The notes beneath the pieces were generated by a model that did no database searches, was not told the origin of the DNA, and was given only the letters and a program-made list of their open reading frames with translations. A stretch of 59,772 nucleotides of DNA from a virus. Each line of letters starts with the position of its first letter. The stretch's first letter is position 1. The translations under genes were made by a program, and so were the position numbers. Positions 1 through 59,772 of this stretch are shown piece after piece. The stretch is from the IMG/VR virus record IMGVR_UViG_3300042319_001458, positions 1 through 59,772 of that record; one strand, 5' to 3'.

Positions 1-127
1 CAGCTGTAGAGAAGGGTATTGTTTACGGCCTTGAGACAGGCGTCTTAGACGACGAATGCATAAAGGTAGCGAAGGATGAGTTCTGGCGACTTATGGCTTT
101 ATCAAGTGACCCTGCAGCCGAAAAAGA
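1..127. repeat. Left copy of 127-bp direct terminal repeat
   Basis: This stretch is identical to 59646-59772 at the other end of the window. Both copies lie in the same reading frame of the same nuclease gene, so joining them gives one uninterrupted gene. Exactly 127 bases equals a common assembler k-mer length. The simplest reading is therefore the overlap left by a circular assembly graph rather than a real phage terminal repeat, although a genuine short terminal redundancy cannot be ruled out from sequence alone. Confidence 0.97.
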
Positions 128-611
128 AGAAGCCGCAGTTCCTGAAATGGTTAAAATCGGCCTTAAAGAATTGCGAGGATATGGACCGCCAACATCTGCC
201 CAAGGCAAAATTGAGTATAGGTTTGACGCGATCGCGGTTCCCTTTATCGGTTACTATGATATTGAATGGAAGAACCATAACATACTGGTAGATATTAAAA
301 CGACCCATGCTTTACCGTCTAAAATTTCTACAAATCATGCGCGACAAGTATCGCTTTATGCTGCTGCTTTGGGCAATGAAGTTGACCCAAGAGTTACTTA
401 TGTCACGCCGAAGAAGTCTGCGACGTATCGGGTTGAAAATGTATCTGAGCATGTCAAAGCTTTGGAGCGAATCGGTCTTGCGATCCAACGGTTTTTATCG
501 ATAAGCGAAGATCCTATGGAGCTCGCCAAACACGTCGTTCCTGACGTTGATAGTTTTTACTTTAAAGATCCAATGACGCGTCAAGCAATCTTTGAAATTT
601 GGGGAATGTGA
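1..611 (+). CDS. PD-(D/E)XK exonuclease (3' part; gene starts at 59501)
   Basis: This is the continuation of the gene that starts at 59501, in frame from base 3; the joined product is about 251 aa. The core motif is visible: an Asp in 'GYYDIEW' is followed after about 10 residues by 'VDIKTT', the D-x-K signature of the PD-(D/E)XK nuclease superfamily (phage exonucleases, RecB-like and Cas4-like proteins). A downstream Gln/Tyr helix ('ARQVSLYAAAL') fits motif IV of RecB-like members. In phages such proteins process double-stranded ends for recombination or replication. It opens the rightward early operon and overlaps the next gene by one base (TGATG). Family is seen directly; the recombination role is inferred. 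Confidence 0.85.
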   Translation, partial: AVEKGIVYGLETGVLDDECIKVAKDEFWRLMALSSDPAAEKEEAAVPEMVKIGLKELRGYGPPTSAQGKIEYRFDAIAVPFIGYYDIEWKNHNILVDIKTTHALPSKISTNHARQVSLYAAALGNEVDPRVTYVTPKKSATYRVENVSEHVKALERIGLAIQRFLSISEDPMELAKHVVPDVDSFYFKDPMTRQAIFEIWGM

Positions 612-826
612 TGAGTATAATTCATTCAGCTGGATATATCGCTTTAACTCTTAATAACGGAAACACAGTTACAGTTAAGATTTCTAAGATTAACGCCATT
701 AGCACATTAGGTAATGATGGCGTTGCTCAAATACTTTTTGACGGCGGTTTCGAAATTACAGTTAAAGAAAAGATGCATGAAATCTTTGAAAAGATCGATG
801 CATATATAGCGCCTGAATTGCGCTGA
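611..826 (+). CDS. Hypothetical protein, 71 aa
   Basis: I chose ATG 611, which shares one base with the stop of the exonuclease gene (TGATG). An in-frame alternative start upstream at 599 lies inside that gene and is less likely. The protein has alternating hydrophobic and polar residues ('YIALTLNNGNTVTVKISKI') and a second strand-rich stretch, suggesting a small beta-rich fold. I do not recognise a family. Its tight coupling to the exonuclease suggests a partner or accessory role. Confidence 0.7.
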   Translation: MSIIHSAGYIALTLNNGNTVTVKISKINAISTLGNDGVAQILFDGGFEITVKEKMHEIFEKIDAYIAPELR

Positions 827-894
827 TTCAGAAATTCCCCGCAACGGGGAGAGGCAAGAGGCTGGCCAGACAGTCTCATCAATGGAGAAGTAAA

Positions 895-1542
895 ATGGCA
901 TTTGGTGGATTTTTTGATGGCGTTGGTGAAGGTGGTTCATTCCTTCCGATTGTAAAATATGATGCGCGCTCAGGCCGCATTTCACGTCGTGATCGCGAGA
1001 ATGGCGAGAACAATGACATTGATATCACAAAGAGCTTTAAAGCAATCTTTGACTTTGAAAATGTCGAAATTGGCTGGATCAATTTTAATACAGGCGGCGC
1101 TCCTGACTTTCGTGTCGCTCGCTACGCTGATGGCGCTGCTGTCGGTAAGCCTGACGGCGACGGGTTCAAACGAGGCGTCCGCCTTGTCGTTAAGCTCTCG
1201 AAGGAGTGCGGCGGAGACGTTCGCGAGTTCGCGTCCAATGCGGCTGCGTTTCTCGATGGTGCAAAGGCTTTGATGGATGCTTACGAGACAGGTGTAAAAG
1301 CCAATCCTGGTAAGCTTCCTGTCGTTGTATTGGAAGATTCAGTTGCAAAGACTTCGAGTGGAGGGGCTCTGAAGACGACGAACTATGTGCCTGTGTGGAA
1401 GATTGCTTCTTGGGTTAATCGCCCGGACGATCTTGTGTATTCGGCGCGTAGTTCGTCGAGCGCGCCCACATCATTTGAAGGACCTGCCTCGACTGGCTCG
1501 ACAAAGGTTTCTGCGCCAGCAGGAGAAGATGACTTCGGTTGA
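895..1542 (+). CDS. Possible ssDNA-binding / recombination accessory protein
   Basis: A 215-aa protein with a good ribosome site (GGAGAAG before ATG 895). The first ~170 residues look like a compact mixed fold with strands around 'SFLPIVKYDARSG' and 'VEIGWINFNTG'. The last ~35 residues are Ser/Pro/Thr-rich and disordered, ending in an acidic tip 'GEDDFG'. A flexible linker plus acidic tip after a folded domain is the layout of phage and bacterial ssDNA-binding proteins, whose tip recruits partners. It lies one gene after an exonuclease, which fits. The SSB assignment rests on architecture and context, not a recognised OB-fold motif. Confidence 0.5.
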   Translation: MAFGGFFDGVGEGGSFLPIVKYDARSGRISRRDRENGENNDIDITKSFKAIFDFENVEIGWINFNTGGAPDFRVARYADGAAVGKPDGDGFKRGVRLVVKLSKECGGDVREFASNAAAFLDGAKALMDAYETGVKANPGKLPVVVLEDSVAKTSSGGALKTTNYVPVWKIASWVNRPDDLVYSARSSSSAPTSFEGPASTGSTKVSAPAGEDDFG

Positions 1543-1547
1543 TTAAG

Positions 1548-1612
1548 TTAGGTGGGCGTTAAAGCTCACCTAATAGAGGTGTGGCGTAACCCGCAAAGCA
1601 GCGCCACACCTC
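1548..1612 (+). other. Two tandem RNA hairpins between early genes
   Basis: The first hairpin pairs 1548-1557 with 1564-1573 (10 bp with one mismatch, 6-base loop). The second pairs 1576-1586 with 1602-1612 (GAGGTGTGGCG with CGCCACACCTC, 11 bp perfect, 15-base loop). No U-run follows, so a plain intrinsic terminator is unlikely. They fill most of the gap between the SSB-like gene and the gene at 1631. They could be an mRNA-processing or stability element, an attenuator, or a small structured RNA. Confidence 0.7.
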
Positions 1613-1630
1613 ATTACACAAGGACAGACA

Positions 1631-1927
1631 ATGCGTTTTTTGATTACGATGAATATGCCGTCGTTCAATAATAATCTTGTTCATCAAGTTAATGTTGAAC
1701 ATGCTGCTTCAAAAAGCATTGAGGATTTCATTACGGCTTTAACCGATAATGATTTTGTGCTTGTTGAAGAATTTTATCGCGATCCAACAACGGGAATGGA
1801 GAACAGCCGGGGACAACTGGCTTTAAATTACCGCTTCGTAGGTAAAGTGAAAATCATGAACGGCGAAGCATTCCAAAACACTCAACTGAAACGAGATCGA
1901 TATGACTATAACCGCAAATCCGCATGA
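1631..1927 (+). CDS. Hypothetical protein, 98 aa
   Basis: ATG 1631 follows AAGGACAGACA. The product begins with strand-like 'MRFLITMNMPS', has a central acidic helix ('SIEDFITALTDNDFVLVEEFY') and a basic tail ('LKRDRYDYNRKSA'). Its last 26 bases overlap the start of the next gene in another frame, which implies translational coupling. No family recognised. Confidence 0.75.
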   Translation: MRFLITMNMPSFNNNLVHQVNVEHAASKSIEDFITALTDNDFVLVEEFYRDPTTGMENSRGQLALNYRFVGKVKIMNGEAFQNTQLKRDRYDYNRKSA

Positions 1928-2348
1928 GCTCCTTCATCAAGCCGCTAGTGTTTTACAAGAGCGCGCACAGACGCATGGCGACTTTGAAAACAATTTTCAG
2001 CTTATTGCTGATCTGTTTTCTTTACGCATTGGACGCGACTTTCATCCTTACGAAGTATGCATTCTTCTTGAATGCGTGAAAGACGCGCGCATGTTTGCCA
2101 ATCCGGTAAACGTCGATAATTATCTTGACGGGATTAATTATCGCGCCTTTGCAGCTCTCTTTGCACAGGACTATGTTGGCAGCGCCGCCGGCAATTCAGG
2201 CGTTGCTTACATCAAAAAGAATGAGCTCAAAAAGGCGGACATGAAGCCTGTTGAAGTCGTGAATAAATCAAAAGTAAAACCTGCAACTCCGTCAAATGTT
2301 GCTCTTAGTATCGATAATCTTTCAGACTTAGAGGCGGTAGGACAATGA
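1902..2348 (+). CDS. DUF6378-like phage protein
   Basis: A 148-aa protein. Residues ~8-90 resemble a small helical phage domain of unknown function: an 'ERAQTHGDFENNFQLIADLF' helix, then 'LECVKDARMFANP', then 'DNYLDGINYRAFAALFA'. This pattern (Arg..His-Gly...Phe, later Lys..Arg...Asn-Pro, then Asp-Asn-Tyr-x-Asp) is what I associate with DUF6378, seen beside phage replication and recombination genes. The last ~60 residues are low complexity. It overlaps both neighbours by 4 to 26 bases, so it sits in a tight operon. Function unknown. Confidence 0.65.
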   Translation: MTITANPHELLHQAASVLQERAQTHGDFENNFQLIADLFSLRIGRDFHPYEVCILLECVKDARMFANPVNVDNYLDGINYRAFAALFAQDYVGSAAGNSGVAYIKKNELKKADMKPVEVVNKSKVKPATPSNVALSIDNLSDLEAVGQ

Positions 2349-2734
2349 CCGGCAAATTAAAACGCGTAACGAGAGATGAATCTTTCAAAATTTATGAACT
2401 GCTAAAAAGAAACGGCATCAGAAAACCAGACAACATTTATGAATATAATGATGGCTGGGATGACGATAAGATTGCAGCATCTGTGGGGCCTAATATTTCT
2501 CGCTGGTCTGTTAAAAATATAAGAGCTGAGTCTTTTGGCATTACAAGAATGAGATTCGTCGACAAAAAAGGCGAGCTTGAAAAGCGGGTTGAAGAACTTG
2601 AAAGGTTGGTTACCGGGTTGTCTAATGCGGTATCAAAAATCAGCCCTCAAGTTCATGGTGCATACGTTGCTAAAACGCCGCTTTTTGAGCCACAGATGGT
2701 GAGCAAAATCGCTAGTTCGCAATCTGAGTTTTGA
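2345..2734 (+). CDS. Hypothetical coiled-coil protein, 129 aa
   Basis: Starts with an ATGA overlap with the upstream stop. The N-terminal half ('DESFKIYELLKRNG', 'DDDKIAASVGPNISRWSVKNIRAESFG') could be a winged-helix or HTH-like module, since 'IAASVG...WSVKNIR' has HTH-like spacing. Residues ~75-100 ('GELEKRVEELERLVTGLSNAV') form a heptad coiled coil, suggesting a dimer. It is the last gene before a terminator at 2744-2767. A DNA-binding role is only a suggestion. Confidence 0.7.
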   Translation: MTGKLKRVTRDESFKIYELLKRNGIRKPDNIYEYNDGWDDDKIAASVGPNISRWSVKNIRAESFGITRMRFVDKKGELEKRVEELERLVTGLSNAVSKISPQVHGAYVAKTPLFEPQMVSKIASSQSEF

Positions 2735-2743
2735 CAATAAATT

Positions 2744-2767
2744 GGGGGCTGCGGCCCCCTCTTTTTG
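2744..2767 (+). terminator. Intrinsic terminator inside the early operon
   Basis: A 6-bp GC stem (GGGGGC with GCCCCC, loop TGCG) is followed by TCTTTTTG. It lies 10 bases after the stop at 2734 and on the same strand. It would stop or reduce transcription from 59.5 kb, so the genes from 2783 onwards need read-through, antitermination or a local promoter. A TATTAT box lies at 2771-2776, but no convincing -35 box precedes it. Confidence 0.85.
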
Positions 2768-2782
2768 TGGTATTATAGCCGC

Positions 2783-2989
2783 ATGGATATAAAGCATTAC
2801 AAATACGTCCCACATCACCAGCAGAAGGCCTGGGAAGAGGCTGGGTGGGTTTTTGATACAGACCTAGGGCCACCACATGCGGCCTATGCAAGTTTGTTTC
2901 GTTGGCCTTACGACAGCGATCCCGTTATGCCTCAAAACACATGCATAACGGTTACAAAGATTCGGTTGGAGAAAAAAGATGGCGAATAA
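2783..2989 (+). CDS. Hypothetical protein, 68 aa
   Basis: ATG 2783 is preferred over the in-frame TTG at 2765, which overlaps the terminator's U-run. The protein is rich in aromatics and His ('HYKYVPHHQQKAWEEAGWVF', 'YASLFRWPYDSDP'). The pattern of 'AWEEAGW' followed by a short strand is common in small single-domain phage proteins of unknown role. Its end overlaps the next gene by 11 bases. No clear Shine-Dalgarno sequence, so the start is uncertain. Confidence 0.6.
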   Translation: MDIKHYKYVPHHQQKAWEEAGWVFDTDLGPPHAAYASLFRWPYDSDPVMPQNTCITVTKIRLEKKDGE

Positions 2990-3176
2990 TGATCCAGATT
3001 ACGATTCCGGCGTGAAAGATGAACGCGCCCGATGCATGGTTATTTGCGAGTGCTGGAAGCGCCCTGCTTATATCGCCACGCATTATGGACCTATTGACGA
3101 AGTCGGCATGCGCGTTTTACAAAAAGTTGTAGCGGGCATTGAAGCTGACATCGCGAGCGGCCAACAGCCGCAGTAG
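2979..3176 (+). CDS. Hypothetical protein, 65 aa
   Basis: ATG 2979 follows GGAGAAAAAAG in the 3' end of the previous gene. The protein has two Cys ('ARCMVICECWKR') and a C-terminal amphipathic helix. It is soluble and I do not recognise it. The gap to the methyltransferase is about 30 T/A-rich bases. Confidence 0.65.
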   Translation: MANNDPDYDSGVKDERARCMVICECWKRPAYIATHYGPIDEVGMRVLQKVVAGIEADIASGQQPQ

Positions 3177-3206
3177 CATTTTTATTTTTATTCACTGGTG
3201 ATTGAT

Positions 3207-3854
3207 ATGGAACCTACAGAAAATTACGCCGTCAGTGCGCGTAGATTGTCGCCAACAGACGGCAATGATGATTTCCCTACGCCGCCATGGGCTACGCGCG
3301 CCTTGATCGAGCACGTCATTGGTATTGACCGCGTGCGTGGTCAAATATGCTGGGAGCCTGCAGCCAATCGCGGATTTATGTCGAGGCCTTTGAATGAGTA
3401 TTTTTCTTACGTTATGGAATCAGACATCCACGATTACGGAGACCGTAACGTGGTTGATTTCCTCGCTACTGAAATTGATAAAAACAATTCTACAGTTCAT
3501 TGGATAATAACCAACCCGCCATTTAATAAAGCTCAGCAGTTTATAGAGAAGGCGCAAACGATTGCGCGTGATGGTGTAGCCATGCTTGTGCGCACGTCGT
3601 TCCTTGAAGGCGTTATGCGCTATCAAACACTGTTCATGAAAAACCCGCCGGATATTGTCGCACAGTTTTCTGAACGCGTGCCAATGGTGAAAGGACGCTG
3701 CGATGCTAAGGCCTCAACGGCTACAAGCTATGCTTGGCTGGTTTGGTATATCGATCCTCATCCTGACGTGGATAAGCAGACAATTCTTAGATGGATTGAG
3801 CCGTGCAGGAAAAAACTTGAGCGAGAGGGGGACTACAAAGATGGTCGCGATTAA
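3207..3854 (+). CDS. Phage DNA adenine N6-methyltransferase (Dam-like)
   Basis: 215 aa from ATG 3207; a GTG at 3198 is in frame, but GGTGATTGAT-ATG matches the leader of other genes here. Residues 50-58 'EPAANRGFM' form the SAM-binding motif, 103-106 'NPPF' is the catalytic motif IV of N6-adenine methyltransferases, and 'FPTPPWATRALIEH' near residue 25 is typical of phage members. It transfers a methyl group from SAM to adenine in DNA. The target sequence cannot be read from the protein. With no partner restriction gene nearby it is an orphan enzyme, probably for protection or for regulation with the GcrA-like gene at 6499. It overlaps the next gene by 14 bases. Confidence 0.88.
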   Translation: MEPTENYAVSARRLSPTDGNDDFPTPPWATRALIEHVIGIDRVRGQICWEPAANRGFMSRPLNEYFSYVMESDIHDYGDRNVVDFLATEIDKNNSTVHWIITNPPFNKAQQFIEKAQTIARDGVAMLVRTSFLEGVMRYQTLFMKNPPDIVAQFSERVPMVKGRCDAKASTATSYAWLVWYIDPHPDVDKQTILRWIEPCRKKLEREGDYKDGRD

Positions 3855-4074
3855 TACAACCCATCATCACTGGAAAGACCCAGCAGGCTTAACGCCGTAT
3901 GAGGCGCGTATCTGGGAGCTGAAGAAACAAGGATTAAACCCACAAGAAATATCTGACGCAATGGGCGGCACATCCAGCCCGCTGTCGATCCAATCAAGAA
4001 TGAAAGTAATAAGAGAAAAAGTAGCGTTGAAGGAGATTACGGATGCACAGAGTCGACGTATATCTTGGGGCTAG
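3841..4074 (+). CDS. Small helix-turn-helix protein, 77 aa
   Basis: Start ATG 3841 lies inside the methyltransferase end and is preceded by GAGAGGGGGAC. The sequence 'TPYEARIWELKKQGLNPQEISDAMGGTSSPLSIQSRMKVIREKV' looks like a LuxR/sigma-region-4 type HTH: a first helix, 'GLNPQEISDAMG' as the turn, then a recognition helix. It is translationally coupled to the methyltransferase and may regulate phage or host promoters. The partner is unknown. Confidence 0.65.
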   Translation: MVAINTTHHHWKDPAGLTPYEARIWELKKQGLNPQEISDAMGGTSSPLSIQSRMKVIREKVALKEITDAQSRRISWG

Positions 4075-4123
4075 TATAGCCCTTATGTGTGCAGCATCAA
4101 TTTTAGCCGCGCGTGGTTGGTGA
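4043..4123 (+). CDS. 26-aa single-span membrane peptide
   Basis: The ATG at 4043 has a strong site (AAGGAGATTACGG) inside the end of the HTH gene. The peptide is a short polar start (MHRVDVY) followed by about 15 hydrophobic residues and 'ARGW'. Its stop is 10 bases before the start of the next gene. The strong ribosome site, the membrane character and the tight packing support a real gene. Such peptides are common phage effectors, but no function is known for this one. Confidence 0.6.
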   Translation: MHRVDVYLGASIALMCAASILAARGW

Positions 4124-4133
4124 GGAGCGTAAA

Positions 4134-4388
4134 ATGACACTAGATGATTTTTGCTTCCCAATGGAAGAAGGTTATGACGGCGTTGCAAATAAATCACACA
4201 TGCCAGCGCGCGTTTATAACCTAATGCGCAGCCTCGGCCTCGAAACAGCAGAAGAGATTGCTCAAATTAATTCTATTCAATTTCTTCTTCTTGATGGCGT
4301 AGGATTCAAAACAATAAACTGGATAGAGGACAGGCTCGAGGAAGTCGGTCTCGCTCCTTGGCTACAATATATGCACAGCGTCCATTAA
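4134..4388 (+). CDS. RNA polymerase alpha-CTD-like protein
   Basis: 84 aa from ATG 4134, preceded by GAGGAGCGTAAA. Residues ~27-75 follow the alpha subunit C-terminal domain pattern: 'RVYNLMRSLGLETAEEIA' (helix 1, the 'N-L...G-x-x-T' turn and helix 2), a 'FLLLDGVGFKTINWIEDRL' segment that matches the 'LL..pn-G-kks-l-eI...L' (HhH-like) section, and 'EVGL'. The alpha-CTD binds UP-element DNA and activators. A free-standing phage copy could compete for or redirect these contacts. A generic helix-hairpin-helix DNA-binding protein is the alternative. Confidence 0.65.
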   Translation: MTLDDFCFPMEEGYDGVANKSHMPARVYNLMRSLGLETAEEIAQINSIQFLLLDGVGFKTINWIEDRLEEVGLAPWLQYMHSVH

Positions 4389-4401
4389 TTCGGAGAATAA
4401 A

Positions 4402-5004
4402 ATGCCTAAATTATTTGTTCCTGCATATTGGCCGCTGTTTAAGACGCACGAGCTGCGCCGCTTTGATTATAGCGGCAAAGACCTGCCGCCATTCACGTCT
4501 GTGTTTAGCTATGACGTCGGATCCGATTCAATGCTTTACAACAATTATGATGCAAATGGCGTATGGCTGAACAAGTGGTTTTATCAATATAGAACTGGCT
4601 TTGGCATTGCCGAATGGCGCGATGATTATCCCGGCGGCAAGAAAGTTGTGTTATTGCCGCCAATTGGTTGGGGCGAGTTTCAGGACGTTGGATCAAATTA
4701 CATCAACTATCCTAAGTTTGATTTCTTCAAATGCTGGCCGCCTGCATCAAGTAATGGTGTGCAAGTCGTTCATTTCGAGCAGCACCTGACATCCTTTACC
4801 GCATGCGCCGTTACCTACACTGACGTGATTCAGTTCACCTATTTGCAGAATTGGAATGGCAAGCCTGCAACAGGCGCGCGTTATTGGATGGCTTTAGGTG
4901 TGGGCCCTGTTGCTACGCAGTTCCTGACGCAAGATGCAAATGATCCAACAAAAATCACCGAGACAGGGCGCTGGGATGCTGTTGTTACGAGGGTGAACCC
5001 GTGA
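4402..5004 (+). CDS. Hypothetical protein, 200 aa
   Basis: ATG 4402 follows GGAGAATAAA. The protein is rich in aromatic residues (many Trp, Tyr, Phe) with short strand segments throughout, which suggests a beta-sandwich or lectin-like fold. It has no signal peptide and no recognised catalytic motif. It lies in the early region, so a virion role is not obvious. The next gene starts with a GTGA overlap of its stop. Unknown function. Confidence 0.75.
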   Translation: MPKLFVPAYWPLFKTHELRRFDYSGKDLPPFTSVFSYDVGSDSMLYNNYDANGVWLNKWFYQYRTGFGIAEWRDDYPGGKKVVLLPPIGWGEFQDVGSNYINYPKFDFFKCWPPASSNGVQVVHFEQHLTSFTACAVTYTDVIQFTYLQNWNGKPATGARYWMALGVGPVATQFLTQDANDPTKITETGRWDAVVTRVNP

Positions 5005-5207
5005 GCGACTATTCAAGCCTTATAAAACAATTGCGCGATGAGCATAATCCACCTTGGATAGTAAATCCTGCCGCTAAAATAGCCGCCGACGCTATTGAGG
5101 CGCAAGCAAAGAGGATTGCTGAACTCGAAGCAGCGTTAGAATTGTATCCCAATATCACTAAATATTTATTGGTCGAAGCTGACAGGGTTTTGGGGGGCCA
5201 GAAATGA
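5001..5207 (+). CDS. Small coiled-coil protein A
   Basis: GTG start in a GTGA overlap with the upstream gene, 68 aa. It contains 'QAKRIAELEAAL', a segment repeated almost exactly in the next gene, so the two are probably duplicates that kept only the coiled coil. The N-terminal 'MSDYSSLIKQLRDEHNPPWIVNPAAKIAADAIEAQ' type helix pair is common in phage proteins of unknown function. Confidence 0.75.
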   Translation: MSDYSSLIKQLRDEHNPPWIVNPAAKIAADAIEAQAKRIAELEAALELYPNITKYLLVEADRVLGGQK

Positions 5208-5443
5208 GCATATCTAACGAAGATTTAAAGCGTCTAGTGAATGAACAAGCAAAGCGCATTGCTGAACTAGAAGCGGCTCTGAAACCGTTTGCTGAAATCA
5301 CAGCGCAACAAAATTTTAAAGACTATCAATATAACCAAGACGATTGCGTTATGACGGCGGGAGTTTGGGGTTTCAAGCCAGATTTTACGTTTAAACTTGG
5401 CGACCTCCGCGCCGCCCGTAAGGTATTGGGGAATAAACAATGA
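5204..5443 (+). CDS. Small coiled-coil protein B
   Basis: ATGA overlap with the previous gene, 79 aa. It shares 'QAKRIAELEAAL' with protein A, followed by 'KPFAEITAQQNF' and a different C-terminus. The pair could form hetero-oligomers through the shared helix. The overlap with the next gene is again ATGA. No known function. Confidence 0.75.
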   Translation: MSISNEDLKRLVNEQAKRIAELEAALKPFAEITAQQNFKDYQYNQDDCVMTAGVWGFKPDFTFKLGDLRAARKVLGNKQ

Positions 5444-5607
5444 TTGATATAAGCGATGAAGAAATTAAGGATATGAGCGACGAAGATAAGGTTTATATGA
5501 TTCGTTATTTGGTGAAGCTTGTTCAGTCGTATCAAGAGTCAAGCAATATACAGTATGAGCTCATCAGTGCCCTTGTAAAAGGCAACGGCAAGAACCGCAT
5601 TAATTGA
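5440..5607 (+). CDS. Hypothetical acidic helical protein, 55 aa
   Basis: ATGA overlap with the previous stop. The protein begins with a very acidic helix (MIDISDEEIKDMSDEDK) and continues with an amphipathic helix ('YMIRYLVKLVQSYQESS'). The dense overlaps on both sides argue that it is translated. No family recognised. Confidence 0.7.
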   Translation: MIDISDEEIKDMSDEDKVYMIRYLVKLVQSYQESSNIQYELISALVKGNGKNRIN

Positions 5608-5620
5608 TAATGAGGTAAAT

Positions 5621-6046
5621 ATGAAACGCGTTATTGCATTATGTTTATTTATATCCGGCTGCTCCTTTCCTGTCCCTGGCTTGCGAGAAAATTGCACAGC
5701 CGCGCATGGGGGAGACCCGCGCACATGCTGGACGGCATTGCATCTCGATAAGTCACGCCCTGCAACAGGCGCGAGCTACCACAGCGCCGGGACAATGTCG
5801 CTTGCGCATGCAACATGCGTAAAGCAAAACAGTCAGTGGTGGTTTCATGGCGCGCATCATCCTGTGACAAAAGAGATCAGCAGCGAAGGCAATCACGCAT
5901 TGCGCTCTGCTTATTCTACGCGTTACCCGGCGGTAACAAGATATCTTGACGATCGCCGTGCATTGGAGACAACAAGATGGACAAAGCTGTCTGGGTCGGA
6001 TCTGAACAGGCTCGGAGTGCCGCTCTGCAACAGTTCTTCGAATTAA
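5621..6046 (+). CDS. Putative lipoprotein, 141 aa
   Basis: ATG 5621 follows GAGGTAAAT. The N-terminus MKRVIALCLFISGCS is a short lipoprotein signal with lipobox 'FISGC', so the mature protein would start at Cys14 and sit in the outer or inner membrane facing the periplasm. The mature part has several His, Trp and Cys residues ('SLAHATCVKQNSQWWFHGAHH'). It is not a recognisable Rz1 spanin, since those genes are at 19.2-19.5 kb. Superinfection exclusion or envelope modification are possible roles by analogy with other phage lipoproteins, but nothing in the sequence proves them. Confidence 0.7.
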   Translation: MKRVIALCLFISGCSFPVPGLRENCTAAHGGDPRTCWTALHLDKSRPATGASYHSAGTMSLAHATCVKQNSQWWFHGAHHPVTKEISSEGNHALRSAYSTRYPAVTRYLDDRRALETTRWTKLSGSDLNRLGVPLCNSSSN

Positions 6047-6153
6047 AGGATGATAGTGAAACTATCCTTGCAGCCGTGATAGTTATTGGTATTGGTATTT
6101 TTATTGGATGCTGGCTTGGAGATAGAGAAAATGCAAATAGAAAAGGTAAGTAA
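5977..6153 (+). CDS. 58-aa single-span membrane protein, overlapping genes on both sides
   Basis: ATG 5977 has GGAG 9 bases upstream and lies inside the 3' end of the lipoprotein gene in another frame. A soluble amphipathic first half ('SEQARSAALQQFFELKDDSE') is followed by a clear transmembrane stretch ('ILAAVIVIGIGIFIGCWLG') and a basic tail. Its end overlaps the next gene's start. The lipoprotein and this protein may act together at the envelope. Confidence 0.65.
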   Translation: MDKAVWVGSEQARSAALQQFFELKDDSETILAAVIVIGIGIFIGCWLGDRENANRKGK

Positions 6154-6502
6154 ATATAAGCCGATTTCGACGCCTTCGCGATCACATGATGGCCAGACAA
6201 TCCGTCAAATGCTTATATCTATTCCTCGCTTAAAATGGCTTGAGCAAGACATAGATGATTGCCAATATTATCGTCAGTATAAAAACCCTAACGACGTAAT
6301 CAAAAAATTACCTATAGATATCCGTAGATCGCCTACATGGTGCGCGACGTTAAAAGGACAGCCGCTTTCACCGCAAGAGAAGAAAGTTGATGAGCTGCGC
6401 ACGTCCATGCAGCCAACAGCGATAGGCCGCGCTTTAGGTCTAAAGGTCTCAACAGTTCGAGGAATGCTTGCCAGAATAAGAGCCAAAAAAGGTGAACTAT
6501 GA
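6131..6502 (+). CDS. HTH-containing protein, 123 aa
   Basis: ATG 6131 with GGAGATAGAGAAA upstream is better placed than the first in-frame codon at 6086. The C-terminal third ('MQPTAIGRALGLKVSTVRGMLARIRAKKG') is a good helix-turn-helix: helix, turn around 'GLKVS', recognition helix rich in Arg/Lys. The N-terminal part is basic and helical. It precedes and overlaps the GcrA-like gene by 4 bases, so the two are probably made together. Likely a DNA-binding regulator; its target is unknown. Confidence 0.7.
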   Translation: MQIEKVSKYKPISTPSRSHDGQTIRQMLISIPRLKWLEQDIDDCQYYRQYKNPNDVIKKLPIDIRRSPTWCATLKGQPLSPQEKKVDELRTSMQPTAIGRALGLKVSTVRGMLARIRAKKGEL

Positions 6503-6924
6503 GACAGATGACGGAAGAAAAAAGGCAACGCATAGCAGAGCTTTGGAATCAAAACATGCCAAGCTCAAAAATTGCTGAAGAGGTTGGCGTAACAAGAAAC
6601 GCCGTTATTGGCGCTGTATATAGATTGCGAAAACGCGGCGAGATAATAAAAAGCGCCAGTGAAAAAAGACAATATAAGCCGCGCGCTAAAAAGCCTCTTG
6701 CGATACGAAAGAACTTTCGCAAGCCTCCAGAATTGGGCAAGCCTGTAGGATTGATGAAACTCACAAGCCAGTCATGCAGATTTATTGTTTCAGAGGAAGG
6801 CGCTGAAGAGACGCTTTATTGCAACAACCAAATAGATCGCGCATCATATTGCACAGAGCATTATAAAATTTGTTATGTGCCGCCACGCAGAGCTATTGAG
6901 GGAATGATAGCTGGTGATAAATAA
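6499..6924 (+). CDS. gcrA-like: GcrA-family cell-cycle regulator homologue
   Basis: 141 aa, ATGA overlap with the preceding gene. Residues 4-46 match the GcrA HTH: 'EKRQRIAELWNQ' helix, 'SSKIAEEVGVTRNAVIGAVYRLR' turn and recognition helix. Residues 90-130 match the GcrA C-terminal motif, with Cys93 in 'SCRF', Cys108, the 'YCTEHY' signature (Cys118, His121) and 'YVPPRR'. GcrA is an alphaproteobacterial factor that binds sigma70-RNA polymerase and methylated GANTC promoter sites. The linker and exact C-terminal spacing differ from chromosomal GcrA. Phage copies may redirect host transcription. It closes the early operon. The family call is strong; a methylation-dependent role here is inference. 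Confidence 0.85.
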   Translation: MRQMTEEKRQRIAELWNQNMPSSKIAEEVGVTRNAVIGAVYRLRKRGEIIKSASEKRQYKPRAKKPLAIRKNFRKPPELGKPVGLMKLTSQSCRFIVSEEGAEETLYCNNQIDRASYCTEHYKICYVPPRRAIEGMIAGDK

Positions 6925-6959
6925 CGCGGCCTAACTTAAAAGAATAAATTGCTACAAAA

Positions 6960-6991
6960 ATCATGACGGCGATGCGTATTGCCGTCATGAT
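6960..6991. terminator. Bidirectional hairpin between early and late ends
   Basis: A perfect 11-bp stem (ATCATGACGGC with GCCGTCATGAT, 10-base loop) lies between convergent operons. Reading leftward it is followed by TTTTTG, a proper intrinsic terminator for the late operon. Reading rightward it is followed by TATATAATG, a weaker end for the early operon. Confidence 0.85.
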
Positions 6992-7014
6992 TATATAATG
7001 ATGATCAGGACGCA

Positions 7015-7665
7015 TCATGTCCAGGATATGCTCACTGAGCCTGTGCTGCCGCCAGTTCCGCCACTGCTTCTATTCCAGCAATTACAATATTCAAAAAGTT
7101 TATAATAATTACACCCGCCAGTGCCTCCGCTGCCACCCGAGCCAACACTTACTAATATTGATGCTCCAGAAGGAGGGCCCGATCCACCTTGAATTGGATT
7201 AGTATATGTTTGTGTTACTGTAGATCCGGGTGTTGGACCTCCACCACCCCCCGAGCCAGGACCACCCCCGGCAGAAACATATCCTCCGAAAGAACTGGTT
7301 CCTCCAGATCCTCCAGATCCTCCAGCAGGATCACCGGTGCATCCATCTGCATTTGATCCCGCAGATCCACCACCACCGCCGCCGCCACCTGTGCAAGTGA
7401 TCGTAATAGTATTATAAACAGGAACAACTATTGTCTGGCTTGAGCCATATGACGCACTACCACCAGTAATTTTTGATGTTGAATAGAACAAGTCCATGGC
7501 AAGAGAGTTGCCAGGAGTTGGAAATTGATACGCTAATCCATTTTTACCTGCATAAACGCCTTGATACGACGCCATGTCATTGCCGTATCCGAACTCGCTA
7601 TTGATTGAACGGCCTGTAGCGCCGTCTGTTCCTAGTTGTAAATAACCAGAAGCAGGGAGAGCCAT
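7015..7665 (-). CDS. Glycine-rich tail fibre / adhesin protein
   Basis: 216 aa. The N-terminus MALPASGYLQLGTDGATG is typical of small phage tail proteins ahead of a fibre tip. The rest is dominated by Gly/Ser runs ('GGGGGGGG', 'GGSGGSGG') with several Cys ('CNYYKLFEYCNCW'), unlike the three larger glycine-rich proteins at 22-29.6 kb, which lack the Cys cluster. Glycine-rich loop domains of this kind form the distal tips of some phage adhesins. It overlaps the S74-bearing fibre gene (TAATG) and is the last gene of the late region. Probable receptor-binding role. Confidence 0.65.
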   Translation of the reverse strand: MALPASGYLQLGTDGATGRSINSEFGYGNDMASYQGVYAGKNGLAYQFPTPGNSLAMDLFYSTSKITGGSASYGSSQTIVVPVYNTITITCTGGGGGGGGSAGSNADGCTGDPAGGSGGSGGTSSFGGYVSAGGGPGSGGGGGPTPGSTVTQTYTNPIQGGSGPPSGASILVSVGSGGSGGTGGCNYYKLFEYCNCWNRSSGGTGGSTGSVSISWT

Positions 7666-8486
7666 TATTTCTTCTCCAATTGCTCAACGCGTGCAGATAA
7701 ATCATTTATTGCATTTACTAAGACACCAACAAGATTTTGGTATGCAATCGTCAAATAACCAGAGTCTTGGTGTTCGACTACTGCATCTGGAACAATCTGC
7801 TGCAGCTCTTGCGCAATCATACCAACATATCTATTGCCGTCTTTGTCTTCAAAGAAGACGCCGCGCATGCGATTAACAAGATCAAGCGCATTTTCAATCG
7901 TCTGAACATTATGCTTGAGGCGCGCATCAGAAAAGGCCGTGATGTTGCCTGTTGCTGTAATTGTGCCAGTGACAGATAAATTAGGCGAGCCGGCTGTAGG
8001 GTCATACGAAAGCTTTGTTACAGATGCGCTCTGCAGCGCCAGCGTGCCGTTATTTACGGAAAGATTGCCTGTGATCGTGCCGCCTGTGACATTGAGTTTT
8101 TGGTCAATCGCTTCGTAGCATTCTGTGCCATTGCTGAAGACGATAGATGTGTATCCGTTTTTAACGCTTACGTTGTTTGAGCCGGTTAATGTTTTAAAGT
8201 TAACATTATATCCGCCGGTCGTATTGTTGGACACAATCCAAAAGCCGCCATATGTAGCCGGGATCGTGACTGTTCCCGTAGCTGATAAAGTGCCCGTCAG
8301 ATTGACGCGCATGTTCTGAATATCTGTGCTCGTAAGCGTGTATGTATTGCCAGCAACAGAAGGCGTGATCGACGTGCCAAAGCACTGATCGATAATTGTT
8401 GTGCTATTATTAAGAGGCGTATTCCAGTTCTGATCATTATAGTCAGGACGGTTTAGCTGTTTATTTGTCGTCGGATTATTAGCCAT
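7665..8486 (-). CDS. Tail fibre with C-terminal peptidase S74 chaperone domain
   Basis: 273 aa. Residues ~1-175 are Thr/Ser/Asn-rich beta repeats of a trimeric fibre ('GNTYTLTSTDIQNMRVNLTG'). Residues ~180-270 are the S74 intramolecular chaperone: 'FSDARLKHNVQTIENAL' holds the Ser-Asp-x-Arg-Leu-Lys catalytic signature, 'YVGMIAQELQQIVPDAV' is the conserved helix, and the end is a coiled coil ('LSARVEQLEKK'). This domain helps fibre trimers fold and then cuts itself off at the Ser. It sits just upstream of a glycine-rich protein, which may bind the trimmed fibre end. Confidence 0.88.
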   Translation of the reverse strand: MANNPTTNKQLNRPDYNDQNWNTPLNNSTTIIDQCFGTSITPSVAGNTYTLTSTDIQNMRVNLTGTLSATGTVTIPATYGGFWIVSNNTTGGYNVNFKTLTGSNNVSVKNGYTSIVFSNGTECYEAIDQKLNVTGGTITGNLSVNNGTLALQSASVTKLSYDPTAGSPNLSVTGTITATGNITAFSDARLKHNVQTIENALDLVNRMRGVFFEDKDGNRYVGMIAQELQQIVPDAVVEHQDSGYLTIAYQNLVGVLVNAINDLSARVEQLEKK

Positions 8487-8495
8487 TTTTGCCTC

Positions 8496-10469
8496 TTATA
8501 TATTCTCGTTTGCAACCTTTAGAGCACGAACGACATGCTCATCGGGCTGTTCAAGAATTGATTCCGTCGTCTTTTGACCTTCTGCCTTTGCGCGCTCTAC
8601 AGCCGCAATAAGCATTTGAGCCGTCATGCCTCGATTGATCCGGCCACCTGTTGCGCGGCCCGAGCGTTCTTCTCCAGGAAAGTATGGTCTCTCTTCCTGT
8701 GGAGGCGTTGTCGCCTGTGTCGCATAATTAATTATTTCTGGTCTTTGACGTGCAAGAGCTACAGCAGCAGGAGACGCGGCTCTTGTTGCATAATCCATAG
8801 CCGGCATTGCATAGCGATATGGAGCAGAGCCAGCTATCCTGCCAAGACCATAAGAGGTAGCGCCCATCAATGATGGCGATTGAACAGCGCCCTGCATACC
8901 AGCAAGACCAAGAGCTAAGCCTATCCTACTAGGATCCATGCTAACCATCTGCGCGCCAATATTATACATATGCGGCAGCACAGAAAATTTCTCAGCAGTT
9001 CCGGCAGCGCCACGCGCAACGCCACTATGGATACTGTCGCCAGCAACCATAAACGGAATGAGCGGATCCTTTTGACCAAGACGTTCAATTAAAGAAATGC
9101 CTTGCGGTGTTCTTTGAGCTGACATGAATTTCTTCATTTCAGCGTTCGCAGCTGTTTTGCCGCCAGTGCCTAAAGACTTTTGAATGTTTTGCAGATCATC
9201 ATCGATTGCCTGCCACTCATCCATAAGCTTCAAATAATCTGGAGCAACTTGTGCTATTGATGTTTTAACGCCGTTGTAGACGCTCATCAAAGCCTTGTTT
9301 GCGGCTGAGCCCTGCGGATATTGTTTAGCTTTTTCGTAGAGATCTTGCTTGAATTGATCAATGCCAAACAATTGCTTTTCAGCTGATCCAGATGGCGCAA
9401 GATATCTCTTCATGAGACTTCTCTCGACATCGTCAAGAGCGTCTAATGCAGTTGGATCCATCGCATATGTTCTTGAAGGCAATCTTGCCCGAATATCATT
9501 GATAGAATCAAAAGCGGGTTGTAATGGAATATCTACCTTTGTCGCGTTGGTTAAAGCGCCTTTTGTGCTTGCCCAATTGCCAATTGCTTCTTGCCTGACA
9601 GCATCAGCCGCATTGCGAGCACGCGTAGAAAAATCTATTGCATCCCCAGTGCCGCCAGAAAAAGAATTAAAAGCTTCTTTAGCCATCTGGCCCGTAATGG
9701 GTGTAGGAGCAACACCGGGAACTCTCGATGGCATTTGACCAATGATTTCTTCATTTGGAATTTTGCCAGCCTCAAAAGCTTTTTCGTAGCTATAAGTTGG
9801 GACGCCAGTTGAGAGATCGCGTATACCTCGAGCTTTTTCTGCAACACTGCCAACGCCTGTTTTTGCGATGTCCAATGCGCCCTGTGTCGGGTCCATAATA
9901 TCAGTTGCTACGCGGCCGACGCCTTCAATGAGCCTGCCCGTTTTAGGTGCAACCTTACCAACGAGAGTTCCTGCTTTTGTGATACCTCCACCAAATGGCG
10001 TAGCCGCCGTTGATAGGATTTCAAAAGGATCTTCCGCAAGTGATTTTTTAAATCCAGCAACAGACGTGTATGGCTCAACAATTGATTGGAGCGCCTCTTG
10101 CTGAGCTCTTAATTGCTCAGGATCTTTCTCTCGATATAAATTAGCTGCGCCAGCTAGGCCTTTGCCAAGAGTTGATAAAGCCTGACCCGTTTGCTCATAG
10201 TTCATCAAAGCAGATGGCAGAGCAGTTATTGCGCGACCCATGCTAGGAAGAAATTGACCAGACGCCCGACGCGCAACTTCTAACGCAGGCATGTTTTCGT
10301 AATATTCTTTTGGGTGCTCTTCGCCACGCGCAATAAGTGATTGTGCAGGTGGAGGAGCCGCCTTTACAGCAAGAGGCGTGCGAGGAACTGCGGGCTGCTC
10401 TTCAGGCGTTCCAAAGTATGGTCGATCAGACCCCTCTATTGCTCTAAGGCTTAGCGGGTCTTCCATCAT
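8496..10469 (-). CDS. Probable internal virion protein, 657 aa
   Basis: It follows the transglycosylase-bearing virion protein gene with an ATGA overlap; two adjacent ATGs at 10469 and 10466 are both possible starts. It is Ala/Gly-rich and largely helical ('AQQEALQSIVEPYTSVAG', 'DALDDVERSLMKRYLAPSG'), with an Ala-rich near-C-terminal segment and a 'GRATGGRINRGM' motif shared with other virion proteins here. Large helical proteins beside the transglycosylase protein in podoviruses are ejected into the host with the DNA. The assignment rests on composition and position. Confidence 0.6.
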   Translation of the reverse strand: MMEDPLSLRAIEGSDRPYFGTPEEQPAVPRTPLAVKAAPPPAQSLIARGEEHPKEYYENMPALEVARRASGQFLPSMGRAITALPSALMNYEQTGQALSTLGKGLAGAANLYREKDPEQLRAQQEALQSIVEPYTSVAGFKKSLAEDPFEILSTAATPFGGGITKAGTLVGKVAPKTGRLIEGVGRVATDIMDPTQGALDIAKTGVGSVAEKARGIRDLSTGVPTYSYEKAFEAGKIPNEEIIGQMPSRVPGVAPTPITGQMAKEAFNSFSGGTGDAIDFSTRARNAADAVRQEAIGNWASTKGALTNATKVDIPLQPAFDSINDIRARLPSRTYAMDPTALDALDDVERSLMKRYLAPSGSAEKQLFGIDQFKQDLYEKAKQYPQGSAANKALMSVYNGVKTSIAQVAPDYLKLMDEWQAIDDDLQNIQKSLGTGGKTAANAEMKKFMSAQRTPQGISLIERLGQKDPLIPFMVAGDSIHSGVARGAAGTAEKFSVLPHMYNIGAQMVSMDPSRIGLALGLAGMQGAVQSPSLMGATSYGLGRIAGSAPYRYAMPAMDYATRAASPAAVALARQRPEIINYATQATTPPQEERPYFPGEERSGRATGGRINRGMTAQMLIAAVERAKAEGQKTTESILEQPDEHVVRALKVANENI

Positions 10470-13400
10470 GGCCTCCCTGGAGCAGTTGTTCTTTGAACTC
10501 TATCAACAGTTGGGAAAAATTCAGAAATGCCATCAGGAGCTTTTGCTCCAAAGCCGCCACTGCCATCAGGCTTTTTAGGACTATGGATAAAATCTTCTAT
10601 TTCTTGCGCAGTTAAACTGCCAGACATAAGCCGTTTAAACGTAGCAGGATCTTGCTTCATTATGTAGGCAATAATGTCCTGAGACTTTTTGTATTCGGCT
10701 TCCCGGTGCTTGTCTCTAAAGTCTTGGCCAGCGCCTTGCAGATTGCCTCTAGCGTCTCTGTTCCATCTATTCATATGAGCTTCGCGATCCATGGATTTCT
10801 TGCGGATCACCATCAGCTCAGCCATTAGTTTTGCGCCCGCATCTGGGCTCATTTCAAGATTAGGTATGGCGTCCTTAATTGCAGAAAGAGCCGCGTAGCT
10901 ATCTTGGTTCATGCCGCTTGCAGATTGGCCGGCAAGTAGCTGCTGGATCTTTGCAACGACCTCTGAATTTGATGGCAAGCTGCTAAGGTCTTCCTTACCG
11001 CCAAGATTGCGATACAGGAAGTTTGCCATGGACAATGCTTTTGCACGCGAACCGGCTTTCCAACCAGCCATGCCAGCGCCTGTATTGCTGTAAACGTCTG
11101 CAAGGCTTCCTGCCAATTCGTCAATAAATGGCGAGTTGTTTCTAGCATTCATTGCCTGCTGCGTTACATCAGCGCGATATGCTTCAGAATCTTTTCTTGC
11201 GTTAGCTGATGCAGGGCCACCGGCATAAATTAATCTTGCCGCTTCTTTTGCTCTGCGAGAGGAATCATCGTCGTAGACCACGCCAATTGGAAGCTTTTCT
11301 TCAACTTTTGGCTGCGTGAATTTAGAAGCGTCAGATGGTGGCGTGCCAGGAGCAGGCTCCGTTGTTCCCGGCGCTTTTGTCGTCGTTGTTGGCGACGTGA
11401 CATATTGCGTAATTGCCATTTGCGCGTTTTGTGGAACAGCGCCAGCAAGTTCAGGCTGCTTGCCACTTTCAACAGCTGACATATAGCTATCGAGCGGAAG
11501 CACAGATCCGTCTCTGAGGAAGACAAAATTACCAAACTCTGACGTGTAAAGAGAATTGCGCAGATTTTGAATATTCTGCCCAACAGTCTCCGCACCCATT
11601 TTTGTGCCAAGTATATTTCTAGCGCGCGTCTCTTCAGATTCTGTTGCTGTCTCCTGACGGCGCTTATCAATTTCAGACTGCTTGGCTTGCATATCCATAT
11701 AGCTGCCAGCGCCAGCTCCAAGGCCTTCCGCAATCGCGCCAAGAGCGTAGCGGTTCTTTGAACCAGCCATGGCTCCCAAGCCCTGCAGGACAGGCAGGAT
11801 CAAGCTTTCAGGATGCTCTTGCGTGCGCTCCATAAAGCCTTTTTCTTTTACCTGAGCCGATCCCAAGCCGGCTTGTGGTCCAGGCGCTTCAGTCGTTGGA
11901 CGATCGGGATACATCGCCATCATTTCGCGACGTGGATCACCTCTTGGAATATTTACATCCGCTTCGCCAAGGCCTTTCTTATACATGGCCTGATATTGCG
12001 GAATAGATGTTCCTAAAACATCACGCGCGCCCATATGCTTTTCATAGCCAGGACCGCCAAACCACATTGCAGCAGCGCCTTCTGGCGTTCCTGCTTTACC
12101 AAGATACTCGCCAAACTTATTGCGCGCGACAGCTTCTTGCGCGTCTTTGCTCGCAAGAAATTCATCTCTAGTCATTGCGCGACCGAGAGCTTCCTTTGTC
12201 CATGAAGGAACATTGCCCTCCATGACTTGATACTTGCCAAGAGCGCGGCCGTATTTCGTCTGCGGACCAACAGTGGCATAAGGATCTTTTCTTCCGCCAG
12301 ATTCAATCCGGGCAAGAGGGCGCAAATAATAATCTGCTTCTTCAGCTGTTAGGCCGCCCTCTTGATATTCAGCTCTACCGCCATCAGCCATGCCCAAAGC
12401 ACCAAGGCCAGATGAGACAAGCGCGCCTGAACCAGGCAAGAAATAATTAGCCGCCAAGCCAGCGCCGGCCTTAAGCAGGCCTCCAAGTCCGCCCTTTTGC
12501 TCTTGAGGAGCTTGTTGTGGCTGCTGAGGCTTAGAGACCTGAATAGGATTGCTCAATAAGTCCTGCATGGCGTCGCTATGAACATCGCCGCCTGCAGCTT
12601 TGCCTGTTGCAACTGCGCCAAGCGTATCCATCCATGATTCTGGATGAGCTTTGCGAGCCTCGCGGACTTGCAAACCTAACTTGCCTAGCTCTGCGCCCTT
12701 CGTGAGCATTGAACCAAGGCCGCCGGAAGACGCTCTGCTTTCCGGCAGGCGAGCCTCGAGCTGCTGCGCCGGGCGTATATCAGCCGTTGGGAATGCGACG
12801 TCTTCCATGTGCGGCATAATCCCAGCGCGATGTTGGGCAACAATGCTTTCAAAGCCAGCGTCACCGCCATAAGCATAACCGCCATCGGCATATCCCCCGC
12901 GTGAATAGTCGCCAGCCTCGTCAACAGCGCCGCCCATGCGAGCTCCGCCAAGACCTTCGTCGTAGCCATGGATCGCGCCACCGTCGGCGGCAAAGCCGCC
13001 AAAGAACGGCATTTGCTGGTAACCCATGGACGTTGACCCCATGAGTGGTCCAAGGCCTCCAGCAGCCTGTGCATAGAGCTGAGCCGTCTGTAGGGGATAC
13101 ATGCGCTCTTTTTGGAACTCGTTATAGAGGGCCTGTTTTTGGGCCGTCTCGGTTTGCTGCTGAAGCGTGCCAGCCTGCAACTGCGCCGATGCTTGCTTAA
13201 GAGCAGCATCTTGAGCTGCCGTGCCAAGGCCGCCAGCCTGTGCGCCGGCACCAAGAAGACGTTGGAGATTTGCAGCCTCGATACCTTGCTGGCCCTGGGC
13301 CGTCTGAAGGGCCTGACCATAGCCGGTCTGATAAAGCGGGCTGAGGGCTTGACCCAAAGCAAGACCTTGTTGGCCGCGCAGCAGTGCGCGTTCAACGCCT

Positions 13401-13831
13401 GCACGCTCGCCGCCAAAAGCGCCGCTCTTAATTGCCTGAGCCTGCTGTTGAGCCTGCTGCATGCCGAATTGCTGGCGAAGAGCATTCTGCACAGGGTCAA
13501 CGACCTGCGACATATAAGGGTTCATATATTCTTGGATTTGACCGCTTGTTAATCGATTAACAGGCGCAGCGCCGGCAAGCGTCATAGCGCCAGCCGTGCG
13601 ATAGTAAGGGTCCGTCATGCCCTGGAGGCCCGTCACATTCTGGATTGCTCCAGTTTGCGTTGACGTCAGAGGCGCAACATATGCGTTAGGATCAGAGCTA
13701 TATTTCTGGAATGGCTGAGACGTCGCTTGCGAGATACGATCCATTGCCGAGGAGTAGGCCGAAGCCGCCGGCAAGGAGGGATAAGCAACTTGCTGTGATG
13801 TCTGCTGAACGCCTTTGCCGCCACCGCACAT
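10466..13831 (-). CDS. Internal virion protein with lytic transglycosylase domain
   Basis: 1121 aa, comparable to T7 gp16-type proteins. Residues 1-260 are Gln/Ala-rich helices. Residues ~275-480 are Gly-rich with repeated short Gly-Gly motifs ('GGYADGGYAYGGD', 'MADGGRAEYQEGG'). Residues ~500-620 resemble a lysozyme/transglycosylase domain, with 'IESGGRKDPYATVG' (catalytic Glu) and 'GRALGKYQVMEGN'. The rest is helical. It would cut peptidoglycan locally during DNA entry. The N-terminus MCGGGK is Gly-rich, as in other core proteins. The motif identification is fair; the ejection role follows from known podovirus biology. Confidence 0.75.
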   Translation of the reverse strand: MCGGGKGVQQTSQQVAYPSLPAASAYSSAMDRISQATSQPFQKYSSDPNAYVAPLTSTQTGAIQNVTGLQGMTDPYYRTAGAMTLAGAAPVNRLTSGQIQEYMNPYMSQVVDPVQNALRQQFGMQQAQQQAQAIKSGAFGGERAGVERALLRGQQGLALGQALSPLYQTGYGQALQTAQGQQGIEAANLQRLLGAGAQAGGLGTAAQDAALKQASAQLQAGTLQQQTETAQKQALYNEFQKERMYPLQTAQLYAQAAGGLGPLMGSTSMGYQQMPFFGGFAADGGAIHGYDEGLGGARMGGAVDEAGDYSRGGYADGGYAYGGDAGFESIVAQHRAGIMPHMEDVAFPTADIRPAQQLEARLPESRASSGGLGSMLTKGAELGKLGLQVREARKAHPESWMDTLGAVATGKAAGGDVHSDAMQDLLSNPIQVSKPQQPQQAPQEQKGGLGGLLKAGAGLAANYFLPGSGALVSSGLGALGMADGGRAEYQEGGLTAEEADYYLRPLARIESGGRKDPYATVGPQTKYGRALGKYQVMEGNVPSWTKEALGRAMTRDEFLASKDAQEAVARNKFGEYLGKAGTPEGAAAMWFGGPGYEKHMGARDVLGTSIPQYQAMYKKGLGEADVNIPRGDPRREMMAMYPDRPTTEAPGPQAGLGSAQVKEKGFMERTQEHPESLILPVLQGLGAMAGSKNRYALGAIAEGLGAGAGSYMDMQAKQSEIDKRRQETATESEETRARNILGTKMGAETVGQNIQNLRNSLYTSEFGNFVFLRDGSVLPLDSYMSAVESGKQPELAGAVPQNAQMAITQYVTSPTTTTKAPGTTEPAPGTPPSDASKFTQPKVEEKLPIGVVYDDDSSRRAKEAARLIYAGGPASANARKDSEAYRADVTQQAMNARNNSPFIDELAGSLADVYSNTGAGMAGWKAGSRAKALSMANFLYRNLGGKEDLSSLPSNSEVVAKIQQLLAGQSASGMNQDSYAALSAIKDAIPNLEMSPDAGAKLMAELMVIRKKSMDREAHMNRWNRDARGNLQGAGQDFRDKHREAEYKKSQDIIAYIMKQDPATFKRLMSGSLTAQEIEDFIHSPKKPDGSGGFGAKAPDGISEFFPTVDRVQRTTAPGRP

Positions 13832-14344
13832 TTATTTCTCTCCGCCTATGCCAGACTGGCTATTCTTGTTCCAAGCGCCAGTATGCGCCCCATAAAGAAA
13901 AAACGCGCCGGCAGGATCACCAAAAACCCTTTTATACATTTCTACTTTTCCCTGTGTCCGCTGATTAGACAGAATGCCAATCAGCAAGGGAAGACCCAAT
14001 TCATCAGCTACTTTTTTACTAAATTCACAGAGCTTTCGGGCCCTTCCACCCTTGGCGCTTCTGAATTTCTTGCTGACAAAAACCGTCTTTTCTTCAATAA
14101 TCTCGGCTTGACTATACCATGTATTGCCAACCCGGAGAAGCACGAAGCCTTCTAGCATGTCTCCCGTGTTACCAATAACGCCGACAATGCCATGATCGTT
14201 ATGCAGGGCAGCCCAAATTTCCCCAGCAACCATTTCTAATGTCGGCGCAAACAAACCATTTTCCATTGAAACCTGAGACGCGAGCTGCATGACGCCTTCA
14301 AAATCCTCCGGCGTAGCAACCCTAACGTGAACTTCATTCTCCAT
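13832..14344 (-). CDS. GNAT-family acetyltransferase
   Basis: 170 aa. 'VRVATPEDFEGVMQLASQV' is the usual GNAT start, 'HGIVGVIGNTGDMLEGFVLLRV' the central strands, 'IIEEKTVFVSKKFRSAKGGRARKLCEFSKKVA' carries the acetyl-CoA-binding R/Q-x-x-G-x-G/A loop in a variant form (RSAKGGRA), and 'VEMYKRVFG' the end. Podoviruses often carry such a gene among tail genes. The substrate is unknown, possibly a virion or host protein. It directly precedes the transglycosylase virion protein, with adjacent stop and start. Confidence 0.8.
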   Translation of the reverse strand: MENEVHVRVATPEDFEGVMQLASQVSMENGLFAPTLEMVAGEIWAALHNDHGIVGVIGNTGDMLEGFVLLRVGNTWYSQAEIIEEKTVFVSKKFRSAKGGRARKLCEFSKKVADELGLPLLIGILSNQRTQGKVEMYKRVFGDPAGAFFLYGAHTGAWNKNSQSGIGGEK

Positions 14345-14355
14345 GCGATTCCCCT

Positions 14356-14865
14356 TTAATCGCGCTTCGGACCTGGCAACTTACTAAGCGTTTGGATTGT
14401 TTTGGCTCGATAATCCTTAACAAACTCATCAAGATTCTTATGCCCTGCGTCGACATCGCCGCCGCCAATTCTATTAGCAACATTCTCGGGAGTAATCACA
14501 TACTCGCCGCCAGCTGCAACTATTTCAACTGGTTCGTGCTCGGGGCTGTTTTGTTGGACGCCGAAGACGGTATTGGCATATTTGAACCCGGCCATCGTGT
14601 TCCCTTCACCCATTGCCGAGATAATGTCGGCGGGGATGACGTAGGAACCTGAAGGAACATTGATTGGAAGATGATCAGTGCGGCCAGCAACATTACTGTG
14701 AATAGGCCCAACATGAATTTTTTCACTTACGCCGCCTTCCGCGCGAGCTCGCCGAGACTGGCTCAAGGCAGCCGCAATTGCTTGTTGCTGCGGATGGCCA
14801 GCATGCATCATTTCCCTGATGTTTGAGCTAATCGTTTCTTGGCTTTTGCCTTTAAGAAGTGGCAT
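14356..14865 (-). CDS. Conserved phage structural-region protein, 169 aa
   Basis: The N-terminal 'MPLLKGKSQETISSNIREMMHAGHPQQQAIAAALSQ' block is a recurring phage module (Lys-rich start, then an amphipathic helix that ends 'AIAxAL'). It is followed by 'RAEGGVSEKIH', a Gly-Gly motif found in other virion proteins here, and by a 'SGSYVIPADIISAMGEGNTMAGFK' type section. Position between tail and internal proteins suggests a virion component. No function known. Confidence 0.65.
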   Translation of the reverse strand: MPLLKGKSQETISSNIREMMHAGHPQQQAIAAALSQSRRARAEGGVSEKIHVGPIHSNVAGRTDHLPINVPSGSYVIPADIISAMGEGNTMAGFKYANTVFGVQQNSPEHEPVEIVAAGGEYVITPENVANRIGGGDVDAGHKNLDEFVKDYRAKTIQTLSKLPGPKRD

Positions 14866-14873
14866 GTTTCACC

Positions 14874-15485
14874 CTATGAAATCGAATAGGTTACATTCAC
14901 GAACTGGCTTGCGGCGGGAATAGCCACAAGACCATAAGTGAAATTGACATTGATCGGATATGTCCCAAGCGTTCCGTTTAAAGAAGACAAAAGCAAATTT
15001 CTGTCGGTCGTATAATCGTAGATCTTGAAGACAATGCCAGCAATGGTCTGCGCTGCTGTCGTCGCATTGCTATATGAAAATGTATTATTTGTTGTATCAA
15101 CAGCCGTCACAACTGCTGATGTCGTATTATATCCAGAAGGCGTCATATTATAAATTGCAACTCTGTCATTCACTTTAAATGCATTGACGCCAGCATAGCC
15201 AACAGTCGCAATTGATCCAGTTCCTGTTGCACTCGTTGTCGCAAATGAAACAGAATCATAAATAAGTCCTGTCGTAGAGCCGCCTGTTGCAGCTGTCGTG
15301 TAAGAGACAAATCGACCAGAACCTCGAGCAACAGTTTGAGCCGTTGTTGATGTAATAGAACCTGATGTTGTCGCGCCTGCAAGATAGACGTAACTCGTGT
15401 AAAACGATCCCAAAGATTGAGATAAATTGTTGATGGCGACAACGCCATTTTTCTGTGTGGTGAGAATATCGTCGAGCGTAGCCAA
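14874..15485 (-). CDS. Tail-associated protein, 203 aa
   Basis: N-terminal 'ATLDDILTTQKNGVVAINNLSQSL' is helical and typical of small phage tail proteins. The remaining ~170 residues are Thr/Ser/Ala-rich strands ('GSITSTTAQTVARGSGRF', 'VNDRVAIYNMTPSGYNTTSAVVTAV') with short repeats resembling those inside the 943-aa tail protein next to it, so it may share its beta-domain. The gene ends beside the GNAT region and starts right at the stop of the tail protein. Likely virion. Confidence 0.6.
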   Translation of the reverse strand: MATLDDILTTQKNGVVAINNLSQSLGSFYTSYVYLAGATTSGSITSTTAQTVARGSGRFVSYTTAATGGSTTGLIYDSVSFATTSATGTGSIATVGYAGVNAFKVNDRVAIYNMTPSGYNTTSAVVTAVDTTNNTFSYSNATTAAQTIAGIVFKIYDYTTDRNLLLSSLNGTLGTYPINVNFTYGLVAIPAASQFVNVTYSIS

Positions 15486-18317
15486 TTAGAACTTCCCATC
15501 TTGTTCGAAGCGATACCGCATGGCTCCAAGACGCCAGAAAGTTCCTGTTTCATTTAAATCGCTTTGTATCTTTATCGACAAAAGGCGGCCGCGGAAACGA
15601 GGAGAGATAAATTCTGTGTCTATTGATATGTTGTAAGGACCATATGTTCTTGGCGTCTGACCAGGATAGTCCGTCACATAGAATGTAAGCAGTATATGCG
15701 CATTCTGGTTGCCATTGTAGAGGCCCCATTTCATGTCAGGCCATACTTGATCAACGAACAATTTAAATTCGCCATCAGAGATAACAAAGTAACCAGTCTG
15801 GAATGAGCTCTCCATAGCTTGGCCGTCAGCATCTTGGCCTATTTCATGCTGGTAAATATAATAAGTTCCTTGATCATCTATGCCAGCGCCGATTGGCGGA
15901 CCAAGAACAGACTGATTGATCCAAGCCGTTCTTGAAAGCGTGCCAAAGTCCCACTGACGAAGAGCAATATTATATTTAACGTAAGCGTTTACTTCGCCGC
16001 CGTTACTCAGCGTTGGATAATACCAAGTAATTTCACTAAAGCGCGAATTAGGCGCAACGCGGATCTTGTCCAAATTGCTTGTATCTAAGTCTTGGAAAAT
16101 CACGTCCCAAATAGGGCATGAAATTATTTCAACGCCACTTGAGCCGAGCATAAAGAACTGGCTTTGGCTCATCCAATAAACAATGCCGTTCATGGATGCA
16201 GCTGCCTTACGCGAGATAAGGCCGCAACCTGTGCCGACTTCGTTGAACTGGTAGACGTAAGGAGGGCCAACATATTGCATGGCCCATACAGCTAAATCGG
16301 TCCAAACAAGACCTTGTTGCGGGCCTTGGATACAGCCAACAACTCGAGAACCGCGTGGCAAACGATATGATCCGGCTTGATTAGTCGGCAGAGCAATCCA
16401 TGATGTGTAATCATTAACATCACACCAGCGAATCAACAATGGATCTTGAATGCCAGTAAATGTAGAGCCCCAGGCAATAATTTGACGCTGAGGCATGGCG
16501 ACAAACATGCCGTCATTTACAGGAGGGGCTTCTGCAATAATTGAAGCGAGAGAAGAGCCTGTATCTGGGCTCCAAATAAATATGCCATCTCCCACAGGAC
16601 ATGACAGGAAATCTGATCCCCAGTTGTCCAGCGTCCATTCTGTGACAGTAATCGGTGCGCCAGCTGTTGTAAGATTGGTAACAGTTCCTGCGACTGTCTG
16701 AGATCCAGTCGTTGTGCCTGCAAAGGTAATCTGATTCGTTGCTGGTATTGAGGTGACTGTATAAAGGCCGTTGTATCCCGTTGGCGTTACGCCGCTTATT
16801 AAAGCCTGATCGCCAACATTAAATAAATTTGTTGAATTATATGTGATCGTAACGACAGAACCTGTTCCAGACGTTGCCGTTGTCGCTGCAGATGGACTTG
16901 GCGGGATAACGCCATTTCCAAAACCGCCAACGCCATATCCGCCAACGCCAAATCCTGTGCCGGTCGGAAGAGGAGCAGGTGAGCGATAAACAACAATGTC
17001 AGCAAAGCCTGCATTCGAAAGAGCGTATGTGACAAGTAGCGTGCAGGATTGCAGCCCTGTAGAAACGACAGTTGTCGTTGCGTTTAAATATTTTATTTCT
17101 GTGTATGTTGATGTCGTTGATACATCTACAACGCGTGTATTGGTTGCATTATATCCAGCCGTTGGACAGTTTTCGATCGTTATAGAATCGCCTCTTGTTA
17201 CGCCATATCCCAGCGGAACGCGAACGGATGCCACTGTTCCAGTGCCCTCAAAATATATTGGCGTTGCTCTTGTCGCCGTATTATCAGCGCCAATACTAAA
17301 TTGCGTTGTCGCGTTAGCACCGTTTTCATCGCCAACATTCAAGACGGTATAATTACCAAGAAGGCGAACCGTGCCGGCATCAACGGCATCAATTACTGGA
17401 AATATATCTCCAGCCTGATAATTATGATTGGGGAAATATACATAAACTATCGATTGTTCATTCGTAAATCTGAACACAGGCATATCGCCCAAGCCAGGAT
17501 TTACTGACGCTGAATTAGTAACGGCAGGCTGAGGATCGCCTAAAGCATCTCGAGCAGTGATTTGAAAGTTATTTATGCTGACATATTGCGTTCTATACAA
17601 ACCAAATAAAACAATGCCACCAACGCTTATTGGCGTTTTAATATAAATTGAACTGTAGCTATTAAGATTAGAGCCCGGGATATAAACATCTACCGTTGCA
17701 GATCCAGCTCTTGTAACAAAGCCGTTGCCATAGCCTACGCTTCCGCCCGTAGCCGTAGCGGCCGCAAGTGTGGAGATTGTAAATTGAAACTGATTATAGG
17801 CAGGAACTGCCGTTACAACGAATGATCCGTTGTAATAGGAATCTGACATGCCAGTAATATAAATGTAATCGCCTATCTCAAAGAAATGATAGCCCGTAAT
17901 CGTTATTGTCGCCGTTGAGCCAGAAGCGGCACCAGTGCAGGCAAAGAAAAACGGCGTATAAATACTTGCAGACTGCGTATAAATGCCAAGATCAAGTTCA
18001 GTGATTGTTGGCGTTAAAACTTCTCTCTGGCCGTTTGAAATAACAGAAAGACCAGCGCCGTTATTTGCATCGCCTTCTGCGCCTACGCCAAGATATGTTG
18101 TCGCGTTTGTATCTTCCCATGCCCATAGAGCCCTGACGACAGTTGGAAGAGCGGCATTAAAATATTTAACCCATCCGCCTAGCTTTTGAACAAGCGCAAT
18201 ATTCTGCTTATCAGGGACAAAACGTATAAGATTGCTTTCAGATATCGCGGCTTCGTTTAATGCAAGCGTGCGATTCTGATCTACGCCAGGGATAAGCTTT
18301 AGCGTTGAATGCGGCAT
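15486..18317 (-). CDS. Tail tube / stabilisation protein (T7 gp12 or P22 gp10 type)
   Basis: 943 aa. The N-terminal 'LKLIPGVDQNRTLALNEAAISESNLIRFVPDK' and 'VQKLGGWVKYF' follow the pattern of podovirus packaged-DNA stabilisation and tail nozzle proteins ('PGV..-rT..-lNe-....NliRf.......kLGGW'). The middle contains several Ser/Thr-rich beta inserts ('GYNGLYTVTSIPATNQITFAG'), and the C-terminal third returns to the nozzle core ('WYYPTLSNGGEVNAYVKYNIALRQWDFG'). It forms the tail tube or nozzle below the connector. The inserted beta domains make it longer than usual. Confidence 0.75.
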   Translation of the reverse strand: MPHSTLKLIPGVDQNRTLALNEAAISESNLIRFVPDKQNIALVQKLGGWVKYFNAALPTVVRALWAWEDTNATTYLGVGAEGDANNGAGLSVISNGQREVLTPTITELDLGIYTQSASIYTPFFFACTGAASGSTATITITGYHFFEIGDYIYITGMSDSYYNGSFVVTAVPAYNQFQFTISTLAAATATGGSVGYGNGFVTRAGSATVDVYIPGSNLNSYSSIYIKTPISVGGIVLFGLYRTQYVSINNFQITARDALGDPQPAVTNSASVNPGLGDMPVFRFTNEQSIVYVYFPNHNYQAGDIFPVIDAVDAGTVRLLGNYTVLNVGDENGANATTQFSIGADNTATRATPIYFEGTGTVASVRVPLGYGVTRGDSITIENCPTAGYNATNTRVVDVSTTSTYTEIKYLNATTTVVSTGLQSCTLLVTYALSNAGFADIVVYRSPAPLPTGTGFGVGGYGVGGFGNGVIPPSPSAATTATSGTGSVVTITYNSTNLFNVGDQALISGVTPTGYNGLYTVTSIPATNQITFAGTTTGSQTVAGTVTNLTTAGAPITVTEWTLDNWGSDFLSCPVGDGIFIWSPDTGSSLASIIAEAPPVNDGMFVAMPQRQIIAWGSTFTGIQDPLLIRWCDVNDYTSWIALPTNQAGSYRLPRGSRVVGCIQGPQQGLVWTDLAVWAMQYVGPPYVYQFNEVGTGCGLISRKAAASMNGIVYWMSQSQFFMLGSSGVEIISCPIWDVIFQDLDTSNLDKIRVAPNSRFSEITWYYPTLSNGGEVNAYVKYNIALRQWDFGTLSRTAWINQSVLGPPIGAGIDDQGTYYIYQHEIGQDADGQAMESSFQTGYFVISDGEFKLFVDQVWPDMKWGLYNGNQNAHILLTFYVTDYPGQTPRTYGPYNISIDTEFISPRFRGRLLSIKIQSDLNETGTFWRLGAMRYRFEQDGKF

Positions 18318-18322
18318 CTATA

Positions 18323-19132
18323 TCACCGTGTCGGCGTAGCGGTTGTAGAAGTGCTTTGCGATGACCACGCAGCCGCCTCGAACTTCTTGCGGTTTTCTTC
18401 AGACATCGCGCTCTTCAACAGTGTTTGATACTGCGTCTCATATGTGATTGGCATTTGTGGATCATTGCCTAGCGCGCTTGAGAAGTTGCGCTGATAGGCA
18501 GCAATATAGATCATGCTTGCCAATATCATTAATTCAGGCAGGTAAAGACTGATAAATGTTGTCGTCGTTGTGCTTGCAAAATTAGGATATGCAGCACCTG
18601 TATAGGTTATATAATTTGCCAAGAATGTTGCATCAGACGCACCAGGGCCAAGGCTCTGTGGGCGATAAGTTCCAACTAATTCGACAGTGTAATTTTGATC
18701 AGGGAAGGGTCCGACGTAAAAAGTATAATCATCGAACGGGCAGAAATATTTTGGCATCGCCGTGTAGGTGTAATCACCATAGACGGCGTCTAGAAATTCT
18801 TTTGTCGTCGGCAAAAGAGGATATCGTATTGCCGCGTTAGGGTCAGACACGCCGATCGGCGTTAAGACGTTAATCTGCTCGGGCACAACAAATGTGCCGG
18901 CTGGGACAGATAGCTGCCGATTGCCCGTGGTGAGCGTGTAGGACGTGGTCGAGATTGACGTGAACAGAAAGTCGAGATCTCGATATATTCTATTTTCGGC
19001 GTAGGAAATCATCGCCGGGAGGATGGTCAAAAAATTAGGGTCAGTCGTATCGACGACTGCCATCGTAGCTATTTGGTTCAAATAGTTCGCGCCCGTAGCC
19101 GGCGTGCCGTTAAAGCTAAGACCTGTCGTCAT
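18323..19132 (-). CDS. Tail tubular / head-tail adaptor protein
   Basis: 269 aa. 'PNFLTILPAMISYAENRIYRDLDFLFT' is the early helix typical of podovirus tail-tube A type proteins (it places helices that contact the portal or adaptor), followed by 'GNRQLSVPAGTFVVPEQINVLTP' strands and 'YPLLPTTKEFLDAVYGD'. The C-terminus is Ser/Thr-rich. It is immediately upstream of the 943-aa nozzle protein, the same order as T7 gp11-gp12. A second adaptor-like gene lies at 32404. Confidence 0.7.
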   Translation of the reverse strand: MTTGLSFNGTPATGANYLNQIATMAVVDTTDPNFLTILPAMISYAENRIYRDLDFLFTSISTTSYTLTTGNRQLSVPAGTFVVPEQINVLTPIGVSDPNAAIRYPLLPTTKEFLDAVYGDYTYTAMPKYFCPFDDYTFYVGPFPDQNYTVELVGTYRPQSLGPGASDATFLANYITYTGAAYPNFASTTTTTFISLYLPELMILASMIYIAAYQRNFSSALGNDPQMPITYETQYQTLLKSAMSEENRKKFEAAAWSSQSTSTTATPTR

Positions 19133-19181
19133 CTAGAACCCCATAATTTAGGGCAGTTTACCATAAGACAGGGCCCGAAAG

Positions 19182-19415
19182 CTACTTGCGACCCCATCCG
19201 CATAGTTCCTTTCCGATCCGGTTGTGCTCTTTGGCTTCCCAGATCGTTGCGTCTGTGTCTTTTGAGCTCCAGTAAATGGGTTTTGCTGTTGCGCAAAATG
19301 TCGCCTGCTCGCTAATCGGGGCGTCTAAACCCGTCGTCGTCGCGCACCCCGCCAGGATTAAGCTGACGCTCGCGCTCAACAGCCAGACGGGCTTCAAGGG
19401 CTTTATGTGCCGCAT
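19182..19415 (-). CDS. o-spanin (Rz1-like outer-membrane lipoprotein)
   Basis: 77 aa. The N-terminus has a basic start and hydrophobic run ending in the lipobox 'LILAGC' (Cys24). The mature part contains 'FCATAKPIYWSSKDTDATIWEAKEHNR', a pattern seen in alphaproteobacterial phage Rz1-type proteins. It overlaps the i-spanin gene by 104 bases in another frame, the classic nested Rz/Rz1 arrangement. It would span the periplasm with the i-spanin and disrupt the outer membrane at lysis. Confidence 0.85.
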   Translation of the reverse strand: MRHIKPLKPVWLLSASVSLILAGCATTTGLDAPISEQATFCATAKPIYWSSKDTDATIWEAKEHNRIGKELCGWGRK

Positions 19416-19551
19416 CTATCTGCGCCTTTAAGTCTGCCACCTGTTGCTGCGTCTTACCTGCATCAACAAGGTTCTTGGCATAAAGCCAATCAAACATCTT
19501 ACCGGCAGCCGCAAATAGGCTGCCAATAACCGTCAGGATTGCGTAGATCAT
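19312..19551 (-). CDS. i-spanin (Rz-like)
   Basis: 79 aa. An N-terminal transmembrane helix ('IYAILTVIGSLFAAAG') is followed by a coiled-coil periplasmic segment ('QQQVADLKAQIDAAHKALEARLAVERERQ'). The start overlaps the upstream small membrane gene by ATGA, and the downstream half overlaps the o-spanin gene. The topology and the nesting match Rz-type inner-membrane spanins. Confidence 0.85.
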   Translation of the reverse strand: MIYAILTVIGSLFAAAGKMFDWLYAKNLVDAGKTQQQVADLKAQIDAAHKALEARLAVERERQLNPGGVRDDDGFRRPD

Positions 19552-19718
19552 TTACCGACTACGTTAAAGTCTTTAGCGAAAACAAGACCGACGCCGATCA
19601 GCGCATTCTGAAGAGTTGGCCAATCAATGGTTTTAGTTTGCCAAGCTTGAATGCCGACCGTGATCAGTGCAAAAATGCCAGGGATAGTCGTAAGAAGATT
19701 TCTAAAAATACCGCTCAT
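19548..19718 (-). CDS. Small membrane protein, holin candidate (56 aa)
   Basis: Starts at 19718 after AGGAGAGACTA and ends in an ATGA overlap with the i-spanin gene. The sequence has a hydrophobic first helix ('NLLTTIPGIFALITVGIQAW'), a polar loop ('QTKTIDWPTLQ') and a second moderately hydrophobic helix ('NALIGVGLVFAKDF'). It lies between endolysin and spanins, the usual place for a holin. One or two spans are possible; a holin role is inferred from position. Confidence 0.7.
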   Translation of the reverse strand: MSGIFRNLLTTIPGIFALITVGIQAWQTKTIDWPTLQNALIGVGLVFAKDFNVVGK

Positions 19719-19727
19719 TAGTCTCTC

Positions 19728-20231
19728 CTACTTAGTCAAAGCCAAAATTTGATTCTTTACATCAGCTATTCTTGCGGACCAGCCCTTGCCGAATGTTGAC
19801 CAAATCGACAGGCTTTGCATGAATGCAAGGCGCTTATTGGTCACGGCCATTGCGACGAAAGTCTTGGTGGCCTGTATCGTCTGAGGCCCAATCTGGCCAT
19901 CTTGCGTGACGCCAACTACTGCTTGCAGATATTTGGCCGCTCTTGATACGCCGCTATTCACTGCAAAATCGAACACAGCAAAATCAACGCCAGAGGGCAA
20001 ATCATCTCCAGAAATAGCATCCCAGTATTGCTGTTTATAAATTGCCGCCACAGCTGCATCGCTGATGTTGCGAACGCTTTGGGTTGGGAGACCATTTTTC
20101 TTTTGCCAAGCGTCATAGACCGCTTGCGTAATTCCTTTGTTAGTAGGGCCGCCCGGATCTTTCGGATGGTCGACATAGCCGCCCTCATACTTTAAAACTT
20201 GTTTAAGAGCTTGCGGATAATTTTCCTTCAT
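19728..20231 (-). CDS. Endolysin, GH108 N-acetylmuramidase
   Basis: 167 aa. 'QVLKYEGGYVDHPKDPGGPTNKGIT' is the GH108 signature, with catalytic Glu16 in 'YEGGY'. 'IYKQQYWDAISGDDLPSGVDFAVFDFAVNSG' is the conserved second half, and the C-terminal 'VGVTQDGQIGPQTIQATK' is the peptidoglycan-binding-like PG_binding_3 region. It cuts the glycan backbone of peptidoglycan at lysis. There is no signal peptide, so it depends on a holin. It overlaps the small membrane gene upstream by ATGA. Confidence 0.93.
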   Translation of the reverse strand: MKENYPQALKQVLKYEGGYVDHPKDPGGPTNKGITQAVYDAWQKKNGLPTQSVRNISDAAVAAIYKQQYWDAISGDDLPSGVDFAVFDFAVNSGVSRAAKYLQAVVGVTQDGQIGPQTIQATKTFVAMAVTNKRLAFMQSLSIWSTFGKGWSARIADVKNQILALTK

Positions 20232-20461
20232 TTGTCGGCCTTATCGTCTAACTTATCGAATATTTTACCAAGCATTTCTTTTACTTCTTTCATAGCTTCG
20301 GCAAACTCATCCTTGCGCAAATAATGGCTTGGAAGCTCAACCTCAATCTTATGAATGTCTTCTTTAAGCTCTTTGACTGCTACCCATAACTCTCTGGCAA
20401 ACCATCCAAAAACAGCTATTGCCGCGCCAACGCCAAGGTTAAGGATATTTTGAAAGTCCAT
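20228..20461 (-). CDS. Single-span membrane protein with coiled coil; second holin or antiholin candidate
   Basis: 77 aa from ATG 20461, which shares one base with the stop of the glycosyltransferase gene. Residues ~6-22 are hydrophobic ('NLGVGAAIAVFGWFARELW'), followed by a charged helix ('VKELKEDIHKIEVELPSHYLRKDEFAEAMKEVKEML'). Such proteins sit directly before endolysins in alphaproteobacterial phages. With the 56-aa protein at 19548 this gives two membrane proteins around one endolysin, so one may be holin and the other antiholin. Not provable here. Confidence 0.65.
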   Translation of the reverse strand: MDFQNILNLGVGAAIAVFGWFARELWVAVKELKEDIHKIEVELPSHYLRKDEFAEAMKEVKEMLGKIFDKLDDKADK

Positions 20462-22194
20462 TATTCTTTCTCGCCCGTATACCACAGGAGATTCTCCTGT
20501 AGTCGCTTGTCGTCTGGATCAAGCTCACAGGCGAGCCTGCCCTGTTCTATCGCCGCTTCCTTCAGCCCAAGACGATACGCGGCAATTGCGGCGTGATCGT
20601 GCGGGAGGGCTCCCCAAGAAGATGGGTCAGTAGTATAAACTAATTCTTTATTTTTGATAGATAGGGCGCGCATCGCAGTCCCATAACTTTCCGCCCATTT
20701 GTTCTGTTCATAATATAATTTAGTCAGCGCCACCCAAGGCTCGCGCGTGTGTGGCGCTTCAGCAGCCGCCTTGTGATACCAGCCTTCAGCCGTCGCTTGA
20801 TCTCCAAGCGCCGCATAGCATTGGCCCAAGACGCGCATGGCGTAGCAGCGATCGTTGACCCAAGTCGCTTCTGGCATTTTCAGATAGCGGTTGAGCGCCT
20901 CAATCGCCTCTTCATAGCGGTTATAGAAATAGAGCTCACGCGCATAATAGAAGGCGTTTCGTGGGCAGTGTGGATCTTCTTTGACCGATAGCTCCAGCGT
21001 TTCCATATAATGACCCCTGCTTTTTGTGGGGTCAGGATGATGCGTTATGAGCAAAAAGTCAGTGTGCGCCCACACTTCGTTAATCCTCAGATCAGCCCTT
21101 ATGTGCTCATGGCAGGGATGGTGCCAGTAATAGCCGTGACGGGCGTGGATCTTTTCTGAGTAGAAAACGATCCCCAAGCTCCAATCAAACTTATAGCGTA
21201 AGTGCGTCGTCTCAGGCGTCCAAACGCGTTCTATTTCCTCCCGCCAGCCGGGTTCCATAACCTCATCCGCGTCAAGACAAATGCAGACGTCCATATCGCG
21301 AGGAATAAGAGCAAGAGAGGCATTACGCGCATGATCGAAGCGCCAAGGCGTAACGCAGATCTCATGAACGGTGACACCGTTTTCCTTTGCGATCTTTACT
21401 GTATCATCCGTTGATCCAGTATCGGCAATGAGCATCATGTCAGCATCTCGTGCTGAGTCGGCCCATCTTTTTATGAATTGATCTTCATTTTTTGTTATTG
21501 TGTAGACTGCGATCTTTAATTTCTTTTCCATCTTTTTTCTGGCCCCTTCTCCAAAAAATAGATCCAAATATTGTGGGCGGTTCTTTATCAGCCACGGCAT
21601 GGCGTCGTCATGCAGCTTCTGCGTGTTTTGTCCTAATGTCTGCGAGCCTGCGTGATGCACATAAGCGCGAGAAATATAATGCGTGTATCCTTTCGCATTT
21701 AAATCCTCGCACATGACGTCGTCGCTATACCATTCAATTGGCGGCAGGAATGTATCCTCATACATTTTTTTAGATAGATAATGGAATATTGGGCTTAGTC
21801 TTTTGATTGGGCGGCATTCATGCTCCCAAGACCATTTGCCATATTCTAATTTGTCTGATGGCGATTGCTGATAGCGTATATTTTGTGTGTAGCGCGTGAA
21901 GTCAGTGTGTGCCGCGACAAAGCCTAGTTTATCGCCGTGTATGGCTTTTAGATTTTCAATATCCTCACATAGCAAGCGATAGCTATCGGGCGTTAAAACC
22001 AGATCATCAGCGCAGACGATTACTTCATCATATTCTTGAAAAGCTATTTTAAGCGCAAAGTCATATGATTTGGCGGATGTCTCTTGCTTTGGGCTGTATA
22101 TTAGATGCGGGACATCAGGCGCGTATGCTTTGATGCTTGCCCGTAGAACGGGCAGACATTTTCCGTCCACTGTGCAAGTGACAATTGGAAGCAC
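20461..22194 (-). CDS. Double glycosyltransferase with TPR repeats
   Basis: 577 aa in three parts. Residues 1-220 look like a GT-A-type domain ('VIVCADDLVLTP', 'WYSDDVMCEDLNAKGYTHYISRAYVHH'). Residues ~225-400 are a GT2-type domain: 'AVYTITKNEDQFIKRW', 'IADTGSTDDTVKIAKENG' and the DXD-like 'CLDADEVMEPGW' (around residue 308). Residues ~400-577 carry TPR-like helices ('CYAMRVLGQCYAALGDQATAEGWYHKAAAE'). It probably transfers a sugar to a protein or glycan. It lies between glycine-rich fibre genes and the lysis cassette, so a virion fibre or host surface glycan is the likely target. Both sugar and target are unknown. Confidence 0.75.
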   Translation of the reverse strand: MLPIVTCTVDGKCLPVLRASIKAYAPDVPHLIYSPKQETSAKSYDFALKIAFQEYDEVIVCADDLVLTPDSYRLLCEDIENLKAIHGDKLGFVAAHTDFTRYTQNIRYQQSPSDKLEYGKWSWEHECRPIKRLSPIFHYLSKKMYEDTFLPPIEWYSDDVMCEDLNAKGYTHYISRAYVHHAGSQTLGQNTQKLHDDAMPWLIKNRPQYLDLFFGEGARKKMEKKLKIAVYTITKNEDQFIKRWADSARDADMMLIADTGSTDDTVKIAKENGVTVHEICVTPWRFDHARNASLALIPRDMDVCICLDADEVMEPGWREEIERVWTPETTHLRYKFDWSLGIVFYSEKIHARHGYYWHHPCHEHIRADLRINEVWAHTDFLLITHHPDPTKSRGHYMETLELSVKEDPHCPRNAFYYARELYFYNRYEEAIEALNRYLKMPEATWVNDRCYAMRVLGQCYAALGDQATAEGWYHKAAAEAPHTREPWVALTKLYYEQNKWAESYGTAMRALSIKNKELVYTTDPSSWGALPHDHAAIAAYRLGLKEAAIEQGRLACELDPDDKRLQENLLWYTGEKE

Positions 22195-22221
22195 ATTCTC
22201 CCCCTTCTGAGAATGTTGATA

Positions 22222-23910
22222 TTAATTGAACTTGATGATGACTACGCCAGAGCCGCCGATGCCGCCGTTGTAGGCACCAGAAGCCCCGCCACCACCACCG
22301 CCTCCTGTGTTTGCTGTGCCGGATACACCATTGGTTGATGTTCCATTTCCGCCACCACCTGATCCACCCAAACCACCAGAAGCAGTTCCTCCACCACCAC
22401 CGCCGCCAGCATAAGTAACAGATGGCCCAGTAATTGTAGAAGCCTGTCCTGCGCCACCTGCGCCACCAACATTACCCGGCGCAGGAGCCGTTGCTCCAGC
22501 TGCGAAGGCTCCACCGCCACCGCCGCCGTTTACATAAGCATTAGGATTAGTTGCTACTGTGTTGCCACCAGTAAAACCTTGATATGCAACAGCTGGAGCA
22601 CCGTTGCCACCAGCAGATGGCGCAGGAGGCGTATTACCAGCACCGCCAGTATAAACAGTCGTTTGAAAATTATTTACTCCACCGCCGCCGCCAGACCCGC
22701 CTGCTGTTCCGTTTTGATTAGATCCACCCCCACCACCGCCGCCAGCTGATGTGATTGCTGGAGAAAATCCGCCGGGGCCAGAAATAGAGGAGCTTCCGCC
22801 TGCGCTTCCGCCGCCACCGCCTGCACCCAAAGCGCCGCCAGCGCCGACCGTAATAGTATAAGAAGATCCAGCCGTTACAGCTGCGGCAGTTCCCGTTCTA
22901 AACCCGCCTGCTCCACCGCCGCCCCATCCTCCTCCACCACCACCAGCGACAACAAGGTAATCAATTGATGTGCAGCCAGCAGGTATCGTCACCGTTCCCG
23001 ATGAATAGAAAATGGCGACGTTGTTTGAAATTGGTTGCTGATATGAAAGTATGACTATGCCGGAGCCGCCGTTACCGCCATTAAATGCCGTTCCTCCGTT
23101 ATTACCGCCGCCGCCGCCGCCGCCGCCAGTATTAACACTGCCAACAGACCCGGCAGATCCGGCAGATCCACCTGCTCCGCCGCCGCCTGACCCCCCTGAC
23201 CCAGCCGTGCCAGATATATAAATGCCGCCACCGCCACCGCCCGCATAAGTTGTAGGTGTTCCTGATATAGATGACGAAGATCCATCGCCACCATTGCCGG
23301 TGCCTGTTGTTTTACCAACCGCACCAACTGTGCCCATGCCACCACCACCGCCGCCTGTGCCGCCAGCCGCTCCAGTGCCGCTATTACCTCCTGCTTTGCC
23401 TGCGCCTGTAGCAGATCCTCCAGTGCCACCGCCACCGCCTGCACCGCCGCCAGAACCACCGCTACGGCCATTCAAATTAGTAGAATAAGCACCGCCGCCG
23501 CCGCCGCCTATTGATGTTACAGAAGAAAAAACACATGAGCCGCCGTCTGTGCCAGCGGCATTTGTTGTCGCTCCACCGGCACCCCCGGCGTTTATAGTTA
23601 CTGTATAAGGTGTTCCGGCGCTAACGGATAAAGATCCGCTTTTCATTTCACCTGAACCGCCGCCGCCGCCGACGTTATTTCCGCCGCCGCCGCCGCTCCC
23701 CACAACTAAATAATCAACCGTTGAAACGCCTGTGGGGCAAACCCAATTGCCTGAAGCAGTAAATGACTGAATAATAGTCGCAGTCGGCAAAGGCCAAATT
23801 CCTTGGCTGCGATAAATTTGCTGCGCCAATAAAGACCAAACGCCGGATGCAACAGTTGTTGTTGGCGTATTGTTAGGGCCAAGAACGCCGCCGTTCAGTC
23901 TGCGTGACAT
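22222..23910 (-). CDS. Glycine-rich adhesin 1 (two tandem domains)
   Basis: 562 aa. Two copies of one ~270-aa unit: each starts with a 'G-(C/V)-(T/S)-(T/S)-(V/I)-D-Y-L-V-V' strand, then poly-Gly/Ser loops. The C-terminus ends 'GGSGVVIIKFN', shared with the two related proteins at 25776 and 27976. The unit resembles glycine-rich tip adhesins, in which poly-Gly sandwiches present variable loops. The start is the TAATG junction with the gene upstream (23910). Likely receptor binding. Confidence 0.8.
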   Translation of the reverse strand: MSRRLNGGVLGPNNTPTTTVASGVWSLLAQQIYRSQGIWPLPTATIIQSFTASGNWVCPTGVSTVDYLVVGSGGGGGNNVGGGGGSGEMKSGSLSVSAGTPYTVTINAGGAGGATTNAAGTDGGSCVFSSVTSIGGGGGGAYSTNLNGRSGGSGGGAGGGGGTGGSATGAGKAGGNSGTGAAGGTGGGGGGMGTVGAVGKTTGTGNGGDGSSSSISGTPTTYAGGGGGGIYISGTAGSGGSGGGGAGGSAGSAGSVGSVNTGGGGGGGGNNGGTAFNGGNGGSGIVILSYQQPISNNVAIFYSSGTVTIPAGCTSIDYLVVAGGGGGGWGGGGAGGFRTGTAAAVTAGSSYTITVGAGGALGAGGGGGSAGGSSSISGPGGFSPAITSAGGGGGGGSNQNGTAGGSGGGGGVNNFQTTVYTGGAGNTPPAPSAGGNGAPAVAYQGFTGGNTVATNPNAYVNGGGGGGAFAAGATAPAPGNVGGAGGAGQASTITGPSVTYAGGGGGGGTASGGLGGSGGGGNGTSTNGVSGTANTGGGGGGGASGAYNGGIGGSGVVIIKFN

Positions 23911-24299
23911 TAGGAAATGTCCTCATAAGAAACAGTGTAGGAGATTGCGCTGCCGGTTCCTGATGTCACAGATATGCAGGCGTTTTCCATCAAATAAATG
24001 CCGTTAGTTTTTTCAATAACAACTAATGAAGCATTGGCAGGAACAGTAACGGCTGTGCAAATTGGATACGCAGTTCCACCAGATGGCGCACTACCTTGCA
24101 CCGTTGCATTTGAGTAATACGAAACTGTGGTAGTTGCTGCTGAACCTGTATTATTCGAAGCAACTAAGCTTTCGATTTTAAAAACCTTGCCAGAAGACGC
24201 GGCATTATTCAGCAACGAAACTGCGCTTGTGCCGCTGGGCGTAAGGTAAGTTGTAACGCCAAGAATAGTCGTGACGTTAACAATATTAGGATTGGCCAT
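23910..24299 (-). CDS. Small fibre or tail-associated protein, 129 aa
   Basis: Strand-rich, Thr/Ser/Ala-rich protein ('ILGVTTYLTPSGTSAVSLLNNAASSGKVFKIESLVASN') similar to small virion proteins found before fibre genes in marine phages. Ends with 'ISYTVSYEDIS'. It is joined to adhesin 1 by a TAATG overlap, so both are probably translated together. It may connect or cap the adhesin. Function inferred from position. Confidence 0.65.
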   Translation of the reverse strand: MANPNIVNVTTILGVTTYLTPSGTSAVSLLNNAASSGKVFKIESLVASNNTGSAATTTVSYYSNATVQGSAPSGGTAYPICTAVTVPANASLVVIEKTNGIYLMENACISVTSGTGSAISYTVSYEDIS

Positions 24300-24300
24300 T

Positions 24301-24507
24301 TTATCCTCCGAAGACTATCGACATCGCCACGGAGAAGCCGGTCGTGGAGACGGTTCCGGTAGCAGCCGGAAGTGTGAGCGTGTTTGTTCCAGCAACAGCC
24401 GGGGCTTTTACTGCTACCGTGCCGCTAGAAGAGCCGTTAAAATTGACGACAGCCGTCGCAGTTGCAGGAAGATCAACGCCCGTAGTTCCATTTAACGTAA
24501 GAGGCAT
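24301..24507 (-). CDS. Short fibre-repeat protein, 68 aa
   Basis: Starts 'MPLTLNGTTGVDLPATATAVVNFNGSSSGTVAVKAPAVAG' and is built from the same 'GT-N-TLTLPAATGT' repeat seen in the 204-aa fibre protein at 27305 and in many tail fibres. It is only one repeat long, so it may be a remnant or a short linker. Good start and stop, flanked closely by genes on both sides. Confidence 0.6.
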   Translation of the reverse strand: MPLTLNGTTGVDLPATATAVVNFNGSSSGTVAVKAPAVAGTNTLTLPAATGTVSTTGFSVAMSIVFGG

Positions 24508-24509
24508 AA

Positions 24510-24884
24510 TTATGCTCCCGGTTGTGGCTCAACTAACTGCCATGACAACGTGCCTTCATTCCAAGAATAAACCTTGCCATCCGTTGGATAAGGAACAGGC
24601 GCTTCCCAATCAACCGTCACTGGGCTTAAAACCCAAGAAGGATAAGGCTTCGGCGGAATAAACGCGTCAAGCGTGAAATCGTAGGTATAACCAATACCCG
24701 CATATCGAACGCGGAAATTGCCGTTATAGCTTGTTTGCTTCCAGTTGCCGCCAAACAGGCGTTGGCAGAAAGCAATGCCAATGCTCTCCACTTCTGTGCC
24801 ATCAGGCGTTGAAGTATCGGCATTAGAGACGACGATCACGCGAAGAACGACGTCGTTGTTATCAAGTTCAGCAAAATGCGCCAT
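24510..24884 (-). CDS. Conserved phage protein, 124 aa
   Basis: Begins 'MAHFAELDNNDVVLRVIVVSN', with 'ESIGIAFCQRLFGGNWKQTSYNGNFRVRYAGIGYTYD' in the middle. This family occurs in many myoviruses and podoviruses near tail fibre genes, especially marine and freshwater ones, without a proven function. It lies just before the 2OG oxygenase. A small tail or base component is likely. Confidence 0.7.
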   Translation of the reverse strand: MAHFAELDNNDVVLRVIVVSNADTSTPDGTEVESIGIAFCQRLFGGNWKQTSYNGNFRVRYAGIGYTYDFTLDAFIPPKPYPSWVLSPVTVDWEAPVPYPTDGKVYSWNEGTLSWQLVEPQPGA

Positions 24885-24885
24885 G

Positions 24886-25494
24886 TTACTTTCCTAAATA
24901 AAGTGCGGTTAGTTCGTCTTCGTCCCCGACATGCCCGACAGGGAAGGTGTTAAAAGCTATGCTGATCCTTGTATCTTCTCCGCCTACTGGCTGAACCATA
25001 TGGGTCAATTCAGACGGGAAAAGAACAATGTCGCCAGTTCCTACAGGATACCACCAACTCTCAGAATTGTAACTATTCCACTCGACAGGCGGGAACTTAA
25101 TTCTCTGATAGCCATCTTTGTAGAAGAAGATTTTGTCGCTTTCCTTATCAGCATTCACATAATAGCAGCCGCTGATAAGCGAATTAGGGTGTGCATGCTT
25201 ATGGTGAAACTGCCCCGGCTTGGTCCAGTTCAGCCATGATTGCGTGATCCGCAGGCGAACATCGTTCTTCGGGCAGATCGTCGCCATGAGATATTCATGG
25301 ACGCATTTCTCAATAAATGTTGTGAGATTTGCGATCTTCTTCTGCTTCAAAATATACTTATCGACGCTGCTTGTATTGCCATCATTGGGCCGCTGTTCCT
25401 GATTTACCAGAAAGTCTTTCTGCGCCTCAGTCAGGCCCTCTTCATATTTAAAAAAGCCAATTGGCGTTGGGTAGAGGTTCTCAATTATCACCAA
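24886..25494 (-). CDS. 2OG-Fe(II) oxygenase superfamily protein
   Basis: 202 aa, matching the phage branch (PF13759-like). The iron ligands can be placed: His100/His102 in 'FHHKHAHPNSLISGCYYV' (the H-x-H/D stretch before the conserved 'SG'), distal His165 in 'LTHMVQP', and Arg176 in 'TRISIAFN' for 2-oxoglutarate binding. 'WWYPVGTGDIVLFPSEL' is the usual strand before the distal His. Such enzymes hydroxylate amino acids, nucleic acids or small molecules. It sits among fibre genes, 4.8 kb from the collagen-like gene. The substrate is unknown. Confidence 0.8.
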   Translation of the reverse strand: MVIIENLYPTPIGFFKYEEGLTEAQKDFLVNQEQRPNDGNTSSVDKYILKQKKIANLTTFIEKCVHEYLMATICPKNDVRLRITQSWLNWTKPGQFHHKHAHPNSLISGCYYVNADKESDKIFFYKDGYQRIKFPPVEWNSYNSESWWYPVGTGDIVLFPSELTHMVQPVGGEDTRISIAFNTFPVGHVGDEDELTALYLGK

Positions 25495-25753
25495 GAGCCT
25501 CCTCTAATTCAGCATATTTAATACCCATTTCCTCTAGCTGCTTTTCAGTCCAGATTGTTGGGATGCTGTCCTCAAACGCCTTGATCTTTTCAATCGTTTC
25601 GTAAACTTCCTCAATCGTCGGGCAAGGACGATCATCCTCCCAGCGCGTAAACTGATTATTGCTGATTTCCCAAGCAGCGCCGGGACGCAATAAATGCATG
25701 GCCGTATCAATACCCATTAGCCTATATATCTTCGCATTCTCTGGTTTTTTCAT
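25481..25753 (-). CDS. Small tail-region protein, 90 aa
   Basis: Overlaps the oxygenase start by 14 bases. 'ISNNQFTRWEDDRPCPTIEEVYETIEKIKAFEDSI' resembles the small acidic proteins that follow fibre genes in many phages (XkdW-like or assembly-chaperone-like). The second half is an acidic helix ('EKQLEEMGIKYAELEEALG'). A chaperone for the adjacent adhesin is possible; not proven. Confidence 0.6.
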   Translation of the reverse strand: MKKPENAKIYRLMGIDTAMHLLRPGAAWEISNNQFTRWEDDRPCPTIEEVYETIEKIKAFEDSIPTIWTEKQLEEMGIKYAELEEALGDN

Positions 25754-25775
25754 CTTTTGAGACCCCTTCTTCTCA

Positions 25776-27305
25776 TTAGTTGAATTTGATAATTACGATT
25801 CCGGAGCCGCCTGCGCCACCTGGAGTATAGGCGCCAGGATAGCTCCCGCCACCGCCGCCGCTGCCAGTGTTTACTGTTCCCACGCCACCGGGAGCCGCTC
25901 CATTACCGCCGCCACCCGATCCTCCAGTGCCTGGCGTTCCTGCGCCTGCACCGCCGCCGCCGCCAGCCAACGTGCCTGCAAGAGGGCTTACGCTTGAACC
26001 AGCACCGCCATTTGGTGGACCTGGGCTGCCTGGTGATCCAGCGCCGCCAGCGCCACCGCCGCCACCGCCAGTTGAGGCACTAAGGCCACCTCCGCCATTA
26101 TTGCCTTGCGATGGCGTTGTTGCAGGCGTATTGCCTGCGCCAAAGTTACCCGCAGAGACATCGCCACCGCCGCCAGAGCCCCCGGCTATACCTAAATAGT
26201 TTGTTCCGTCAGACGCTCCGCCGCCGCCACCCGCAGATGTAATTGTTGAAAATGTCGATGAACTGCCGGGCGTTCCCTTAACTGAATAAGAGCCACCAGA
26301 GCCGCCAGCGCCTACAGTTACAGTGTAAGAAGTTCCAGCAGTTACTGACAACCCAGAGCCGTATCTATATCCACCGGCTCCGCCGCCGCCGCCGTATGAT
26401 CCGCCGCCACCGCCGCCAGCAACAACAAGATAATCAACCGATGTGCAGCCTGTAGGTGCTACAAATTGAGATGTAGATTTGAATGTAACCGATGTGCCTT
26501 TGGCGATTGAATAGGAGAGAATTACAATTCCAGAGCCGCCAGCGCCGCCGTTTGCAGGAACGCCGGATTGATTTCCTCCGCCACCGCCGCCGCCTGTATT
26601 CGCGGCTCCAGCAGTGCCTGGATTCCCCCCAGCGCCTCCTCCTCCAGACCCGCCAGCCCCAGAAGAAGTTCCAGGCAATGTTCCGCCACCACCGCCGCCT
26701 GCGTATGGTGTTCCGCTGTAAGCAGTTCCAGCGCCTCCAGCGCCTCCTACGGAGCCCGTTCCGGTGCCGCCACCTGCCGAAGCGCCGCCGCCGCCGCCGC
26801 CGCCATAATTAGGAGCCGCTCCAGTAGTCCCACCCCCAGCACTCCCCTGGGATGGTGTTGTTGATGGAGTATTCCCAGCCCCGCCAGATGTTGCGGAGCC
26901 AAGAACAGCACCGCCACCGCCAGATCCACCAGCAGAACCATTTGGTTGGCCTGTGTAAGCTCCGGCCTTTCCACCGCCTGCTGATGTAATAGAAGAAAAA
27001 GTGGATGCTGACCCATCTCCACCTAAATAAGGACCGCCACCACCAAAATATCCTCCACCTGAACCTGCTGCCCCAACCGTTACTGTATATGTGGTGCCTG
27101 CCGTAACAGCCAATCCAGTGCCAGCACGAAAGCCGCCAGCACCACCACCACCACTGGAAAAACCGCCACCGCCACCGCCAGCAACGACAAGATAATCGAC
27201 GCTTGTTACACCTGTAGGTGCAACCCAGCTGCCAGAGGCGAGGAAATTCTCAATAATTGTGTAGCCGCTGCTGCTGGCCAGAAAGAAATTAAGCGAGGAA
27301 AACAT
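25776..27305 (-). CDS. Glycine-rich adhesin 2 (two tandem domains)
   Basis: ATG 27305 (TAATG with the gene upstream) is preferred to the upstream in-frame start at 27341. About 509 aa with the same two-unit plan as adhesin 1: 'IIENFLASGSWVAPTGVTSVDYLVVAGG' at the start and a second 'APTGCTSVDYLVVAGGG' near the middle, with extensive GGGG/GGSG loops and the same 'GGSGIVIIKFN' C-terminus. Probable receptor-binding tip. Loop sequence differs from adhesins 1 and 3, so the three could bind different surface sites. Confidence 0.8.
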   Translation of the reverse strand: MFSSLNFFLASSSGYTIIENFLASGSWVAPTGVTSVDYLVVAGGGGGGFSSGGGGAGGFRAGTGLAVTAGTTYTVTVGAAGSGGGYFGGGGPYLGGDGSASTFSSITSAGGGKAGAYTGQPNGSAGGSGGGGAVLGSATSGGAGNTPSTTPSQGSAGGGTTGAAPNYGGGGGGGASAGGGTGTGSVGGAGGAGTAYSGTPYAGGGGGGTLPGTSSGAGGSGGGGAGGNPGTAGAANTGGGGGGGNQSGVPANGGAGGSGIVILSYSIAKGTSVTFKSTSQFVAPTGCTSVDYLVVAGGGGGGSYGGGGGAGGYRYGSGLSVTAGTSYTVTVGAGGSGGSYSVKGTPGSSSTFSTITSAGGGGGASDGTNYLGIAGGSGGGGDVSAGNFGAGNTPATTPSQGNNGGGGLSASTGGGGGGAGGAGSPGSPGPPNGGAGSSVSPLAGTLAGGGGGAGAGTPGTGGSGGGGNGAAPGGVGTVNTGSGGGGGSYPGAYTPGGAGGSGIVIIKFN

Positions 27306-27919
27306 TAGGGGGTATATCCCTGTGCCGCAGATCCATACCAATTTGTGCCATCAGCAACAAATGTGAAGATATCCATCTTGCCAGCTGTAGCTGTTACCGT
27401 TGGCGTTCCAGCCGTCCCCCATTTTACCGTTGACCATGTGATCGCGCCATTACCTGTTGATGCAGCTTGGCGCACAAGCAAGAGAAACGATTTACCGGCA
27501 GTCGCTGTTGGCATCGTTACTGTGCAAGTCGTTGATGCCGTAAGCGTCAATGTTTGCACAGTTCCATTTGAAAGCGTAGGAGAAGCCGTCGTCGTAACGG
27601 TTCCGATATTATAATAGGTCTCAATATAATCAGTAATTGTTGGATTAGTTATTGCAGGAGCGGAAGACGTTATCAGTGTGCCTGTTACGGCAGGAAGCGT
27701 TAACGTGTTCGTCCCGGCGATTGCCGTCGCCTGCAAGGTTATGGTGCCGCTTGTGGAGCCAATAAATTTGGCTGAAGCGGTGCCGCCCGTCATAGTCGTT
27801 GTGCCAGTGACCGTTAAGCCGCTGCCAATTACAACATTACCACTGGCGTCAAGCGACAGGTTCGCCGCGCCGGTGTTTGCGGCATTCGTGATCGTATCGC
27901 ATTTTACTGTTGCAACCAT
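27305..27919 (-). CDS. Tail fibre-type protein preceding adhesin 2
   Basis: 204 aa of fibre-like repeats ('GNVVIGSGLTVTGTTTMTGG', 'GTNTLTLPAVTGTLITSS') with a C-terminal 'LLLVRQAASTGNGAITWSTVKWGTAGTPTVTATAGKMD' domain. The first part has the 'G-N-V-x-I-G' repeat common to trimeric fibres. Its stop overlaps the adhesin 2 start (TAATG), as for the other fibre-adhesin pairs. It may be the shaft onto which adhesin 2 binds. Confidence 0.7.
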   Translation of the reverse strand: MVATVKCDTITNAANTGAANLSLDASGNVVIGSGLTVTGTTTMTGGTASAKFIGSTSGTITLQATAIAGTNTLTLPAVTGTLITSSAPAITNPTITDYIETYYNIGTVTTTASPTLSNGTVQTLTLTASTTCTVTMPTATAGKSFLLLVRQAASTGNGAITWSTVKWGTAGTPTVTATAGKMDIFTFVADGTNWYGSAAQGYTP

Positions 27920-27975
27920 TGCAGACCTCTAGAAAATTTTAACAGCTATGCGCCGATTGAGCCACTTATTTCTTG

Positions 27976-29565
27976 CTAATTAAATTTGATGATTACGATG
28001 CCAGAGCCTCCAGCAGCCCCTCTATCGGCATTTGCTGGAGGCGTTGGCGGCGAATATCCAGACGCAGCGCCTCCCCCACCGCCTGTATTAGGAGAGCCTG
28101 CCGTAGGATTTATAGCATAGGAGCCGCCAGAGCCTCCTACGCCAGAACCGCCGCTACCTACGGTTGTCCCGCTATAGGCAGCACCACCGCCGCCGCCTGC
28201 GTATGGGCTGCCACCATAAGGCGATCCAATTCCGCCATTTCCTCCATTCGCAGCAGTGCCGTTGCTACCCGTTCCACCTGCTCCACCACCGCCACCGCCA
28301 CCGTAAGTGGCACCAGAACCGCCATTATTACCTTGCCCAGAGGGAGACGCCTGCCCCGCAGTCCCTGTAAAATATCCAGAGTTTCCGCCTCCCGATCCAC
28401 CATTCGATCCGGTTCCTACAGAATTATATGATCCACCACCGCCGCCGCCAGTAGATGTAATTGTTGTAAAAGGAGCGGTTCCAGATAAAGTTGTAGTGGA
28501 CCCACTGCTGCCAGCAACGCCTGTCGTAGACCCGCCAGCGCCACCCGCGCCGATTGTAGCGGTTAATGTATTACCGGCAGTAACAGCAATGCTTGTTCCT
28601 GTTCTAAAACCACCAGCACCACCACCGCCGGAATAGTATTGACCGCCGCCACCACCGCCCCCTGCAACGCATAAATAATCAATTGATGTGCAGCCGGTTG
28701 GAATTGTTATTGTGGCAGTTGAGTTAAATGTGACCGATGTGGCTCTAGCTATTTTGTATGAGAGAATAACAATACCAGAACCGCCAGCGCCGCCAGCAGA
28801 TCCAGAGCCACCACCGCCTCCGCCACCGCCTGTGTTTGCGGTTCCCGCGTTACCACTTCCAGCACCTTGCCGACCATCAGCGCCACCGCCTTTATTGACA
28901 GTTGTAGGTGTGCCGCCGCCTAACCCATTTGTGCCGCCAGCATACCCGCCAGCGCCGCCACCACCGGAATAAGTTGTCCCGCTATATGGCGAAGAAGTTC
29001 CACCATTGCCGCCGTTATTACCAGAACCGACACCACCTACGCTTCCGGCACCACCACCGCCGCCGCCAGTATTGCCGCCAGGATTAGGTGCTCCAGCCCC
29101 TCCGGTATTGCCCTGGCCTGATGTTCCAGGTCCTCCAGCATACCCAAACTGAGCGCCACCGCCGCCTGATCCGCCAGATCCGCCCGTGTATGGAGAGACG
29201 TATCCGTTACCAAATCCGCCGCCTACAGCAGTAGTAACGCCTGGGAACGAGCTACTACTTCCTTGAACACCGTTTTGTTCACTTGCAGGACCTCCAGCGC
29301 CGCCGCCGCCAACGGTTACGGTATAAGAAGATCCTGCTGTAACCGCTAAATTTGAGCCGGTGATAAATCCACCTGCACCACCGCCGCCGCGTCCGCCGCC
29401 AGGCCCAGATGCACCACCACCGCCGCCACCGCCTGCAACAATTAAATAGCTATCAATCTGCGTAACAGCTGTAGGCGCGACCCAAGTTCCAGACGCAAGG
29501 AAATTTTCAACAATAGTATATCTTGCTGCCCCACTCGCCAGAAGCAGATTGAGAACGCCGCTCAT
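27976..29565 (-). CDS. Glycine-rich adhesin 3 (two tandem domains)
   Basis: 529 aa. It starts 'MSGVLNLLLASGAARYTIVENFLASGTWVAPT', nearly the same as adhesin 2 in the 'ENFLASG-WVAPT' block, has a second unit from 'ATSVTFNSTATITIPTGCTSIDYLCVAGGG', and ends 'GGSGIVIIKFN'. The start overlaps the 29565 stop (TAATG). Together with adhesins 1 and 2 it makes six copies of one ~250-aa unit. Confidence 0.8.
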   Translation of the reverse strand: MSGVLNLLLASGAARYTIVENFLASGTWVAPTAVTQIDSYLIVAGGGGGGGASGPGGGRGGGGAGGFITGSNLAVTAGSSYTVTVGGGGAGGPASEQNGVQGSSSSFPGVTTAVGGGFGNGYVSPYTGGSGGSGGGGAQFGYAGGPGTSGQGNTGGAGAPNPGGNTGGGGGGAGSVGGVGSGNNGGNGGTSSPYSGTTYSGGGGAGGYAGGTNGLGGGTPTTVNKGGGADGRQGAGSGNAGTANTGGGGGGGGSGSAGGAGGSGIVILSYKIARATSVTFNSTATITIPTGCTSIDYLCVAGGGGGGGQYYSGGGGAGGFRTGTSIAVTAGNTLTATIGAGGAGGSTTGVAGSSGSTTTLSGTAPFTTITSTGGGGGGSYNSVGTGSNGGSGGGNSGYFTGTAGQASPSGQGNNGGSGATYGGGGGGGAGGTGSNGTAANGGNGGIGSPYGGSPYAGGGGGAAYSGTTVGSGGSGVGGSGGSYAINPTAGSPNTGGGGGAASGYSPPTPPANADRGAAGGSGIVIIKFN

Positions 29566-30268
29566 TAGGTCAATCCCGAACCGCTAATCAGCCATGTCGT
29601 TGAGGTCATCTTAATGGCAGTCGCTATGCCATATTGTGCAAGTGTGCGCGATCCAGTTGTTCCGGTTCCTGCAAGATACATTGTGTCTGTCGTTATGGCG
29701 ATTGTGCAGCTACCAGCATTCATATTAATAAACGTCAATACCGTTCCAATTGGGAAAGCAACGCTACTGCCGCCTGAGTTTGCAGGTATCGTAAATGTGC
29801 CAGCAGATGATGCATAGATATGCTTGCCGCTATCAGAAAGAACAACCGTATAACCAGCTGCTTGCGAGTTTTGCGGAACTTCCAAGTAGCCAACATTGAC
29901 GTTAACGCCAGGATTCGTCAGCGTATAGGTATATGAACCAGCAGCAGCGGCAGTCTGCAAAACAGCCGTGCCGCTTGTCGCGCCAGAAAGCGTTAATGTG
30001 CCAGCTGTCGTTCCAGCAATACCTAATGTTGGCGTAGCAGTTGCGCTAATTGTGTTTGCAGTTGCAGCAGCTAAAACAGTTCCAGCAGCAGCGGTTGTTG
30101 GGAAGACAGCAGTAGTCCAAGAGCCAATGCCAGCAGTCGTCGAAGAAAGAAGAGCGCCATTTGTTGCTGGCGCAGCCGATGGCCACTGAAAAGTGTAAGA
30201 CGTAACCGTTGCAGCAACAGTTAAGTTCACATAGCCAGATGTCGAGCCATTGAGCGTAATAGTAGCCA

Positions 30269-30269
<1 letters not shown>
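29565..30269 (-). CDS. Tail fibre-type protein preceding adhesin 3
   Basis: ATG 30269 gives 'MATITLNGSTSGYVNLTVAATV' and a one-base overlap with the collagen-like gene's stop; the in-frame ATG at 30284 is less likely. 234 aa, Thr/Ala-rich fibre repeats ('GTTAGTLTLSGATSGTAVLQTAAAAGS') and a C-terminal strand domain ('SVAFPIGTVLTFINMNAGSCTIAITTDTMYLAGTG'). Likely a shaft or spacer for adhesin 3. Confidence 0.7.
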
Positions 30270-31660
<1,391 letters not shown>

Positions 31661-32407
31661 TTATAGCGGCCCCGTCTGCGGTATCTGATCGGTATCGTAT
31701 GGAAGGCCGACATTCGTCGTTACCATCTTAGTCGTTCCGGTCAGTAAAGATCCCGCCGATAATACAGGATTTAACTGGTATGTGAAAGATGTCGCTGTCG
31801 TAACGGTGACAGTATAAAAGCCATTTGCTGTCGCCGTTGATAAGCCTTCAACTGAGATCTGATCTCCAGTCGAAAGACCATGAGCAGAAGAACAAGTAAC
31901 GGTCGCGATACCTGCGCCGTCGGAAGTAACAGAAACGAGCGGCAATGTTACATAATATGCAGTTGTTCCTTGAAGCGGCATGACTGCATTTTGATCAAGA
32001 CCTGGCTGCTGGCTGCGATCGGCTCTTGTCCCGCCAACTTGTTGTGTCACGCGCGTATTATTATTTTGCGTAATACGCGTATCGCCTCCAGGGACAGGTA
32101 TACCCGTCTGCGTATTGGTCGTATTGCCTTGAGTAAGGCGATAATCGGATTCTGCAGTATTATAATCTTGGATACGCGGATTCATGATTGGCACAGGATC
32201 AGCCGGCAAGACAATAGCGCGCAGCTGCTGCTGTGGAACATCGTTGCATGTTTCGCAAACAAGAATGCGTTTATTAATTAAAGACGCACCGGCCCAATCA
32301 AACTGCCAAGACAGCCGATCGTGGTTCATTAGGAACCCACACCGATCACAAATGGCAAAGGCTCTTGGATTTCTCGAACTTACTCTAGCGCGCCCATGAG
32401 GCCTCAT
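31661..32407 (-). CDS. Virion protein with N-terminal zinc ribbon
   Basis: 248 aa from ATG 32407 (ATGA overlap with the upstream gene; ATG 32413 is also in frame). Two Cys pairs, 'AICDRCGFLM' and 'LVCETCND', are ~32 residues apart and probably bind zinc. The middle is Asn/Thr/Gln-rich, the C-terminal half a beta domain ('GAGIATVTCSSAHGLSTGDQISVEGL') like those in the tail proteins. It follows the adaptor and precedes the fibre, so a head-tail or fibre-attachment protein is likely. Confidence 0.65.
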   Translation of the reverse strand: MRPHGRARVSSRNPRAFAICDRCGFLMNHDRLSWQFDWAGASLINKRILVCETCNDVPQQQLRAIVLPADPVPIMNPRIQDYNTAESDYRLTQGNTTNTQTGIPVPGGDTRITQNNNTRVTQQVGGTRADRSQQPGLDQNAVMPLQGTTAYYVTLPLVSVTSDGAGIATVTCSSAHGLSTGDQISVEGLSTATANGFYTVTVTTATSFTYQLNPVLSAGSLLTGTTKMVTTNVGLPYDTDQIPQTGPL

Positions 32408-33084
32408 CGCCAATATCCACTAAGCTGAGGCGAGATATATTGTTGGGCCGTCTCTATATTCTGTGAAGCAGCAATTTGATACGATTCATCAGCCATCGGC
32501 TTCATGATGGCGACTTTTTCCGGGGCCCAAATAAGAGCAAGCCTTTCAGCAAGACCATAAGCCATGGCCTCCAGCCATATTGGCGGGATATCGACTTCTT
32601 GCGTGCCATTCATATTGGCGTCCTGAAGACGATCAACCTTATAATATTTTAAACTGGTTTGCGTTCCATCTGGCGTCGGCCAGATTGTTACAGTTGGAGA
32701 GAGCAAGCGATCAAACCAGAAAACTGTAGGGAAGCCTTGCTGCGTTTTATTTGGATATGACGCATATTCTGTGCGGCTGATCGGCAGAATTATTCGATCG
32801 ATCGGCGGCGTGCCATACTCGATATAAGCGTCAAGCATCACAACAGTGCTTGCATCAACGCTATATGTCGCCGTGCCAGCAACAAGCGGCACCGTTACAA
32901 GCGACACTTGCCAAAGATTTACGCCTTGGTTGCTCCAACGCGTAAACATCATATTCGTCGCCAGTCGCGCCGAATCCATATGCTCTTGAAGCAATGCCGT
33001 TGGCCGCACACCAATCAGCTGATACGCGTAAATCGTTAGCTCACCCAGGCCAGGATTAAACGTGTAAGTGCCGCTGGTCGCCAT
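32404..33084 (-). CDS. Head-tail adaptor (P22 gp4-like)
   Basis: 226 aa. 'GELTIYAYQLIGVRPTALLQEHMDSARLATNMMFTRWSNQGVNLWQVSLVTV' is the helical bundle typical of gp4-like adaptors that bind the portal ring. The later 'YIEYGTPPIDRIILPISRTEYASYPNK' and 'GFPTVFWFDRLLSPTVTIWPTPD' strands fit the same family. It closes the portal and connects it to the tail. It lies in the head-to-tail section between head proteins and fibres. Confidence 0.75.
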   Translation of the reverse strand: MATSGTYTFNPGLGELTIYAYQLIGVRPTALLQEHMDSARLATNMMFTRWSNQGVNLWQVSLVTVPLVAGTATYSVDASTVVMLDAYIEYGTPPIDRIILPISRTEYASYPNKTQQGFPTVFWFDRLLSPTVTIWPTPDGTQTSLKYYKVDRLQDANMNGTQEVDIPPIWLEAMAYGLAERLALIWAPEKVAIMKPMADESYQIAASQNIETAQQYISPQLSGYWR

Positions 33085-33094
33085 TTACGCATCC

Positions 33095-33583
33095 TTAGCT
33101 AATTTGCCAAACAGCAACAACAATTGAAGGGCAAGCAGGTTGAGCCGGAGAAACAGAAGGAACAGCAGCCTGCGCAGGGGTTGCAAGAATTTCTGCGGTA
33201 TTATCTTGACCGGCCATCCACATTTCAAAATAATCGCCAGCGGTTGTGCAGCTAACGATAAATGTCGCAACTACGGTCGTTGGCGCATCTTTTGACGTCC
33301 CAACTCTTGTGCTCGTATTTGCTTCATCAATGTTATTTTTTCTGATCCAGAGATTTAGCCACTTAGCACTAGCTGAACCAGAGTTATGGCCAATGGCAGA
33401 GAACGTAAAGCAATAATTCCCAACTTGCGGGAGCGTAATTTTTGTATTGTCGGCAAGAAAAATGCCGCTTGCGTCCAGCGTCGTATTGTATGTGACCGCC
33501 TGAGCATTGGCGGCATTGGCAATTGTCTGCGTTGCAGAACTTGAAAAAGTAGCATGCGGGCCCGGAGGCGTATGATACGACAT
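33095..33583 (-). CDS. Head or tail jelly-roll protein, 162 aa
   Basis: Strand-rich protein with the pattern 'TYNTTLDASGIFLADNTKITLPQVGNYCFTFSAIGH', then 'SAKWLNLWIRKNNID' and 'TFIVSCTTAGDYFEMWMAGQD', resembling a C1q/TNF-like jelly roll. Such domains form capsid decorations and fibre heads in phages. It shares TAATG-type tight spacing with neighbours. The exact position in the virion is unknown. Confidence 0.6.
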   Translation of the reverse strand: MSYHTPPGPHATFSSSATQTIANAANAQAVTYNTTLDASGIFLADNTKITLPQVGNYCFTFSAIGHNSGSASAKWLNLWIRKNNIDEANTSTRVGTSKDAPTTVVATFIVSCTTAGDYFEMWMAGQDNTAEILATPAQAAVPSVSPAQPACPSIVVAVWQIS

Positions 33584-33900
33584 TATATAACAATCCAGTT
33601 CGCGTTATCAGAGACAAGATAATATGACTCGTATTGAACGGCCATAATCTTTGTCGCCTGACCATCAATTGTCTCGGAATTGTAACCGTCAATTGTGATG
33701 ATGCCAGTTCCGCTATTCTTGATAATGAAATATTGCCCTTCTTTGCCTACAGCAGTTGGCATTGTGACGGTAAACGTATTCGCCGTGCAATTAACGACGC
33801 AATCCGTATTTTGAACGCCATATGTCGCCGACACCCCCGTGTAGGGAATAGTCGTCGAAGCGATAGCAGCAGTCTCAGGTGTCCAAGCAGGTCCACTCAT
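33583..33900 (-). CDS. Small beta virion protein, 105 aa
   Basis: A single beta domain ('CVVNCTANTFTVTMPTAVGKEGQYFIIKNSGTGIITIDGYNSETIDG') with the 'FTVTMPTA..G..-yfIKN-sG-tiTI-G' pattern found in phage fibre shafts. One-base overlap with the jelly-roll gene. It may be a knob or shaft unit in the head-tail section. Confidence 0.6.
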   Translation of the reverse strand: MSGPAWTPETAAIASTTIPYTGVSATYGVQNTDCVVNCTANTFTVTMPTAVGKEGQYFIIKNSGTGIITIDGYNSETIDGQATKIMAVQYESYYLVSDNANWIVI

Positions 33901-34553
33901 TTGTTTACCACGTTAAACTGAGCAAATGTAGCCGCGACAGAACCAGAACCGCTATTCAGCAAAATTCTAGCAAATGTCGGCGTAAACTGAAAATTGGTGA
34001 ATACGTCTGCCACCGCCGTAACCGCGTCTGTGTCATTCGTGTTCAGCCATGAAACATTGCCAACAGCCACTGGATTTGTCGGGCTGTTAGGATCATCCAT
34101 TGTAACCTGAACCGTATAATTCGCTGTTCCAGAAACATTGCATTGAATTGCGGTATTGCTATCTGCCCAACTATCAAGGCGAACCCAGCGAGATCCAGCA
34201 ACGCCGTTTGTTCCAACCGTCACACCACTGACGCTTGTTGCGCCACTAACCGCGACACGCGTAACAGTTGCAAAATCCAATGTCGTCGCGACTGAACTGC
34301 CGCTCGTTCCTTGAACCGTTTCTGAAATCGTCTGTCCGCCGATCCATGTTCCGTAGACAGTAAATGTAAGTGCGCTGTCATTGCCGACGTTGGTGATTAA
34401 AACCTGGCGCGGCTCATCAAGCGTAGCAACACCGCTAGTAACCAGCGATCCGTTAAGAGTTAAATCTGCAGCGCCAGCAGTCGTCTGGCTTAATGCAATA
34501 TTATTTGCCGAAGCCGCTGCAAGTGGGCCGACAGTAACGGTAATTGGCTGCAT
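33897..34553 (-). CDS. Beta virion protein, 218 aa
   Basis: Strand-rich protein without charged clusters ('TVTVGPLAAASANNIALSQTTAGAADLTLNG'). Near residues 110-125 'VSGVTVGTNGVAGSRWVRLDSW' and later 'NYTVQVTMDDPNSPTNPVA' suggest an immunoglobulin-like or cement-protein fold. It lies in the head completion section. A head decoration or adaptor-associated protein is likely, without proof. Confidence 0.6.
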   Translation of the reverse strand: MQPITVTVGPLAAASANNIALSQTTAGAADLTLNGSLVTSGVATLDEPRQVLITNVGNDSALTFTVYGTWIGGQTISETVQGTSGSSVATTLDFATVTRVAVSGATSVSGVTVGTNGVAGSRWVRLDSWADSNTAIQCNVSGTANYTVQVTMDDPNSPTNPVAVGNVSWLNTNDTDAVTAVADVFTNFQFTPTFARILLNSGSGSVAATFAQFNVVNK

Positions 34554-34726
34554 CAGCGTTTTCCTTTTGTATGGCCGGCACGAGCAGCAGCCACGTTATC
34601 TACTAAATTCGGATAAGGGCGGCCTGCAGCTCGCGCCTTAGCTTTTGCTATCTTAACACCTTTTGCGCTTAAAGCCTTGCTCTTTGCGTCTTTTGGTGCA
34701 TCTTTTTCCCAAAACGGCTTGCTCAT
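34553..34726 (-). CDS. Small basic protein, 57 aa
   Basis: Uses ATG 34726 (TAATG overlap with the upstream gene); 'MSKPFWEKDAPKDAKSKALSAKGVKIAKAKARAAGRPYP'. Rich in Lys and Ala, likely helical and nucleic-acid-binding. It belongs with two other small basic proteins (34726 and 35041) in a head-section cluster. Possibly packaged with DNA. Confidence 0.65.
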   Translation of the reverse strand: MSKPFWEKDAPKDAKSKALSAKGVKIAKAKARAAGRPYPNLVDNVAAARAGHTKGKR

Positions 34727-34995
34727 TAGCAGTCCCACTTGCGCAATGATTTATTGATTCGACTGTTTGGATCTGCAGCTTTTGCAGAACCAGTTAATTT
34801 CTTTTTCATGCCCGTCATGCGAGCGCAAAATGAAGAGCGGCGACCTGCTGCTTTATCGCTTGTAGCAGCCTGCTCTTTAGAAACTGGAGGTTTTAAATTA
34901 TGGCCTTCACGCTTTGCAGAAGCGCGCCCCTTGGCGTTTAAACCGCCTTCAGGATTCTTTCCTTCTTTGCGCGTCCAAGCAGGGCTTTTAGCCAT
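34726..34995 (-). CDS. Small basic protein, DUF6321-like, 89 aa
   Basis: ATG 34995 follows GGAGACAGAG. 'SPAWTRKEGKNPEGGLNAKGRASAKREGHNLKPPV' followed by 'RRSSFCARMTGMKKKLTG' matches a small phage and bacterial protein of unknown function (DUF6321). Very basic. It is widespread among podoviruses of uncultured hosts. A DNA-packaging or virion accessory role is an inference. Confidence 0.7.
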   Translation of the reverse strand: MAKSPAWTRKEGKNPEGGLNAKGRASAKREGHNLKPPVSKEQAATSDKAAGRRSSFCARMTGMKKKLTGSAKAADPNSRINKSLRKWDC

Positions 34996-35040
34996 CTCTG
35001 TCTCCAAGAAAGAAGCGGGGCTTGCGCCCCGCCGCTTGTA

Positions 35041-35274
35041 TCAATAATGCGAAGCTTTTCCGCGAGGCGTGCCAGCTTTAGCTGACGAAAACACACCGCC
35101 GCCAGAAGCGCGAGCAGGCTTCTTGCCTTTAGCAGCTTCAGAGAAAAGAGCTTTGCCGCCCTTCTTCATGCAGCCGCCCATAGCCTTTTCAGCTTTGCCG
35201 CCCTTTTTGAAGGACTCTTCGCGCTTTTCAGCATCTTTAATGGTTGTAGCAGGACCTTTGTAAGCACCCATCAT
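35041..35274 (-). CDS. Small Lys/Gly-rich protein, 77 aa
   Basis: Contains several Lys-Gly-Gly motifs ('FKKGGKAEKAMGGCMKKGGKALF', 'RASGGGVFSSAKAGTPRG') like those in the 376-aa basic protein at 40498. The N-terminus 'MMGAYKGPATTIKDAEKR' is conventional. Likely disordered and basic. It may bind DNA or other virion proteins. Confidence 0.65.
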   Translation of the reverse strand: MMGAYKGPATTIKDAEKREESFKKGGKAEKAMGGCMKKGGKALFSEAAKGKKPARASGGGVFSSAKAGTPRGKASHY

Positions 35275-35283
35275 AGCCTCCTA

Positions 35284-35751
35284 TTACGGCGTTAGGTTGA
35301 TAGCTTGAACGTATTCAACGGTCAGAATAGCAGCGCCAGTCGTTACCGAAATAGCGTTAGCTGCCTTGACGTAGATGATGACGTCGTCTGCGCCAACATC
35401 AACCCAATTTGCAGTTCTCGTTGCGTCAGTTCCCGGCGAAGCGGCAAAAAGACCAACAGCACTGAGAAGGAAATTGGCAGAAGCAACGAGCTCAGTAGAC
35501 GTTGCAGACGTTCCAACATTCAAACCAGCAGACGCGCCACTAAATGCTACTGAAACAAGCGCCGTGATTGAGGTAATCTGGCTACCAGCTGGGATGCAAA
35601 TAGTAGTTGCAGCAGCAGTTGCAGACTGTGTGATAGCAACAGACTGCGCCATTTTTACATATCCAACATTCTTAACAGAACCAGCCGTTGAGCCAGTCGT
35701 GTCTAAAACGTCGCCGGCCTGTATAGGGCCGGTAAAAGTTGTAGTTCCCAT
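35284..35751 (-). CDS. Head decoration / capsid-associated protein, 155 aa
   Basis: ATG 35751 follows AGGAGGATTAT; an in-frame ATG at 35766 is less likely. 'GTTTFTGPIQAGDVLDTTGSTAGSVKNVGYVKMAQSVAIT' starts a strand-rich protein of the type found beside capsid genes in marine phages. The rest alternates Ala-rich and Thr-rich strands. It is separated from the capsid gene only by the endonuclease, which has probably been inserted between them. Confidence 0.65.
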   Translation of the reverse strand: MGTTTFTGPIQAGDVLDTTGSTAGSVKNVGYVKMAQSVAITQSATAAATTICIPAGSQITSITALVSVAFSGASAGLNVGTSATSTELVASANFLLSAVGLFAASPGTDATRTANWVDVGADDVIIYVKAANAISVTTGAAILTVEYVQAINLTP

Positions 35752-35775
35752 ATAATCCTCCTGCACAAGGTTTCG

Positions 35776-36480
35776 TCACGTCGTCTGTGCAGCGTCCGCT
35801 TGGTCGGTCGACGTAACTGATGTTCCAAGGCTTCTATTGCCAGAATGCTTTCTGATGTAGTCCGCACCCGCCAATAAAACTTCTACATTATCCTTTGCCT
35901 GTCCCAACATGCTATTACAAGAATAGCACAATAGTTCACGCACGGCACCTGTTTCATGACAATGGTCTACTGCTAGATCTTTTTTAGTTCCGCGATAATC
36001 CATTGTAGTCTCAGGCTGATGGCAAATAGCGCATTTACCATCTTGCTTGCGATACATTTCGGCGTAATCACCAATTGAAATGCCATAATAGCGCATCAAT
36101 CCGTAATGACGCCGTTGGTCCTTACTCATTTTATAGCCGATAGAACCATCTTCTTTCAAAACTCTTTCGGCTTTATGATCAGCCATCTTCAAGTTAGAAA
36201 TCTTAAGATTTTTCGTATCGTTATCTATAAAGAACACAGATCTATCTGGCCATTTGCCGTAATAAAGAAGCCATGCCGCCTGAGCTCCGGATATTTTTCT
36301 TCCACGATATGTGATGGAATAATAATCCTTGCCATTTTGCATTCGCTGCCAAACGCCGGCGCGTTGACCAACTTGAGCCCTGGAACTTGTTGACACTTTC
36401 CAGGTAAAAGAACCTGTTTCAGCATCATAATCCAGAACCTCTGATAGACACTCAAATGTCAGATCAACATTTTTTACCAT
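35776..36480 (-). CDS. Free-standing endonuclease: degenerate HNH plus endonuclease VII domain
   Basis: 234 aa. Residues ~10-110 match a phage HNH layout ('DYDAETGSFTWKV', 'ISGAQAAWLLYYGKWPD', 'FFIDNDTKNLKISNLKMAD'), but the catalytic 'DHIN' His is replaced in 'FFIDND', so this domain looks inactive. Residues ~140-215 match a recombination endonuclease VII: 'CAICHQ' and 'CYSCNS' zinc pairs and the catalytic 'AVDHCHETG'. Tandem nuclease fusions of this kind are mobile. It sits inside the head gene cluster with its own strong promoter at 36515-36542, which suggests later insertion. Confidence 0.8.
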   Translation of the reverse strand: MVKNVDLTFECLSEVLDYDAETGSFTWKVSTSSRAQVGQRAGVWQRMQNGKDYYSITYRGRKISGAQAAWLLYYGKWPDRSVFFIDNDTKNLKISNLKMADHKAERVLKEDGSIGYKMSKDQRRHYGLMRYYGISIGDYAEMYRKQDGKCAICHQPETTMDYRGTKKDLAVDHCHETGAVRELLCYSCNSMLGQAKDNVEVLLAGADYIRKHSGNRSLGTSVTSTDQADAAQTT

Positions 36481-36514
36481 TGCAAAATCCCCTTCTCTTT
36501 TATTAGAGTTAGAG

Positions 36515-36542
36515 ATTATACTTTAGATAAATATAATGTCAA
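36515..36542 (-). promoter_or_regulatory. Consensus sigma70-type promoter for the endonuclease
   Basis: Reading leftward, TTGACA (36542-36537) and TATAAT (36520-36515) are both perfect with a 16-base spacer, pointing into the endonuclease gene. A 7-bp inverted repeat (AATGTCA-ATC-TGACATT, 36535-36551) overlaps the -35 box and could be an operator. This is the strongest promoter I see in the late region. Confidence 0.88.
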
Positions 36543-36558
36543 TCTGACATTTATATTT

Positions 36559-36596
36559 ATAACTCGCTGCCTTCTTGTTCAGATACAGCGAGTTAT
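36559..36596 (-). terminator. Terminator after the major capsid gene
   Basis: A perfect 11-bp stem (ATAACTCGCTG with CAGCGAGTTAT, 16-base loop) begins 7 bases after the major capsid stop. Downstream (leftward) bases are A/T-rich but not a U-run, so termination may be partial. It separates capsid transcription from the promoter of the inserted endonuclease. Confidence 0.75.
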
Positions 36597-36602
36597 TTTA
36601 TA

Positions 36603-37514
36603 TTAGGTTGGGAAAGAGCCAAATATTGAACGCCAATTGTAATAGCCAAAACTATAACGTTCATAGCCCTTCACCAAAAGATTGTCAGTTACGAAATCGA
36701 CTTGCATGTCAGTTTCGAACTTTACGCGCTCCATGTAGCTCAAGCCATCGATGTTCGTTAGCAAGAACCAAGCAGATGCAGACGTCAAGAAGTCGTTGAC
36801 CATGTAGCCTTCAGGCAAGCCGCCTGCAGTCATCATGATCGCGTTAACGTCATTGTCTGCCGTGCCAGGACGCAGTTCCGTCTTCGTCAGACGAATTGCG
36901 GTTGGCTCGAGAGCTGGCGGAACAACAAGACGACGACCGCGAGCAAATACTTTAAGACCAGCTTGGTCTTTAAAGTTTGTTCTGATCGAAATCATTGCGT
37001 TAAGCAGCGTGCTCTCATTGAGGTCCACATCAACTGCAGGACGGTTTGCAACCGTGCCGCCATCGATCGGATGGTTTGTTGCAATAAGAGAAACGCCGTC
37101 ACCGCCGACAGAAGCATTATACGTCGTTGCCGTGTTGAGCACGTTAGCGCCGTAGATTTCTTTCGTCTGCTGGAACGATTCAATGAGGCCGAGGTTCGAC
37201 GGCATAAACTGTGACTTATACAGGTTATCGTCGATGGCTTTACGCGTGATCGAATAGCCGAGAGCAATTTCAGTATGCTCTTGGTTATAGACGTAGCGTT
37301 CGCCTGCGGCGTTATCAAACGACGTTTGAGCGCCTTCGGTCTTTAACTGAGCAAGACCCAAGAAACGCATTTCCGCAGTGCGCTCGAGCGCCATTTTGGA
37401 ATCGTGTTTCGTGAAGATCTTGTCGTATTGAGATGGGATCATCTCATACTTGCCTTCAATCCCGCGGAGACCGGGGAGGAGAAGGTCTTTGATGGCAGAG
37501 AGATTAACAGCCAT
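36603..37514 (-). CDS. Major capsid protein (HK97 fold)
   Basis: 303 aa. Begins 'MAVNLSAIKDLLLPGLRGIEGKYEM', with an early N-arm helix, then 'TEIALGYSITRKAIDDNLYKSQFMP' (P-domain spine-helix region) and 'GLKVFARGRRLVVPPALEPTAIRLTK' A-domain strands, ending 'YSFGYYNWRSIFGSFPT'. Size, order (scaffold, decoration, capsid) and the next terminator all fit a major capsid gene in this class of podovirus. It resembles the gpT-like group by general pattern. Assignment is strong from context, moderate from sequence. Confidence 0.85.
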   Translation of the reverse strand: MAVNLSAIKDLLLPGLRGIEGKYEMIPSQYDKIFTKHDSKMALERTAEMRFLGLAQLKTEGAQTSFDNAAGERYVYNQEHTEIALGYSITRKAIDDNLYKSQFMPSNLGLIESFQQTKEIYGANVLNTATTYNASVGGDGVSLIATNHPIDGGTVANRPAVDVDLNESTLLNAMISIRTNFKDQAGLKVFARGRRLVVPPALEPTAIRLTKTELRPGTADNDVNAIMMTAGGLPEGYMVNDFLTSASAWFLLTNIDGLSYMERVKFETDMQVDFVTDNLLVKGYERYSFGYYNWRSIFGSFPT

Positions 37515-37527
37515 TGGTCCTTACTCC

Positions 37528-38112
37528 TTAGATTGTGACAAGCGTCTTGGTTGAGACGTTCAAGAATCCAACCACAACGTAGTTGGCGTTCGAGGCCGTA
37601 TCAGTGCCATTCGAGCCTGGTGGATCAGTGACAAGACTGATGACGCGGAATGGAGCCGTCGAAGACGTTCCAAGCGTTTCAACATACATGCCAGAGATGC
37701 CGGATGAAGTATTGCCGCTTGAACCGCCAGCGAGCGAGATCGAAGCGCCAACGCCAGCTTGCGTCACATTCGTGGTGCTGCCAGCTTGGACAAGGAAACG
37801 AGCGTTTGGATCGTTTACGACGTAGGCATAGACAACGCCATTGTTGTCTGAACCTGGCCAATAGTTCGACCAAACAGTGCGCTTCTGGGCGACTGAAAGA
37901 TATTTGCAGCCCTGAAAAACACCAGCAAGCTGCGTCGTCGGCGCGTCACCCGCGCGTGTGATCGTGCCGTTGGCGTCCTGGAGGACGGCATCACCGTAGA
38001 AAATAGGCGTCGTATAGTTGGACGCAATCTGCATTTCGACCTGTTCGTAGGTCGGGGCAGAACCGTTCCCGCTATATTGACGAAAACCGAAAGGCGCAAA
38101 CGTATTCGCCAT
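37528..38112 (-). CDS. Capsid decoration / head-stabilising protein
   Basis: 194 aa. 'MANTFAPFGFRQYSGNGSAPTYEQVEMQIASNYTTPIFYGDAV' is typical of the structural proteins that sit just upstream of gpT-like capsid genes in alphaproteobacterial and marine podoviruses. The rest is beta-rich ('GVFQGCKYLSVAQKRTVW', 'NDPNARFLVQAG'). A hairpin (CTCCT / AGGAG at 38121-38135) covers its ribosome site, so translation may be tuned. Probable decoration protein, one copy per capsid subunit. Confidence 0.75.
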   Translation of the reverse strand: MANTFAPFGFRQYSGNGSAPTYEQVEMQIASNYTTPIFYGDAVLQDANGTITRAGDAPTTQLAGVFQGCKYLSVAQKRTVWSNYWPGSDNNGVVYAYVVNDPNARFLVQAGSTTNVTQAGVGASISLAGGSSGNTSSGISGMYVETLGTSSTAPFRVISLVTDPPGSNGTDTASNANYVVVGFLNVSTKTLVTI

Positions 38113-38242
38113 GACGGGTTCTCCTTATATAGGAGGCTCATCATCGCGCGCCGGGGCGAATTTAGAACCGGAAGATTGTTAATGCTCCACGCCGGGGGAG
38201 CTCAGGCTATTAAAGCTTGCGCCTATTATCTATAAACAACAG

Positions 38243-38275
38243 CAAAAAGTAAAGGGGCCGGCGAACCGACCCCTT
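38243..38275 (-). terminator. Intrinsic terminator between pre-scaffold and capsid genes
   Basis: Reading leftward, a 10-bp stem (AAGGGGTCGG with CCGGCCCCTT, one G-T pair) has a stable TTCG loop and is followed by TTTACTTTTTG. It is a textbook terminator. It lies between the 188-aa gene and the capsid cluster, so capsid genes need read-through or another promoter in 38136-38240, where I see no convincing one. Confidence 0.88.
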
Positions 38276-38299
38276 AAAACACATTTATTTATAGAGAAA

Positions 38300-38866
38300 T
38301 TACTTCTCAGGGATTGGCATAGCTTCATACGATTTCTTAATTTGCGGCTTAACTCGCGCATCATCTCGCGTCATTGTGCCGTCTGGCGTGCCAGCAATTT
38401 GCTGCTCTTTTGCCCTTACCTGCATGCGTGCTTTGCGTAGGTCAGACGCGCGGCGCTCATCAATAATCTCAGTCGGGCATTGCATCAGGATCATGCCTTT
38501 ACGCAAAATCGTCTGCGTCGATGTATTGTTTGGCATCATCCATGGATGGCGCGCGACAGGGACAGGCTCCCAGCCAGCTCGAGCCAACTGGATCTGATAT
38601 GCAGGATCTTCCTGACCATAAATGGTGTGGCGCTTCCATTCATACGTCCAGCCATCAGGGATTTCATCTAGCGGGATGTAGAAATCATCTTGCGCGTCTA
38701 CCACGTCGCCAAGATGCTCACGCAGCTGGGCTGCGCGGCGAGAAGCGGCTGCTCGAGAATCATCTTCACGCATTGGCGGCCTCATCGTGTCTTCTTCTAC
38801 GGTTTCAATTTTCTTTACTGCGTTTGCGAATTTACCGCCGCGGCGGGGAGCATTGATAGGTTCCAT
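38300..38866 (-). CDS. Conserved structural-region protein, 188 aa
   Basis: Starts 'MEPINAPRRGGKFANAVKKIETVEED', then 'RMDSRAAASRRAAQLREHLGD'-like helix and a WY-rich section ('DGWTYEWKRHTIYGQEDPAYQIQLARAGWEPVPVARHP') that is a repeated phage motif near scaffolds. Ends in a basic stretch. It lies between scaffold and capsid cluster. Probable assembly factor; unknown biochemistry. Confidence 0.65.
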   Translation of the reverse strand: MEPINAPRRGGKFANAVKKIETVEEDTMRPPMREDDSRAAASRRAAQLREHLGDVVDAQDDFYIPLDEIPDGWTYEWKRHTIYGQEDPAYQIQLARAGWEPVPVARHPWMMPNNTSTQTILRKGMILMQCPTEIIDERRASDLRKARMQVRAKEQQIAGTPDGTMTRDDARVKPQIKKSYEAMPIPEK

Positions 38867-38876
38867 TTTTCAATCC

Positions 38877-39788
38877 TTAACGACCGTAGCGGCCTTCTTT
38901 TTGAGCTAAAGCTTTATTCTTTGCATATTCTTCCGGTTTCATACCAAGAGATGCGGCCATGTCGGCTTCTGCAGCCGTCAAACGCATAACATTTGGTCGT
39001 GAGCTCCCGCGAGAAACAGGCGCAGGAGAAGGCTGCACAGCTCTTTTTGGCGCAGCTGCAGCAGATAGCGGATTTTCTGCTGACGCATGCGTTTCATGCT
39101 CATCCATATTTCTACGAATGCCCAGACGCTGTTCAACATATGCAAAATATTCATCAGAATCAGGCGCAATGCCGTCATCAACAGCGTCTTCATGTGCGCG
39201 AAACATTTTTCTGATGTCACGCGCGCCTTTAAAGTGATCCTTATTCTCTTTTAACCAAGAAGCAGAGCGCGGGGAGACCTCCGATACAATTTGATCAAAG
39301 ATATCACCCTGTTGCGCAGCAGGCGGCGCTTTTTCAGCGGCCTCCATTTGCGCCTTCATGGCTTTTTCACCCTTTTTCAGCTCGGATAATTGTTGAGCAT
39401 TGGAGCTGATCGACAATTGTATCTCTGCAGCGCGCGAATAATCCTGCGTAGCCATCGCGTCTGCATAAGCATTCTTCAATTGCTCGTTTCTGGTGTTAAC
39501 CGTCTCGATCGCATTCACAACAAGCTGATAATCAGACTCTGTTTTGTCTGCGTTTGCCTGATGCGCCCTGTGATGAGCCTCTTGCGCACGCCTTTCAGCC
39601 TCTAAACGCGCTTGTTTTTCGCGCTCCAGGCTCTTTTTTAGGTCCAATATGCCTTCTTCAGGCGATACTTCAGGCTTTTTGGCTTGTTTCTCTGGTTCGC
39701 TATCAACAATTTCTACTTCAGGAGCGTCATTATCCTGTTTTTTATCGTCATCGAGAACGATTTCGACGCCATTATCTTCATCAGACAT
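38877..39788 (-). CDS. Capsid scaffolding protein
   Basis: 303 aa from ATG 39788, which follows AAGGAGAATTTAT. The N-terminal third is very acidic ('DEDNGVEIVLDDDKKQDNDAPEVEIVD'), followed by long coiled coils ('LKKSLEREKQARLEAERRAQEAHHRAHQ'), and the C-terminus ends in a basic, helix-turn-helix-like tail ('LTAAEADMAASLGMKPEEYAKNKALA'), a pattern typical of podovirus scaffolds. It lies upstream of the capsid genes, the usual position. The domain order is strong evidence. Confidence 0.83.
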   Translation of the reverse strand: MSDEDNGVEIVLDDDKKQDNDAPEVEIVDSEPEKQAKKPEVSPEEGILDLKKSLEREKQARLEAERRAQEAHHRAHQANADKTESDYQLVVNAIETVNTRNEQLKNAYADAMATQDYSRAAEIQLSISSNAQQLSELKKGEKAMKAQMEAAEKAPPAAQQGDIFDQIVSEVSPRSASWLKENKDHFKGARDIRKMFRAHEDAVDDGIAPDSDEYFAYVEQRLGIRRNMDEHETHASAENPLSAAAAPKRAVQPSPAPVSRGSSRPNVMRLTAAEADMAASLGMKPEEYAKNKALAQKEGRYGR

Positions 39789-39799
39789 ATAAATTCTCC

Positions 39800-40192
39800 T
39801 TACCAAGCTGCATCTGGCGTCGGGATACTCATTTTGACCTGTGTATCAGATAGCATTCTGCATAGAACGCCATTAACCGTTAAGCTCCACCCGTCAGACG
39901 GACGGAAAACAAGCCAGTCATGCAGATTAATGTTTGCGTTGTTAAACCATTGGCCATTATCATCTTGAAAAGCGGTCGATCCCATCTTTACAAGCAAACC
40001 AACTTTTCCTTGATATCGATCTTCATCGACAGTTTTATCTGAAAGATAGATACCGCTCTTTGTTTTTGTTGGCCTGATATAAACAGCAACAAGGGCTTGG
40101 TTATTAAAAACCTTAAAGTTATCAAGATTACCAAGCCTGGAGAGCAATTCTTCTTTAGGATCTAGCGTGTGTTCCATAACCATTGGTGGCAT
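39800..40192 (-). CDS. GroES-like co-chaperonin
   Basis: 130 aa. Residues ~30-112 follow the Cpn10 fold: 'NNQALVAVYIRPTKTKSGIYLSDKTVDE' (strand plus the mobile-loop 'T-K-x-G-I-x-L' motif), 'YQGKVGLLVKMGSTAF', 'LHDWLVFRPSDGWSLTVNGVLCRML'. The N-terminal 25 residues and the C-terminal tail are extra. Phages such as T4 encode their own GroES-like cap (Gp31) to fold capsid protein with host GroEL. Its position just upstream of the scaffold supports a capsid-folding role here. Confidence 0.78.
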   Translation of the reverse strand: MPPMVMEHTLDPKEELLSRLGNLDNFKVFNNQALVAVYIRPTKTKSGIYLSDKTVDEDRYQGKVGLLVKMGSTAFQDDNGQWFNNANINLHDWLVFRPSDGWSLTVNGVLCRMLSDTQVKMSIPTPDAAW

Positions 40193-40204
40193 TGTTTTCC
40201 CTTC

Positions 40205-40411
40205 CTAACGATACTTCTCTGCGCAAACTCGATCGGCTTCGTCGAGCAAGTCGAACGCAGATTTTAGACCGGCAATCTTGCCGGCTAAACTTTTATAATC
40301 TTCATATGATTCGACATAACCGTTAATCATCGGTTCAATTAATCTTTCAATCTCAATCTGAATGAGCTTCTTCAGCTCATTTTGATAAACTTGCACTGTT
40401 GTAAGCGCCAT
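40205..40411 (-). CDS. Small helical protein, 68 aa
   Basis: Two helices ('MALTTVQVYQNELKKLIQIEIERLIEPM' and 'YVESYEDYKSLAGKIAGLKSAFDLLDEADRVCAEK'). This family of ~70-aa proteins between portal and scaffold genes is common in related podoviruses. Unknown role, possibly assembly. Tight spacing to the co-chaperonin. Confidence 0.7.
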   Translation of the reverse strand: MALTTVQVYQNELKKLIQIEIERLIEPMINGYVESYEDYKSLAGKIAGLKSAFDLLDEADRVCAEKYR

Positions 40412-40451
40412 ATGTCCAGTCCCTTCCTACTGGCCTTCCTAATGTAATAGC

Positions 40452-40485
40452 GAGGGTGGCTCTTAGGAAGGGGGTGAGCCACCCT
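40452..40485 (-). terminator. Strong hairpin after the 376-aa gene
   Basis: A perfect 11-bp stem (GAGGGTGGCTC with GAGCCACCCTC) encloses a 12-base loop; flanking TAGCG and CGCTA can extend it. It follows the stop at 40498 (reading leftward). No U-run follows, so it may act as an RNase-protection or partial-stop element as well as a terminator. Confidence 0.7.
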
Positions 40486-40497
40486 CTATCGCTGCAA

Positions 40498-41628
40498 TTA
40501 CTTGCTGCGACCTGCTTTCGCTTTCGCGATATCTTCTTTCTGCAAACGACCTTCGCCAGAACCAGCGCCTGCTGTCATGTCTTTATACGACTTGGCGACT
40601 TTACTGATTCGACCACCGGCCTTGCGAGCAGGCGCATCTTTATGAAGCTTGGCAATGTCCGTCTTTTGCAGGCGGCCTTCGCCGCTTCCAGCACCGGCTT
40701 CCATGTCCTTATAGGACTTAGCGACTTTAGTGATTCGACCGCCAGCCTTGCGTCCAATTGGCAGGCCTGGAGGCAGCATAGGACCAGCGCCAGGAGGGCC
40801 CATAGGCGGCATAGCAGGCGCAGCAGCACCAGCGTCCATCGGAGGAGGAGGCGGCATCATGTCAGGAGCAGGGCGCTTCATGCCAGCGTCAACATGACGC
40901 GGCTCAGACTTTCCGGCGTTGATCACGATGTTAATGTCGGTCTTGCTGCCCTTCTTGCTGCTCTTTTTTGTCGCACCCTTCAAGGCGCTCATAAGAGAGC
41001 CGCCAGTGGCCTTAGCCGTGCGTCCGCCCTTCTTGTAGTTTTGATACTTGCCAGACCGCTCAGCGGCCTCGCCAGCCGCAGGGAGCGCATCGTCGCCTTT
41101 AAGAGCGCGATTAAGAGCGCCTTTGTCTTCCTGCGTATAATTCGCCGTGCCTGACTTGCCGACATCGCGCATGGATCGAGCTTGCTTCTCGCTCTCCGAG
41201 CCGCCAACCATTTTCTCGAGGAAGCTGCCACCGCCGGCTTTCTTGATCTTGCCGCCCTTCTTGTAATGCTGGGCAGCGCCGCGAACAGGCTTAATTTTCA
41301 TCGAGCCAAGGCGTGTTTTGGTATCTTCTGTTTCTGCAGCAGAAGGAACCGAGCCGCCGTCTTTGCGCTTTACAGCGCCGCCGGCTTTGAACGCGCCGCG
41401 CTTCATATCCCTGCCGATGGCTGCCTTCGTGTCGCGGGCGGCATTTGATTCGCCAATGCCCTTTGCCGATGGCTTCATAATTGGGCGAGCGCCGGTTTTT
41501 ACTTCCGCGCGCAGCAATGGCGCAGGCGTCCAGTCACTCGAATCTGTCTTCTGATCTTTCTCACCGGCGAGAGAGCGGGCTTTCGCCTTCATCTTCTCGC
41601 GCAGGGTCTTTGCGGAATATTCTGACAT
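40498..41628 (-). CDS. Repeat-rich basic virion protein, 376 aa
   Basis: Lys/Gly/Ala-rich. A ~40-residue block 'KAGGRI(T/S)KVAKSYKDM' plus 'AGAGSGEGRLQK' occurs twice near the C-terminus (nucleotides ~40560-40760). Many Gly-Gly motifs ('KRKDGGSV', 'KKGGKIKKAGGGS', 'KKGGRTAKATGG') and a Pro-rich stretch (~residue 260) mark it as disordered. The high positive charge suggests DNA binding in the virion. It lies between the polyvalent protein and the head-assembly genes. Function unknown. Confidence 0.75.
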   Translation of the reverse strand: MSEYSAKTLREKMKAKARSLAGEKDQKTDSSDWTPAPLLRAEVKTGARPIMKPSAKGIGESNAARDTKAAIGRDMKRGAFKAGGAVKRKDGGSVPSAAETEDTKTRLGSMKIKPVRGAAQHYKKGGKIKKAGGGSFLEKMVGGSESEKQARSMRDVGKSGTANYTQEDKGALNRALKGDDALPAAGEAAERSGKYQNYKKGGRTAKATGGSLMSALKGATKKSSKKGSKTDINIVINAGKSEPRHVDAGMKRPAPDMMPPPPPMDAGAAAPAMPPMGPPGAGPMLPPGLPIGRKAGGRITKVAKSYKDMEAGAGSGEGRLQKTDIAKLHKDAPARKAGGRISKVAKSYKDMTAGAGSGEGRLQKEDIAKAKAGRSK

Positions 41629-41672
41629 TTTAAAACTCCAGCCGGAATTATGGAGGCGTCCCTCCTCCCGCG

Positions 41673-44600
41673 CTATCGCGAGAACTTAGATAATACCTTA
41701 AAGGCGTGATCAATTATAGGGCTCTTGCCAACATCCCCGCCGGATTTAAAGGCGGGCAGACCCTTGAGGATCGCGGCGCGCAGCTTGGGGGTGATTTGGA
41801 TGGCGTGAGCTTTTACTTCGCCATCTTCTCCTTTTAGAGAATGAGAATGCGGCGCAACCTTTACGTCTTTATCGTATTGCGAAATAAGCTTGCTTAATCG
41901 CTGTGGCACAAGCTTATCATAAAAAGACTTCATACCTTCGCCGCCGACTTGTAAATCTCCGCCGATTAATGAATGCACCGTATCGCCCTCAACATTCTGC
42001 GTATTAGGCAATGGCTTGGTAGAAACAAGCTTATTAGCAAGGTCTTTGCCAATTACATCAGGAAGATCTTTTTGATCAACTTTCTGATTAAATACCGCAT
42101 AGCCATCATGATCTAATGCATGCAAATGATTTGAATCTGGAGACCAATGAACGGCGCTTAATTTTCTGCTAAGATCATATCTTTTTGCTTGCTCGTTACC
42201 CGGCGTCCAAACCAGCTTATCATAACCGCCTTTTGCAGCCTCCATCAATGCACGCTTCAAGCCAAGGTCGACCCATTGGTTGGTGTCAGTGACGTAAGGG
42301 CCTGATGGAACGCCTGATCTTGCCTTTTTTGAAAGCTCATTAATTTTATCAGAAAGCTCTTCTTTTTTATTATTAATAGCAACAAACTCTGGATGATTAA
42401 CAATTTTATCACCAGAAAGTCCTTGCAAATATAATTCTTCAGCTTTGCTATTTAAATCTTTTTTTGCTTTTTCGAAATCCTGCATTGCACCAAAGAAAGT
42501 AGATTCATCTGGCGCAAAACCATTTTTCCTTCCTTCTTGACCCCAATCGCTTTGCAGTTCTTCAAGATGCAAGGTCTTGCCATTATCGCGATCAGACATG
42601 CGGAGATGAGCAAGAGGATTAGGAATACCCATCCAATGAGATGATTTATATGGTTCGTTAATAGGCTTGTTTTCTGTAACGATATTCATTGGAAATCTAT
42701 CAAGCTTTTGCGCAATATTGGGATTTCTCTCAGCCTTTTGACGCAATTCCTGAATATAACTTTCTGCTTCTTCTTTGCTATCAAAAACATCAGGAAGCGC
42801 ACCTGTTACACGAAATTGAGCTTTTGTTCCTCCATGCTGAGGCAAAGCCATTACAACTTCGCGATAGTTTTCACCACCGGGAACAGTATATTCTTTATAT
42901 AAAGGCTGCTCAATATTGTTGATGCTATTGTTTGCATGCTCAACTGCATCAGCTAACGTAAAATATGTTGAATGAAATCCTGATGGACCATGCACAGCAT
43001 ATTGATGCGGCATAACAGAATCATAATTTGTTTTTACGCTGATTAAATGAGGAGGCTTCCCATACGGTCCGACCTCATAAACATCATCAGCGTCTTCAAA
43101 ACCTTCAGGTCTTTCCAATAATGCTTTTGGTTCATACTGGATCGGCGGCTTACCTCCGTAAACTCTTTCTTTTATTTGCGGAACATTCTCCTGTAAATGC
43201 CGCGCAACTTCTTTCGGATCGACGCTCCTCTGTCCAGCAAATGCGTCTGCAAGATTAGCATTATCAAGCTCCGCTGCTTTGACATTGGGCTGCCCTTTGA
43301 TCTTGTTTAAGATCTGATCAATTGGAGCGCGCTGAGGTATTTTGCTGGCCGCCTCAGCTGCGGCGCTGTAAAAACCCATTGGCGTCAGGTTGCGAGCTGT
43401 ATCTACAGCCGATGTCGACGATGGCGCAGCCCCAACAATGTCGAGAGCTTTATTGACAGGATCATCAACTGAACCGCCCTCAGCGCGAGAAAGTGGACGA
43501 ACAAGCGGTGCCGCAGCATACGACCATAATATCAGACGACGCGCCTGATCCTCAAGATCGTCATACCTAAGCTCGATCGGATTGATTGCGCCGCCGTAAG
43601 CTTTTGCAGGTTTCTTTGAAAGCTTGGAGATGTTGCCTTCGGCTTTCTTAACACCAGCACTCTGCATCTTTACGGCTTGATCATAATCGTCTGTGCGTGC
43701 GCCCTGCGCGCCATCATACAGCTGATCATATGTCGGATCATAATGCATGAACACAACGTCAGGCTTGCCTTTGTTGTATGCATCAAAATCACTATGTTTC
43801 CAGCCTTCAGGTTTATACTCTTCATTCCATGGCATGCGAGATACAACGCGGAACTTATTGCGGCTGTAAATGTGCGGCAATGCCGTATCAAATGCATCTA
43901 GGCGTCTGCCGCCTTGAGCAATCGCCAACTGCAGCATGGCGTTAGAAACGTGCGTGTGACCGCTATCTCTGCTGTTGAACACCGAGACAATATCATCGCC
44001 TTTCAACGCAAACCCGGCTTTGCCGTTTGGCGTCATAAATAAGCGCATGCCTTTATATTCTTTCGGATCATATGCATGAACCGATGCAGCAAGTGGATTT
44101 GTTTTCTTTGATTCAGTTATGGCGCTATGAAATGCATTTGCGCCTTTAGCGCCAGAAGCAAGTTCAACCATAGACGGCGCAGCTATGCCGGCTTTGTTGA
44201 ATGCTTCTTGCGCTTCTGGTGTAACATCGTAAACGGCGCGAGCGGGCGCGTCGAAATCAGTCTCTAGGTTATTTTTCCCAACTCTTCCAGTTCTTCTACT
44301 GAAAGATTGTGGAAGTGCTTCTTGCCCAAATGCTTGCCGTGATGCTCTTGTGAGCTCACGGTTCCTTTGGAAGGACCGAAGCTGTGGCTCTTCCAATCCT
44401 GGAACTGGACCGGAATTTGCTCCTCCAATTCGGGACTCCAAGATGGCGGCTTCCCCATATATGCGAGGAGCAGATAATTTTCTCTCGTAAGTGGAATATG
44501 ATTCTCCTTCATCAGGGACAGAAGAGGATCTTGACCATGCGGGCTCATTTATACCTCCAGCTAATTCGACGATCTTCTTTCGAGCGTCATCAATATCAAT

Positions 44601-46091
44601 ATTGCCTGCAGCGTAATCTTTCCATATTTCGCGCACTGCTGCAATATTTTTATCATTTTTAAATGTATCTGGGAAAAGGCCCTTTAATCCTTCCCATGTA
44701 ATGGACTGCATTTCTCGAGGTTCAATTCCTCGCTCAGAGGCGGCTCTACGCAGGGCTTCAGTATAAAAAGGGTATGTGCCCTGCACCCCTGTCTCAGCCG
44801 AGCCCTTGGCGGCTGGAGAGCCATCCTGAACGCTATTCTTAAAGTTGTGAGAAACCTGCGTAGCATTAGCCCCAAGCGGCTCTAGAAGCGCCCCAGCGAC
44901 AGCATGCGTGTCTACAGTCACGTCTTGCGTTGGCGAATGCGGATCAAGAATATTGTTGTAAAAATTGCGGATCTTGTGGCGCAGTCCCATCAAGTCGCTA
45001 ATTCGCTCGCGGGTTGCGCCGCCCATTAAGGCTTGTATGCCTTTCATTATTTCTGACGTTGATCCCCAAGACACACGAGCATTGGAGCCATCTTGATTCT
45101 TTACCCAATCACCAATCACACCTTCTGGCGTCATCAAACGATGTGATGGATCGTGATATGTTTCATCGTAAAGACGTGCCCAGATTGCTTTTAAACGCGG
45201 GTCATCAACGTCGCCGTATGTCTTGCCACGAACCTTATCGAGTAACTCATCAAACTTTTCTTTGCCAAATATACGGTTCGCCGTCATCTCCATGTCGTGC
45301 GAATAATTTTCATCTTTAGCTTTATGGTGAATATCAAATAAACGCTCTGCAAGACTGGCATTTTGAAACCAATCTTTCTGAGGCGACATTGCAGCAATAG
45401 ACGCGGCTGCCGCGGCGGGATCTGCGCGATGTTCTTTCGCAAGGCGATTGGCAAACTTATTTGCGCCGACATACCATTCTTTCGCGCGAGCTCTTTGCTC
45501 TTCTGGCATTAAATCATGCAAGAAAAGATAATTGTCTTTTAAATGATTAATAAAATTCTCTGCAACCTCTTCATGCGATCCCTGCATTTCTTCAGGTCTT
45601 AAATGATCATACGTCTTAATCAAATTGACGTTATGCTCAAAAGATTTTGGATGCATCTTTGCGGCTTCAAGACCAACGGTCAAAGCCTGATCGTTTGGAT
45701 CTTCTTGGCTTTTCACAGCAGTAGGCATGCGCTGCGAAATAATTTGAGGATGCAATCCTTCCATGTCCATTGCAGCCGGCACAGGTTGCGTCTGCGTTGG
45801 CGTCTGAACTGGCGTAGGCTCAGGAGGCATGTTGTGCCCCATCTGCGGAGGGGGCGCAGCGTCTTCAGGCTCTAGCATTGGAGGCATTGGCTGCCGAGGG
45901 AACCCGCCGCGCGCCATTACCTGCCGACCAACTTCAGGCAAATAGTGCGTTGGGTAATCGTCTTCTAAAACATGGCCGCCACGAGCCATGCTTTTGCCAG
46001 CTGCTAACGGCGATGCAACTTGAAACGATGACGTCTGATCTTTTAAGTGATCGTTGATAATGTCGAGCGCGCGATCAATTATGCTTCCCAT
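41673..46091 (-). CDS. Large polyvalent virion-associated protein, 1472 aa
   Basis: A multidomain protein located between portal and head genes. Residues ~1-120 are Pro-rich with 'MARGG' motifs. Residues ~160-440 form a helical domain with 'IAAMSPQKDWFQN' at ~235, which I associate with DUF7178. Residues ~630-800 have a GNAT-like pattern ('DDIVSVFN', 'GGRRLDAFDTALPHIYSRNKFRVV'). Residues ~1150-1330 carry 'LEELQSDWGQ' and 'GYDKLVWTPGNEQAKRYDLS', a conserved pair in huge polyvalent phage proteins. Gly-Gly motifs separate the domains. Such proteins are thought to be packaged and injected as host-directed effectors. The domain names are pattern-based. Confidence 0.65.
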   Translation of the reverse strand: MGSIIDRALDIINDHLKDQTSSFQVASPLAAGKSMARGGHVLEDDYPTHYLPEVGRQVMARGGFPRQPMPPMLEPEDAAPPPQMGHNMPPEPTPVQTPTQTQPVPAAMDMEGLHPQIISQRMPTAVKSQEDPNDQALTVGLEAAKMHPKSFEHNVNLIKTYDHLRPEEMQGSHEEVAENFINHLKDNYLFLHDLMPEEQRARAKEWYVGANKFANRLAKEHRADPAAAAASIAAMSPQKDWFQNASLAERLFDIHHKAKDENYSHDMEMTANRIFGKEKFDELLDKVRGKTYGDVDDPRLKAIWARLYDETYHDPSHRLMTPEGVIGDWVKNQDGSNARVSWGSTSEIMKGIQALMGGATRERISDLMGLRHKIRNFYNNILDPHSPTQDVTVDTHAVAGALLEPLGANATQVSHNFKNSVQDGSPAAKGSAETGVQGTYPFYTEALRRAASERGIEPREMQSITWEGLKGLFPDTFKNDKNIAAVREIWKDYAAGNIDIDDARKKIVELAGGINEPAWSRSSSVPDEGESYSTYERKLSAPRIYGEAAILESRIGGANSGPVPGLEEPQLRSFQRNRELTRASRQAFGQEALPQSFSRRTGRVGKNNLETDFDAPARAVYDVTPEAQEAFNKAGIAAPSMVELASGAKGANAFHSAITESKKTNPLAASVHAYDPKEYKGMRLFMTPNGKAGFALKGDDIVSVFNSRDSGHTHVSNAMLQLAIAQGGRRLDAFDTALPHIYSRNKFRVVSRMPWNEEYKPEGWKHSDFDAYNKGKPDVVFMHYDPTYDQLYDGAQGARTDDYDQAVKMQSAGVKKAEGNISKLSKKPAKAYGGAINPIELRYDDLEDQARRLILWSYAAAPLVRPLSRAEGGSVDDPVNKALDIVGAAPSSTSAVDTARNLTPMGFYSAAAEAASKIPQRAPIDQILNKIKGQPNVKAAELDNANLADAFAGQRSVDPKEVARHLQENVPQIKERVYGGKPPIQYEPKALLERPEGFEDADDVYEVGPYGKPPHLISVKTNYDSVMPHQYAVHGPSGFHSTYFTLADAVEHANNSINNIEQPLYKEYTVPGGENYREVVMALPQHGGTKAQFRVTGALPDVFDSKEEAESYIQELRQKAERNPNIAQKLDRFPMNIVTENKPINEPYKSSHWMGIPNPLAHLRMSDRDNGKTLHLEELQSDWGQEGRKNGFAPDESTFFGAMQDFEKAKKDLNSKAEELYLQGLSGDKIVNHPEFVAINNKKEELSDKINELSKKARSGVPSGPYVTDTNQWVDLGLKRALMEAAKGGYDKLVWTPGNEQAKRYDLSRKLSAVHWSPDSNHLHALDHDGYAVFNQKVDQKDLPDVIGKDLANKLVSTKPLPNTQNVEGDTVHSLIGGDLQVGGEGMKSFYDKLVPQRLSKLISQYDKDVKVAPHSHSLKGEDGEVKAHAIQITPKLRAAILKGLPAFKSGGDVGKSPIIDHAFKVLSKFSR

Positions 46092-48451
46092 TATTCAGTC
46101 TCCTGCGGGCCCTGACTTTGTAACGATTTTGCAAGCTCAAGTGCGCTACGGCTCTGACGATCTGCAGAGCGATGATGCGAATCAAGTATGCGATCAGCTT
46201 CGCGATGCTCCGATTCTTCGCGCAGCTTGTGAACATCGATGCCCATCTTCATGGCCTTGAGCTCGACATCCTGACGGCGCGTCTCTGCATCCATCATCTT
46301 CGCTTCTGCGTCGACGTTGCGATACTCGCCGTCTTCTCCGCCAGCTTTCGCTTGCGCCTCGATCATCTTTGCTTGCGCCGTTAGCTGTCTTGTCTGCGCG
46401 TCCATCATGCGCGCCTGACCTTCTACCTGCGCCTCTTGCACTGAAGCTTGCGCAACCATGCTCTTCGCGTCGGCTTCCTGCTTGAGGATTTTGATCTCCT
46501 CCATAACCTTCTGCATCTCTGGCGGGATCTGGCCAGCCTGCTCGGGCGGCGCAAGGAATTGCTCTGGATTGCTCCAGCCAATTGCTTTCATCGCAGCAAG
46601 GTCAATCGCCTTCGCGTCATACATTGCAGGATTAGAAGCCTGCAGCTGTTTTAACGCCATCACCTTCATCAGGCGCTGCGTCTGGCTTGCAGTGTTTGGA
46701 TCTGCCTGCGGAACAAGATCGCAATTATTAATTGCTTCAAGAAATGTTGCTTCGTCCCATTGGCGTTTTGGTTTTTTATTTCTTCCCCAGAATGAATCTG
46801 GGTGTTCGCGGAAGCAACGAACCAGCAACTGGAATTCTTCTGCTTGCGCGGTATGCAACCGTTTATGCACGGCGTTTAGGATCTTCGTTGCTTGATCAAT
46901 CAACGCAAGCGTTGTGCCGACAGGCGCGTCGGAGCGCCCCTCGCCGACCTGCAGCTCGCTCGTTGTGCCAACGCGCTGCCCTGTCTCAACCATGTTCAAG
47001 ACAAGGTTCATCAAAGCCTGACCAGGCTCTTTATACGGCAATGGCATTACAGCTTGATTGATTGGCATGCCGCCTGTCTTCACAAGCGCGCCGCCGCCTG
47101 GCGGAACGCGGAATATATTCGTGTTCTGACGCGCGCCAGTATCCGCCATGAGGAAGCCGGGGAAATTCGCATACATGCCGGCGTCCAGCATTTCGCGCCA
47201 TGCGGCAGTAACCGCGTTTGTGGTATTACCCAGAATATGAAGTAGACCAATATCGTAAAAACCCATACCAGGAACAAACTGATACTTGACGAAATTGATG
47301 CGAGCTTCAGGCAGCTCGTTGCCCTCTTCTCCCGTTGGCTCATCGTAGTTCCTCACAATGGAGAGAACCTCCCTCGAGCTTTTATCAATAGTCACGCGAT
47401 ACGGGATCTCGAGACCTGTTACCTTCCCTTTGTATTTGTGCTCGAAGCCAGGAATATCGAGCTCGCAATACACTTCATAAATTTCACGATCGCGATCATC
47501 GGGATTGCGCGCCTCTGCAGAAATTCCTTGCTGATCTGCTTTCTCACGCTGCACAGAATCTTTGCCTTCGTATGAAGGCGTGCCAAGTTCGATGTCGCGA
47601 TAAACGCCAAGGATCTGCAAACGCTTCACAGTGCTTGGGCGCATATAAACGCGATGCGTTATACGCTTCGCGGTTGTTAAGTCTGTTGCTGCGTTATTGA
47701 CGATGAGATCGTCCGCATCGACGGACTCACTAACTGGTCTTCCTCTGAGAGGGCAAAAATAGATTTTCTTAAATGCTGTTCCGCCAAAGCCGAGCATGAA
47801 GAGCATACGATCTGTATCGGGGTAGTATTCCCGAGCAATGGCTGTGAGATAGTGATTGAGATCGGCCTGGAGAGCGTCTGCAAGTTCGTCTTCTTGGATT
47901 GTGTCATCGTCCGATTCCGTTCTTACTTTTACAGGTCCATCGGTCGGCAGCAGTTCGCTGCGCGCATTCGCTTGAAAGCGAAGCACCGCTTCAAGCAATA
48001 GCGGATGGCGAACCTTCGACATGCCTTCAACAGGAGCGCCATCGCTTGCGCCTTGCAAGCCGGGTATCTCGATCTTTAATCCGAGAAGCTTGATGCCTTG
48101 CGCGCGATCTTCAATCCAATCTTGGCGGCTTGTTAAATCGTCTTCAATGCCGCGCAGCATATCGTCCGCGATTGCCGCCAGCTCGCCTTGATCAATATCG
48201 TCGACAAGATTGTTGAACCAGCCTTCTGGATTATCAGGGCCGCACGCGCTCTCTACAGGCTGCCCGTCAAGCGAAACGCTTATTGATCCATCATCATGCT
48301 CAATGCGCAGAATGTTGCCCTTGTCGTCTGTCTCTGGCTTGTCGTGGCCTTGTTCAATCTCGACAAGAATATCTTCAAGGCCGGCGAGGCCGCCACCGGG
48401 CTCCTCCTGCTGTTGGCGGATCGAAGGGTTAAGCCCGGGTGTCAATGGCAT
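46091..48451 (-). CDS. Portal protein
   Basis: 786 aa, near the size of other podovirus portals. Landmarks: the acidic N-terminus, 'EGMSKVRHPLLLEAVLRFQANARSELLP', 'RMLFMLGFGGTAFKKIYFCPLRGRPVSESVDADDLIVNNAATDL' (conserved 'G-G-T-A-F-K' portal core), and 'YDIGLLHILGNTTNAVTAAWREMLDAGMYANFPGFL'. The last ~150 residues are a coiled coil ('MVAQASVQEAQVEGQARMMDAQTRQLTAQAKMIEAQAKAG'), the barrel extension. It forms the twelve-fold DNA channel at the vertex. Confidence 0.92.
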   Translation of the reverse strand: MPLTPGLNPSIRQQQEEPGGGLAGLEDILVEIEQGHDKPETDDKGNILRIEHDDGSISVSLDGQPVESACGPDNPEGWFNNLVDDIDQGELAAIADDMLRGIEDDLTSRQDWIEDRAQGIKLLGLKIEIPGLQGASDGAPVEGMSKVRHPLLLEAVLRFQANARSELLPTDGPVKVRTESDDDTIQEDELADALQADLNHYLTAIAREYYPDTDRMLFMLGFGGTAFKKIYFCPLRGRPVSESVDADDLIVNNAATDLTTAKRITHRVYMRPSTVKRLQILGVYRDIELGTPSYEGKDSVQREKADQQGISAEARNPDDRDREIYEVYCELDIPGFEHKYKGKVTGLEIPYRVTIDKSSREVLSIVRNYDEPTGEEGNELPEARINFVKYQFVPGMGFYDIGLLHILGNTTNAVTAAWREMLDAGMYANFPGFLMADTGARQNTNIFRVPPGGGALVKTGGMPINQAVMPLPYKEPGQALMNLVLNMVETGQRVGTTSELQVGEGRSDAPVGTTLALIDQATKILNAVHKRLHTAQAEEFQLLVRCFREHPDSFWGRNKKPKRQWDEATFLEAINNCDLVPQADPNTASQTQRLMKVMALKQLQASNPAMYDAKAIDLAAMKAIGWSNPEQFLAPPEQAGQIPPEMQKVMEEIKILKQEADAKSMVAQASVQEAQVEGQARMMDAQTRQLTAQAKMIEAQAKAGGEDGEYRNVDAEAKMMDAETRRQDVELKAMKMGIDVHKLREESEHREADRILDSHHRSADRQSRSALELAKSLQSQGPQETE

Positions 48452-48453
48452 GA

Positions 48454-48669
48454 TCAGTTCCCTTTGCCTTCCAAAAGGCGCGTAATATCTTCGGCGAAAC
48501 GCTCGAGGCCTTCGCGGGCGGCCATATTATCATCTTTGCCTTGGATCTCATAGACGCGCACATAATCATGCGGCTCCTTACCCCAGACAGTAACTTTGAA
48601 CTTTCCGAGCCCATGGCCATGAGCTGGAGGAGCGTCGATCACGTCGACGACGGCATTTGCATAAATCAT
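48454..48669 (-). CDS. Small protein between terminase and portal, 71 aa
   Basis: 'MIYANAVVDVIDAPPAHGHGLGKFKVTVWGKEPHDYVRVYEIQGKDDNMAAREGLERFAEDI' forms a beta-beta-alpha layout. It is commonly placed between terminase and portal genes in this phage type. Function unknown. Confidence 0.75.
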   Translation of the reverse strand: MIYANAVVDVIDAPPAHGHGLGKFKVTVWGKEPHDYVRVYEIQGKDDNMAAREGLERFAEDITRLLEGKGN

Positions 48670-48680
48670 TTTAGTTCCGA

Positions 48681-50330
48681 TTAAATTGGATAAAGCGGCT
48701 GCTCTTGATCGCTTATATGCATTCTACCCTCATCGAGACCGGCAGTCCATTCAGCGCCGCGGACCAGGAGACCAATCTCGCGCAGGTGTTTTAGCGCCAT
48801 GCTTGCCGTGTCGACCAGGTCGTCATGCTTGCCGCGCGGGAACTGTGCAGCCTGATTGATGACGGCTTCGGCCCATGGGCGGTCCGGAGCATGGATCAGG
48901 CCTTCGGCGAATAGATGCTGAATCGAGTAAAGACGCGCGAGCTTGTCGAGGCCCTTTGGATCAATCAGCTGGACGGCAAACTCATCGTAGCCGTAAACGC
49001 GGCGCAGCTCCTGTGCCACGCTGATGCCGCTCGCCTTGTTTTCGATTAGGAGCTTCTCGACGCCGTAGTTGTCCATGGTCTCTTGGACCTTCTCGATCAG
49101 CTGATGAAGCTCGAGGCGTTCGGCCCACGCATACATGAGCATGCACCGCGGGTGCTCCTCTTTGTATTGGCGATTAAGGATGGCCATCTGCCCGTCCGCG
49201 CCCATCGTCCTGGTGACTACGGCCGTTTGGTCGCCGCCCTTCCAGACGCCCCAGACGGTCATTGCGCTTGGATCGTTTTCGCTTTTGGTTGTGTAGGCAG
49301 TGTCGACCGCGGCGATCACATAATCAAAAGGCGGATAGGATTGCTGCCTCCATGGCGTCCACCATTCGCGCTTGATGACGCCGCCGCCTCTTGGCTCTGG
49401 CGATTGCTGGAACTGTCCTGCGACCGCATAGGGTCCCATAGCGTTTTCATCCCGATCGACCACAACCTCGGGAAAACGATCCGGAAAAATAAGCTCGCCT
49501 TCTTCTGTGCGCGGGTCTTCGAGGCCGAGCATAGTTGGGAATGATCGCCCCGGCTCGTAGCGCATCGGAAGCATAATATGGTCATAGCCAAGGTCCTTAT
49601 CAATAATGACGCCCGATACATCCTCTTCGTGCAGGCGCTGCATGATGACGACGATGGCGCTTTCCATCGGCTTGTTGAGACGTGTCGGGACCGCCTCGAG
49701 GAACCACTCGATCGTGCTGGCGCGTTGCTGATCCGAGTTTGCGCCTTCAACGCTGTGCGGATCGTCGATGATCACGCGGTCGCCGCGTGCGCCGGTGATC
49801 GAGCCGGCGGCGACGGCTTGACGAAAACCTGTCGACGTCAGTTCGAACTTGGTTTTTTGATTTTGATCTTTGGTTATTTGAACGCGATCGCCCCACCGCG
49901 CTTGATACCATTCTGATTCGATCAGCCGGCGCATTTTTGTCGAATCTCGGATTGCGAGATCCATCGAATGCGATGCGCACAGGTAACGCAGGTGCGGCAT
50001 GTTTCTCGGCCCCCATTCCCATGCGGGCCAAAAGACGTTGGTGAGGAGCGATTTCATCATGCCTGGTGGCACGTTAATCAGCAGGCGGTTGTATGGCGTG
50101 CCGTCATCGAGCTCGACGCCTTCGGTTATTGCCTCGAGCGATTCGGCGATTAGATCGACGTGCCAATTGTGAATATATGGAGCGCCTGGTTCGACGATGT
50201 GCCACGCCTGCCTGATAAATTCGGCAAGGCTTTCCTCGCACTCATCGCGGCTGATGCTGGTGAGCGTTTCGATTGCATCGATCTTCTGGCCGAATAATTC
50301 GACGATCAATGCGAGCTCCCTTCTGGCCAA
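48681..50330 (-). CDS. terL: Terminase large subunit
   Basis: 549 aa. The ATPase half has a Walker A variant 'NVPPGMMKSLLT' (~residues 88-98) and Walker B 'RVIIDDPHS' (~188). 'GSITGARGD' precedes it. The nuclease half has 'AAVDTAYTTKSENDPSA' (~342, first catalytic Asp) and 'KHDDLVDTASMAL' (~505, last catalytic Asp). It cuts DNA and drives packaging into the head. It follows two short genes (50306, 50575) and starts within one of them. Confidence 0.95.
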   Translation of the reverse strand: MARRELALIVELFGQKIDAIETLTSISRDECEESLAEFIRQAWHIVEPGAPYIHNWHVDLIAESLEAITEGVELDDGTPYNRLLINVPPGMMKSLLTNVFWPAWEWGPRNMPHLRYLCASHSMDLAIRDSTKMRRLIESEWYQARWGDRVQITKDQNQKTKFELTSTGFRQAVAAGSITGARGDRVIIDDPHSVEGANSDQQRASTIEWFLEAVPTRLNKPMESAIVVIMQRLHEEDVSGVIIDKDLGYDHIMLPMRYEPGRSFPTMLGLEDPRTEEGELIFPDRFPEVVVDRDENAMGPYAVAGQFQQSPEPRGGGVIKREWWTPWRQQSYPPFDYVIAAVDTAYTTKSENDPSAMTVWGVWKGGDQTAVVTRTMGADGQMAILNRQYKEEHPRCMLMYAWAERLELHQLIEKVQETMDNYGVEKLLIENKASGISVAQELRRVYGYDEFAVQLIDPKGLDKLARLYSIQHLFAEGLIHAPDRPWAEAVINQAAQFPRGKHDDLVDTASMALKHLREIGLLVRGAEWTAGLDEGRMHISDQEQPLYPI

Positions 50331-50578
50331 ACAACAAGATTGTTTTTCTTTGCGCGGTTGATTGATCGCATGATCGCATCAACAAATAATTTAAATTCTT
50401 GCTGGGCTTCGTCTTCGCTATTCATCACAGAGCATAAGACGCACGCCGTTGTTGAAGCAAGGATCTGCATAGCCATGTGCGCGTCGTGCGATTTTTCTAA
50501 TATCCGTATCAATTCATTCGTCCCGCTTACGATGGCGCGAAGCTCTTCATCTATTTCTTCGTCGCCATTATCGTTCAT
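50306..50578 (-). CDS. Small helical protein between terminase subunits, 90 aa
   Basis: Overlaps the start of the terminase large gene by 25 bases and ends the small subunit overlap by ATGA. 'DEEIDEELRAIVSGTNELIRILEKSHDAHMAMQILASTTACVLCSVM' is helical with a Cys pair. Translational coupling to terL is likely. No known function. Confidence 0.75.
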   Translation of the reverse strand: MNDNGDEEIDEELRAIVSGTNELIRILEKSHDAHMAMQILASTTACVLCSVMNSEDEAQQEFKLFVDAIMRSINRAKKNNLVVWPEGSSH

Positions 50579-51033
50579 TTTGATTCGACCGCGGCCTGAA
50601 GCGCAGCCTTTAGAACCTGGCGCTGCTCTTCATCTAGGCCGCGTGTGTCGATCTTTGTAACTGTCTCGGTTTTGATTGCGCCGCCATCAGGCCCGCTGAC
50701 TTCTGTTACCTTGCGCTCTGTGTAATCATCGCGGAAGCGCGCCTGCATAGACGTCTTCCAAACGAGCGCGTTAAACTTGTCGAGATACATGCCGCCGCGG
50801 CCTGCTTGCTCCCACCAACGCTGCTCTTCCATCTTCGCACGCGATAGAGCTGTCAGGAACTCTGGGTGATGTTCGCCCCAATAATACAACGTCGGGCGAT
50901 CCGTTTCGCACGCAAGCGCCCACTCGACCATCCCGGCACCTGTTTTGGCGATCTCGACGATCTTGTCGCAATACTCAGGCTTATATGTCGTTGGGCGTCC
51001 TACTGGGCGCTTTTTGGGGGCTTCTTCAGCCAT
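50575..51033 (-). CDS. terS: Terminase small subunit
   Basis: 152 aa. 'RPTTYKPEYCDKIVEIAKTGAGMVEWALACETDRPTLYYWGEHHPEFLTALSRAKM' is a HTH domain with the 'R-P-(T/S)-x-Y-x-P-E-Y' start typical of phage small terminases and 'D-R-x-T-L-Y-Y-W' recognition helix. The C-terminal part ('DTRGLDEEQRQVLKAALQAAVESK') binds the large subunit. It recognises the packaging site. It directly precedes terL. Confidence 0.9.
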   Translation of the reverse strand: MAEEAPKKRPVGRPTTYKPEYCDKIVEIAKTGAGMVEWALACETDRPTLYYWGEHHPEFLTALSRAKMEEQRWWEQAGRGGMYLDKFNALVWKTSMQARFRDDYTERKVTEVSGPDGGAIKTETVTKIDTRGLDEEQRQVLKAALQAAVESK

Positions 51034-51431
51034 CAGAAATCATCCTCGCTTACCATGTTTCGCAACGCTCTAATCTGCTCCCTAAATGCATCGGCCTGCT
51101 TGCGCAAATCGTTTACGACATCCTCGAGCGCATTGAGTTGTCTTTTAACATAAGCAGCCGGATCGTCGTTATACAGGTCCGTTTGCCTTGCTGTATCGAT
51201 CACATCGTCATCGTCTACGTCTTCTCCATTAATCCATTTCCAATCGTCTGGGCTCAGTCCGAGAGCTATTGGAGCGTTTACTGAAGTTCCGTTTTGAATC
51301 AGATTTTGTTTCCATCCCTTTTTAAGTGGATGGGAAAGGCCGAGATAGGACACTGCTTGGCTTGTCCAAGCTCCATTGTTGAGCCCAAAATATCTTTCTA
51401 TTTCCTTCAATTCTTCGTATGTAAGGCGCAT
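51033..51431 (-). CDS. Hypothetical protein with coiled coil, 132 aa
   Basis: It overlaps the terminase small gene by one base. N-terminal 'MRLTYEELKEIERYFGLNNGAWTSQAVSYLGLSHPLKKGWKQNLI' could be an HTH; 'GLSPDDWKWINGEDVDDDDVIDTARQ' is acidic; the C-terminal 'QLNALEDVVNDLRKQADAFREQIRALRNM' is a coiled coil ending 'SEDDF'. Its leader (AATTGAT-ATG) resembles other genes here. Possibly packaging-related. Unknown. Confidence 0.7.
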   Translation of the reverse strand: MRLTYEELKEIERYFGLNNGAWTSQAVSYLGLSHPLKKGWKQNLIQNGTSVNAPIALGLSPDDWKWINGEDVDDDDVIDTARQTDLYNDDPAAYVKRQLNALEDVVNDLRKQADAFREQIRALRNMVSEDDF

Positions 51432-51432
51432 A

Positions 51433-51576
51433 TCAATTACAATTCCTGGGTTGCGTTACAGTGCAGTGAAATAGATATTTCGCTGGAGCCGCGCATCCTG
51501 CCAGGAAGGAAACTCCTACCAGAATGAAGCTATAGGTCGCAGCCACAGCCAACGCCCGCACTGTAATTTCTTTCAT
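51433..51576 (-). CDS. Small lipoprotein, 47 aa
   Basis: A signal sequence 'MKEITVRALAVAATYSFILVGVSF' leads to the lipobox 'LAGC' and a short mature tail with two more Cys ('HCTVTQPRNCN'). The ribosome site AAGGGGACA lies in the loop of a 6-bp hairpin (51577-51582 with 51594-51599). A tiny exported lipoprotein of unknown purpose, probably an envelope-acting phage factor. Confidence 0.65.
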   Translation of the reverse strand: MKEITVRALAVAATYSFILVGVSFLAGCAAPAKYLFHCTVTQPRNCN

Positions 51577-51602
51577 AACACTGTCCCCTTAAAAGTGTTT
51601 CA

Positions 51603-51627
51603 CCCCGAGATGATAACATACTCGGGG
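51603..51627 (-). terminator. Hairpin after the GapR-like gene
   Basis: A 7-bp stem (CCCCGAG with CTCGGGG, 11-base loop) lies 16 bases after the stop at 51643, reading leftward. The leftward flank TGAAACACTTTT holds a short U-run after a gap. It may terminate partly or delimit the GapR-like transcript from the terminase operon. Confidence 0.65.
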
Positions 51628-51642
51628 CGATTTGTTTATTTT

Positions 51643-51945
51643 TTAAAAATCGTCGTCTGCGTCGACTGGGTTACTCTTTGCGCGATCCATTGCCGCCTTT
51701 CCCAGGGGGGTGTCCGCCAGCATGCCCAAAGCATCCATATAGACTGCCAGAAGAGCTTGCTCCTCGGCCCTCTTGGCAGCATCCTGCTTACGAAGAGCAA
51801 CGATCTTTTTAATAATTTTTGGGTCAAACCCATTTACCTTGGCCTCGACGTAAACTTCTTTGATGTCATCGGCGATTGCTGCTTTTTCTTCCTCGAGCTT
51901 TTCGATTCGCTCAACAAGCGCCTTGATCTGGTTGTTGGTTACCAT
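51643..51945 (-). CDS. gapR-like: GapR-family (DUF2312) nucleoid protein
   Basis: 100 aa. 'QIKALVERIEKLEEEKAAIADDIKEVYVEAKVNGFDPKIIKKIVALRKQD' matches DUF2312 almost along its length: a long N-terminal coiled coil, 'NGFD-K-I-I-K-K-I-V-A-L-R' DNA-binding section and a short C-terminal helix. GapR is an alphaproteobacterial protein that clamps overtwisted DNA and is needed for replication and cell-cycle progression. The acidic tail 'DADDDF' is an extra. It is the second leftward gene from the divergent promoter region at 52.15 kb. Family call strong; phage role inferred. Confidence 0.9.
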   Translation of the reverse strand: MVTNNQIKALVERIEKLEEEKAAIADDIKEVYVEAKVNGFDPKIIKKIVALRKQDAAKRAEEQALLAVYMDALGMLADTPLGKAAMDRAKSNPVDADDDF

Positions 51946-52132
51946 TTTTCAGTCCTTCCTCAATTTGATGGCAGATATGATTCGCCATGTGCCAGCAATA
52001 GTCACAGGTCTCGAGACAGGGTTCCGTAGGGTCTGCAGCCGTTACACTTCCATATCCATCTCGATTTCGATTTATTGTGGCCCCGAAGGTGCAAACCCCA
52101 CGAGCAACAATTTTTCTTAAATTTACGTCCAT
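51911..52132 (-). CDS. Cys-rich hypothetical protein, 73 aa
   Basis: ATG 52132 sits in GGAAAAATTGAC-ATG, close to the shared leader of this phage. The protein has 'CLETCDYCWHMANHICHQ', a Cys/His cluster that could bind zinc, and its 3' end overlaps the GapR start by 35 bases. First gene of the late leftward direction. Unknown. Confidence 0.6.
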   Translation of the reverse strand: MDVNLRKIVARGVCTFGATINRNRDGYGSVTAADPTEPCLETCDYCWHMANHICHQIEEGLKNGNQQPDQGAC

Positions 52133-52146
52133 GTCAATTTTTCCGC

Positions 52147-52181
52147 TTGACGTATGAAGAAACTTCACTATTATACGAATC
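52147..52181 (+). promoter_or_regulatory. Promoter P1 with palindromic operator and GANTC site
   Basis: -35 TTGACG (52147-52152), 16-base spacer, -10 TATTAT (52169-52174). The spacer holds a perfect palindrome, TGAAG-AAA-CTTCA (52155-52167). Two bases after the -10 lies GAATC, a GANTC site (52177-52181). The same layout recurs at 53535. On the opposite strand TATAAT (52175-52170) could serve leftward genes with a weak -35, making the palindrome a shared operator. Confidence 0.85.
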
Positions 52182-52210
52182 ACTGATTGATATTGAACTG
52201 GAGACTGACA

Positions 52211-52522
52211 ATGACAAACGCTTCAAACACCGCCGCTCTCGCCGATGCCTACGCTGCTCTTAAGCACGAGGAAAACTCAATCAAGGCTCGCCTCGAGACT
52301 GTCAAGGCCGAGATCCTGTCGGTTGGCGACAAAGAGATCGTTGGCGACACCTGCGTCGTTGCAGTCGTCGACAAGAAAGGCGCTGTATCGCTCGACAAGG
52401 ATGCTGCGATCTTGCTGCTCCGTCAGCTGGGCGCGACCGACGAGCAGATCGCTTCGCTCAACAAGGTTGGCAAGCCTACGCAGGCTCTGCAAATCAAAGC
52501 CAAGCTGGCGCTCGCAATCTAA
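52211..52522 (+). CDS. Hypothetical protein, 103 aa
   Basis: ATG 52211 follows GGAGACTGACA. 'TNASNTAALADAYAALKHEENSIKARLETVKAEILSVGDKEI' is a coiled coil; 'GDTCVVAVVDKKGAVSLDKDAAILLLRQLGATDEQIASLNKVGKPTQALQIKAK' forms a strand pair and helix. It resembles small host-interaction proteins of phages but no family is recognised. First gene of the P1 transcript. Confidence 0.7.
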   Translation: MTNASNTAALADAYAALKHEENSIKARLETVKAEILSVGDKEIVGDTCVVAVVDKKGAVSLDKDAAILLLRQLGATDEQIASLNKVGKPTQALQIKAKLALAI

Positions 52523-52614
52523 TGCGAGCCCTCTGGCTGGTCCTCACAACATTGGCGGGCACGTTGATCGTGCCTGCTCTGTCCCTAGCAACGCTGTATA
52601 TTGTTTATCATTGA
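52522..52614 (+). CDS. 30-aa single-span membrane peptide
   Basis: TAATG overlap with the previous gene. A basic start and a long hydrophobic stretch ('ALWLVLTTLAGTLIVPALSLATLYIVYH'). It is the second such tiny membrane peptide in the genome. Translational coupling to the gene before it and the strong membrane character support it. Role unknown. Confidence 0.55.
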   Translation: MRALWLVLTTLAGTLIVPALSLATLYIVYH

Positions 52615-52625
52615 TGGAGATTGAT

Positions 52626-52841
52626 ATGATCACTCTGACAAAACCAATTCCAGATAGTCCTTTACATGATTATGATGACGATACCATCAAAGCAATGATC
52701 AAATTTTGGCGCAACGATATGGAACTTGAACCAGACCAAACAATTTCTCCTTTAATGTATAAAAACTTAATCGATAATGCTTACAAAGTTCTTGGTTATA
52801 GATGCGCTATTCAATACCTAGAAATGTATGGAGACGAATAA
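52626..52841 (+). CDS. Hypothetical protein, 71 aa
   Basis: GGAGATTGAT-ATG leader. Acidic and soluble ('DSPLHDYDDDTIKAMIKFWRNDMELEPDQ', 'LGYRCAIQYLEMYG'), helical. Unrecognised; part of the P1 small-gene set. Confidence 0.65.
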   Translation: MITLTKPIPDSPLHDYDDDTIKAMIKFWRNDMELEPDQTISPLMYKNLIDNAYKVLGYRCAIQYLEMYGDE

Positions 52842-52842
52842 A

Positions 52843-53043
52843 ATGAGTATGGCAATCTCAAATAAACTGTCGGGCTTTTATGTTTCTAGTTTGCCAGTTG
52901 TCTTTGCCGGCGATTTACTAATGATTGGCACGATGGTGCTTGGCATGGGCATTTATTTTGAGAACGCTTCAACAATCTTTTTTGGCCTGTATGACATAAC
53001 GCTTGGCGCAATCTTCGTTAAAAACACAATCAAGGAGAGTTGA
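52843..53043 (+). CDS. Two-span small membrane protein, 66 aa
   Basis: ATG 52843 (GGAG 9 bases upstream) is better than the in-frame ATG at 52828, which overlaps the previous gene. Two hydrophobic helices ('SSLPVVFAGDLLMIGTMVLGMG' and 'STIFFGLYDITLGAIFV') with a short loop. Membrane location is clear; function is not. Confidence 0.65.
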   Translation: MSMAISNKLSGFYVSSLPVVFAGDLLMIGTMVLGMGIYFENASTIFFGLYDITLGAIFVKNTIKES

Positions 53044-53044
53044 T

Positions 53045-53494
53045 ATGGGAACTCGCGCTGTATATTCGTTCAACGATGGTGACGATAAATTCCACGTCTA
53101 TAAGCACTGGGATGGATACCCAGAAGGCGCTGCACTTTTCTTCATGAATGCTATTCCATACGCATGGGGCGGCACTCGTTTTGAGGCAATGGATTTTGCC
53201 GCAGCATTTGTTGCTGGAAACAAAAAAGAAGGCGGTGGCGACGTCTACTTTACCAAGGGCCCGAACCGTCATGGTGATTTAGAGTATATTTATGAGCTTT
53301 CTCAAAACAGTCTTGGTGGCCTAATGATTAAAGCTTACAGCGTTAATTGGGACGAAACCAAAAACAAAACCGTGAAAAATAAAAAGCCAATGTTCAGCGG
53401 ATCTCTATTTGCATTTATCTCTAACTATGGCGACGAAGAAACAAGAAAACGCGCCGAGGAACAGTGGCTGCCGAAAGAAAAACAGGCGGCGTAA
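53045..53494 (+). CDS. Conserved phage protein, 149 aa
   Basis: GGAGAGTTGAT-ATG leader. 'MGTRAVYSFNDGDDKFHVYKHWDGYPEGAALFFMNAI' is a recognisable phage and bacterial family start ('TRAvi.f.d..........-v-kHwDGYPeG') of unknown function. It ends with a basic stretch and is the last gene before a strong terminator at 53497. Confidence 0.75.
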   Translation: MGTRAVYSFNDGDDKFHVYKHWDGYPEGAALFFMNAIPYAWGGTRFEAMDFAAAFVAGNKKEGGGDVYFTKGPNRHGDLEYIYELSQNSLGGLMIKAYSVNWDETKNKTVKNKKPMFSGSLFAFISNYGDEETRKRAEEQWLPKEKQAA

Positions 53495-53496
53495 AT

Positions 53497-53524
53497 AAAA
53501 GGGGGTTCGGCCCCTTTTTTATTT
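53497..53524 (+). terminator. Strong intrinsic terminator ending the P1 operon
   Basis: A perfect 8-bp stem (AAAAGGGG with CCCCTTTT, loop GTTCGG) followed by TTATTTTA. It ends the P1 transcript just before promoter P2, so the two small operons are separate units. Confidence 0.92.
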
Positions 53525-53534
53525 TACACCATGC

Positions 53535-53569
53535 TTGACATGTGAAGAAACTTCATTATATTACGAATC
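53535..53569 (+). promoter_or_regulatory. Promoter P2, duplicate of P1, with palindromic operator and GANTC site
   Basis: -35 TTGACA (53535-53540), 16-base spacer, -10 TATATT (53557-53562). The spacer carries the same TGAAG-AAA-CTTCA palindrome (53543-53555) at the same place as in P1, and GAATC (53565-53569) again follows the -10 by 2 bases. Similarity continues downstream into 'ATTGATATG'. A duplicated regulatory module. Confidence 0.88.
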
Positions 53570-53591
53570 ATAGATTGATATGGAGGTTGAT

Positions 53592-53795
53592 ATGAAAATC
53601 ATCACTTACCAATGCGATTGGACAAACGAGTGGATCGCTTTCGACGAAAACTATGCCGATGACTTTACGCCTCACGGTGTAGGCTCGACCATCGGCGCAG
53701 CAATTGAAGACCTAAAAAACATCATGGAGCAATACTTGGATTCCGAAACTAAATATAACGCATGGCTTGCTGACTTTTTATCTTATGGAGCTTGA
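53592..53795 (+). CDS. Hypothetical protein, 67 aa
   Basis: GGAGGTTGAT-ATG leader. 'MKIITYQCDWTNEWIAFDENYADDFTPHGVGSTIGAAIEDLKNIMEQYLD' is an acidic protein with a helical second half, of the type 'V..S...-G-AI-DL' found in phage and toxin-antitoxin-like small proteins. First gene after P2. Unknown. Confidence 0.65.
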   Translation: MKIITYQCDWTNEWIAFDENYADDFTPHGVGSTIGAAIEDLKNIMEQYLDSETKYNAWLADFLSYGA

Positions 53796-53796
53796 T

Positions 53797-54039
53797 ATGA
53801 CCAAACAACCTAAACCAGACTTTATCGTTCACGCAGGCGAGTGGGCAACTGTGTGGCAATTCCAGCCTGTATCAAAGCAGGCTTTGGATCTGCTTGAAGA
53901 GATCCACATTGAGGATTGGCAATGGACTGGCAACGGCATGTTTGCCGTTGATCATCGCCCTGCACGCGATCTTGCTCGCTACATCGTCGGCGAAGGCATG
54001 ACGGTGTTTCACCCTGAGTATGGATATTTTGGAGGTTGA
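53797..54039 (+). CDS. Hypothetical protein, 80 aa
   Basis: GGAGCTTGAT-ATG leader immediately after the previous stop. 'WATVWQFQPVSKQALDLLEEIHIEDWQWTGNGMFAVDHRPARDLARYIVGEGMTVFHPEYGYFGG' has a DUF-like helix and aromatic tail. The pattern 'QPVS..A..WL.-H......W.G-...VdhRy...L...m...G' recurs in small phage proteins of unknown function. Confidence 0.65.
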   Translation: MTKQPKPDFIVHAGEWATVWQFQPVSKQALDLLEEIHIEDWQWTGNGMFAVDHRPARDLARYIVGEGMTVFHPEYGYFGG

Positions 54040-54043
54040 TATC

Positions 54044-54373
54044 ATGGATCAAAAACGCCCATACATCCTCGCGTCAAACCAGCTGTGCTACGACGCCAAC
54101 CCAACGCTATGGAATACATTTTGTGCACTGACTGGCCGACCTATCGGCCAGCCTAATTATAATTGGACTGAACAAGATGTTGTTGTCGCCATGCTTGCAA
54201 GAGGATTAAACAAAAATGACGCCGGAAAAAATGATTCAGATAATGGACAGGCAGGGAATGTCGAACCAGGACGTAGCTTCAATATCAGGCGTGACGTATC
54301 GTCAGGTAATGTCATGGCGGTCAGGCCAACATCCAGTTCCGATGATGCTGTCCTTTTTGTTGTTGGCTCTTGA
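54044..54373 (+). CDS. Hypothetical protein, 109 aa, with extended overlap with an HTH gene
   Basis: GGAGGTTGATATC-ATG leader. The first ~58 residues ('DQKRPYILASNQLCYDANPTLWNTFCALTGRPIG', 'EQDVVVAMLARGLNKN') look like a genuine small protein; after that, from about 54216, the sequence becomes a disordered shadow of the HTH gene in the next frame. Either the 158-base overlap is real, or the gene ends early in the related phages and a frameshift has extended it here. Confidence 0.55.
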   Translation: MDQKRPYILASNQLCYDANPTLWNTFCALTGRPIGQPNYNWTEQDVVVAMLARGLNKNDAGKNDSDNGQAGNVEPGRSFNIRRDVSSGNVMAVRPTSSSDDAVLFVVGS

Positions 54374-54440
54374 CGAAGGCGCATTGAGTTCAGACTGGCT
54401 TGTGTCAGCACTGGAAAAAGAATTAATAGAACGCACATAA
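54216..54440 (+). CDS. HTH DNA-binding protein, 74 aa; candidate P1/P2 regulator
   Basis: 'PEKMIQIMDRQGMSNQDVASISGVTYRQVMSWRSGQHPVPMMLSFLLLALDEG' is a clear Xre-like HTH: helix, 'MSNQDVASISGVTYRQVMSW' turn and recognition helix, then a hydrophobic dimer helix. It is the last gene of the P2 transcript and lies in the only region with the TGAAG-AAA-CTTCA palindrome. It is the best candidate to bind that operator and control its own synthesis; this is inference. Confidence 0.7.
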   Translation: MTPEKMIQIMDRQGMSNQDVASISGVTYRQVMSWRSGQHPVPMMLSFLLLALDEGALSSDWLVSALEKELIERT

Positions 54441-54446
54441 AGAAAA

Positions 54447-54471
54447 AGGGGGAGGTAAGTTGCCTCCCCCT
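54447..54471. terminator. Terminator between convergent small-gene and replication operons
   Basis: A perfect 9-bp stem (AGGGGGAGG with CCTCCCCCT, 7-base loop). Leftward transcription meets TTTTTCTTT right after the stem, a strong terminator for the operon starting upstream of 55278. Rightward the stem lacks a U-run. A second inverted repeat (CACACAT/ATGTGTG) follows at 54473-54499. 54500-54594 holds nothing else I can identify. Confidence 0.85.
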
Positions 54472-54594
54472 GCACACATAGGTGTCACGCGATGTGTGTA
54501 TTTCTGTCTTTTCGATTCAGAGCTCCATTAAACGAAAATAATCACGCCATTTAATAAATATCACAAGGCAGGCGTGATAAACCTTTTGTGATTC

Positions 54595-55278
54595 CTAAAA
54601 CGGAATATCGTCACCCTTCTCCCAATCGAAACCTTCGGGAGCGCCATCTATTGGCGGCGTTTCGTCAAATATACCCTCTTCTGTGGAGGAGCCAATAGGC
54701 GTTTCAAGCGGATCTGTTACGCTCGTTTTTGTGCGAGTTACTGTCGCGCCTTCAAAAACATGCTTGGCTTTGACGACGTCTGGGAACGCCGAGATCATGT
54801 GTGAAATTTCTTCCAGCGTGTAGACGTTAATCTTTCTACCCTCTGCATATATGCGATTCGCCAACTGTGGATCTCTGACGATCGTCGCCACTGTTCCATC
54901 CTCAAGGCAGACTTCCCAAATCTGCGGATCAAGCACTTGTGCACCAGCACTCTCTGCTGCTTTGTCGAGGGCCGTCCAAGCCTTTGCCATACGTCCGGCT
55001 TCTCTTCGCACATCCTCTAGGCCTCCTGTCCATCGCGCCTGGCTGGTTAAATATCGCTGTCGGTCGAACTTCTCGCGCAGCTCTGTGCTGACCAGGAGGC
55101 GCAACCGATCGCGACCCCACTTGAGCTCAAGCTCGACCTCTAGCGCGTCCGCCTCGTCGAGCGCCGCCCTGCCAGCGATATACATGCCGGGGGTCGCCAT
55201 CCAGGGAATTGGCTTATAGGTAACCGGGACGCCCCGATCGACCTTATCCTTTTTTATCGGCGTTTTCCGTGCTGCCAT
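54595..55278 (-). CDS. SSB-like C-terminal tail protein (candidate ssDNA-binding protein), 227 aa
   Basis: 227 aa. The last six residues are 'DDIPF', the bacterial SSB tip that binds replication and repair partners. A long disordered acidic linker ('STEEGIFDETPPIDGAPEGFDWEKG') precedes it, the usual SSB layout. The N-terminal ~150 residues are helical with many charges ('YLTSQARWTGGLEDVRREAGRMAKAWTALDKAAE') and a 'EVCLEDGTVATIVRDPQLANRIY' section; they do not look like a normal OB fold. It may use the tip to copy SSB contacts rather than bind ssDNA itself. It lies at the end of the replication operon. Confidence 0.6.
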   Translation of the reverse strand: MAARKTPIKKDKVDRGVPVTYKPIPWMATPGMYIAGRAALDEADALEVELELKWGRDRLRLLVSTELREKFDRQRYLTSQARWTGGLEDVRREAGRMAKAWTALDKAAESAGAQVLDPQIWEVCLEDGTVATIVRDPQLANRIYAEGRKINVYTLEEISHMISAFPDVVKAKHVFEGATVTRTKTSVTDPLETPIGSSTEEGIFDETPPIDGAPEGFDWEKGDDIPF

Positions 55279-55462
55279 CTTTCATCTCCATTTCAATATC
55301 AACTTTTTTCTGTTCATCGATGATTGCGCGGATGAGCAGCATCGCCGTCTCACCCAATTTGAGACACCCGCAAGACGGATCTCTTGGCGCATTTCTCACG
55401 ATCGCCATGAACCTTTCCATGCGACCGCCTGTCAGCTGTGGGGGTAATTCCGAGGGGATCAT
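55244..55462 (-). CDS. Hypothetical protein, 72 aa
   Basis: Overlaps the previous-in-map gene by 35 bases. 'MIPSELPPQLTGGRMERFMAIVRNAPRDPSCGCLKLGETAMLLIRAIIDEQKKVDIEMEMKDGST' is a small soluble protein with a Cys-x-Cys pair. The start is uncertain. A -35-like TTGACA (55522-55517) lies upstream. Unknown. Confidence 0.6.
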   Translation of the reverse strand: MIPSELPPQLTGGRMERFMAIVRNAPRDPSCGCLKLGETAMLLIRAIIDEQKKVDIEMEMKDGSTENADKKG

Positions 55463-55765
55463 TTCGATACCAACATCATCAGAACGCCGTGGAGGCTAAA
55501 ACACACCAAGCCCACCTGTCAAGCGCCCGTCGGTAGCGAGCGCGTAGCCGCCCTAGCGGCGCAGCGCGAGCGGGGGGTTCTAGGGGGGTCCAGTTTTACG
55601 GAGTAAAACCAGCCGAGAAGATCCTTAGGGATCAATGGGTTATGAAGCATAAAATCAATACTCACTTTCTTTCGCGGAAACAACGACTTATCAACGATTT
55701 ATTGTTGAAAGCGTTGCTCGATGCCGAACTTACCTTGGCGGTCAATAACTTATGCGCTATAATCT
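55463..55765. other. 303-bp non-coding region, candidate origin or control region
   Basis: No convincing gene on either strand. It holds: TTGACA read leftward at 55522-55517 (candidate -35 for the 55462 gene, -10 poor); a GC hairpin GCCGC-CCTA-GCGGC near 55550; a perfect 7-bp hairpin GTTTTAC-GGA-GTAAAAC (55593-55609); GATCC-TTA-GGATC-like repeat near 55620; and AT-rich direct repeats with TTATCAACG near 55688-55697, similar to a DnaA box. Lying between the PrimPol-helicase and its neighbour, it could be a replication origin. Weak evidence. Confidence 0.45.
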
Positions 55766-57964
55766 TCAAAGCCCCTTACCTTTGCGCAAACCCTTTTTGT
55801 TGTTCTTATCACCCCATGTGTCGGTCACGATCACGTCCTCCTTATGCCACAAGTTTACATATTTTTGACAGACCTCGACAGACAAACCGAACGAATCACT
55901 GAGTCGATCTGCAGCGTTTCGATCCGATTCTTTTCCCCTCCCCCATGGGTATCCACCCCGCCATGCGTCATCGATCGCCTGCACCATCTTTCGGCACATC
56001 TCCATGTCGGGTTCTTTTTGCGTTTGCTGCGCCCCTCCGAAGCCTGCTGATGCGTCCTTCTTGTTAGGCGCTGGAGTAGTAGCCGCCTCTATCATACAAG
56101 CCACCAGCGAGCTGCTTGTGAGGTTCACAGGAACCTCTATCAGCTCAAAGGGGATCTCCCACCCGTCAGCCGCCTCCTTGATCTTTCTAGCCGTCATCGT
56201 GCCCGTCATAGCCGGCTTTTCACGCTCGATATGGAGAGCCACGTTTGCCGAGCCTTCAAAGACCGATGAGCCACGCATCGATGTCCCGCCACCCTTGGCC
56301 ATGTGATGGATGCCGACGACCGCGCAGCCGAATGCATGCCTGACCGCGTCACATCCCTGAACGTAAAGCGTCATGTCTTTCTGCAGGTTTTCGTCCGCTC
56401 CAGGTAAGACGCGCGACACCGTGTCGACGAAAATCGCGATAGGCTTCTCGTGACAGTAGTTTTCTATTTCATGCTTGATTGTCTGAATTAACTTCACAAT
56501 GTGTGAAGGATCTACAAAGTTCATCGATTCCCTGATGAAGTGAAAATTATTCCTATTTATTTTACGACCTGTCTTCTTCTCCCACGCCTGCATGCGGAAT
56601 TTCATGTCCGTCGAGCCCTCCGAGGAGATGTAGAGGACGGGCCCATGCTTGTTTATTTTTCGGCCCCACCAATGCGTGATGTCGACGTCGCAGAGCGAGA
56701 AGGCGAGATCTAACGCGACGAAGGTCTTGCCGCAGCCGGGGATGCCGTAGATGAAAGCCATTGCGCTTTCGATCATCAGCTTTTCGATCAAGAAGACAGG
56801 ATCGGGAAGGTTATAGATATCATCCACACGCAGCACCTCGAATAAATTAGTTGGCTTAGGATCGACGACAGTGAAGACCTGCTTTGGCGTGTCCCATTCG
56901 TCGTCAGATTCGAGTTGCGTTTTATTCGGCGAATTTTCCGCAACTGGCTCTGCAATCCCCTGCGCAATTTTATCGGCGAATGATGGTTCCTTTTTTGGTG
57001 TAGGCTTTGGGACCTTTGCCGCCTCGATAATCTTGTCCCAATCTTTGAGAGACGCGCGCCACTTTGCGCGAAATTCAGTTACGCCTCGGCCTTCGCGCTC
57101 AAGCAGCTGTTCCTTGCTTTCAGCCGGACCCGGGAGACGTGATTCGACCTTGCTGACGTAAATGCCAAACAGCTCTTCGCGCTGGGCCTCGAGCTCCTTG
57201 GGACCAGGCTGGATCGGGCAGTCGCGTGCTATGTCCGTCAGCCGCGCCCAAATCATCTTGAACATATAATCTTCGCGACCATCCTGAATGCCGCCCCAGG
57301 CATTCGTCGCATGCTCTGGAGACGCCGTCCTTTGCGTCGGGTCGCTTGGCGTATGCCCACCATACCTTTCAGCAAGAATGTCTATTTGCTCGCACAGGAA
57401 TTTAGGCGCGACAGCAATCTCTAAATCCCATGGCGCTTGCCCCTCGATCCATTCATACCGCTTGCCGCTTTCGTGCATCGATGGAGCCGCGACGATAAAG
57501 CCGCCAATGCCTCTAATATCGACGCCGATCGACGTTTTAATGGTTGGCGGGCTCCACCCATCAGGCGCGCGAAAAAGGATCTGCAAGCCGCCTCCACCAG
57601 TGCGCTGGGTAGGCGATTCAAGGTCAGCCGCATGCTCTTGCATGTCGAGACAGCAAGACCACCATAATGCCGCGTCAGGCTTAGAATGCGTATCGAGATC
57701 AACAACGAAGACGCGACCGCTACAGCCGCCCGTGAGGATGCCGATATTGTTGCGGGCTTCATTGATATTTGAAAACCAGCTGTTGAAGGTATTGTCATCA
57801 ACGAGCTCGTTTTGAAAATCACGCCATTCCTTCAGCGCGGGCCTTTTCCAATTATGGACGGCCCTGCTTGGGTAATATGACGGGACTGCTTGCAAACCAA
57901 GAGCGCGATACATGCGCGCATAATCTGTAAGACTTGCGAAGTCTTCTTCAAAGTCAGGTAGCAT
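55766..57964 (-). CDS. Primase-polymerase / helicase fusion
   Basis: 732 aa. The N-terminal ~260 residues are a PrimPol domain (bifunctional DNA primase/polymerase type): 'ILTGGCSGRVFVVDLDTHS' with the metal-binding 'DLD' at ~90, 'RTGGGGLQILFRAPD', and 'GVDIRGIGGFIVAAPSMHESGKRYEW' (~145-170). The C-terminal half is a RecA-like helicase: Walker A 'GIPGCGKTF' (~405), Walker B 'IAIFVDTVSR' (~513) and 'VVGIHHMAKGGGTSMRGSS'. It unwinds DNA and makes primers. It is the only replicative enzyme of the phage I can recognise; no DNA polymerase gene is present. Confidence 0.9.
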   Translation of the reverse strand: MLPDFEEDFASLTDYARMYRALGLQAVPSYYPSRAVHNWKRPALKEWRDFQNELVDDNTFNSWFSNINEARNNIGILTGGCSGRVFVVDLDTHSKPDAALWWSCCLDMQEHAADLESPTQRTGGGGLQILFRAPDGWSPPTIKTSIGVDIRGIGGFIVAAPSMHESGKRYEWIEGQAPWDLEIAVAPKFLCEQIDILAERYGGHTPSDPTQRTASPEHATNAWGGIQDGREDYMFKMIWARLTDIARDCPIQPGPKELEAQREELFGIYVSKVESRLPGPAESKEQLLEREGRGVTEFRAKWRASLKDWDKIIEAAKVPKPTPKKEPSFADKIAQGIAEPVAENSPNKTQLESDDEWDTPKQVFTVVDPKPTNLFEVLRVDDIYNLPDPVFLIEKLMIESAMAFIYGIPGCGKTFVALDLAFSLCDVDITHWWGRKINKHGPVLYISSEGSTDMKFRMQAWEKKTGRKINRNNFHFIRESMNFVDPSHIVKLIQTIKHEIENYCHEKPIAIFVDTVSRVLPGADENLQKDMTLYVQGCDAVRHAFGCAVVGIHHMAKGGGTSMRGSSVFEGSANVALHIEREKPAMTGTMTARKIKEAADGWEIPFELIEVPVNLTSSSLVACMIEAATTPAPNKKDASAGFGGAQQTQKEPDMEMCRKMVQAIDDAWRGGYPWGRGKESDRNAADRLSDSFGLSVEVCQKYVNLWHKEDVIVTDTWGDKNNKKGLRKGKGL

Positions 57965-57991
57965 GAGGAGGGGCCTCTATATATCGATTGA

Positions 57992-58042
57992 TTAAAGTTC
58001 AGGTTTTCTATATATTCCTATTGTTACTTTGGCTTTCGTCAT
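57992..58042 (-). CDS. 16-aa micro-ORF with strong ribosome site
   Basis: AAGGGAGGATTACA-ATG precedes a 17-codon frame (MTKAKVTIGIYRKPEL) ending 27 bases before the PrimPol start. It could be a leader peptide that sets PrimPol translation, or a tiny functional peptide. The ribosome site is better than that of PrimPol itself. Without expression data this stays a guess. Confidence 0.4.
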   Translation of the reverse strand: MTKAKVTIGIYRKPEL

Positions 58043-58066
58043 TGTAATCCTCCCTTGGACTTTATG

Positions 58067-58084
58067 GGGTCTCGCAAGAGACCC
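58067..58084. other. Hairpin at the end of the resolvase gene
   Basis: A perfect 7-bp stem (GGGTCTC-GCAA-GAGACCC) starts right at the stop of the RuvC-like gene, reading leftward, with CATAAAG after it. On the + strand it is followed by TTATTTTTTT, but no + strand gene precedes it. It probably acts as a 3' stability element or weak terminator before the PrimPol gene. Confidence 0.55.
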
Positions 58085-58537
58085 TTATTTTTTTGTCTGT
58101 GCGCCGTATAACGCCAGCAACGCCGCCTCGGCTCGACCATCATCCTTCTTGCGTCGGAAGTGATCAGAGAAAGGCCATGTGCTGATTGCCAGCGCGCGTG
58201 ATTTTTCCTTATCAGATGTCAGACTAAAATGCTTTTTCCATTTACCCGGCGTTACGAAAATTACGGGGATCTGCAAAGCGCCAATAACGCCTTTTGCAAT
58301 TCCATAACTAACACCAAAATTAAATGAGCTTGATACGCCTTGCCGCGGCATGGAATGAACAATCTCAACCACAGCAAGATCCGGCGCGTATTTCTTTATT
58401 AAGTCACACAAAGCAGATGCGTTTATTTCCTTACCAACAACAGGAACATCGTATGCCGATATTGCTGCGCGTTGATCAGGAAAATAAAAAGCAACAGCTC
58501 CGCTGATGCCGGGATCAAGCCCCATGATACATTTCAT
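58085..58537 (-). CDS. RuvC-like Holliday junction resolvase
   Basis: 150 aa. 'IMGLDPGISGAVAFYF' carries the first catalytic Asp (Asp8), 'DLAVVEIVHSMPRQG' the Glu (Glu58), and the C-terminal 'KDDGRAEAALLALYG' the last acidic residues (Asp132/Asp133, Glu137). It cuts branched DNA before packaging. Typical RuvC/phage resolvase length. It overlaps the 258-aa gene upstream by one base. Confidence 0.88.
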   Translation of the reverse strand: MKCIMGLDPGISGAVAFYFPDQRAAISAYDVPVVGKEINASALCDLIKKYAPDLAVVEIVHSMPRQGVSSSFNFGVSYGIAKGVIGALQIPVIFVTPGKWKKHFSLTSDKEKSRALAISTWPFSDHFRRKKDDGRAEAALLALYGAQTKK

Positions 58538-59313
58538 TATGGTTTCACCACATACGCTGTCCGTTGATTTTCAATCCATGCTTCATCGGCGTTTACGAAG
58601 ACAGATTTAATAAAGATCTTTTTTACTTCTTTATTATCTATGCCAAAATGCTGGGCGCGTATATGACCGCGGCGTAAATGTGGTCTAGGAGATGAATGAG
58701 AGCCTCCTTGGCTTTCATATCTTTCAGTTATATTCCCAATATTTATTGTTGTAATATATTTATATTTTTTTGCTTTTTTTCTACTATTTTCACTCGGCTG
58801 CTTAAATTCTATCGTAGATTTTTTTATGTTTTTAGTAGCCAACACAACAACTAATGTTGCTAAAACTTTGGCAGATGTAATGCTTTCTGCTCTACGAAAC
58901 TCCTCATAGCTTACATCTCGCAAAAGAACAGATTTCATGTTGTGTTTTTTGATATCATAATTTTCTTTTGGAGTGTAATAATATACTTCTTTCTCACCAA
59001 CGTAAGTTACGCCTGTTAAAAAATCATACGCATTTTGATCAAAATGCCAATTAAATCTATAATTTATGTTCTGTGGGATATCTAAATCTTTGTTTGCTTC
59101 AATTAATTTTTTTATTTGATCTCCATCTGAATCAAAAAGCCAATAAGCTAATTTTTCTATTCTACCAATCATTCTTACGTCAAATTTTTCAACAGGAGGC
59201 AAGCATATATTTAACTCCTCCATCTGTTTTGCTGTATGCATGACATCTTCAAGGGTCAATGCATCAACTAATTCTGCAGGTAAAATAAACAGCTGCCTGT
59301 CACGCTCGTCCAT
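58537..59313 (-). CDS. Conserved phage protein of the replication region, 258 aa
   Basis: ATG 59313 with GGAGATTGAT upstream is chosen over longer in-frame starts up to 59355. Residues ~1-130 are helical with a 'LEDVMHTAKQMEELNICLPP' start; the last ~60 contain 'HSSPRPHLRRGHIRAQHFG' and 'KIFIKSVFVN', a conserved 'H-x-S-P-R-x-H-x-R-R-G-H' phage motif of unknown chemistry that often occurs beside replication genes. First gene of the leftward replication operon. Confidence 0.7.
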   Translation of the reverse strand: MDERDRQLFILPAELVDALTLEDVMHTAKQMEELNICLPPVEKFDVRMIGRIEKLAYWLFDSDGDQIKKLIEANKDLDIPQNINYRFNWHFDQNAYDFLTGVTYVGEKEVYYYTPKENYDIKKHNMKSVLLRDVSYEEFRRAESITSAKVLATLVVVLATKNIKKSTIEFKQPSENSRKKAKKYKYITTINIGNITERYESQGGSHSSPRPHLRRGHIRAQHFGIDNKEVKKIFIKSVFVNADEAWIENQRTAYVVKP

Positions 59314-59500
59314 ATCAATCTCCATAAAGTCAAGTCTCAGCTGACCCGCCAACAAGTGGTGGAGCCATCGACCATAATGTGGGCAGGTCAGCTAAGTTAC
59401 TTAGGGTAAGTCTCTCCTCGCGATTCTGTCAATCCACAGAATACAGTTGACTGAAGATTACCCACCCGCTACATCTAGACCGAATCGATATTGAGGCTTT
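59314..59500. promoter_or_regulatory. Divergent control region for early operons
   Basis: 187 bases between divergent genes. Leftward: TTGACA (59432-59427) with a weak -10 around TACCCT. Rightward: TTGACT (59447-59452), 17-base spacer, then weak TACATC. A 7-bp inverted repeat ATTCTGT-CAATCC-ACAGAAT (59423-59442) overlaps the leftward -35. GANTC sites lie at 59422-59426 and 59482-59486, the second near the expected rightward start. Candidate early promoters; the -10 boxes are poor. Confidence 0.55.
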
Positions 59501-59772
59501 ATGAACAACGATCCCTTCGCCGCTTACGGCATCCAGCATCTATCTCCATCAACCTGCAACCTGTTCATCGGGTCGCAAGCAGCGTTTGTATTGGACAAAT
59601 GCATGAAGAGAAAGGGGCAGGTGGGCGCAGCCGCACACAGAGGAACAGCTGTAGAGAAGGGTATTGTTTACGGCCTTGAGACAGGCGTCTTAGACGACGA
59701 ATGCATAAAGGTAGCGAAGGATGAGTTCTGGCGACTTATGGCTTTATCAAGTGACCCTGCAGCCGAAAAAGA
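59501..59772 (+). CDS. PD-(D/E)XK exonuclease (5' part; continues at 1)
   Basis: ATG 59501 begins 'MNNDPFAAYGIQHLSPSTCNLF', the typical start of phage RecB/Cas4-like nucleases ('-H-L-S-P-S-(T/S)-...-F-...'). The frame runs to the window end and continues, through the 127-bp repeat, into bases 3-611. The 'AAAHRGTAVEKGIVYGL' helix is the conserved 'G...H..vE' section of the family. See the entry at 1-611 for catalytic residues and role. Confidence 0.87.
   Translation, partial: MNNDPFAAYGIQHLSPSTCNLFIGSQAAFVLDKCMKRKGQVGAAAHRGTAVEKGIVYGLETGVLDDECIKVAKDEFWRLMALSSDPAAEK
59646..59772. repeat. Right copy of 127-bp direct terminal repeat
   Basis: Identical to 1-127. See the left copy. The last complete codon of the nuclease gene at the window end is 59770, and codon phase agrees with position 125 of the left copy, which supports closing the circle at this repeat. 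Confidence 0.97.

Follow-up and report, generated by a model that had tools for sequence, protein, structure and literature searches.

Aca repressors are small helix-turn-helix (HTH) proteins of phages that are encoded at the end of an operon with an inverted repeat in its core promoter, and that repress their own expression (PMC9410906, PMC9410881). In Cluster A mycobacteriophages such as L5 and Bxb1, one repressor serves 20–30 sites, which from one relative to the next have drifted in concert with that repressor (PMC6550527). Here we analyze a 59,772-nt stretch of viral DNA, an IMG/VR virus record (the window), together with related uncultured phages. The comparison points to an arrangement with features of both systems, in which an early-expressed autorepressor very likely shuts all early promoters together, in an Aca-like manner.

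The initial annotation of the window described two promoters, P1 and P2, that share a -35 element, a 16-bp spacer holding the palindrome TGAAG-AAA-CTTCA, a -10 element, a GAATC site and the bases that follow, in front of different genes. This description holds, as the 52-nt copies at 52145–52196 and 53533–53584 share 85% of their bases, and a ranking of sigma70-like sites across 50–59.8 kb places P2 first and P1 third. The exact palindrome occurs twice in the whole window, as operators O1 and O2 (Table 1), while palindromes with up to two mismatches number five against 1.65 expected. Palindrome counts inside the window are by themselves weak evidence, and certainty comes from the family comparison below. 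A megablast search with 46–59.8 kb returned no near match to the window among phage records. The 103-aa first gene of P1 belongs to the commonest family of first genes under operator promoters in relatives (a cluster of 19), and the three small ORFs that follow it would be members of the same operon, judging from their spacing and the terminator behind them. Elsewhere in the window, 20461–22194 on the - strand strongly matches a phage beta-1,4-glycosyltransferase family (phrog_13126, 2.2e-105).

Table 1 Features of the P1/P2 region in window coordinates
Feature	Position	Strand	Remarks
GapR-family DNA-binding protein	51643–51945	-	PF10073, 1.1e-30; neighbor of P1, outside the operator system
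P1 -35, TTGACG	52147–52152	+	
Operator O1, TGAAG-AAA-CTTCA (TGAAGAAACTTCA)	52155–52167		In P1 spacer; conserved in relatives
P1 -10, TATTAT	52169–52174	+	Spacer 16 bp
GAATC	52177–52181		Directly after P1 -10; CcrM-type GANTC; TGATTCG on - strand; clade-specific
P1 first gene, 103 aa	52211–52522	+	Without Pfam or PHROG family above cut-off
Three small ORFs, putative P1 operon	52626–52841, 52843–53043, 53045–53494	+	ORF calls
Intrinsic terminator-like site	53497–53519	+	Separates P1 operon from P2
P2 -35, TTGACA	53535–53540	+	
Operator O2, TGAAG-AAA-CTTCA (TGAAGAAACTTCA)	53543–53555		In P2 spacer
P2 -10, TATATT	53557–53562	+	Spacer 16 bp; 11/12 matches together with -35
GAATC	53565–53569		Directly after P2 -10
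P2 operon genes	53592–53795, 53797–54039, 54044–54373	+	First two without Pfam/PHROG matches
HTH protein, 74 aa, proposed repressor	54216–54440	+	Recognition helix Y28 R29 Q30 V31 M32 S33 W34 R35
Terminator-like hairpin	54447–54471	-	Boundary between HTH gene and convergent leftward replication genes

The comparison set comprised 29 non-redundant uncultured phages, the window included (389 kb per strand), with contigs of distant relatives gathered through terminase matches. The initial annotation had made its proposal depend on conservation of the palindrome in related phages, and conserved it is: promoters with GAA-N5-TTC in the spacer are present in 29/29 phages, at 70 sites and with 1–6 per phage (six in L290). 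Their general form is X-GAA-Y-N3-Y'-TTC-X', where the Y beside GAA is often, though not always, symmetric. In the same scan of the 29 phages, sites averaged 0.14 (at most 2) for the 63 remaining palindromic trinucleotide cores, and the opposite strand gave a single site; with the pattern reversed, 30 records yielded no match, compared with 34 true matches from 17 records. The start of GAA lies 9 bp from the start of the -35 element in 59 of the 70 sites and 10 bp in a further 10, the commonest -10 offset corresponds to a 17-bp spacer, and a ribosome binding site (RBS) with a start codon follows 45–67 bp downstream in 69/70. As at P1 and P2, the genes behind these promoters differ, with 69 first genes falling into 34 clusters (21 singletons).

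The half-site varies from phage to phage, and the promoters of one phage mostly have it in common. Close relatives (L048/L100/L104/L114, L091/L207 and L075/L202) carry the same palindrome at the same place in the spacer, and those with the region fully covered have two to four palindromes per phage. Sites of distant relatives differ yet stay symmetric (CGGAAGAAACTTCCG, GGGAAATGGTTTCCC, GGCGAAAAGATTTCGCC, TAGAAGTAACTTCTA, GCGAATTTTGTTCGC and others), the L136-type site being CGGAAG..CTTCCG and the L176-type site GCGAAAAGATTTCGC. The 85% identity of P1 and P2 would also fit a recently copied sigma70 promoter whose palindrome is incidental spacer sequence. Given that the arms change together in relatives and remain palindromic, at a fixed position and upstream of unrelated genes, this reading can be regarded as negligible, and it is refuted by the core counts (70 sites for GAA, 0.14 on average for the other cores). 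We take the palindrome to be an operator of a family-wide regulatory system.

A strict promoter pattern picked up no spacer palindromes in the stretches scanned of isolated phages whose terminases are distant homologues (Paracoccus Pkon1, Rhizobium X3_2 and Y52, Erythrobacter R6L and Roseobacter CRP-902), nor in the Manatee Spring metagenome phage MW202675. In the sub-clade of L290, L296, L166, L252 and L275, a hairpin, CACGGTC-n-GACCG, appears to be conserved at the start of the transcripts, ahead of the RBS; a conserved 5' hairpin in all promoters was rejected, as it is confined to this sub-clade (mean z -0.54). The first gene at operator site 6347 of L426 (reverse-complement coordinates) encodes an ArdC anti-restriction protein (PF08401, 2.5e-40). 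The unrelated contigs L096, L058, L098 and L213 (Anaerovirgula) have spacer palindromes of the form TTGAC-GTGAAG..CTTCAC-TATAAT, which probably belong to other XRE repressors.

The likely binder of the palindrome is the 74-aa HTH protein encoded in P2's own operon, a candidate already named in the initial annotation and strengthened here by gene order, by covariation and by its presence in 8/8 near-full-length records. In each of these a strong homologue occurs once, with one in-frame TGA in G018 and a second, trivial match in G020. Wherever one locus covers both, the last operator is followed downstream by the HTH gene, and in a looser scan 41 of 44 distinct HTH sequences belonged to loci with one operator or more. 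Profile and fold searches both place the protein in the XRE/Cro-CI-like superfamily, with HTH_3 (Pfam) matched by 11/23 members (best 3e-6) and the NCBIfam VC1465 family matched weakly by 12/23. An AlphaFold model built from the alignment (pLDDT 92) is all-helical, with five helices and residues 28–35 as the recognition helix. Its Foldseek neighbors are HigA2, Aca2, P2 C, C-proteins, Aca1 and 434, none at an E-value below 0.001; for HigA2, Aca2 and P2 C, TM scores are about 0.56–0.71 and E-values 0.017 or worse. These fold matches are generically XRE-like. Against Aca PDB chains, which represent some Aca families only, the HTH profile gave E-values of 0.002 for Aca2, 0.12 for Aca3 and about 0.7 for Aca1. 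Strong-looking matches to BurrH structures (4cj9, 4cja) were disregarded, as they arise from many weak helical repeats.

A small XRE-like HTH protein with P2 C and the 434 repressor among its structural neighbors might also be expected of a temperate phage, in which it would serve as a lysogeny-type immunity repressor. Matches to tyrosine integrase (PF00589) and resolvase (PF00239) are, however, absent from the eight near-full-length records, with positive controls. No divergent cI/cro pair is seen at the locus, and the operators of the early cluster point rightward, the leftward ones of L290 and L296 excepted. Since none of these eight records, possibly incomplete, carries a recognized integrase or resolvase, control of lysogeny is quite unlikely.

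Across the family, residue 32 of the HTH protein and the outer base X vary together. Among the 26 phages with a clear base, residue 32 fixes X without exception, with a mutual information of 1.48 bits that equals the full entropy and is the best of 74 columns: Q goes with C (13), N, R or T with G (8), and M, I or Y with T (5), the classes N/R/T and M/I/Y having been grouped after the data had been seen. Phages with T32 show a mixture at X, with some A besides G. For the inner base Y the best column is residue 30, where Q corresponds to G, T, S or C to A, and A to T or C; L310 is the exception (Q30, Y mostly A). The terminase tree shows four changes of X and likewise four of the residue-32 class, the clade pattern being broken by L275 and L426.

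Permutation z-scores were rejected as proof of covariation on the terminase control, because terminase columns that mark clades likewise score z near 10 and part of the correlation therefore reflects shared ancestry. We relied instead on excess information and on independent switches, which for X number only about four. The excess information is 1.09 bits for residue 32 as against at most 0.76 in all 356 terminase columns tested, and residue 30 reaches 0.84 bits against a terminase maximum of 0.67. All GapR columns likewise have less excess information than residue 32 in the phages common to the HTH and GapR alignments; in this smaller set the z of HTH residue 43 is slightly above that of residue 32, yet it carries less information.

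A prediction written before the scan was then compared with 36 new loci that had been selected for X = G or T. Five of the 36 contain a strong HTH homologue (E < 1e-20), none of them with Q32. N32 occurs with X = G in L463 and L465 and I32 with X = T in L464, while H32, a letter outside the predicted set, occurs with X = G in L447 (6/6 half-sites) and with mixed X in L444. Against the Y rule, L464 combines Q30 with mostly A at Y. For residue-32 letters already known, the scan agreed on X, which is support and not proof, because the five loci are partly related to each other.

This covariation bears on a further reading, in which a repressor of the host or of a resident prophage recognizes the operator as a host-sensing element and the phage HTH protein works elsewhere. 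Similar TTGAC..GTGAAGTAACTTCAC..TATAAT elements in unrelated contigs, Anaerovirgula among them, are consistent with such a reading, as are about 30 contigs that have a matching spacer palindrome and no HTH homologue within the DNA covered. Nevertheless, the HTH protein is encoded beside the operators in each record covering both ends, and the operator covaries with its recognition helix above the level of terminase and GapR columns, which makes a host-encoded reader very unlikely.

We propose instead that the phage HTH protein represses the early promoters. Upon infection, sigma70 RNA polymerase of the host would read the strong P1 and P2 (1–6 counterparts in relatives), yielding many small early genes, with the HTH protein encoded last in the P2 operon. 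A dimer of this protein would bind X-GAA-Y-N3-Y'-TTC-X', whose center lies about 14–15 bp after the start of the -35 element, and by lying over the spacer would exclude RNA polymerase. All early promoters, including that of the HTH gene itself, would then be turned off at once, through negative autoregulation, and early expression would end; because the operator also controls the gene of the repressor, this shut-off would be delayed.

The same operators and covariation would fit an HTH protein that activates the early promoters from the spacer site, for instance through a change in spacer twist or a contact with polymerase, since the sign of regulation is not given by sequence. A 17-bp spacer is the optimum for unaided sigma70, and activation of the MerR type uses long spacers. 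With -35 and -10 elements near consensus and spacers of 16–17 bp, no activator would be needed at these promoters; moreover, the HTH gene sits under its own operator, and Aca proteins with inverted repeats in the core promoter are repressors (PMC9410906). Activation is therefore unlikely. As to the earlier suggestion that a protein bound in the spacer would block or bend both promoters at once, common control is supported by the operators and the covariation, and blocking and bending are not separable by sequence.

The initial annotation had also seen in P1 a switch between early and late transcription. This part was not borne out, as in the window no operator faces the leftward genes and no conserved leftward sigma70 promoter overlaps P1. 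The leftward block beside P1 has its first ORF start at 52132 and includes the GapR-family gene; the only trace of an overlapping promoter is a TATAAT that the -10 region yields when read in reverse complement, with no conserved -35. Upstream of gapR in L290 and L296, a leftward promoter (TTGCAATGCGAATTTACTTCGC, then TATATT/TATAAA) has its own operator and is divergent to the early cluster, so that such coordination exists in some members, though it is not seen in the window. A GapR homologue is found in 22/28 relatives' loci (23/29 with the window), beside the first operator promoter and on the opposite side of the operators from the HTH gene. GapR is an alphaproteobacterial nucleoid protein, and its gene hints at an alphaproteobacterial host.

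The GAATC sites of P1 and P2 were rejected as an essential part of the element for the family, since GANTC lies near the operator at 7/70 sites, and retained as a clade feature. Within the window's clade, most promoters have TGATTCG on the bottom strand just after the -10 element, with varying neighboring bases. YGAKTCK is the motif reported for GcrA-activated genes of Caulobacter, and the bottom-strand TGATTCG of P1 and P2 fits it (PMC7987155). Unlike at GcrA/CcrM promoters, the motif here is limited to the window's clade and lies outside the general element; we regard the apparent match as a lead, not a finding. GANTC is depleted in the window (95 against 218 expected), in L331 (0 against 68) and in L290 (1 against 65), as is GAATTC in the window (1 against 22), which suggests avoidance of host methylation or restriction sites.

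In 434 and lambda Cro, the order of outer and inner bases along the helix is opposite to that of residues 32 and 30 here. We offer, as a speculation that we doubt more than we believe, that the family uses a simple natural code in which the outer base is set by residue 32 and the inner one by residue 30, with the helix opposite in sense to 434 and lambda, and that the early promoters of the window's clade are also tuned by host CcrM methylation through GcrA. If true, operator specificity would be readable from sequence across uncultured phages.

Common repression by the HTH protein would provide the regulatory logic of a large group of uncultured phages, represented by at least 600 matching stretches in each of two terminase searches. 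The operators allow early genes to be marked from sequence; these are mostly of unknown function, and one or more of them encode an anti-restriction protein. The covarying residues and bases also constitute a ready set of predicted repressor/operator pairs of differing specificity.

Compared with known systems, the locus shares with the Cro proteins and repressors of lambda, 434 and P22 an XRE-like HTH fold and palindromic operators that overlap early promoters, and the 434 repressor appears with the HTH protein in profile and fold searches; unlike those phages, it has no paired cI/cro switch and no tandem operators. With Cluster A mycobacteriophages it has in common a single repressor, many cognate sites and their joint drift. 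The Cluster A sites, however, are asymmetric, mostly outside promoters and found in temperate phages, whereas those described here are symmetric, placed in early-promoter spacers and accompanied by no detected integrase. Relative to Aca systems, no known acr gene was found in Pfam and PHROG searches, in which the early genes of the window matched no characterized family; the sequence match is at superfamily level only, and we do not assign the protein to an Aca family. The likeness lies in the HTH gene downstream in its own operon and the inverted repeat within the core promoter, both present here, and in the ArdC anti-restriction gene that one relative has first under an operator promoter. 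What sets the present phages apart from Aca systems is that one protein would serve 1–6 separate early promoters, through an operator fixed in the spacer.

Follow-up and report, generated by a model that had tools for sequence, protein, structure and literature searches.

We report here that two promoters, P1 and P2, of an uncultivated phage, probably one of alphaproteobacteria, carry the same palindrome in the spacer between their -35 and -10 boxes, that this palindrome keeps its position and symmetry across related phages, and that its sequence varies among them with the recognition helix of a small HTH protein. We consider it highly likely that a dimer of this protein keeps RNA polymerase off both promoters, repressing P1 in trans and P2 in cis, in an Aca-like early shut-off. 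As judged from sequence, the two elements appear to be a repressor-operator pair of Aca-like kind in an undescribed phage group, a reading that we regard as well supported.

The window, meaning the whole stretch of 59,772 nt that was analyzed, ends in an exact 127-bp terminal direct repeat (1-127 and 59646-59772), and the record therefore probably represents a complete genome. Since no integrase or resolvase family match (PF00589 or PF00239) was found in the record, a lytic life style appears likely; a role of the HTH protein as a lysogenic repressor is less likely. A GapR homolog (PF10073, 1.1e-30) is encoded next to P1 at 51643-51945 (-), close to where the leftward block begins, and a GcrA homolog (PF07750, 1.6e-16) at 6499-6921 (+).

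Promoters, operators, and genes of the two units

The features of the promoter regions are as follows.

52147-52174 (+): P1 promoter, with -35 box TTGACG (52147-52152), 16-nt spacer, and -10 box TATTAT (52169-52174); layout shared with relatives
52155-52167 (+): operator O1 in the P1 spacer, TGAAG-AAA-CTTCA (TGAAGAAACTTCA); position conserved in relatives
52177-52181 (+): GAATC at P1, between the -10 box and the likely +1; kept in close relatives only
53535-53562 (+): P2 promoter, with -35 box TTGACA (53535-53540), 16-nt spacer, and -10 box TATATT (53557-53562)
53543-53555 (+): operator O2 in the P2 spacer, identical in sequence to O1
53565-53569 (+): GAATC at P2, between the -10 box and the likely +1
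52137-52132 (-): TTGACA of a possible leftward promoter, followed by 16 nt and AAAAAT; 10/12, about 18 bp from the operator

A preliminary description of this DNA had stated that P1 and P2 share the -35 box, a 16-nt spacer with the palindrome, the -10 box, and GAATC, and direct reading of the sequence bears this out. Both spacers are 16 nt long (17 or 18 nt if the -10 box is read differently), and 41 of 48 bases are identical over 48-nt stretches (CTTGAC...GATTGATAT). As sigma-70-type promoters, P1 scored 10/12 and P2 11/12, which ranked them highest or close to highest in a promoter scan of the region. The 13-mer TGAAGAAACTTCA occurs exactly twice in the 59.8-kb record and nowhere else in it, with about 0.002 occurrences expected for a given 13-mer on both strands (2 x 59772 / 4^13). 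The genes of the P1 unit and those of the P2 unit show no evident mutual similarity, and family searches with the genes of both units in the window returned no confident match.

52214-52522 (+): first gene of the P1 unit, of a 102-aa family without assigned function; a member is present in 31 of 35 loci
52626-52841 (+): small gene of the P1 unit, no assigned function
52843-53043 (+): small gene of the P1 unit, no assigned function
53045-53494 (+): last gene of the P1 unit, no assigned function
53497-53519 (+): hairpin with T run, terminator-like, separating the P1 unit from P2
53592-53795 (+): first gene of the P2 unit, no assigned function
53797-54039 (+): second gene of the P2 unit, no assigned function
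54044-54373 (+): ORF in a different frame from the HTH gene that it overlaps; its length is 109 aa in the window and in relatives L165, L216, and L010
54216-54440 (+): 74-aa HTH protein, proposed repressor, with a predicted fold like those of Aca2, HigA2, and MqsA; its recognition helix (about residues 28 to 35) is proposed to read the operator

The P2 unit ends with the HTH gene, which also closes the early block in those relatives that were examined. Because the terminator-like hairpin splits the P1 unit from P2, the HTH gene is assigned to the P2 unit, and P1 would be acted on in trans. The ORF at 54044-54373 (+) shares about 158 nt with the HTH gene and might be an overlapping gene or a frameshift product.

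Conservation of the spacer operator in related phages

TerL searches combined with promoter patterns gathered some 200 related viral contigs, and an HTH profile detected 39 distinct homologs among the TerL-related viral contigs. Under a strict rule, 35 of the 39 were associated with operators, 79 in total; inspection added those of L309 and L023, bringing the count to 37 of 39 HTH proteins, and no operator was found for L015 and L235. The operator promoters lie upstream of the HTH gene on the same strand, with up to six per phage. When the palindrome center was measured from the start of a -35 box matching at least 5 of 6 positions, with perfect 5-bp arms required, distinct early-strand palindromes were centered at offset 14 in 31 cases and at offset 15 in 8; none of the remaining offsets between 9 and 44 held more than 5. 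On the opposite strand, the same count gave four palindromes at offset 14 and one at offset 15. Position and symmetry are thus conserved across relatives, as the preliminary description had asked of a functional site, and its suggestion that a protein bound in the spacer would act on both promoters at once is supported by this pattern.

The sequence of the operator varies in ways that preserve its symmetry. In L216, the central triplet is inverted (TTT for AAA) and the arms are kept, as a symmetric dimer site would allow. In other phages both arms have changed jointly with palindromy kept (GGAAG/CTTCC, CGAAA/TTTCG, and CGAAT/GTTCG), and the palindrome is always centered in the spacer. Some operators are imperfect at d2, mainly in the RRT, RRS, and RAV groups. 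The promoters themselves range from near consensus in L315 (TTGACA-17-TATAAT) to family members with weak -10 boxes (3 of 6).

These counts also bear on the proposal, made in the preliminary description, that one protein at a shared divergent region switches early to late transcription. P1 does face away from a leftward block starting near the GapR gene, and RNA polymerase at P1 could hinder the possible leftward promoter about 18 bp away. However, operators occur almost only on early-strand promoters (39 versus 5 at offsets 14 and 15), the possible leftward promoter lies clear of the operator, and L010 lacks the leftward TTGACA; we therefore regard such a switch as unlikely.

The GAATC site fared differently from the palindrome: it is present at both P1 and P2, as described earlier, and recurs in promoters of the nearest relatives (two of three in L165, in L216, and one of two in L010), but it is absent further out. 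GANTC sites are depleted 2.3-fold in the record (95 versus 220 in shuffles), and GAATC also occurs, without the palindrome, at the likely start of a third probable promoter near 59447. Despite these two observations, GAATC was rejected as a GcrA/CcrM element, as relatives further removed do not retain it.

A looser scan of viral sequences yielded mostly extra matches without a -10 box that look like chance occurrences in coding sequence, with L105 as a useful addition. In the nearest deposited phage by TerL (MW202675, 60%), the architecture is absent around the TerL gene. Literature searches for the palindrome and for early promoters of this kind returned nothing relevant. On the minus strand of the short contig L066, in which no HTH gene was seen, a second palindrome, GAAG-TAT-CTTC, directly follows the first operator at about 410-450 and covers the -10 region. 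Behind the operator promoters of many relatives, for example L191, L048, L054, and L308, a short hairpin of the form CGGTC-N3..8-GACCG with varying loop length lies at the likely mRNA 5' end, and L080 and L306 have a hairpin at the same place formed by TGGTT and AACCA. Behind the promoters of relatives, the mean z of this 5' hairpin was -0.93 versus -0.28 in flanking controls; in the window, it is weak or absent.

Predicted fold and proposed operator recognition of the HTH protein

Modeled together with 22 family members, the HTH protein is predicted to form five helices (pLDDT 92, versus 77 for a single-sequence model). The nearest solved folds are those of Aca2 (Z 9.5), MqsA (9.1), HigA2 (8.9), Aca10 (8.1), Aca1 (7.4), and the 434 repressor (5.4), values that, being middling and common among small helical domains, indicate the class of the protein and not its function. 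Matches to BURRH in a PDB sequence search were discarded, as they were sums of many insignificant repeats. In HMM alignments, the profile runs without offset against the 434 repressor and with an offset of one against Aca2, placing Aca2 R30, Q33, and Y34 opposite residues 29, 32, and 33. These three residues of Aca2 were reported to be important for recognition of its promoter (PMC9410881).

The operator half-site can be written xGAAy, and its two variable bases vary with residues 30 and 32, both within the predicted recognition helix (residues 28 to 35). Glutamine at residue 30 goes with G at y, as in the window (TGAAG) and in L315 and L040 (both GGAAG), threonine, serine, or cysteine mostly with A, and alanine with T or C. 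At residue 32, glutamine goes with C at x, methionine or isoleucine with T, and arginine, threonine, or asparagine with G or A. When all pairs of residues and operator bases were ranked, the pairing of residue 30 and d2 came first (z 11.1) and that of residue 32 and d6 second (z 10.5); because the ranking compares columns sharing one tree, it controls only partially for descent. Mapped onto the TerL tree, the Q30 state shows a single change and d2=G two, so that most of the correlation follows clades. Residue 30 yields one independent pair and residue 32 yields three; these agreed under almost every random pairing and never ran counter to the rule, at a number too small for significance. We suggest that residue 30 reads the base at position 2 from the dyad and residue 32 that at position 6, and that R29 probably touches the invariant GAA core. 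The HTH protein encoded from 54216 had been put forward earlier as a candidate spacer binder, and this covariation with its recognition helix points in the same direction, that is, to predicted binding.

In principle, another conserved phage or host protein could bind the operator. More specifically, the palindrome might be bound by a repressor or nucleoid protein of the host, with the phage promoters mimicking those of the host. Phages often copy host promoters, and the possession of GcrA and GapR homologs implies that this phage interacts with alphaproteobacterial host regulators. In contrast, the operator changes between related phages along with the phage HTH protein, and a genome scan with TTGACNNNTGAAGAAACTTCA gave 21 matches spread over unrelated phyla, near chance and with no clear alphaproteobacterial cluster, so that the search for the palindrome in the host proposed earlier yielded, in this one scan of genome contigs, chance-like matches only. 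We judge a host site to be very improbable. The HTH family itself is not common in hosts, given that its profile produced five weak, mostly partial matches in 385 genomes of the class of a Pelagibacteraceae MAG (taken as Alphaproteobacteria).

Proposed mechanism and relation to known repressors

We propose that P1 and P2 serve early expression as strong promoters of sigma-70 type, that the spacer of each contains an operator to which a dimer binds, and that host RNA polymerase would transcribe both units after phage entry. The HTH protein would then build up and dimerize, and the dimer, placing one recognition helix into each GAAG half-site, would cover the promoter and exclude RNA polymerase. 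Repression of P2 in cis would amount to negative autoregulation and would be accompanied by repression of P1 in trans, so that early proteins would be made in a brief burst and then shut off. A spacing of 16 to 18 nt already suits RNA polymerase, which favors a repressor over an activator of the MerR type. Together with near-consensus boxes, this spacing indicates active promoters, and the simplest reading is that a dimer bound in the spacer would occlude them.

Activation from the spacer by DNA bending in the manner of MerR appears very improbable. Bending had been suggested in the preliminary description, and palindromes inside spacers are typical of MerR targets, which have spacers of 19 to 20 nt. 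However, no such overlong spacer was found here (16 to 18 nt), promoters with near-consensus boxes such as that of L315 should fire unaided, and the HTH fold matches repressors and antitoxins, not MerR. That the repeat merely reflects a recent promoter duplication without regulatory meaning, as the identity of 41 of 48 bases between P1 and P2 might suggest, is scarcely credible in view of the palindromy persisting, always spacer-centered, where both arms changed together.

The proposed repression by promoter occlusion would resemble the action of Aca2 and of Aca1/Aca10 in several respects: a run of small early genes, the presumed regulated operon, has a small HTH gene at its 3' end, a near-consensus promoter of the HTH operon carries an inverted repeat inside its core, and the models predict a similar fold with corresponding recognition-helix residues. 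In all ten bacterial Aca families analyzed, the repeat lies within the core promoter (PMC9410906). Among Aca2-type phages, the Pasteurella phage CFP3 has its palindrome in a 17-nt spacer (TTGACT-ggtcgtaattgcgacca-TATAAT), Pm86 has one between boxes weaker than those of CFP3, and in ZF40, TGTTCGCGATTGCGAACA runs into TATAAT. The operator described here (GAAN-N3-NTTC) differs from that of ZF40 (GTTCGC-N4-GCGAAC) in sequence and in half-site orientation; with the geometry the same, this supports a protein that works like Aca, not membership. The HTH protein is also shorter than Aca2 and only marginally similar to it in sequence (E 0.001), the phages have as many as six operator promoters each, and family searches of the window genes detected no anti-CRISPR gene. 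To our knowledge, anti-CRISPRs have no universal signature.

In the archaeal virus SIRV2, many small early genes share a cassette, and Aca8 was proposed to shut them off (PMC11065993). The present phages likewise have many small, poorly conserved early genes, each behind the same regulatory cassette, and one proposed HTH regulator, whereas SIRV2 uses archaeal TATA/BRE promoters and a wHTH protein, with no sequence in common. With the lambdoid Cro and CI proteins, represented by the 434 repressor, the HTH protein shares a lambda-repressor-like HTH with the same numbering in the profile alignment and the presumed core-promoter occlusion, but each promoter here has a single isolated operator, and no tandem OR-type arrays occur in the window.

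Comparison alone thus ties an unnamed HTH family to its predicted site, with a proposed residue-to-base reading. Tentatively, and with more doubt than confidence, we raise the possibility that these proteins found a new family of Aca-type repressors in alphaproteobacterial phages, with a two-residue operator code and an operator-marked regulon of undescribed anti-defense and host-takeover genes; if this is true, such genes could be listed by promoter search alone. The arrangement of TTGAC, spacer palindrome, and TATNNT would offer a sequence handle for early-expressed, probably host-directed genes in a large phage group known mainly from metagenomes. In relatives, the blocks from operator to HTH gene encode an ArdC-like anti-restriction protein, whose gene in L038 immediately follows an operator promoter, as well as DNA (cytosine) methyltransferases, a beta-clamp-like protein, and a UvrD-like helicase. 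These contents fit a role in host takeover or anti-defense, which would extend to the window genes by analogy only. One relative's early block also holds a gene matching sigma-70 regions 3 and 4 (PF04545, 6e-06), possibly encoding a phage sigma-like factor.
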